From positions 1-22,620 of the IMG/VR virus record IMGVR_UViG_3300042539_001655: a DNA stretch of 22,620 bases. One strand, written 5' to 3'. A program made the translations under genes and the position numbers. This document shows positions 1 through 22,620 of the stretch, in pieces; the first letter of the stretch is position 1; each line of letters begins with the position of its first letter. Source of the stretch: a virus. Under the pieces are notes generated by a model. That model made no database searches and was not told the DNA's origin. It worked only from the letters and a program-made list of their open reading frames with translations.

Positions 1-68
1 TTTTGGGCACCGGTCGCAGAAAGGTTGCCAACAGGACGCAATCCAAAGGGCTTATTGACGTTTGCCAT
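1..68 (-). CDS. probable major capsid protein, N-terminal fragment (cut by window edge)
   Basis: Only the first 22 codons lie in the window, beginning MANVNKPFGLRPVGNLSATG. This N-terminus resembles a class of phage major capsid proteins that start MAN.NKPFGLRP. A GGAG ribosome binding site stands 7 bases before the ATG. The gene follows portal, co-chaperonin and scaffold-like genes, which is where the major capsid gene is expected. The family call rests on this short segment plus gene order; the rest of the protein is outside the window. Confidence 0.7.
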   Translation of the reverse strand, partial: MANVNKPFGLRPVGNLSATGAQ

Positions 69-97
69 TTGTAAGCTCCAAAGATTGATTAGCCAGA

Positions 98-571
98 TTA
101 CTCCGGCTTACGGAAAGTGGTGCGCGAACTCCGCTCGGGGCTCTGAATCCGCATTGACGAGTGCGCGTTCTCACGCAACAGCTCGTTATCTACCGCAGTC
201 AACTGATCCCGCGCCTTCTTCGCAAAGTAGGCATTGCGCTCTTCGACAGTTTCCACAGGAATGCGGGCAAGCATCAGACCGCCCACCGAGACAACGCCTG
301 CGTGCTTACCATCTTCAATGGTAGGCAGCATGCCCTGGTATTCCTCGGGGAGTTCCTCCAAACGAACGAGCTCATAGCCCTCGCGGAGGCGGCCATAGAT
401 GTTTTGCCGGTCATCAAACCCGTTGACTTCTGCTCGAATCCAGCGATGTTGAAAGCCTTCAGGGGCAGGGGGAGCGTCAAGACGTGAAGGTGGTGTCCAA
501 GGGCGGCGACGCGACTCTTTTTCGCGAGAAGCACGAGAGCTGCGGTCGAGGGTAAGTTTGGTTTCGCTCAT
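98..571 (-). CDS. conserved phage head-module protein, function unknown (157 aa)
   Basis: A 157-residue soluble protein with a basic, Arg/Ser/Pro-rich N-terminal third (about residues 8-40) and a charged, more ordered rest. I do not recognise a catalytic motif, signal peptide or membrane segment. The ATG is preceded by AAAGGAG, which lies inside the last codons of the scaffold-like gene (stop 4 bases upstream of the start codon), so translation is probably coupled. It sits between scaffold and capsid genes. A minor head, decoration or head-assembly role is therefore plausible, but this is inference from position only. Confidence 0.8.
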   Translation of the reverse strand: MSETKLTLDRSSRASREKESRRRPWTPPSRLDAPPAPEGFQHRWIRAEVNGFDDRQNIYGRLREGYELVRLEELPEEYQGMLPTIEDGKHAGVVSVGGLMLARIPVETVEERNAYFAKKARDQLTAVDNELLRENAHSSMRIQSPERSSRTTFRKPE

Positions 572-575
572 TTGA

Positions 576-1511
576 TCACTCCTTTACGTACTTGGCATAT
601 TCCTCAAGAGGAACATTCAGCTTCTTAGCAATAGCAACTTGGCTCGGGGATAGCCGAACAGTACGGCGCGCACTATTGATTCCGGAACTCCGGGTAGCAG
701 GGGCAACAGCTGGCGCGGGACGCTGTTGTCTGTTGGTTTGTTGCGGACTTTCATCCGTAAACCGCTTCGGAAACTCCTCCCGAAGGCGGCGGTCCAATTC
801 AGTATAGTATTCGTCGCTGTTGGGGTCAAACCCCTCGCTTTCCACGAGAGTTTGGTGGATGCCCCAGGCTCCGTAGGTCAGCACACGATCCTGGCCAAAC
901 CAGGTATTACGGGCGGCCCACTCCTCCGCACGGGGAGAAGGCGCAGGAGGCGCTGCCTGTGCGCGAGCAACCTGCGGAGCCTGCTGTGGAGCAGGCTGCG
1001 GTTGGCGCAACTGCTGCTCTTGCGTCTGAATCCATCCCGAAACCTGCCGCTGCTCCATCACCAGCTCAGAAAGCCGCTGATTGGCGTCAGTCTCAGTGTC
1101 AATGTCGCCCTCTTCGCGGGCTTTCTTGATGATGGCTTTGAGCGTAGCCTGCTGCGTGTCCAAACGAGTCTTGGCCTCGTTCAAACGGCTGTAGTCCGTG
1201 TGGACCAGCTTCTGTTGGAGCTCCTGCGCTTGGTTCTGCAACCCGCGGGCGTACTCCAAGGCAGCCTGCTCGCGGCGCTCGGACTCCCGCATGCGGGCAG
1301 TCAGCTTGGCAATGCGCTTTTGCACCGCGTCACTGACATGATCCAGCTCTTCGCGCTCTGCCTGGGTGGCAGAAGTCGAGGTAAGCGCCGAATTGGATGT
1401 CTCCATCGGCGCCTTGGACGAATCGCTAGGCTCGTCCAGGGTGATCTCGGCCGGTTTCTCGTCCGCGCCGATGTCAAATTCAAGTTGGGTGTCGGGAACA
1501 GTATTTGCCAT
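576..1511 (-). CDS. scaffold-like protein (coiled coil)
   Basis: A 311-residue, highly charged protein. Residues 1-50 are acidic and low in complexity. Residues about 55-170 form a long predicted coiled coil rich in Glu, Gln, Lys and Arg. A Pro/Ala/Gln-rich linker follows at about 170-195, then a folded section with several Trp and Tyr residues. A basic C-terminal segment (about 270-311) ends in a helix. An acidic coiled-coil protein directly before the capsid gene, with a basic C-terminal helix, is the usual design of a capsid scaffolding protein, whose C-terminal helix binds the coat protein. No protease domain is visible. The ATG follows GAGG at good spacing. The role is inferred from composition and gene order. 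Confidence 0.75.
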   Translation of the reverse strand: MANTVPDTQLEFDIGADEKPAEITLDEPSDSSKAPMETSNSALTSTSATQAEREELDHVSDAVQKRIAKLTARMRESERREQAALEYARGLQNQAQELQQKLVHTDYSRLNEAKTRLDTQQATLKAIIKKAREEGDIDTETDANQRLSELVMEQRQVSGWIQTQEQQLRQPQPAPQQAPQVARAQAAPPAPSPRAEEWAARNTWFGQDRVLTYGAWGIHQTLVESEGFDPNSDEYYTELDRRLREEFPKRFTDESPQQTNRQQRPAPAVAPATRSSGINSARRTVRLSPSQVAIAKKLNVPLEEYAKYVKE

Positions 1512-1519
1512 GGGCTACC

Positions 1520-1972
1520 TCACAGGTGAAGAATGTCTTCGGGGTCTTGAATGCGCGCCAAGATCTCGTCATCGTTCAAGATTCGGATCTCGCCGCCATC
1601 AATGTTCAGCCTGGCACCGGCGTAACGGCCAAAAATGACCCAGTCGCCCTTCTGGCACCACGCTCCATTCGGAAATTTGGCTTCATCCTTGTACGCAAGG
1701 TCGCCAACCGACAAAACATACCCGCAGACCGTCGCCACTTGCTCGCGCTGCCGAGTTTGATCGGCCAGGACGATGCCGCCCTTGCTTTTTTCAGCGCCGC
1801 GGTACGGCAGAATGACAATTCGCCAGCCTGTTGGCTTAGGAATGCGGTCTAAAACCGATTCCTCCAGCTTTTCCACGCTCAGACTCCCGTCTGACGTGTA
1901 AGCATCGTCCAAAACTGGCTCATGGGCCTCTTTCTCTTCGGCCCATTTCTTTTCCAAAGCAGTCATTTCCAT
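1520..1972 (-). CDS. phage GroES-like co-chaperonin (Cpn10)
   Basis: A 150-residue protein whose residues about 43-141 read as a Cpn10 fold. It has an opening strand RIPKPTGWRIVILPY, a mobile-loop-like segment EKSKGGIVLAD at 61-71, a glycine turn near 88-91, then KGDWVIFGRYAG and a closing ILNDDEILARI strand. GroES forms the lid of the GroEL folding chamber. T4 Gp31 and related phage proteins replace host GroES so that the capsid protein can fold. Host GroES is about 95 residues; the extra 42-residue N-terminal extension here is charged and unusual. The start is supported by AAAGGA upstream. The gene stands just before scaffold and capsid, which fits a role in capsid folding. Confidence 0.85.
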   Translation of the reverse strand: MEMTALEKKWAEEKEAHEPVLDDAYTSDGSLSVEKLEESVLDRIPKPTGWRIVILPYRGAEKSKGGIVLADQTRQREQVATVCGYVLSVGDLAYKDEAKFPNGAWCQKGDWVIFGRYAGARLNIDGGEIRILNDDEILARIQDPEDILHL

Positions 1973-1987
1973 TAAAAGGTCCTTTTG

Positions 1988-2170
1988 TTAGTCTTCGGCC
2001 CCGCGTAAAAGAGAGTGAATCACTTCTTCTACGAATTTGTAGCCTTCTAACCGACCCATCAGGAACTTGTACTGCTCCATGTCGCGAACACCGCCCGTAA
2101 GAATCATCATGTGCGTGTCTTCACGCAACCGACGAATCTCATGCAACAGTGTTTCAGTGAATTCCAGCAT
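1988..2170 (-). CDS. small conserved phage protein between portal and co-chaperonin (60 aa)
   Basis: A 60-residue, mostly helical, charged protein beginning MLEFTETLLHEIRRLRED. An in-frame ATG four codons upstream exists (start 2182), but the GGGG that could serve as ribosome binding site lies between the two ATGs, so the inner start is preferred. No motif, signal peptide or membrane span is visible. It ends 15 bases before the GroES-like gene, within the head module. The function is unknown; a small head-assembly factor is possible from context. Confidence 0.75.
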   Translation of the reverse strand: MLEFTETLLHEIRRLREDTHMMILTGGVRDMEQYKFLMGRLEGYKFVEEVIHSLLRGAED

Positions 2171-2236
2171 GGATATCCCCATGAAGCAGACAGATAGGCC
2201 CCTGTCCGAAGGCTGCGGTGCATATTAGCACCAAAC

Positions 2237-2371
2237 TCACGCCAGTTTCACCTTATTGAAGGCGTCTTTTCGATATACATACGACACTTTTGGCTTGTCA
2301 GTCGGGTTTTTGACTGTTTTAGGCCCCTCTTTGGGCGCCTTGGGTGCCAATTTGGCGGGCTTTTTGCGCAT
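2237..2371 (-). CDS. small basic protein overlapping the portal 3' end (44 aa)
   Basis: A 44-residue frame starts inside the portal gene in another reading frame and runs 82 bases past the portal stop. It has GGAG six bases before its ATG. The product is strongly basic, with about 13 Lys/Arg, and starts MRKKPAKLAPKAPKEGPKT, followed by a more structured tail with YVYRKDAFNKV. It overlaps the last 53 bases of the portal gene and fills most of the gap before the 60-residue gene. The ribosome binding site, gap-filling position and sensible tail support a real gene. The function is unknown; Lys/Pro/Ala-rich character suggests nucleic-acid or capsid binding (inference). Confidence 0.65.
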   Translation of the reverse strand: MRKKPAKLAPKAPKEGPKTVKNPTDKPKVSYVYRKDAFNKVKLA

Positions 2372-4673
2372 CTTGTGCTCCTTTTTGGGCTAATTTCGCT
2401 TGATCGATGGCCACGTCGTTGGCTTCTTTCTGCTGATCGAAGGCCAACCGCTGCTGATCCATTGCAATCCGGGCTTGATCGCGCTGTCCGGCCTGGGCGA
2501 TCTCCTGCTTCTTGAGCTCCACCAGCGGATCGCTCTGGTCGCCTGCCAGCTGCGACTGCAATTGCTTGACTTCCTGGAAGTACTGGGCCACTTTCAGGGC
2601 CACCATCGCCTCGCGCTGCAGCGCCGACACCAGTTTTTCAGGGTCCGTGCCGTACTGCTGGAACAACTCGGCCTCCACGGCCTCTTCCGCTTTCAAGCGG
2701 ATGTGGTCAAACACGTGCTTTTGCAGCGTCATCGCCACCTGTGGCACAGACGCAACAATCGGCGACATGCCAAACAGCAGGTGCGTCATGATGTGCGCGT
2801 CGTGCTGCTGGCCAGCAAAGGCCTTGAGCGGCGATCCGTCCAGCGCCTGTGAGTTCTCACTGGCCGGATCCTTGGGCTTGTCCACATTCTGCGTGTTCAG
2901 GATCTGGTCGATATCCCGCACGCCGATGGCCTCGTACATCCGGCGGTACGCCTCGTACATGTTGTGCATCTGCGGCGCGCTCTGCGCAAGCTGCAGCTGC
3001 GTCTGCGCCATGGTGATGCGCTGCGCCACCGAGAAAATGTTGGGGTCCGACACCGGCAGCACGTCAATCCGGTCGTCGAAGTCCCGCGCCTTGATGAAGC
3101 GGCTCTCGCCAGGCACGTCGTACGGGTACTGCGGCGGCAAGTACTCCGCAAAGCCCTGCGCCAAGAGCTGGAACTCCAGCTTCTGCGCATAGTGCAGGCG
3201 CTTGTGGATGGCCGACATGACGGCCGAGCCCTTCTCCAGCAACGCAATCGTCGTGCCCACAGCAGCGTTCTGATTGCTGTCGCCCACCTGCATGTCCGTG
3301 ATGCTCGACAGACGCCGGCCGGCATCCACACAGAAGCCCAGCAGCGCGAACAGCGTCTGGCTCGGCTCCTTGTACGGCAGCGGCAGCAACGACGCATTGA
3401 TCTCCGCGCCGCCCGTATCAATGTCCCGGAACTCACCAGGCTGCAGCGGCATGTCGTCGTTCATGATCCGCGCGCCCTTGGCCTTGAAGCCCGCTGGCAG
3501 GTTCGCCAGCGTGCCCGCGTCGATCAACTGCTGCAGCGCAGCCGACGAGGTCTTGCTCAAGCCACCGACCAGATGCAGGAAGCCCAAGCCATACGCACCG
3601 GGGCCCTGGACCAGCAGGTAATGCACGTAGTACTGCTTGCGACGATAAAGCTCGTCGCCCTGCTTCCAGTTGCGGCGGATGCCCACCACGTGATTCGTGA
3701 CCTCATCGATGGTCACGATGTACGGCAGCTTGATGCCCGTGGCCTCGCCGTCTTCCTTGTGCTCGAAGCCCGGCAGGTCATAGTCAACCTGGAACTCCAA
3801 CAGCACGATCTCTTCATCGTCGCCCCCCGTGGGCACGATGCCCACCACGCGGTCCTGTTCCTTCTGGATCACGTTCTGGCTTGTCTCAGCCACGGCCTGC
3901 GCCTGGGCGGTGTCCAAGTACTGGCCGCGGACCACGGCGCGCCGGTAGGCATTCACGGGCATCGTCACGCGGTGCGTGATCCGCGCGCATTCGCTCATGA
4001 CGCTTGAACCGTTGTACGGGATGTACAGATCCTCCGGCAGGATCAAGGCGCTCGTCATGCGGCCCTTGTCCTCGCAGTAGTACACCTTGCGGAAGGCCGA
4101 GCCGCCATAGCCCACGTAGAACAGCAACTGGTCGAAGTCCGGCGTGTACTCCTCCATCACCGTGGTGATCTGGTAATTCATGAAGTCACGCACGCGCTCG
4201 GCCTGCATCAACTTCTCGCGCGTCTCCTTGCCCAGGACCTGCGTGCGCACAGGGCCGCCCGCGGGCATGAGCTCCTTCAGCGCCTGCGCCTGGAACTGCA
4301 CCACGCTCTCGGTCAGCAAGGGATGCTGAACGGGGCACGCGCCCTTGAACGGCTTGGTGCGCTCCTCGAACGAGAAGCCCAGCAGCTTCAGGCCCTTGCC
4401 GTACTGGTCTTCCCACTGCTTGCGCGAAGACTTGTCTGCCTCGAACAGCGCCATCAGCTCCGCGGACATGCTCTGCAAGACTGACGGATCGACGACCTCA
4501 GCAAGGTTGCTGTCGAAGGGGACCTTGTCGTCCTCCTCCGGTCCGATGCCGACCACCACCTCGCCCGTCTTGGCGTCAAACTCGACGCTGATGTCAGGCA
4601 GGTTCTCTTCTACCTCGATGGCCACATCGCCCGCAGGCAGGTCGTCAATCGTGACGTTCTTTTCAATAGGCAT
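2319..4673 (-). CDS. portal protein
   Basis: A 784-residue protein that forms the dodecameric DNA channel at one head vertex. Recognition rests on the family-like stretch with SRKQWEDQYGKGLKLLGFSF, PFKGACPVQHPLL and VQFQAQALKELMPAGG, followed by a long core with the YVGYGGSAFRKVYY segment. Position between the terminase/transglycosylase genes and the scaffold-capsid genes agrees. The first 60 residues are acidic. The last 130 residues are a Gln/Ala/Lys-rich predicted coiled coil, as in barrel-type tails of large portals of the P22/N4 size class. Start ATG follows AAGGA. The 3' end overlaps a 44-residue gene. Confidence 0.88.
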   Translation of the reverse strand: MPIEKNVTIDDLPAGDVAIEVEENLPDISVEFDAKTGEVVVGIGPEEDDKVPFDSNLAEVVDPSVLQSMSAELMALFEADKSSRKQWEDQYGKGLKLLGFSFEERTKPFKGACPVQHPLLTESVVQFQAQALKELMPAGGPVRTQVLGKETREKLMQAERVRDFMNYQITTVMEEYTPDFDQLLFYVGYGGSAFRKVYYCEDKGRMTSALILPEDLYIPYNGSSVMSECARITHRVTMPVNAYRRAVVRGQYLDTAQAQAVAETSQNVIQKEQDRVVGIVPTGGDDEEIVLLEFQVDYDLPGFEHKEDGEATGIKLPYIVTIDEVTNHVVGIRRNWKQGDELYRRKQYYVHYLLVQGPGAYGLGFLHLVGGLSKTSSAALQQLIDAGTLANLPAGFKAKGARIMNDDMPLQPGEFRDIDTGGAEINASLLPLPYKEPSQTLFALLGFCVDAGRRLSSITDMQVGDSNQNAAVGTTIALLEKGSAVMSAIHKRLHYAQKLEFQLLAQGFAEYLPPQYPYDVPGESRFIKARDFDDRIDVLPVSDPNIFSVAQRITMAQTQLQLAQSAPQMHNMYEAYRRMYEAIGVRDIDQILNTQNVDKPKDPASENSQALDGSPLKAFAGQQHDAHIMTHLLFGMSPIVASVPQVAMTLQKHVFDHIRLKAEEAVEAELFQQYGTDPEKLVSALQREAMVALKVAQYFQEVKQLQSQLAGDQSDPLVELKKQEIAQAGQRDQARIAMDQQRLAFDQQKEANDVAIDQAKLAQKGAQDAQKARQIGTQGAQRGA

Positions 4674-4687
4674 GTTCTATCCTTACT

Positions 4688-7480
4688 TTATACGCCACCC
4701 AGGTCCCGGAGCTCTTCCAGGTGCCTTTGCGTGTTGCTGCGAGTTCGCTCGTATTGCAACTGCGCCTTGTAGTGTTGCAGGCCCGACGTCAAGTACTTGT
4801 CGTCCTCTTCAATGCTTGTGGGCTTGAGCACGTCCTTGAAGAACTGCTGCACCGCACTGCCGTACTTGCCCGGGTCCGTGTTCCCCGTTGCGCGGCCCTG
4901 TCCCTTGACCTGCGTCACGACCGGCGAGAACTCATCGTCCATCCGCACCTCCACCGTCGTCACAGGGCGGTTGCGGTTGTCGCGCAGCGTGTAGATCTGC
5001 ATCTTGCCGTCCTTGAAGGCCTGGCGCTTTTGGGACGAATACGTCGGGCCGCCCAGCTCATAGCCGCCCACCGAGTGGCCAAGGTAGGCGCCTTCGGGCA
5101 CCGTGGCCTTGGACTCCTCGATGCGCTTCCAAGCGTATCCGGCCAGCGGGCCTTCTTGGATCTGCAACAGCGGCGCACTTACGCCTTCGGTAAAGAACCG
5201 CTCGTTGACCCGTTTGCCCGCCTTGATGTCCGCGATCAGCGTTTCCAGCTCAAACTTCTTGAGCCGGAACTTGGCAGAGTCCTTGACGACGTCCTCAAAC
5301 CGCGTCTTACCAATCTCCTTGGGCGTGAGCGTCGCCAAGTACTCGTTGATGTACTGCGGCGTGAGAATGTCTTCCAGCGGTTTTTGCAACTTGATGTCAA
5401 AGATGGGCTCGCCCGTCTCAATTGCCCGACGCAATGTTTCTGAAACAGGCTGCCTTCCCCCTTTGGGCACCGGACCCACAAACGTAGATGCCTGCAGCAG
5501 TTGGGCAGGCACAGTCGTGTCATACGCAGTTGAAAGCAATTTGCCCGTTTCAGGCTGCGTGGTCAGCATGTTTACGGTAGGGATGTTTACCAGCTCCGGT
5601 CGCACCCCCGCCTCAATCAGCTTGTCTTCTAGTACTGTCTTGGCCTGGGCCGCCCGGGCATGGCCCGCAGGAGTCATCCAATTTCGCCCAGGCTCCAATA
5701 TCCCTGGGTCAGTGAACATCATCGGCCTGATGCCCGTCATCTCGTCATACTTGCGGGTCAAGTCCTCGGTCGCTTCCGGGTACTTCGGGAAGAACCGCTC
5801 CTCGCCCGTCACAGGGTTGACCTTCGTCTTGCCCTGCTTGGTCTGCTCAATAGCGTACTTGCGGAAGTCTTTCTCCAGCGCCGGCGTCGTAATGTTGCCC
5901 TGCAGGATCTGCTTGAGGATAGGGTCGTCCGGAGTCCCGAACTGCCGCGTGATGTAGTTCGTGGCCTTGGTCTGCCAGAAGTTTTGGATGGCATCTAGCT
6001 TTTCCGGGTCCACCGGACCCGACGGACCATTCAAGCCTGTGGCCACCCACGCCTCCATGTTGCTGAGCAAATCGCGCCCCATGGACCTGTGCCCAGACAC
6101 GCCTTCGCCCATCGCCGACACGCCGCCACCGGGCGGGCGCACAGCGTACAAAGGGGCTGCCGCCGGAGCTACCCTCTGAATAGCCCGCTCCACGGTCCGC
6201 GCTACAGTGGGGTCACTCGCCGCCGCCTGCGCAAGCATCTTAGCTGCTTCCCCCGTCTTCTCCACACCACGGGCCGCGGTCCGCGTCGCACCAGCCGGGT
6301 TCACAAGATTGCTGGCAATGTCGCCGGCCGTGTAGAACGCCCTAAGCGTCGGGTCCGTCGGCTCCGGGAACGCCAACCCCGCTTGACGCGACTTTTCCTT
6401 CAGCCAGTCACTGCCGCCTACAGGCCTCTCGACGTTGTACCCCAGCGGCCGCATCAGCATCGCCGCCACGTCCACAGGGAATCCCACGACGTTCTGCGGC
6501 AGCAAGGTCGCTCCCTTGGCCGCCTCCTTCTGGGCCTCCCCAGACTGCAACGCCCGCGTCACCGCCCCAGCCTTGCGCCCCTTGCCCGAACTGGGCACTA
6601 CGCCAAAGGCCGCCTTGCTCGCCCGCTCCAGCTCCTCAGCCGTGGGCTCCATCTCGGCCAACATCTCCCTGGCCGACTTTTCAGCCTTTTCTGACTTGGC
6701 CTCGCCGCCCTCGTTGAACTGGGCCGCGGGCCGCGCTCCACTGAGCATCTCGTTGATCCGACGGTAGTCAGCATCCGACCGCGCCATCCCAATCAACCGA
6801 GTGATCTCCTCACTCTCGCCCACCAACCCGCCACTGGCCATCATCACCGGCTCCATCGCCGTGGGCTCCACCTGCGGCGCCTGCGCAAACAACTGCAGCG
6901 CCGCCTCCCGCTCCATCTCCGGCAACGTCAACGGCGGACCAGGCACAAACTCCTTCTTCGGCACAGGAGCAGGCCTCTTGCCTACATCCCCAAACCTCTC
7001 CTGCCACCGACCACGCACCTGGCCAGCAGTCAAACCCCTCAGCTCCGGGTTAGAACGCATCGCGACCCGGGAGTAAATCCTGTCCACCGGCGTCTCGTCC
7101 GCAGCAGACAAAACATCCACACTCCTCTTGGGCCCAGAGAAATGCGCCGCATACAACTCAAACGGCTCAGGCTCCCGCCCAAGCCTATTCTTCAAATAAT
7201 CGCGCGCCTCGGCCAAGGACCGCACCCCGTACTCAATATCCTCCTCAACCGACAAAACCTTCTTCGGCGGCAACCCCAACTCACGCCGACGCGCATCTGT
7301 CAATTGAAATAAACCCGTAGCCGTCGAGCGACGATTCCTCGCCGACGGACGCAAACTGCTCTCCAACTCCGCTACACGAATAACAACCTGCGGATCAAGC
7401 TCCGCGGCCCGGGCACGCTGCTCAATCATCTCAAGCAAACGCTCCCGCTTGTATTCCTGCTTCGCAGCTTTAGTGGCCAT
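4688..7480 (-). CDS. large virion-associated protein with N-terminal lytic transglycosylase domain
   Basis: A 930-residue protein. Residues about 10-150 read as a soluble lytic transglycosylase domain: catalytic Glu at 40 in ELESSLRP, then ATGLFQLT at 54-61, then the later AAHFSG segment. These enzymes cut the glycan strands of peptidoglycan. The middle (about 200-470) is Ala/Glu-rich and of low complexity. Residues about 470-780 look folded but I do not recognise them. About 800-905 contain YTLRDNRNRPVTTVEV and VTQVKGQGRATG, reminiscent of a module seen in large polyvalent phage proteins (tentative). The start overlaps the terminase stop as TGATG, so the two genes are coupled. A head-packaged protein that opens the cell wall during DNA entry is the likely role. 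Confidence 0.8.
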   Translation of the reverse strand: MATKAAKQEYKRERLLEMIEQRARAAELDPQVVIRVAELESSLRPSARNRRSTATGLFQLTDARRRELGLPPKKVLSVEEDIEYGVRSLAEARDYLKNRLGREPEPFELYAAHFSGPKRSVDVLSAADETPVDRIYSRVAMRSNPELRGLTAGQVRGRWQERFGDVGKRPAPVPKKEFVPGPPLTLPEMEREAALQLFAQAPQVEPTAMEPVMMASGGLVGESEEITRLIGMARSDADYRRINEMLSGARPAAQFNEGGEAKSEKAEKSAREMLAEMEPTAEELERASKAAFGVVPSSGKGRKAGAVTRALQSGEAQKEAAKGATLLPQNVVGFPVDVAAMLMRPLGYNVERPVGGSDWLKEKSRQAGLAFPEPTDPTLRAFYTAGDIASNLVNPAGATRTAARGVEKTGEAAKMLAQAAASDPTVARTVERAIQRVAPAAAPLYAVRPPGGGVSAMGEGVSGHRSMGRDLLSNMEAWVATGLNGPSGPVDPEKLDAIQNFWQTKATNYITRQFGTPDDPILKQILQGNITTPALEKDFRKYAIEQTKQGKTKVNPVTGEERFFPKYPEATEDLTRKYDEMTGIRPMMFTDPGILEPGRNWMTPAGHARAAQAKTVLEDKLIEAGVRPELVNIPTVNMLTTQPETGKLLSTAYDTTVPAQLLQASTFVGPVPKGGRQPVSETLRRAIETGEPIFDIKLQKPLEDILTPQYINEYLATLTPKEIGKTRFEDVVKDSAKFRLKKFELETLIADIKAGKRVNERFFTEGVSAPLLQIQEGPLAGYAWKRIEESKATVPEGAYLGHSVGGYELGGPTYSSQKRQAFKDGKMQIYTLRDNRNRPVTTVEVRMDDEFSPVVTQVKGQGRATGNTDPGKYGSAVQQFFKDVLKPTSIEEDDKYLTSGLQHYKAQLQYERTRSNTQRHLEELRDLGGV

Positions 7481-8940
7481 CAGTAGTACTCAACAGGTCC
7501 CAAGGCTCGCGGCTCGCGGTCGTCCTCTTCGTCAGTGTGCAGGCGAACAAAGTTGCCTTGACGAAACCGCATCATCGCCTGCGTCGTAGAGTCAACCATA
7601 TCATCGTTGTCGCCATTTGGGAATGCCGCACACTCCTCAATTAACTCCTGTGCCCATTCGAGGTCCGGGGCCCAGACCATCCCCGACTCAAACATCGGCG
7701 CCACAGAGTTCGCCCGGCTGATCTTGTCCGTCCCCGTCTTGCGGCCACCCGGCGAGTACATCGTCACAGGAATCCCCATCCGACGCATCTCCTGCTGGAG
7801 GACCGTGCCCGTGGCCTTCGCCTCAATCAGCACGTTGTCAGGATTCCACTGCCGGTACTCCTCCTTGGCAATGCGCTTGAGCTCCGGGAAATCCCACCGC
7901 CCACGCTTGACCCCCAACAGGATGATGTTGGGCCCCGAGTCAGAGTCCGGGTAAAAGACGCCCCAGGTCGTGATCACAGAGTAGTCCGCCGTCTCCTTCT
8001 TGGAGTACGCCGTGTCGTACGACTGGATCAAGTACTCACAGGGCGGCGGATCGTCGTACTTCCAAATGCGCCACCACTCGCGCTTGAGGATCGCGCCCTC
8101 GTCGTTGGTCGGCTGCTGCTGGTACATCGCGTTCCACTTCTGGACCGACAACGACGCCTTGACAGCATTCAACTCCTCGATCTTCCAGAACCCGGGCCAC
8201 AAAGGCTTGCCCGAGGGCAGGATGGCGGGGAACTCAATGATCTCCCACTGGTCCGCCTTCGGACTGCTCTGCTGCTTGAGCAGGCGAGCCGTCAGATCCT
8301 TCGTGCCCCAGCGGGTCATCACAATGATCACCGAGCCGCCAGGCTGCAGACGAGAGCGAGGGCCAGAGGTGTACCACTCCCAGGCGTTTTCTAGCGCCAG
8401 CTCCGACAAAGCATCCTGCTCGGAATGCGGGTCGTCGATGATCAAAAGGTTTGCGCCACGCCCGGTCATCGCGCCGCCGACACCGACCGCGAAGTATTCG
8501 CCGCCCTTGTTGGTATCCCAGCGACCGGCCGCCTTACTGTCGGCCTGCAACGACACGTCAGGGAATAACTCCTTGTAGCGGTCCATATCCATGAGGTTAC
8601 GGACCTTGCGGCCGAATCTCACGGCCAGCTCGCCGGTGTGCGTGGCCTCAATAATCTTCGTGTCTGGCTTGTGCCCCATCACGAACGCGGGCAGTAAGTA
8701 CGAAGCAAACTCGGACTTCGTGTGCCGCGGGGGCATGTTGATGATCAGCCGCTTAAGCGTCCCATTAACCACCCGGTCAAACGCACTGGCCATCTTCTCG
8801 TGGTGGGCCCCGATTAACGCCTCGGGCCAGACGTAGCGGACGAAATCGAGGAACTTGTCCCTCGCGCTGTCCTGGGCGCTGAGCTGCGCCAGGCGGTACT
8901 CAAGCTTCAGGCGTTCTTCTTCGATATGTTCAGGGGTCAT
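7480..8940 (-). CDS. terminase large subunit
   Basis: A 486-residue DNA-packaging motor. It has an N-terminal ATPase with a deviant Walker A PPRHTKS at about 70-76, Walker B NLLIIDDP with D169/D170, and a following TRWG motif at 209-212. A C-terminal RNase H-like nuclease has acidic residues D309 (SYDTAYS), E373 (LIEAKATG) and D447/D450 (NDDMVDSTTQ). The ATG at 8940 is chosen. A TTG ten codons upstream would extend the protein but the extension looks like noise, and neither start has a good ribosome binding site. A 920-base non-coding stretch precedes it. The small subunit gene lies about 7.4 kb upstream, an unusual separation. Confidence 0.93.
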   Translation of the reverse strand: MTPEHIEEERLKLEYRLAQLSAQDSARDKFLDFVRYVWPEALIGAHHEKMASAFDRVVNGTLKRLIINMPPRHTKSEFASYLLPAFVMGHKPDTKIIEATHTGELAVRFGRKVRNLMDMDRYKELFPDVSLQADSKAAGRWDTNKGGEYFAVGVGGAMTGRGANLLIIDDPHSEQDALSELALENAWEWYTSGPRSRLQPGGSVIIVMTRWGTKDLTARLLKQQSSPKADQWEIIEFPAILPSGKPLWPGFWKIEELNAVKASLSVQKWNAMYQQQPTNDEGAILKREWWRIWKYDDPPPCEYLIQSYDTAYSKKETADYSVITTWGVFYPDSDSGPNIILLGVKRGRWDFPELKRIAKEEYRQWNPDNVLIEAKATGTVLQQEMRRMGIPVTMYSPGGRKTGTDKISRANSVAPMFESGMVWAPDLEWAQELIEECAAFPNGDNDDMVDSTTQAMMRFRQGNFVRLHTDEEDDREPRALGPVEYY

Positions 8941-9000
8941 GCGCAGGCCGATTGCGTTTGAAATTTGCAAAAATTTTTGCGGCTTTGCGATTGTGAAACA

Positions 9001-9027
9001 AAGGGGGCCTTTTGTGGACCCCCCTGG
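9001..9027 (-). terminator. G-rich hairpin followed by T-rich run (possible terminator before terL)
   Basis: On the minus strand a GGGGG-T-CC arm pairs with GG-CCCCC around an ACAAAA loop and is followed by TTTGTTT. It resembles an intrinsic terminator upstream of the large terminase gene. A near-copy lies at about 9089-9116. Confidence 0.4.
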
Positions 9028-9088
9028 TCAAAACTGTTTGGCTGCTCTTTGACAGAGCAAAACCGGGCCGAAGCCAGCGCCAGCCGGG

Positions 9089-9117
9089 CAAGGGGGCGTT
9101 TTGTGGCCCCCCCCCCC
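9089..9117 (-). repeat. second copy of the G-rich hairpin element, with an 11-C run
   Basis: The plus-strand sequence AAGGGGGCNTTTTGTGGNCC at about 9089 repeats the element at 9001, about 90 bases apart. The 3' arm here is extended into a homopolymer of 11 C (9107-9117). It lacks the T run seen in the first copy. Confidence 0.6.
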
Positions 9118-9213
9118 AGTTAGTGCCCACTTACGCGCCAGGCCGCGCGGGCCGTGGCTCGCGGCGCCTGGTCGGCGGCCGGCGCCCAGCGCCCAGCTGC
9201 GCACCTGGTTTGC

Positions 9214-9262
9214 ATCCACATACAAACACCAGGCGCCGTGTTTGTATCCACATACAAACACC
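9214..9262. repeat. two 17-bp direct repeats with a nested 10-bp inverted repeat
   Basis: ATCCACATACAAACACC occurs at 9214-9230 and 9246-9262. ATACAAACAC at 9220-9229 also pairs perfectly with GTGTTTGTAT at 9238-9247 around an 8-base loop, CAGGCGCC. It is an island of AT-richer sequence in very GC-rich DNA and could be a protein-binding site or a structured element. Confidence 0.75.
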
Positions 9263-9317
9263 GGCACCAGCTGGCGCACCAGCTCCACCAGGCCGCCGGC
9301 ACCAGCTGGCGCACCAG
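9261..9317. repeat. 22-bp direct repeat
   Basis: The 22 bases at 9261-9282, which centre on CACCAGCTGGCG, recur exactly at 9296-9317. The repeat contains the palindromes CCAGCTGG and CAGCTG. It belongs to the CCAGG/CAGCTG-rich segment and may be a by-product of that bias or a duplicated binding site. Confidence 0.7.
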
Positions 9318-9363
9318 GCCGGCCAGGGCCGCGCAGCTCCACCAGGTCGCACCTGGTCGCGAT

Positions 9364-9471
9364 TAACTGCACCTGGTCGGCCAGGCCGGCGCGGTAATAA
9401 CTGCACCTGGTCGAATAACTGCAGCTCGAATAACTGCACCAGGTGGAAATAACTGCAGCTGCAATAACTGC
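9364..9471. repeat. iteron-like array: six copies of TAACTGC
   Basis: TAACTGC starts at 9364, 9398, 9416, 9431, 9450 and 9465, all in the same orientation. The last five are preceded by AA, giving AATAACTGC. Spacing is 34, 18, 15, 19 and 15 bases. Most copies are followed by AC or AG and then a CCTGG/CCAGG or CAGCT core. Regularly spaced short direct repeats in a non-coding region resemble initiator-binding iterons. A packaging-recognition or repressor array is also possible. Confidence 0.65.
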
Positions 9472-9725
9472 GCACCAGGCGGCCAGGCACGCGGCCCGCG
9501 CAGCTCCGACCAGGTCGGCCAGGCACCAGCACCAGGCGCGCGCAGCTGATACCTGGCGCAGTGATTAAGGGTTAATCGGCCGCGGCCCGCGGCCTGGCTC
9601 AAACCGACCAGGCCGGTGCTGGGGTTTCCAGCTCCACCAGGCGCGCAACTCCACCAGGCCGGCGGCCATTCGAGAAACCAGGTGCCAGGCGGCCAGGTCG
9701 CGCGAAATTTCCGATACGCAGAAAA

Positions 9726-9752
9726 GAAAAAACCCGGCACCTGGCCGGGTTT
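9726..9752 (-). terminator. intrinsic terminator after the 9865-10775 operon
   Basis: On the minus strand AACCCGGC pairs with GCCGGGTT around a short CAGGT loop and is followed by TTTTCTTTTC. It lies about 110 bases past the stop of the last gene of the unit. The stem matches the terminator at 10868-10888 closely. Confidence 0.85.
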
Positions 9753-9864
9753 GAAGGGTGAAACTATTTCCGGCGCCGGCGCCTGGTAGCGCGCCTGGCG
9801 GCCGGTGCAACAGCTGGCGCACGGGGTTTCCACCAGGCGGCCAGGCGTGCCAGGAAAAACAACA

Positions 9865-10557
9865 TCATGCGGCGGCCTTTCCGATATCGCCCACTACATG
9901 GTGCCGCAGCAGGGAACCAGGCGGGAGCTGGCGCGCGAACTCCACTGCGGCGGCCGCATCATCAGGCCGGCCGGTCGCGCTGGTGCTATTCCACTGCATG
10001 CGCACGGGCCCGCCGGCACCGTAGCATCCACCGGGCTCATCAGCTCCGACCAGGCGGGCGCCGGAACCATGCGCCACAAAAACGATTACGTAGTCGCGGT
10101 CGGCCCTGGCGCACAAAGGCCGACCAGCGCCGCACCTGGCACAGTCGAAATCGTCGGATAGCTGAGCTGGGCACTGCACAAAATCGACCCCTTGCACGCG
10201 GTAAGGCCAAACAGTGCCGGCCGGCGCGGCCACTGTTGCGGGCCGGCCAGCTCGCACGGCCGCCAACGCCTGGTCGATTGAGTCGCAGCTGGCGTTTATC
10301 ACGGTTTCACCCGGCGCCGGTACCGGCAGCAGCTCGGCCGGAAAATGCGAGTACGTCCAGGCCTGGCCATCACGCGGCACTGCCTGGCGCAGTGCGGCCA
10401 GGTAGTCCAGGTCGATCAAGTCGGCCGCATGGTCGCCAGCTGGGTTCAATGCGCAGCTACGCGGGCAGGTGCCGAACGGGCTATGCGCGCCGGCGCGGTA
10501 AGTTACCGCTATCGGGCCGGTTTTGCTGTTGCTGCTGGTGCGAACGGTTTTTAGCAT
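9865..10557 (-). CDS. conserved Cys-rich phage/plasmid protein, function unknown (230 aa)
   Basis: The 230-residue protein starts MLKTVRTSSNSKTGPIAVTY and has CPRSC at 31-35. Near residues 130-165 are a single Cys in VDFVQCP, a CARC pair, GRPLCARADRDY and VIVFVAHG. The Cys pairs suggest a metal-binding site. I recall a family of phage and plasmid proteins with this same layout (possibly the one named DUF7227) but cannot confirm it. No function is known to me. It overlaps the preceding gene by 7 bases (ATGCTAA) and is the last gene of its operon. CCWGG density is high within the coding sequence as well. Confidence 0.8.
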   Translation of the reverse strand: MLKTVRTSSNSKTGPIAVTYRAGAHSPFGTCPRSCALNPAGDHAADLIDLDYLAALRQAVPRDGQAWTYSHFPAELLPVPAPGETVINASCDSIDQALAAVRAGRPATVAAPAGTVWPYRVQGVDFVQCPAQLSDDFDCARCGAGRPLCARADRDYVIVFVAHGSGARLVGADEPGGCYGAGGPVRMQWNSTSATGRPDDAAAAVEFARQLPPGSLLRHHVVGDIGKAAA

Positions 10558-10775
10558 GATGCGCCCCCAGTGGTTTCGGCCAGGCGGGCGTGCAACAGGT
10601 CAGCCAGGCGCACTGCGTTAGCGGCCAGGTGCGCCAGGTCAACGCGGGCAGCTTCCGGGTTCGCGGCCAGGCCGGCCAGGATATGCGTGGCGGCGTACTC
10701 GCGCCGGGTCATGATGCTATACACCGCGTCCGCATCGGTTGGCTCAGCTGGGATAGCTACAGGTTCGATTGTCAT
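10551..10775 (-). CDS. small phage protein, function unknown (74 aa)
   Basis: A 74-residue protein beginning MTIEPVAIPAEPTDADAVYS, then an Ala/Leu-rich helical section (about 25-70) with no membrane character and a short tail ending GGASC. A longer frame to an upstream ATG exists but would run through the promoter and terminator, so the inner ATG just after the AGAAAG leader is chosen. It is the first gene of a two-gene operon. EPVAIP also occurs at the C-terminus of the 12280-12603 product, probably by chance. No function can be assigned. Confidence 0.75.
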   Translation of the reverse strand: MTIEPVAIPAEPTDADAVYSIMTRREYAATHILAGLAANPEAARVDLAHLAANAVRLADLLHARLAETTGGASC

Positions 10776-10782
10776 CTCAGGC

Positions 10783-10852
10783 CTTTCTAACTTTCTGCGC
10801 CGGCACTGCGCCGGCGGGCTCGATTGTGTCCCAGGTGCTGCAATTACTGCAA
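10783..10852 (-). promoter_or_regulatory. promoter, 5' hairpin and purine leader, unit A
   Basis: Minus strand: -35 TTGCAG (10847-10852), 18-base spacer, -10 CACAAT (10823-10828). A perfect 7-bp hairpin CGCCGGC/GCCGGCG with loop GCAGT (10798-10816) begins about 7 bases after the -10. The direct repeat AGAAAGTTAGAAAG follows (10783-10796), 7 bases before the ATG. The -10 and hairpin loop are shared with sister modules. Confidence 0.65.
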
Positions 10853-10867
10853 GCCCTTCGCGCATGA

Positions 10868-10888
10868 AAAAACCCGGCACGCGGCCGG
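10868..10888 (-). terminator. intrinsic terminator after the 10918-12209 operon
   Basis: Minus strand CCCGGC-CGCGT-GCCGGG followed by TTTTTT. It lies 30 bases past the stop of the last gene and just before the -35 box of unit A, so it separates two transcription units. Confidence 0.85.
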
Positions 10889-10917
10889 GCTGGTGAGCTG
10901 GCGCAGCTGGCGCCGGG

Positions 10918-11127
10918 TTAGCGCATGGCGACCAGGCCAGGCACTGGCGCGCGCCTGAGTCGCTGCGTCAGCTGGCGCCGGTGCAGCTCAGTGGCCGCGT
11001 CGTTTACCTGGTCTAGATATTTGCACTCGGCCGCGTGGTCAACCTGGCGCATGGCACGGGCCGCCTCTGCAGCGTCCCGCATGATATAGCGCAGCTCCGC
11101 ATCTGTTTTATGTTTGTAGTTGTTCAT
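10918..11127 (-). CDS. small basic protein, function unknown (69 aa)
   Basis: A 69-residue protein starting MNNYKHKTDAELRYIMRDAA. It is helical, rich in Arg and Ala, and has a basic C-terminal half with RRQLTQRLRRAPVPG. Its ATG overlaps the DUF932 gene stop as ATGA (11124-11127), so translation is probably coupled. An upstream extension in the same frame has no ribosome binding site and no protein-like composition, so it is rejected. The gene ends 30 bases before an intrinsic terminator. No domain recognised; nucleic-acid binding is possible from charge alone. Confidence 0.75.
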   Translation of the reverse strand: MNNYKHKTDAELRYIMRDAAEAARAMRQVDHAAECKYLDQVNDAATELHRRQLTQRLRRAPVPGLVAMR

Positions 11128-12209
11128 TCGGCCAGCTCCAGGATATCGCCAGCGGTGGTTTCCAGCTCCACCCGTTCGGCCGTCCAGGGAATCGACCGGG
11201 CATATGCGGTCGCGCCGGTTACCGCGTCCCAAAGGGTTTCGATAGGCCGGCCTTCATCCATAACATGGGCGTGTTCGATGCGCTGCGCAACACGCGGCCC
11301 AAACCGTTTGGACAGGAATTCTCCGACCTTGTCGATTTTCGATCGCTGCGCAGTGGCCAGCACCTGGCCAACATTCCCGGCCGAGCTGTTAGCGTAGGCC
11401 AGCAGGGCCGGCGCGGCTTCCTCTAGGAATCGATCCGGCGCGCTGGCAGTGTGACGGATGCGGATTTCCTCCAGCTCATGCGCACCCCATACGATCCGGT
11501 TCGCGCACACAAAGTCAAACAGGAAAGTTTTCACGTACAGGGTGCCGCCGCCGGTTTCACTGTTGGATACAAAGAACCCGCGCGCCAGGGTGCCGGCCTG
11601 GCCATTGCGCCTGTTCGGCAGTTCGATCCGGTTCTGTTCGTCGGCCAGGAAAATGAACATGTCCCGGTCGCCCGCATACAGTGTGGTGTTCTGTTTGTCC
11701 ACCTCGACCTGGCGGCCAAACACGCCAGGCACGCGGAAGTCACCAGTGCGGCCGTCCCCAAATCGATCCATCAGGGCATGCACGACATCGATGTTCCAAA
11801 TGCGGCCATAGCGCGGGCCGGTCATAGCGCGCATGGTCGATTCCCCATTACGGGTCAGCAGCACGCCTACATCCTGCGCGTCCCGCTCGACCTGGAACCC
11901 ATAGTTGAGGCAGTCGGCCGCCAGCGGCGCCGGAAGGTCGCGAAGGTAGCCGGCCGGTGCGCCGACCAGGTTGGCAGCCTGGCCAAAGGCCCAGTGGCTG
12001 GGCGCATATCCGTTTCCGTTCGGGCCTTCGATCAAGATGCCCTGGTTATCGTCGGTCGGCACCGCGCGCAGCTGACGCGAGCTGACAACGGCCGCGCGAC
12101 TGATGGCGCGCTGGGCCTGCAGCATGGCGGCCATCTCCGGCAGTGAAGTGAAGCGCTCTTCTTCGGGACGGGTTGCCCACTGGCGACTGGCTTGCATGAG
12201 GGTTGACAT
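11124..12209 (-). CDS. DUF932 phage/plasmid-like protein (361 aa)
   Basis: A 361-residue protein that reads as a DUF932 (phage/plasmid-like TIGR03299) member. Supporting stretches are YAPSHWAFGQAANLVGAPAGYL near residue 70-90, TGPRYGRIWN near 130, and TLYVKTFLFDFVCANRIVWG near 220-245. The C-terminal helical part includes AAPALLAYANSS. DUF932 proteins are frequent on phages and conjugative plasmids; their function is not settled, and roles in DNA metabolism or recombination have been proposed. It is the first gene of unit B, starting two bases after the AGAAAG leader, and is followed by the coupled 69-residue gene. Confidence 0.88.
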   Translation of the reverse strand: MSTLMQASRQWATRPEEERFTSLPEMAAMLQAQRAISRAAVVSSRQLRAVPTDDNQGILIEGPNGNGYAPSHWAFGQAANLVGAPAGYLRDLPAPLAADCLNYGFQVERDAQDVGVLLTRNGESTMRAMTGPRYGRIWNIDVVHALMDRFGDGRTGDFRVPGVFGRQVEVDKQNTTLYAGDRDMFIFLADEQNRIELPNRRNGQAGTLARGFFVSNSETGGGTLYVKTFLFDFVCANRIVWGAHELEEIRIRHTASAPDRFLEEAAPALLAYANSSAGNVGQVLATAQRSKIDKVGEFLSKRFGPRVAQRIEHAHVMDEGRPIETLWDAVTGATAYARSIPWTAERVELETTAGDILELAE

Positions 12210-12211
12210 AG

Positions 12212-12296
12212 CTTTCTACCTTTCTGAAGTTGAAGTGCCCGGCAGCCCTCCGGCCGCCGGTGCAGCGATTGTGTCTGACTTACTTTGGAATTGCAA
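12212..12296 (-). promoter_or_regulatory. promoter, 5' hairpin and purine leader, unit B
   Basis: Minus strand: -35 TTGCAA (12291-12296), 17-base spacer, -10 CACAAT (12268-12273). A 9-bp hairpin with one G-T pair, CCGGCGGCC-GGAG-GGCTGCCGG (12239-12260 on the plus strand), starts about 8 bases after the -10, close to the predicted transcript start. The leader repeat AGAAAGGTAGAAAG is at 12212-12225, two bases before the ATG. The -35 lies within the last codons of the 12280-12603 gene. Confidence 0.65.
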
Positions 12297-12603
12297 CAGG
12301 TTCCGCAGCTGACGCCTGATGCGGAACAAACACGCGCAGCCCATCGATGGCCAGGCCCGCGAACGCACCCGCCCGGTCGGCCACTGGCACCATGCCCCCG
12401 TAGCTTTCCGGGTACATCAGCTCGAACGCGGCCGAGTGCGCACTGTCGTAGTCCGGGAACACCAGGCCGCCAGCGTCTCGCGCTTTCTGCAGTTGCTTTG
12501 GGTTATCCACCCAGCGCAGCTCCAGGCCGCCGATAAATTGTGGGTTGTTTGCATACCCCCAGCCCGAGTGTTGCACCAGGACATATTGACCGAGTTTGCT
12601 CAT
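12280..12603 (-). CDS. phage protein, function unknown (107 aa)
   Basis: A 107-residue protein starting MSKLGQYVLVQHSGWGYANN. It contains several aromatic residues, KQLQKARDAGGLVFPDYDSAH, and an Ala/Gly-rich end. It is small, soluble and without a recognised motif. The ATG overlaps the stop of the 140-residue gene as ATGA (12600-12603). It is the last of five coupled genes in unit C. Its final codons carry the -35 box of the next unit. Confidence 0.8.
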   Translation of the reverse strand: MSKLGQYVLVQHSGWGYANNPQFIGGLELRWVDNPKQLQKARDAGGLVFPDYDSAHSAAFELMYPESYGGMVPVADRAGAFAGLAIDGLRVFVPHQASAAEPVAIPK

Positions 12604-13022
12604 GCCTTTACCTCCACCTGGTGCGCAGCTTCCTCCGCATACCCCCGGAACAGGCCTTCAAAGGCCCGCAGCAGTTTCATGCGGTTGCCCGCATCAGCTG
12701 CGAAGAACGCCCGGGCCAGCGCGGAGGCAAACCCTCCACCGATTTGGTTCATTAGGTGTACCCCCTGCACGGTGTAGCTGCTGTTGATGATGCCGGAGCT
12801 GGCCAGCGCATCCTCGCGCACCCAGGCCGCGTCCAGCACGCTGGGAAAGTACTCCGACCCCTGCACATAAATGCGGCCGGTGCTGCTGGGTTTATGCGGC
12901 GGCCGACCGCCGGTTACCTGGTGCTGTTCGTTGCGGCTAGTGCGACGCGTATCGCCCAACTGCACCGGCCAGCCAGTGGCCTGGTCGATCAGGATCCACC
13001 CATCTTCTTTGATTCCGTTCAT
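12600..13022 (-). CDS. phage protein, function unknown (140 aa)
   Basis: A 140-residue protein starting MNGIKEDGWILIDQATGWPV. The first 70 residues are Trp-, Gly- and Arg-rich, with GDTRRTSRNEQHQVTGGRPP. The second half is helical and Ala-rich with FASALARAFFAADAGNRM. An in-frame upstream extension to 13130 overlaps the coupled 57-residue gene and reads as noise, so the inner ATG is chosen. It overlaps both neighbours by ATGA. No domain recognised. The two halves differ in character, so it may be a two-domain protein. Confidence 0.8.
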   Translation of the reverse strand: MNGIKEDGWILIDQATGWPVQLGDTRRTSRNEQHQVTGGRPPHKPSSTGRIYVQGSEYFPSVLDAAWVREDALASSGIINSSYTVQGVHLMNQIGGGFASALARAFFAADAGNRMKLLRAFEGLFRGYAEEAAHQVEVKA

Positions 13023-13192
13023 TCGTCGCCCTCCCCATCCTGCAGTGCATCGATAACGTCCCAGCCCAGCTCTACCGACCGATCTTCCACCCGGCGCGCA
13101 GATGCGGTGCCTAGTTCGTCCGGTGTCCACACAATAACGGCATACCCTTCCTGCCGCAGCTGAGCGATAGCGTTCATAAATTCAGGTTTCAT
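13019..13192 (-). CDS. small acidic phage protein, function unknown (57 aa)
   Basis: A 57-residue protein starting MKPEFMNAIAQLRQEGYAV, with IVWTPDELG and an acidic tail ending DGEGDE. The layout, a helix of about 14 residues, a strand with IVW, then a helix after TPDELG, suggests a small alpha/beta fold. ATGA overlaps at both ends (13019-13022 and 13189-13192) and the purine-rich GGGGGCGAC before the ATG make it a well-supported gene despite its size. The function is unknown. Confidence 0.8.
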   Translation of the reverse strand: MKPEFMNAIAQLRQEGYAVIVWTPDELGTASARRVEDRSVELGWDVIDALQDGEGDE

Positions 13193-13404
13193 GTCGCCCC
13201 CAAGTTGAAGTAAATGATGCCGTCAAATGCTTGAGGAACCACCCAAGTATCCTTCCCGGCCTGGAGCGCAGCTTCCCCTGCCGCCTCCGCCTCTGCAAGG
13301 GAATCGTGGGTGGTGATTTGGTCGATTGCCTGAAAGGTGATAAAGCCTGTGCCCCCTTCCTCCCAGGTTGCAGCGTCTCCCACGATCAAGGTGTAGCGTC
13401 TCAT
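13189..13404 (-). CDS. small phage protein, function unknown (71 aa)
   Basis: A 71-residue protein starting MRRYTLIVGDAATWEEGG. It alternates strand-like (YTLIVGD, FITFQAID, GIIYFNL) and helix-like (SLAEAEAAGEAALQAG) segments, consistent with a compact alpha/beta fold. The ATG follows GAGGGGGCAGC, a purine-rich start element used repeatedly in this genome. It begins 9 bases after the 193-residue gene and overlaps the next gene by ATGA. No function assigned. Confidence 0.82.
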   Translation of the reverse strand: MRRYTLIVGDAATWEEGGTGFITFQAIDQITTHDSLAEAEAAGEAALQAGKDTWVVPQAFDGIIYFNLGAT

Positions 13405-13413
13405 GCTGCCCCC

Positions 13414-13995
13414 TCAATCAAAGCGAAGGCTAACGCTGGCGTTGTTCAGCAGCCGGCGCATCCGTTCTTCCAGGTAGCCGGAGTTCTTAAGCTCTTCGGC
13501 CAGCTCTTCAGTGTCGAGTTCTTCCGTGACCTTTTCCACAATGTTATCGACGTCGAGTTCGTCCAGCACCTTATCGGCCAGGTCGGAGATGTCCAGCTCG
13601 CCGGCCACTGCCTCGGCCAGGCTGGAGGTATCCAGCTGCTCGGCCACTGCCTCCGCATCGACCTTGCTGGCCAGCTTTTCATAGTCCAGCTGCTCGGCCA
13701 CTGCGTCCGTATCGACCAGCACGGCCATCTTGCGTGCGAACTCGTCAGACATCACGATATCCTGCACGGCAATGTGAATGCGGTCGGCCATCTGCGTGTC
13801 GCGCAGCAGTGCGTCCAGGTTGGGAGTCTGCTGGTCGGCCAGCTGCTGCACCAATGCAAAGTCCTGCACCTGGCCCGCTGCCAAGCTCTCAACGCGCAAG
13901 GCCAGCTCATTGATGCGTTGCTGCAGTGGGCGCACCACTGTCTCTTCTACTGCGTCGGCCAAGGCCTTCGCAACAACTGCGCTCATGTCGATCAT
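13414..13995 (-). CDS. acidic repeat protein, function unknown (193 aa)
   Basis: A 193-residue acidic protein. Residues 1-90 are helical. Residues about 92-180 are a chain of repeats: units such as VDTDAVAEQ, LDYEKLASK and VDAEAVAEQ (9 residues), then longer LDISDLADKVLDE-type units (13 residues). Each has Leu/Val-Asp at the start and a short hydrophobic helix. The DNA also repeats, with 13632-13663 and 13686-13717 almost identical at a period of 54 bases. Such repeats could form a solenoid or an oligomerising surface. The inner ATG just after the AGAAAG leader is chosen; the longer frame runs back through the promoter. First gene of unit C. Confidence 0.82.
   Translation of the reverse strand: MIDMSAVVAKALADAVEETVVRPLQQRINELALRVESLAAGQVQDFALVQQLADQQTPNLDALLRDTQMADRIHIAVQDIVMSDEFARKMAVLVDTDAVAEQLDYEKLASKVDAEAVAEQLDTSSLAEAVAGELDISDLADKVLDELDVDNIVEKVTEELDTEELAEELKNSGYLEERMRRLLNNASVSLRFD
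13632..13717. repeat. 54-bp-period direct repeat within the acidic repeat gene
   Basis: The 32 bases at 13632-13663 recur at 13686-13717 with two differences. The period of 54 bases equals 18 codons, two 9-residue units, so the repeat stays in frame and allows gain or loss of units by slippage. Confidence 0.8.
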
Positions 13996-13998
13996 TTG

Positions 13999-14079
13999 CT
14001 TTCTCACTTTCTGTGTTGGGCGCCTAGACCATCCGGGCGCCTGGTTGCGATTGTGGCCTGGCTGGCCAGGCAGTGTCAA
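13999..14079 (-). promoter_or_regulatory. promoter, 5' hairpin and purine leader, unit C
   Basis: Minus strand: a consensus -35 TTGACA (14074-14079), 18-base spacer, -10 CACAAT (14050-14055). GGCGCC at 14036-14041 can pair with GGCGCC at 14019-14024, close to the predicted start of transcription. The leader repeat AGAAAGTGAGAAAG is at 13999-14012, three bases before the ATG. The -35 overlaps the stop of the upstream 71-residue gene. Confidence 0.72.
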
Positions 14080-14291
14080 CAGCTCTCGGCCGGCAGCTCC
14101 GACTCCACAAACATCACTCGCTCGTTAGTGCAGTAAGCCTCACCGGCATACCACTCCGGGCCCCAGGGATACGCATCCGGTGCAACCTCCACCAGGTGCT
14201 GTGCGTGCCCAGGACTGTCGGCCAGCACGATAGCTTCTTTGTAGCCGGTCTTTGTCAGCTCGAACTGAATGGTGACGCGATATCTGTTCAT
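14076..14291 (-). CDS. small phage protein, function unknown (71 aa)
   Basis: A 71-residue protein starting MNRYRVTIQFELTKTGYKEA. It opens with a beta strand (YRVTIQFEL), continues with EAIVLADSPGHAQHLVEVAP, and has Trp/Tyr residues near PWGPEWYAGEAY. ATGA overlap with the 204-residue gene (14288-14291) follows a CAAGGGGGCAGC purine element. Last gene of unit D. The strand-helix-strand look resembles other small phage accessory proteins, without a named family. Confidence 0.8.
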   Translation of the reverse strand: MNRYRVTIQFELTKTGYKEAIVLADSPGHAQHLVEVAPDAYPWGPEWYAGEAYCTNERVMFVESELPAESC

Positions 14292-14902
14292 GCTGCCCCC
14301 TTGTCCCAGCTTTGAATTTCCCAGTCACCAATTCGCAGCGAACCCGTCTCCAGGTCGCGGGCGAAATTCTCGAAAGCTTCGGCCGTGCTGGCCGGGATGC
14401 CCGGGTATGTGCAGTTGGCGCCTTCGCCTTCCTCATCATGCTGCCAGCCCCACCACTGGTAATGGTCGCCTCCCGGTGGGACGCTGTCCCCCCATGTGCT
14501 GACGCAGCCCAGGAAAGTCTCCACCCAGCTCGACCGGCCATCCGCGTGATGCAGGATGGAATAACCGACATAGTCCTGGTTATCCTTGCGGTTTTCCTCT
14601 GCCCCTGACCAGGCAACCGAAAGCGCTTCGGCAACTGCCTCCAGCGTCCAGCTGGTGATGTCTTCCTCATGCTGGCCCGGAGTGTCGAAGTCGTCTGAGA
14701 CGCTGGCCTCTACCCGGATCGTCTTGCCATCAGGCGAGGAAATGCGAGCCGACGCGATTTCCTTCTTACTGCTGTACCAGCCCGTGTCAAAAGGCTGCCG
14801 CGCCTCAAGCGCTTGCTTGAGTGCTGCCTCTTGCTCCGGGTACCAATCGCTGAGTCCCCAATGGGCGCCGTCGCCGCTGCCGAATGCTTCCAAGGTATTC
14901 AT
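14288..14902 (-). CDS. phage protein, function unknown (204 aa)
   Basis: A 204-residue acidic, Trp-rich protein starting MNTLEAFGSGDGAHWGLSDW. Internal features are SARISSPDGKTIRVEASVSDD (about 50-70), WTLEAVAEALSVAW (about 84-97), and an aromatic, Gly-rich stretch with HYQWWGWQHDEEGEG (about 145-160). It has no signal peptide or membrane segment. It overlaps the NinX-like gene by ATGA (14899-14902) after a GGAGGCAGC ribosome binding site, and is coupled to the downstream gene in the same way. I do not recognise a family. Confidence 0.8.
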   Translation of the reverse strand: MNTLEAFGSGDGAHWGLSDWYPEQEAALKQALEARQPFDTGWYSSKKEIASARISSPDGKTIRVEASVSDDFDTPGQHEEDITSWTLEAVAEALSVAWSGAEENRKDNQDYVGYSILHHADGRSSWVETFLGCVSTWGDSVPPGGDHYQWWGWQHDEEGEGANCTYPGIPASTAEAFENFARDLETGSLRIGDWEIQSWDKGAA

Positions 14903-15351
14903 GCTGCCTCCAAATCGTCGTTGCTAACAAACACCCAGGCCTGAACCCAGGTACCAGTGGCGCCTTCGGACACTTGCGGCTCGGCATCGAATTCGATCGT
15001 GCTCGACCCATACAAACCGCGTGCGGCCTGGACGGCCGGGTGCGCAGTGGCGCCGACCTCTTTAGGCACTTCGACTTCGTCGCCCAGTTTTGAAGCCACA
15101 TAGCAGCGCATGGCTGCTATGAGTGGGGTGGGGCCGGTCTGGAGGTATGAGCGACCAATGTGATACGCTGCCTGCCAATCTGCGGTTGGTTGGCAATAGG
15201 TTGGGCTGATGCGCTCACGCTCAATGATCGGGCCACCCCAGGCCCAATCTGCTGAGTACGCATACGGTGTTGAGTCCAACAGTGTGTCCTCACAATACCC
15301 GACCGCCCAGTCCAGGGCGGCCTCATTCAGAGCACTTGTCTTGATCTTCAT
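14899..15351 (-). CDS. NinX-like protein (DUF2591)
   Basis: A 150-residue protein that reads as DUF2591, the family of lambdoid NinX. Supporting segments are MKIKTSALNEAALDWAVGYC, YSADWAWGGPIIERERI near 32-48, and GPTPLIAAMRCYVASKLGDE near 77-96. The family is found in the nin region of lambdoid phages and in many proteobacterial phages; its function is unknown. The ATG is the first after the AGAAAG leader and begins unit D, followed by two genes joined by ATGA overlaps. The C-terminus ends in SNDDLEAA. Confidence 0.88.
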   Translation of the reverse strand: MKIKTSALNEAALDWAVGYCEDTLLDSTPYAYSADWAWGGPIIERERISPTYCQPTADWQAAYHIGRSYLQTGPTPLIAAMRCYVASKLGDEVEVPKEVGATAHPAVQAARGLYGSSTIEFDAEPQVSEGATGTWVQAWVFVSNDDLEAA

Positions 15352-15352
15352 A

Positions 15353-15446
15353 CTTTCTCGCTTTCTAGGTTGATTGGCCCACTCACCCCAACCCGTTGAG
15401 GAACAAGTGGAGTAGCCAGTATAGGAACAAATTCCTGATGGTGCAA
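15353..15446 (-). promoter_or_regulatory. promoter, 5' hairpin and purine leader, unit D
   Basis: Minus strand: -35 TTGCAC (15441-15446), 17-base spacer, -10 TATACT (15418-15423). A hairpin CCTCAA-CGGG-TTGGGG (15386-15401) begins about 17 bases after the -10. The leader repeat AGAAAGCGAGAAAG is at 15353-15366, one base before the ATG. Unlike the sister modules, it lies fully in the gap between genes. Confidence 0.68.
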
Positions 15447-15503
15447 GCCAGCTTTGCTTTCTGCGGCTGGGGAGGATGCGGTGGGGGTCTAAGAGTTGAT
15501 AGC

Positions 15504-15965
15504 CTAGTCCTCCTGCGGCTCATCCAGCGGGCCTTGCGCAATCTCAAAGAACACCCGCTCGACCTCTGCCAGCGTCCAGTCGTGGCACTTCATCAGGTGC
15601 CGCATGACATCCGCTCCGCTGAGGTTCTTACCATCGTAGATAAACGCCAGCTCCTGCACCGACTGCGCCTTCGTTGGCACTGAGTTGGCCAGGAAGGCCT
15701 TGCGAGCTTCGTCTGACTCCGTCACCCATAGCTGGCCATACGGGGTGTGGTACCCGCCCAGCTGAATGCGCGCGTCCTCCGGACTGATGCCCTGTGCGGC
15801 CGCGACCTCCTGCACCTGGTCTTCCGCGCCAGGGTTGCGCTTGATCACCCACAGCATCCCCTCCGGGAAGACATCCTTGGACTGAATGCCGTACTTCGTG
15901 CGCCGGTCATGCACAGAGTTCTTCAACGGCTTCGTTAGCCGCATGAGCTTGAGGTACTTTTCCAT
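15504..15965 (-). CDS. phage protein, function unknown (153 aa)
   Basis: A 153-residue protein starting MEKYLKLMRLTKPLKNSVHD. It includes GYHTPYGQLWVTESDEARKAF near 90-110 and an acidic tail ending EPQED. The charge is mixed, with no signal peptide or membrane segment. The ATG overlaps the end of the AGAAAGCGAGAAA leader, so start choice is well supported; a longer frame to 16025 would include the promoter and is rejected. It forms a single-gene unit between the nuclease and the NinX-like operon. I do not recognise a family. Confidence 0.8.
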   Translation of the reverse strand: MEKYLKLMRLTKPLKNSVHDRRTKYGIQSKDVFPEGMLWVIKRNPGAEDQVQEVAAAQGISPEDARIQLGGYHTPYGQLWVTESDEARKAFLANSVPTKAQSVQELAFIYDGKNLSGADVMRHLMKCHDWTLAEVERVFFEIAQGPLDEPQED

Positions 15966-16038
15966 TTCTCGCTTTCTAAGTTGGTGCCAGGACTGCCCTG
16001 GCACCGCAAGTCTATCCAGGTTCAATCGACCGCGTCAA
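15964..16038 (-). promoter_or_regulatory. promoter, 5' hairpin and purine leader, unit E
   Basis: Minus strand: -35 TTGACG (16033-16038), 18-base spacer, -10 TAGACT (16009-16014). A perfect 9-bp hairpin GGTGCCAGG/CCTGGCACC with loop GCAGT (15983-16005) lies at the predicted transcript start; its loop is identical to unit A. The leader AGAAAGCGAGAAAT (15964-15977) runs directly into the ATG. The -35 lies in the last codons of the nuclease gene. Confidence 0.7.
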
Positions 16039-16450
16039 GCATATGCAGCCGCACCAGCTCCCACGGGATCTGCGTCCAGGGCCATGCTGCCAACGGGACA
16101 GTGTCAATGCCCCGCATGGACAGTTCCACTGCCTGTTCGCCGGCATACAGGCGCAGCTCAGAGTGGCTGGTGCGAGTCGCTCCTGGCGGGAAATACTGCA
16201 CCAGGATGTAGGTCGGGCAGTTCATGTCGGCGTGCTTGGCATGAAAGCTCACCTGGTGCGGCGACAGAGCGACCTTGCGCCCGCGTCGCACTACCTTCAG
16301 CTCCACCATCACAAACTCGCCCGGCACCTTGAACGCTACCAGGCAGTCCGGGATGCCCAGGTTCACCCGGGATTCAATCCGGGTAATGTGGCAGGCTGGC
16401 AGGTTTTCCTTCAATCTCTGATAAAGCCCGCTTTCTGGCTTCGATGGCAT
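16022..16450 (-). CDS. VRR-NUC-like nuclease (PD-(D/E)XK fold)
   Basis: A 142-residue protein with the signature of small phage VRR-NUC nucleases: E6 in PESGLYQRL, then GIPDCLVAF with D35, then VELK with E50 and K52, followed by Q66 in SPHQVSFH. PD-X14-ELK with a following Gln is the active site pattern of this family, which cuts DNA using divalent metal. Family members in phages are Holliday-junction or flap-type nucleases, so replication-intermediate processing before packaging is a reasonable guess. The gene starts within the 3' end of the small terminase gene in another frame (77-base overlap), so the two are coupled. Confidence 0.85.
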   Translation of the reverse strand: MPSKPESGLYQRLKENLPACHITRIESRVNLGIPDCLVAFKVPGEFVMVELKVVRRGRKVALSPHQVSFHAKHADMNCPTYILVQYFPPGATRTSHSELRLYAGEQAVELSMRGIDTVPLAAWPWTQIPWELVRLHMLDAVD

Positions 16451-17129
16451 CTTCGCCCTCCTTAATTGCCTGGCGAGTTATATCCCGCAGCTGCCTGCCT
16501 TCTTCCGACCAAGGATCTTCCGCATAGTCACGGGGTTTCTTTGGCGCCGGTAATTCCGGTTTCACATCCGCTGCCTGCTCAATTTCCTTGGGCGTTACGT
16601 CAATAACCCTACCTGGGTCGCCATACAGACGCTTTATTTCCTCCAGCTTGCGCATGACCTCTTCCTTACTCATGGAATCAATCGTGCCGTGCCGGATTTC
16701 CTTGCGGTCAATATAAATCGTGCCCAGTGCCTGGCCGCGGCGATATTCTGCCTGGACAGCAGCACCATATGCCCCTGCCTGCAGCGCCAGGTCACGGATA
16801 TTCTGCAGATCCCGCATATGCCGTTCCATGGTCGTGCCAAACCGCTCGGCCATATCCTTGCGCAGCTCCTGAATCGCGGCAACGACATGGGGATTCTTTT
16901 CCGGGTTGGTCAGCAGCCTGGCCGACTCCTTCGCCGTCTTGGCAGGCCAGCCGGCCCGGATGGCCGCCTCGGCCATGGTCACCTGGCCATCGCCCATGAC
17001 CAGCTCTTGAACGAACTTCCACTGCTTGGGCGTCAGCACCCTCTTCTTGGTGACTGTGACGGGAGTACGCAGCTTGTCCTCCAACAAGGGGCTATGCCCC
17101 CGGGGCATCTTCGGCAGCTTCGTTGCCAT
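16374..17129 (-). CDS. terminase small subunit
   Basis: A 251-residue DNA-recognition subunit of the packaging motor. Residues about 32-95 match the Terminase_2 type DNA-binding region: LTPKQWKFVQELV, then EAAIRAGWPAKTAKESARLL and NPHVVAAIQELR. A helical middle (about 95-150) probably drives ring formation. Residues about 150-180, with SMSKEEVMRKLEEIKRLYG, resemble the segment that contacts the large subunit. The charged C-terminal tail is rich in Lys/Glu. Start ATG follows AGGAG. It lies directly downstream of the AT-rich non-coding segment at 17142-17522, which may hold its recognition site, and 7.4 kb from the large subunit gene. Confidence 0.87.
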   Translation of the reverse strand: MATKLPKMPRGHSPLLEDKLRTPVTVTKKRVLTPKQWKFVQELVMGDGQVTMAEAAIRAGWPAKTAKESARLLTNPEKNPHVVAAIQELRKDMAERFGTTMERHMRDLQNIRDLALQAGAYGAAVQAEYRRGQALGTIYIDRKEIRHGTIDSMSKEEVMRKLEEIKRLYGDPGRVIDVTPKEIEQAADVKPELPAPKKPRDYAEDPWSEEGRQLRDITRQAIKEGEDAIEARKRALSEIEGKPASLPHYPD

Positions 17130-17178
17130 GTTTGCTCCTAAAAGTGGTACCTAGTAGAAACCCGCACCGTTTTTGGCC

Positions 17179-17203
17179 TTTTAGTAGACTTTTTTAGGGT
17201 CAA
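17179..17203 (-). repeat. inverted repeat, arm 1 (25 bp)
   Basis: Read on the minus strand, this arm is identical over 25 bases to the plus strand at 17369-17393. It begins TTGACCCTAAAAAAG and contains GTCTACTA. Similarity continues with mismatches through CAAAAACG and GCGGG for about 15 more bases outward. Confidence 0.9.
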
Positions 17204-17368
17204 TGAAAAAAAAAAAACAAAAAAATGTCCCGCGCGCGCATTTTATAAGAAATTACACCTGTAGAAGACACGTAATGTACCGTGTAGCTCTAACACGTTG
17301 ATTTCATTCACTTCTTACACCATTACGTCTATTACGTCATTTTTCAAAAACTTTTCACACAAACACAC

Positions 17369-17393
17369 TTGACCCTAAAAAAGTCTACTAAAA
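17369..17393 (+). repeat. inverted repeat, arm 2 (25 bp)
   Basis: This arm is the exact inverted partner of 17179-17203. The two are separated by 165 bases of AT-rich DNA. They point outward in mirror orientation, as expected for paired protein-binding sites around an origin or a packaging start, or for a remnant of inversion. Confidence 0.9.
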
Positions 17394-17522
17394 CGGCAAA
17401 AACGCTACGGGAAAACCCTCGAAAGACCCGCGATCCGCGGTCCTCGGCCCTTTTTGCCCTCTCCACCCCCTCTGAACCTGACTCGAACCTGACAGTGCCC
17501 GGCTCCCGTCCCAACACCCCCC

Positions 17523-17753
17523 TCACTGCTCCATCCCCCGCCACCACACGCCTGTTCCGTTGTCGCCGTCGGCGCTGACGAACTTGGCGGCGAGGGTCGC
17601 GGGGATGACTTCGCCGGCCTCGAAGGCTTCGAGGTTACCGGCTTCCATGCCCATTTCTGGGAGGTGGGTGACGGGGCCGATGAGGGTGTAGGTCGCTCCG
17701 CCCATGGTGACGAAGTACAGCTGGACCATGGGCGGGAGCGAGGAGAGGTTCAT
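17523..17753 (-). CDS. small phage protein, function unknown (76 aa)
   Basis: A 76-residue protein starting MNLSSLPPMVQLYFVTMGGA. Strand-like segments (VQLYFVTM, ATYTLIG) precede an acidic middle (about 32-50), and the end is Gly- and Trp-rich (GVWWRGMEQ). It starts 4 bases after the DUF3310 stop and has no clear ribosome binding site, so translational coupling is likely. It is the last gene before the AT-rich segment. The function is unknown. Confidence 0.72.
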   Translation of the reverse strand: MNLSSLPPMVQLYFVTMGGATYTLIGPVTHLPEMGMEAGNLEAFEAGEVIPATLAAKFVSADGDNGTGVWWRGMEQ

Positions 17754-17757
17754 CTTG

Positions 17758-18237
17758 TTAGACGATGGGGGAGGTTTTTTCCTGGAGTTCGATTTCGCGC
17801 TGGAGGTACCAGGCGGCCTTTTTGATGTCTTCCAGGTAATCCTTTTTGTAGGGTGCCCGGGAGATGTATTTCACGGCGTTGGCCAGGTGGTAATGATTAT
17901 GCAGGCCTTTGGCTTCGATGAAATCGATGGTTTCAATGCCGCCTATTGTGTAGTGCGGGGGGTGGTTGACGTTGTCCACGGGCCGCGGTTCGCGGATATC
18001 GATGGATTGCACGCCGGGCAGGGAATCCAGGAGGGAGTGGATTTTGTCGATATTGACGCCGATTTCTAGGGGGCTGTCGAGGTCCTTTTCCTCTTGTTTT
18101 GCGGCCAGGCGGTCTTTGTTTTCCTTGACCAGGCGGTAGGCCATGGGCAGCGAGGCGCCGAATTTGGCGTGGATATCGCGTGCGGTGGCGTCGGGGTTTT
18201 TGGCCAGGTAGGCGCGGACTTTTTTGGAGATGGTCAT
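17758..18237 (-). CDS. DUF3310 protein with N-terminal helix-turn-helix-like region (159 aa)
   Basis: A 159-residue protein. Residues about 1-45 resemble a small winged or helix-turn-helix segment, with VRAYLAKNPDATARDIHAKF. Residues about 92-150 read as DUF3310: VNHPPHYTIGGIETIDFIEA, then a helical stretch with HYHLANAVKYISRAPYKKD and KKAAWYLQREIE. DUF3310 proteins are common in phages and plasmids, often called SaV-like or nucleotide kinase by annotation transfer, but the biochemical role is not established. The start is the ATG overlapping the Tad2-like stop as ATGA (18234-18237). A longer frame to 18456 overlaps the Tad2-like gene and is rejected. Confidence 0.87.
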   Translation of the reverse strand: MTISKKVRAYLAKNPDATARDIHAKFGASLPMAYRLVKENKDRLAAKQEEKDLDSPLEIGVNIDKIHSLLDSLPGVQSIDIREPRPVDNVNHPPHYTIGGIETIDFIEAKGLHNHYHLANAVKYISRAPYKKDYLEDIKKAAWYLQREIELQEKTSPIV

Positions 18238-18482
18238 TTCGGAGTTCCTTGTTGCGTGTCGGCAGTTGGGATGACGGCGATCCAATCCTCTGCCAACACG
18301 TCGTCGGAGGATGGTGCCCAGGGAAAGTGGCTCACGGCGGAGTGGAAGGTGATGCCGCTGCGGCTGGTGGGGTCGCGCAGGACGTAGGCCCCGGCCCACG
18401 TTGCGCGGGCCACGGGTTGTGAGCGTTTGAGGTAGGGCAGTGCTTCGGCGAAGCACATGCGCCCGGTTGCGGCGTCGTACAT
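18234..18482 (-). CDS. DUF2829/Tad2-like protein, possible anti-defence factor (82 aa)
   Basis: An 82-residue protein that reads as DUF2829: CFAEALPYLKRSQPVARATW at 10-29, a central strand pair around residue 33-50, and the closing PWAPSSDDVLAEDWIAV at 54-70. DUF2829 includes Tad2, which binds and sequesters the cyclic ADP-ribose signal made by Thoeris immunity; some family members also bind CBASS cyclic nucleotides. Typical members are about 80-100 residues. The tail after DWIAV is short and Thr/Gln-rich. The ATG is 4 bases after the stop of the upstream gene and has no ribosome binding site, so it is probably coupled. A start at Met9 cannot be excluded. Function as an anti-defence protein is inference from family. 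Confidence 0.72.
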   Translation of the reverse strand: MYDAATGRMCFAEALPYLKRSQPVARATWAGAYVLRDPTSRSGITFHSAVSHFPWAPSSDDVLAEDWIAVIPTADTQQGTPK

Positions 18483-18486
18483 GGGG

Positions 18487-18696
18487 CTAGAAGTTTTCGG
18501 TGTAGAACTCGTCGAGCAGATCGGCCAGCTCACTGGCGCTGAACTCGCCGCCTTCGCCGGCGTTGAGGCCGTGCTCGACGCAGATGAGGACTTTGCCGTT
18601 GCGGGGCTCGAAGATCCGCAGATCGCCCAGGAGGATGCTGGGGCGTTGCGGGGCGATGTGGATGTTGGAAAGATTGACAACAGGGTCGTTTTTCAC
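18487..18696 (-). CDS. small phage protein with GTG start, function unknown (69 aa)
   Basis: A 69-residue protein reading (V/M)KNDPVVNLSNIHIAPQRP at the start. A strand-rich first half (SILLGDLRIFEPRNGKVLICV) precedes a helical, acidic end, SELADLLDEFYTENF. The start is GTG, supported by AAAGGAG seven bases upstream within the leader module. It opens the operon that also encodes the Tad2-like and DUF3310 proteins. A start further upstream would pass the promoter. No family recognised. Confidence 0.78.
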   Translation of the reverse strand: MKNDPVVNLSNIHIAPQRPSILLGDLRIFEPRNGKVLICVEHGLNAGEGGEFSASELADLLDEFYTENF

Positions 18697-18700
18697 GGGA

Positions 18701-18759
18701 TTTCTCCTTTCTAAGGTAGGTTTCGGCGGATTCTACGAAGAATTCTCTACTTTATGCAA
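18701..18759 (-). promoter_or_regulatory. promoter and purine leader, unit F (no hairpin)
   Basis: Minus strand: -35 TTGCAT (18754-18759), 18-base spacer, -10 TAGAAT (18730-18735). The leader AGAAAGGAGAAA (18701-18712) is one base shorter between the two AGAAA units than in the sister modules and contains a true AGGAG ribosome binding site. I see no convincing hairpin at the transcript start. The -35 overlaps the stop codon of the 309-residue gene. Confidence 0.68.
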
Positions 18760-19681
18760 CTGGGGCGGTGAGGGCGTAGGTCTTGTGTAGTTTTCCTTGC
18801 ACGCCGGCGTTGACGACGTGGGCGTTGACCCAGATTTTCTTGCCGCTGGGCAGGCGCCGGATGTGGCCACGGCGAAGGTGTTCGCGAGGGGAGCGGCCGG
18901 TGCCAGGCGCAAACGGGATGTCGCCGTCCACGGAGCTTGCGCCGTGTTGGGAGGGCTTGAGGGTCAGGACGCGGTATTCGTCGAAGGGAAGGGCGCCGCG
19001 TTTGAGGGCGCCTTTGTTGGCCTTGCGCACGGGCAGCGCTTCGCTGGAGACGTTGGAGCAGGACAGGGCCTCGATGAGGGAGAAGACGGCCGTGATGGCC
19101 GAGGACATGCCGGTGTAGGCGCTGATGCGCCAGTTGTCCTTGTAGATGTGTTTGGCCATGCCGCCGATGTCGAAGTGGCGCACGCTGGACTGGGAGATGG
19201 CGGGGGCGTCTTTGGGATCGACCTTGGCGGCGTCGAGGACCTCTTGGAGGAACTCGGTGTCCATCTTGGCCTCTTCCACGCCTATGCGGGGGCGGCATTC
19301 GGCGAAGAAGGGCATGAGCATCCACATTTCACCTTTGTGCTTGCTGATGAAGGTGTGGAAGTGGAAGACCAGGATGGCCTCTTTGACCTGGTAGGCCAGG
19401 ACGATGTTCTTGGAGCGGTAGTCGTCGGGCTCGGTGCCGTAGAACTCCAGGGCGACCAGCGGGAAGGGCAGCCGGAAGTCGTCGGGCACGCCTTTGAAGC
19501 CGTCGTCAAAGATGATGCCGTCGTCGGGCATGAGGAATTTAACGGAGTGGGCTGCGTCCTTGAGGATGGCCTTGAGGTGCTTGGGGTACTCGGGCACCTC
19601 GACGGCCTTGGCCTGGGCCCACCAGTTGAGGTCGTCGTGGACTTGACGGAGGAAGTTCAGGGGTTGTGGGTTTGAGTTCAT
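18752..19681 (-). CDS. conserved phage protein, function unknown (309 aa)
   Basis: A 309-residue soluble protein. Strand-rich N-terminal half with FRLPFPLVALEFYG near 66-80 and VLAYQVKEAILVFHFHTF near 95-112. A helical middle has SAITAVFSLIEALSCSNV near 195-213. The strongly basic C-terminal portion contains RSPREHLRRGHIRRLPSGKK near 263-282 and IWVNAHVVNAG. I have seen similar RGHIR-type C-termini in phage hypothetical proteins but know no function. The basic tail suggests nucleic-acid binding. ATG follows AGGA at 4 bases. Its stop carries the -35 of the next promoter. Confidence 0.82.
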   Translation of the reverse strand: MNSNPQPLNFLRQVHDDLNWWAQAKAVEVPEYPKHLKAILKDAAHSVKFLMPDDGIIFDDGFKGVPDDFRLPFPLVALEFYGTEPDDYRSKNIVLAYQVKEAILVFHFHTFISKHKGEMWMLMPFFAECRPRIGVEEAKMDTEFLQEVLDAAKVDPKDAPAISQSSVRHFDIGGMAKHIYKDNWRISAYTGMSSAITAVFSLIEALSCSNVSSEALPVRKANKGALKRGALPFDEYRVLTLKPSQHGASSVDGDIPFAPGTGRSPREHLRRGHIRRLPSGKKIWVNAHVVNAGVQGKLHKTYALTAPVA

Positions 19682-19746
19682 AGGTCCTGTCGAATTCGCG
19701 GAGCGCGGCTAACGCACAGAGTGCCTCCAGCACGCGGAGGAGTTGT

Positions 19747-19878
19747 TCACATGAGTGCTTCTTCAATGTCAGCCTCTGGCCACTGCTTCTTTGGGAGGTT
19801 TCTTTTGCACCAGCGGTCCAGGTCGGCTGGGTTGTATTGACGGAATGGCCAGGTCGGGTAGGGATCCGACGGGCTCAA
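19747..19878 (-). other. protein-like alternate frame overlapping the Cys-rich gene (43 codons)
   Basis: This frame reads SPSDPYPTWPFRQYNPADLD then RWCKRNLPKKQWPEADIEEA, which looks much more like a real protein than the overlapping tail of the Cys-rich frame (Pro-rich, with AGA codons). It has no ATG; a TTG at 19876-19878 is the nearest possible start, without a clear ribosome binding site. It may be the true C-terminus of the Cys-rich protein, reached by a +1 shift near FEP or lost through a one-base change, or a separate small gene. Confidence 0.45.
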
Positions 19879-20086
19879 AGAGGCGAGCTTCGGGCCCGCA
19901 GGGGCCGCGGGTGCGGTTGTCGATACAGGTGCCGATGCCCTTGCTGGCGGTGAAGGGGTTGACGGCGCAGTGCATGACCAGTGCGCCTGAGTACAGGCGA
20001 GGACGGTCGATGCTCGGTCGGTAATGTTTGCATTGCTTGCACGTTTCACGGTCTTTGTCCCAGGTGTACTTCGGCAGGGTGAACAT
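19769..20086 (-). CDS. Cys-rich phage protein, function unknown (105 aa)
   Basis: A 105-residue protein beginning MFTLPKYTWDKDRETCKQCK. The first 70 residues hold six Cys: a CKQC pair at 16-19, one in MHCAVN, one in GTCIDN, one in GPCGPE, with Tyr, His and Asp between. This suggests a metal- or disulphide-bound knot. After ARLFEP the frame becomes Pro/Lys-rich and less protein-like, while a neighbouring frame looks coding, so a frameshift near residue 71 is possible. The ATG lies 2 bases after the upstream stop. No family recognised with confidence. Confidence 0.72.
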   Translation of the reverse strand: MFTLPKYTWDKDRETCKQCKHYRPSIDRPRLYSGALVMHCAVNPFTASKGIGTCIDNRTRGPCGPEARLFEPVGSLPDLAIPSIQPSRPGPLVQKKPPKEAVARG

Positions 20087-20088
20087 GA

Positions 20089-20325
20089 TCAGTCGTTGAG
20101 CTCGTCAATTTCTTTTTGGAGCCGTTTGATGCGGGCGTAGGCGCACTCGTAGTGCTCCGGGCCCCAGAACCAGCAGTTGTGGGCATGTGTGTGCTGTTGG
20201 TTGAGGTAGTCGGCAATTTCCTTGGCCAGCTCGTCTACGGCGGGTTTGACGACGCCGCTGGGCGTGTGGATCGACACGCCACGCAGGACGTCGTGGCAGC
20301 GTTTGAGCAGTTCAGTGTGTTTCAT
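20089..20325 (-). CDS. small phage protein, function unknown (78 aa)
   Basis: A 78-residue protein starting MKHTELLKRCHDVLRGVSIH. A helical first half is followed by NQQHTHAHNCWFWGPEHYEC, with several His and Cys that might bind metal, and a charged helix, IKRLQKEIDELND. The ATG lies inside the last codons of the upstream 70-residue gene (14-base overlap). That gene starts MKHAELARHL, so the two N-termini are similar and may reflect a shared start element or ancient duplication. Confidence 0.8.
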   Translation of the reverse strand: MKHTELLKRCHDVLRGVSIHTPSGVVKPAVDELAKEIADYLNQQHTHAHNCWFWGPEHYECAYARIKRLQKEIDELND

Positions 20326-20524
20326 CTTCGCAGGGGGTGGTGAATTTGAAGACCTCGTCGAGGTTGGCTTTGACGTCCTCGACCTGGATGCCGTACATGC
20401 GGCAGCGGATGGCCAGGGACAGGGTCAGCGCCGTGAGGATGTCCTCCGGCGTTGTGGTCGTGTGCTCCTCACAGAACTCGTGCATGGCACCGTTAAGGTG
20501 GCGGGCTAGCTCAGCATGTTTCAT
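20312..20524 (-). CDS. small phage protein, function unknown (70 aa)
   Basis: A 70-residue acidic protein starting MKHAELARHLNGAMHEFCEE, mainly helical with TPEDILTALTLSLAIRCRMYG in the middle and an acidic end. No signal peptide or clear membrane span. ATGA overlap with the preceding gene (20521-20524) and a 14-base overlap with the next gene indicate translational coupling. The function is unknown. Confidence 0.8.
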   Translation of the reverse strand: MKHAELARHLNGAMHEFCEEHTTTTPEDILTALTLSLAIRCRMYGIQVEDVKANLDEVFKFTTPCEDETH

Positions 20525-20787
20525 TGGAACTCCTTCAGCAGTTTCAAAAATGTCGCGTTAGCGCGGCGGGTCAAGGCGCGGCGCCTGGCGCGCACACCTC
20601 GTGCTTTTTTGATCGGTGGGCGGTACATGAGGATGTCGAAGTACACGCGCGGGACGATGAGCTTGGTGGGTCGCTTCTGAATGGGCCGCATCTCAGCGGC
20701 GTCGTTGAGGAACTGCAGCGCATCGGCCAGGGTTGTATCGTCCAGGAAGGACTTGGGCTTCTGGTTTGCGTTGTGGTCGCCGCTCAT
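20521..20787 (-). CDS. small basic phage protein, function unknown (88 aa)
   Basis: An 88-residue protein starting MSGDHNANQKPKSFLDDTTL. The first half is acidic to neutral and helical (LADALQFLNDAAEM). The second half is strongly basic with IVPRVYFDILMYRPP and KKARGVRARRRALTRRAN, typical of nucleic-acid-binding tails. The chosen ATG overlaps the upstream stop as ATGA (20784-20787); a further upstream in-frame ATG lies inside the previous gene and is rejected. The function is unknown; DNA or RNA binding is inferred from charge. Confidence 0.8.
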   Translation of the reverse strand: MSGDHNANQKPKSFLDDTTLADALQFLNDAAEMRPIQKRPTKLIVPRVYFDILMYRPPIKKARGVRARRRALTRRANATFLKLLKEFQ

Positions 20788-20996
20788 TCCTGCCCCCTTG
20801 CTCTGATGGCGGCTGCTGCGTCCCATGCATGGGTGTTGGCATCTCGATTCCCAACCTCATCACACACCTTCGCACACGCCTCACGCTCGGCCTCCAACGC
20901 CCGGTTCGCCAGTTCCAGCGCATTCTTCAGTCGATGCAGTTCTGCCTCAACCTCTTTAAGTTTGTCGATGGCAGCAAATGTCTTCGCGTGGTTCAT
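20784..20996 (-). CDS. small coiled-coil phage protein (70 aa)
   Basis: A 70-residue protein starting MNHAKTFAAIDKLKEVEAEL. Residues about 8-45 form a predicted coiled coil (LKEVEAELHRLKNALELANR), then EREACAKVCDEV and AAAIRARGQE. Proteins with the EREACAKVCD and AAAIRARG pattern are common small genes in proteobacterial phages, with unknown function. It overlaps both neighbours by ATGA, and its last codons form the CAAGGGGGCAG element that serves as the ribosome binding site of the next gene. Confidence 0.82.
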   Translation of the reverse strand: MNHAKTFAAIDKLKEVEAELHRLKNALELANRALEAEREACAKVCDEVGNRDANTHAWDAAAAIRARGQE

Positions 20997-21337
20997 TCCT
21001 GCCCCCTTGCGCTAACAAATTCTTTGAGATGCAGCAGAGCGTGGTCGTAGCCTTCGGAAAACATGGGGTGACGCTCACGCTCCATGCCCATGAGTTCGTC
21101 AATCGTGTCGAGCACTGCCTCACGCTCGGCCAGACAGCAAGGCTTGTTCGGTTGGCCTTCCCGTATCTGCATCAAATCCATCAACTTCAGGTATCTGTTT
21201 TGCCATGGTGCTTCGACTTGCACGGCAACAAGGCGGGCGAAGCGTTCAAGTTCTGTTAAATACAAAATGCGACCTGTGTCGTATTCGTATGGCAACTTGG
21301 CCTCCCGCGCCAGTCGGATGATGTCTTCTCGGTTCAT
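20993..21337 (-). CDS. phage protein, function unknown (114 aa)
   Basis: A 114-residue protein starting MNREDIIRLAREAKLPYEYD. The N-terminus, with REDIIRLAREAG-like sequence and LTELERFARLVA, matches a recurring type of small phage protein. A middle helix has LKLMDLMQIREGQPNKPCCL, and the end is EFVSARGQE. The ATG follows GGAGG at 8 bases and overlaps the upstream 37-residue membrane protein by ATGA (21334-21337). An upstream extension to 21406 overlaps that gene and is rejected. The function is unknown. Confidence 0.82.
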   Translation of the reverse strand: MNREDIIRLAREAKLPYEYDTGRILYLTELERFARLVAVQVEAPWQNRYLKLMDLMQIREGQPNKPCCLAEREAVLDTIDELMGMERERHPMFSEGYDHALLHLKEFVSARGQE

Positions 21338-21447
21338 GTCAACCACCTCCACACCCAACCTGCCAGAACAATGATCGCCCACAAGAGGAACACACCCACT
21401 GCCCACTGGGCGCAGTAGACGAGGAAGTGTTTAATGAAGTCGGTCAT
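21334..21447 (-). CDS. very small membrane protein (37 aa)
   Basis: A 37-residue protein starting MTDFIKHFLVYCAQWAVGVF. A single membrane span (about residues 8-31) is followed by WVWRWLT. The short charged N-terminus and basic end suggest insertion in the inner membrane. GGAAGGA lies before the ATG, and the gene overlaps both neighbours (17 bases upstream, ATGA downstream). One of three adjacent one-span proteins. Possible roles are lysis control, superinfection exclusion or assembly of a membrane complex, none shown by sequence. Confidence 0.72.
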   Translation of the reverse strand: MTDFIKHFLVYCAQWAVGVFLLWAIIVLAGWVWRWLT

Positions 21448-21556
21448 GTCTGTCCTTCCACCATGCTTCAACGAAACCCCAGATGACGCCGCCGATGATG
21501 AGGCCAAGGATGGCCCAAAACAGGAACACCGGGGAAATTTCGCAGTCCCAGGTCAC
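21431..21556 (-). CDS. very small membrane protein with GTG start (41 aa)
   Basis: A 41-residue protein reading MTWDCEISPVFLFWAILGLI from a GTG start. One membrane span (about residues 9-30, with GLIIGGVIWGF) is followed by a charged tail, EAWWKDRHDRLH. The GTG overlaps the upstream stop as GTGA, after the repeated CAAGGGGGCAGA start element. The tail is His/Arg-rich and likely cytoplasmic. Function unknown. Confidence 0.7.
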   Translation of the reverse strand: MTWDCEISPVFLFWAILGLIIGGVIWGFVEAWWKDRHDRLH

Positions 21557-21765
21557 TTCTGCCCCCTTGCCGTGAGCATGGCGTCAGCAAGCCTATAGGC
21601 CGCTCTAGCAAACTCCATTGAGTTTCCATACACGCGGTTGTCTTGATTGGCGCAAATTCCGGCCAATGCTTGTGCTGCGAAGTAGTCGCGCAGGGTCATG
21701 CCGTCGCTGCCGTTGATTGAACGCATCAGCGGAAACGCTGCCCCGCCGTCATTGATCTCGCTCAT
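21553..21765 (-). CDS. small phage protein, function unknown (70 aa)
   Basis: A 70-residue protein starting MSEINDGGAAFPLMRSINGS. It matches a frequent type of proteobacterial phage protein with NDGG.AFP, GMTLRDYFAAQAL and a final AYRLADAMLTAR. No function is known. The chosen ATG overlaps the upstream membrane-protein stop as ATGA (21762-21765); the longer frame to 22092 would overlap two other genes and is rejected. Its final codons carry the CAAGGGGGCAG element that precedes the next start. Confidence 0.85.
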   Translation of the reverse strand: MSEINDGGAAFPLMRSINGSDGMTLRDYFAAQALAGICANQDNRVYGNSMEFARAAYRLADAMLTARGQK

Positions 21766-21884
21766 AGCATCCCCCACACGTAGGCGATCAGCATCCCGAC
21801 CGTCACGAACGGGGCGAGGAATACCAGGAACAGGAGGGTGAACAACCACACCGAGAACAACCATTCCGCTAGTTCTTCTTTCAT
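21762..21884 (-). CDS. very small membrane protein (40 aa)
   Basis: A 40-residue protein starting MKEELAEWLFSVWLFTLLFL. After an acidic N-terminus, one long hydrophobic span (about residues 9-36, FTLLFLVFLAPFVTVGMLIA) ends in YVWGML. It starts at the last base of the Rap1a/Tai-like stop (TGATG), so it is coupled to that gene, and ends with an ATGA overlap. Direct pairing with a secreted protein gene makes a joint envelope function plausible. A spanin or holin role is not indicated by sequence. Confidence 0.72.
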   Translation of the reverse strand: MKEELAEWLFSVWLFTLLFLVFLAPFVTVGMLIAYVWGML

Positions 21885-22210
21885 CACAGCGCCTTTCCTT
21901 TTTGTCGGCATGGCCATGCACGTTGAAGCGCCTCGACAACCAAGAGCGCGGCGCCCTGGTGGCGAGACTGGGGGTTAATCCGCAAGTACTGCCAGACAAT
22001 GTCGCGGGCCTGGCCCGTGGTCGAGCCTGTCGGGGCGCACACCAGGATGTCCTCCAGCCCGTCGGACACGCCGGCGATGTAGCCCAGGGCAAAGCCCCGG
22101 TCCGCGATCCCTTCTGAGTTAAGCCTGTTGAGCAGCTCGTTGCCGGAGAGGTACTCTGCCTGAGCCATGGAAGTAGTCACGGCAAGCGTGATGAGTAGGA
22201 GCTTTTTCAT
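21884..22210 (-). CDS. secreted Rap1a/Tai-like protein (108 aa)
   Basis: A 108-residue protein with a classical signal peptide: MKKLLLITLAVTTSMAQA, likely cut after AQA at 18. The mature part reads as the Rap1a/Tai fold: YLSGNELLNRLN, FALGYIAGVSDGL, a Cys in ILVCAPTG, TTGQARDIVWQYLRINPQSR, and a second Cys in AWPC. The two Cys probably form a disulphide in the periplasm. Known members are immunity proteins against type VI secretion amidase effectors of Serratia; many phage and chromosomal relatives have no known role. The start is 2 bases after the upstream stop. It is followed by a coupled membrane-protein gene. Confidence 0.8.
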   Translation of the reverse strand: MKKLLLITLAVTTSMAQAEYLSGNELLNRLNSEGIADRGFALGYIAGVSDGLEDILVCAPTGSTTGQARDIVWQYLRINPQSRHQGAALLVVEALQRAWPCRQKGKAL

Positions 22211-22212
22211 GG

Positions 22213-22449
22213 TCAGAGGAAGAAGATGATGCCGAGGGTCACGGCGGCAAAGAAAAAGATTCCTACGATGCCGATGGCCAGGCGGCCGAGGTCTTCCATG
22301 GGATCGTCGTCGGGGCGCAGCAGAGCGCGTTGCAGCAGTTCGCCGTCGCGGTACATGTCAGGGGGTGGGGGCTGGTAGAGCAGCCCGATCTTTACCCCGG
22401 TGCGTGTGGGGTAAGGAACATTGGACGGTACGTGTTCATTCTCGCGCAT
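22213..22449 (-). CDS. small phage membrane protein, C-terminal anchor (78 aa)
   Basis: A 78-residue protein starting MRENEHVPSNVPYPTRTGVK. It has IGLLYQPPPPDMYRDGELLQ and a single C-terminal membrane span (about residues 57-78, IGIVGIFFFAAVTLGIIFF). A short soluble N-terminal domain on a C-terminal anchor suggests the inner membrane with the domain in the cytoplasm. The ATG follows the AGAAAGAGAGAATGCA leader, related to those of units A to F. I do not know a function; the soluble part looks like a conserved phage type. Confidence 0.82.
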   Translation of the reverse strand: MRENEHVPSNVPYPTRTGVKIGLLYQPPPPDMYRDGELLQRALLRPDDDPMEDLGRLAIGIVGIFFFAAVTLGIIFFL

Positions 22450-22452
22450 TGC

Positions 22453-22465
22453 ATTCTCTCTTTCT
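22453..22465 (-). promoter_or_regulatory. purine leader element G (AGAAAGAGAGAAT)
   Basis: The leader repeat seen in units A to F recurs here, preceded by ACCAACC, four bases before the ATG of the 78-residue gene. I find no -35/-10 pair nearby; the upstream sequence is coding, so here the element seems to act at translation within an operon. Confidence 0.6.
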
Positions 22466-22477
22466 GGGTTGGTGAGC

Positions 22478-22620
22478 TTAGAGCTCGTTGAGGACGTCGT
22501 CTTCGAGCAGCATGATAGCGCTCTCTTCCAGGGCTGGCAAGATGTTTACGTTTCTCAGTTTGCCGTTTTTGTCAGGGATTTCGAGTAGTACTTCGAGGAT
22601 GTCGATCTGATCCGGGAGCA
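22478..22620 (-). CDS. partial phage protein, C-terminal part only
   Basis: The last 46 codons and stop of a gene that enters from the right edge, reading LPDQIDILEVLLEIPDKNGK at the edge and ending with an acidic helix, LEDDVLNEL. It is acidic and without motif; the function cannot be told. The stop lies 29 bases before the next start, with leader element G in the gap. Confidence 0.7.
   Translation of the reverse strand, partial: LPDQIDILEVLLEIPDKNGKLRNVNILPALEESAIMLLEDDVLNEL

Follow-up and report, generated by a model that had tools for sequence, protein, structure and literature searches.

What role does a stretch of non-coding DNA play when it lies next to the small terminase gene of a phage and is framed by long, closely matching inverted repeats? 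Almost nothing is known about replication origins and packaging signals in abundant uncultured aquatic phages, and the island described here offers one alignable, single-copy cis element of simple anatomy in more than 200 related contigs of such phages. The window, that is the whole stretch of DNA analysed, is an IMG/VR virus record of 22,620 bp with a GC content of 60.2%. A preliminary description of the island left the choice between an origin, a pac/cos site and a control region. We found that it is a conserved non-coding single-copy cis-acting site, which agrees in kind with these proposals; an origin is favoured among these functions, and a fixed cos end is disfavoured.

The island and its neighborhood in the window

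The island had been described as non-coding and AT-rich from 17142 to 17522. It is non-coding, and the AT-rich part extends from 17142 to 17420 (GC 37.6% against 60.2% for the contig), whereas 17421-17522 is GC-rich (0.667), yet bears a heptad motif. The longest open frame in the AT-rich part spans no more than 42 codons, which disfavors a coding sequence. The two exact 25-nt inverted arms reported 165 bases apart were confirmed at 17179-17203 and 17369-17393, and the similarity does continue outward, the TerS-proximal arm reaching 17161-17203 and the TerS-distal arm 17369-17411 (minus strand, 43 nt, 91% complementary). Exact inverted repeats in 500 dinucleotide-model shuffles reached at most 13 nt for a 901-bp region and 14 nt for the island alone, against 25 observed. 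Between the arms lies the AT-rich core (17204-17368, minus strand, 34.5% GC).

The small terminase subunit gene TerS (16374-17129, minus strand; PF03592, E=8.8e-7) has the island directly upstream, as previously noted, and in relatives it is no more than 0.8 kb away from the core. The far border is occupied by a 76-aa ORF without family match (17523-17753, minus strand). The preliminary description placed the island between early and accessory genes, but it is flanked by TerS and late genes on one side and by small early-type genes on the other, including DUF3310 and Tad2-like genes. The Tad2-like domain protein lies close to the island at 18234-18680 (minus strand; PF11195, E=9.8e-10), and its family takes its name from a Thoeris anti-defence protein. 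TerL is located about 8 kb from the island. A small DUF7303-like gene separates the island from TerS in L018 (7750-7965) and, judging from the sequence, in several more relatives, and is absent there in the window.

A core shared by relatives of phage DSL-LC04

The TerL of the window is 75% identical to that of phage DSL-LC04 (OR003939), for which the family 'Dishuiviridae' has been proposed (PMC10611076), and about 58% identical to those of Pelagibacter phage HTVC027P and phage 023Pt_psg01. A TerS search gave 346 matching stretches in viral contigs, 80 of which were retained; around ten contigs belong to the same species or a near one. By BLAST, the core (17218-17377) keeps 72-83% identity in many contigs where TerS identity is down to 53-69%. 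A core profile was present in 227 of 291 loci, with one copy per locus except in L029; these loci were collected mostly via TerS or the iteron pattern, and frequencies among them are not frequencies in nature. TerS lies downstream of the core, on the same strand and within 778 bp, in 217 of the 218 loci showing both. This linkage is partly built in, TerS having served to retrieve many of the loci, and the order of genes is in any case conserved. Absence of the repeats in close relatives had been named as an observation that would speak against a function, and the site was found in nearly every relative whose contig spans the place. These comparisons identify the island as a cis element of the phage family of DSL-LC04 relatives. 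Within the species of the window (six contigs), the island shows one difference per 1,674 aligned bases (0.06%) against 1.5-3.3% for TerS and its neighbors, a pattern indicative of purifying selection on the island inside the species. A scan of GTDB genomes with TerS gave no relative, and a host is therefore not inferred.

The anatomy of the core was compared among 59 lineages, which are not independent of one another. On the TerS strand, their consensus reads TTTtTgaaAa.tG.cGTAATaGacGTAATGgtGTAAtAagt.AatgaaatCAatgggTTa.a.c.a.ACggta.aTTACag.......a.aggTGtAATT.ttatgggatgcgcGcGcG.....tttttt. Parts recurring in the family are three YGTAAT iterons, an ATCAAT..GTTA box, an inverted iteron, GTGTAATT, GCGCGCG and A/T tracts. 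In the window, three tandem iterons of the form YGTAA(T/G) follow each other in steps of 8-9 bp (GACGTAAT, GACGTAAT and GTGTAAG on the TerS strand; 17315-17338, minus strand), and the spacing of successive YGTAA is 8 or 9 bp in 110 cases from the 59 lineages. The ATTACGTC repeats reported earlier were found within this array at 17322 and 17331, and the ACGTAAT in opposite orientation was confirmed outside it (17270-17276, plus strand). A further iteron-like GGTGTAATT lies some 62 bp away from the tandem array (17251-17259, minus strand), and the consensus likewise contains one opposite TTAC plus one GTGTAATT about 62 bp on. The box appears in the window as ATCAACGTGTTA (17291-17302, minus strand; family form ATCAATGGGTTA). 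The long A run and the further motif of the centre also proved correct, as A12 at 17206-17217 (plus strand) and as CGCGCGCGC beside an A/T tract (17231-17239), with GCGCG present in 37 of 59 lineage cores. Several lineages have CTGGGG in place of an ATAAAAT stretch. The island thereby contains several short direct repeats in AT-rich non-coding DNA, as looked for in iteron origins.

Outside the arms, the GC-rich part carries a heptad-like array, GGGCCGAGGACCGCGGATCGCGGG (17426-17450, minus strand), whose motif GGNYCRNGG resembles tandem heptads bound by ribbon-helix-helix proteins. Among the 59 lineages this motif sits left of the distal arm and never right of the proximal arm (TerS-distal flanks 42/59, TerS-proximal flanks 0/59). 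Two loci depart from the usual arrangement. L029 has two cores in opposite orientation (27-152 and 3440-3568), 3.3 kb apart and 83% identical, representing either a chimera or a real second copy, and in L177 the heptad, arm and iterons at the contig end (7700-8350) are inverted relative to TerS, through either an assembly artefact or a true inversion. In G003 and L060, many GGTACTT/AAGTACC sites cluster around the island.

Arms that change together

By local alignment, counterparts of both arms were recognized in many of the 59 lineages, and the left flank of each locus was scored against the reverse-complemented right flanks of that locus and of every other locus. Complementarity averaged 13.5 within a locus and 8.9 between loci, and none of 20,000 permutations reached the within-locus mean. 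When core identity falls below 0.75, left-left and right-right similarity each drop to about 8-11, and the match within the locus stays at about 13.3. The letters of the arms thus differ between lineages yet keep matching within each locus, a point missed by the preliminary description, and the result is an evolutionary oddity, in which the core stays constant and the arms on either side of it vary jointly. The near relatives L154 and L222 differ by alterations of both arms in step, and DSL-LC04 has arms at the same place with wholly different letters. Pairing of the arms is not obligatory, because matching arms are weak or absent in about a third of the lineages; in L136 they are mixed and do not match. 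No third copy of the arms was found elsewhere in 18 long contigs or genomes, and genome-wide promoters or operators were consequently discarded as an explanation, no other copies being present in the 18 long contigs. A MITE or transposon remnant was likewise rejected, since each genome has a single copy, always at the same syntenic place, and the arms vary more than the core. An invertible switch was set aside, as 123 of 123 TerS-oriented loci run the same way, with the one contig end of L177 looking inverted.

A candidate replication origin and its alternatives

We consider it about an even bet (probability near 0.5) that the island is the replication origin of these phages. This reading is favored because of the architecture and, in some lineages only, a GC-skew minimum. 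The island combines iterons, an AT-rich core, A/T tracts and inverted arms in a single copy, which by comparison with known origins, such as the one of the PLE satellite, is the make-up of a replication origin. A phage- or host-encoded initiator would bind the tandem YGTAAT iterons and the A/T tracts beside them would melt; the matched arms, able to pair on exposed single strands, may then help to offer the opened core to primase and helicase or to delimit it, with forks departing both ways from the island. DSL-LC04 has genes for a family-A DNA polymerase, an archaeo-eukaryotic-type (AEP-like) primase and helicases; its deposited annotation names no DnaB. When twenty proteins of the window and eight from the DSL-LC04 replication region were scanned for known families, polymerase, primase and helicases were recovered, and no known initiator gene among these twenty plus eight; the window does not contain the replication genes. 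Against an origin, the adjacency to TerS in 217/218 loci is equally well explained by a packaging site.

The GC skew, proposed as a check in the preliminary description, agrees with an origin at the island in a minority of contigs. Of 19 contigs, 7 from about three clades (the window, G001, G004, G005, G014, G015 and G021) have the minimum of the detrended cumulative skew 211-371 bp from the core; in the other 12, including the complete genomes G002, G003, DSL-LC04, G011, G012 and G013, it does not fall at the core. In the lineage of the window, fourfold sites of one-strand genes change from -0.43/-0.45 to +0.11/+0.07 across the site. In the window's clade and in that of G004/G005, genes lie on one strand on both sides of the core, whereas in G014/G015/G021 the gene calls show none on the TerS strand immediately past the core, and a switch of gene strand may explain the skew change there. 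The gene calls behind this test come from a simple codon model made for this analysis. As a universal proof of the origin, GC skew was rejected, since it fails in most lineages.

Should the island be the origin, the arms might serve as a lineage tag, a flanking pair that is read as a pair and rewritten jointly in every lineage, which would let each phage type start replication on its own kind only; the reader could be, for example, an archaeo-eukaryotic-type primase or its loader acting on single-strand hairpins. We regard this extension as rather improbable.

Packaging provides another explanation, which we hold to be possible but unlikely: TerS would bind the iterons of a headful pac site, and packaging would start at or near the island. 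Just upstream of TerS is the classical place for pac sites, the island is immediately or almost immediately upstream in 217/218 loci, repeated binding sites suit an oligomeric TerS, and end-overlapping complete contigs suggest permuted genomes. A pac site does not need a large AT-rich core, arms found nowhere else or the skew switch of some lineages, and the TerS linkage is weak evidence for it given the conserved gene order and the many loci fetched through TerS. Contig ends are not enriched at one base, and their modest excess 0-70 bp upstream (12/227) could reflect breaks at homopolymers or hairpins. A fixed cos end at the island is disfavored because complete contigs with overlapping ends, about 61 kb long, begin at varied distances from it and run through it. 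Somewhat less probable still is a transcription control hub at the early/late boundary, with iterons and heptads as operators and arms as outward promoters or insulators, both arms tracking a changing regulator. Such a hub would fit the border between TerS/late genes and small early-type genes, the absence of called TerS-strand genes in the 6 kb beyond the island in G014, G015, G020 and G021, and the CTATAGG/CTACTAA-like sequence in which the arms end when read outward. HNH endonuclease genes beyond the far side are directed away from the island in L018 (7118-7420, minus strand) and DSL-LC04 (21118-21555), which also suits a hub. Yet a regulator's operators or promoters would be expected at further places, and the arms occur only at the island; the family-matched genes upstream in the window lie on the same strand, so that an outward promoter there would be antisense; and CTGGGG replaces the ATAAAAT stretch in several lineages. 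A search for a single-subunit RNA polymerase gave no match, but its positive control also failed to register.

The joint change of the arms invites two further explanations. A structured non-coding RNA, with the arms as a long stem and the core as its loop, would agree with the fold of 279 nt (z=-6.9) and with arms that vary in sequence and keep matching, but G-U-compatible mismatches are only weakly in excess (57 on the TerS strand against 38 on the other, with 169 transversions), mixed, non-matching arms occur in L136, and there is no Rfam match near the curated score; we consider it very improbable. A known RNA family was rejected, as Rfam scores do not exceed the curated cut-off and a loose threshold yields chance matches of plant miRNAs to the long hairpin. 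The matching could also be purely mutational and without function of its own, template switching at replication converting one arm to the other, which would produce the joint change seen between L154 and L222. This seems unlikely to us as the whole explanation, given the fixed position of the arms about the core and their strong conservation inside the species of the window, and conversion alone leaves the retention of the pair in most lineages unexplained. It concerns only the matching of the arms and is compatible with all other readings, the conserved core of which may still be an origin, pac site, hub or RNA; the degrees of confidence given here are accordingly not meant to sum to one.

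A literature search found no described element of this kind, and a broader one gave distant parallels only; by term search, neither PMC10611076 nor PMC9599517 mentions inverted repeats or intergenic elements. The RepA_N origin of the PLE satellite is a non-coding region with an iteron containing inverted repeats (PMC7145576). Like such iteron origins of plasmids and phage satellites, the island is a single non-coding site with short repeats, inverted repeats and poly-A tracts; unlike them, it has no RepA gene found with it, its iterons are 8-9 bp apart, its flanking arms change together between lineages and the small terminase gene is adjacent. Lambda-type cos/pac regions lie upstream of the small terminase gene and contain repeated short sites and an AT-rich stretch. 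The island shares these features, but has no fixed genome end, carries large matched arms and lies about 8 kb from TerL. Phage NrS-1 has an archaeo-eukaryotic-type primase(-polymerase) with the 8-nt recognition sequence TTTGGTTA (PMC8718748, PMC7102993). The end of the core box CAATRGGTTA resembles this NrS-1 site (PMC8718748), a lead only, based on a comparison of letters, and the likeness to the primase of DSL-LC04 is one of archaeo-eukaryotic type that does not imply close kinship of the enzymes. Gaps with inverted arms are also present upstream of TerS in DSL-LC04 (spacer 131) and in Pelagibacter phage HTVC023P (spacer 167). The gap of HTVC023P contains CTAGGAAA five times plus a GGACCACG motif, and its similarity to the island is suggestive, the iteron being unrelated in sequence and the arms hardly exceeding chance (2 of 100 shuffles did as well). 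The same gap contains GGACCACGAACCACGG, similar to the heptad-like array GGNYCRNGG.
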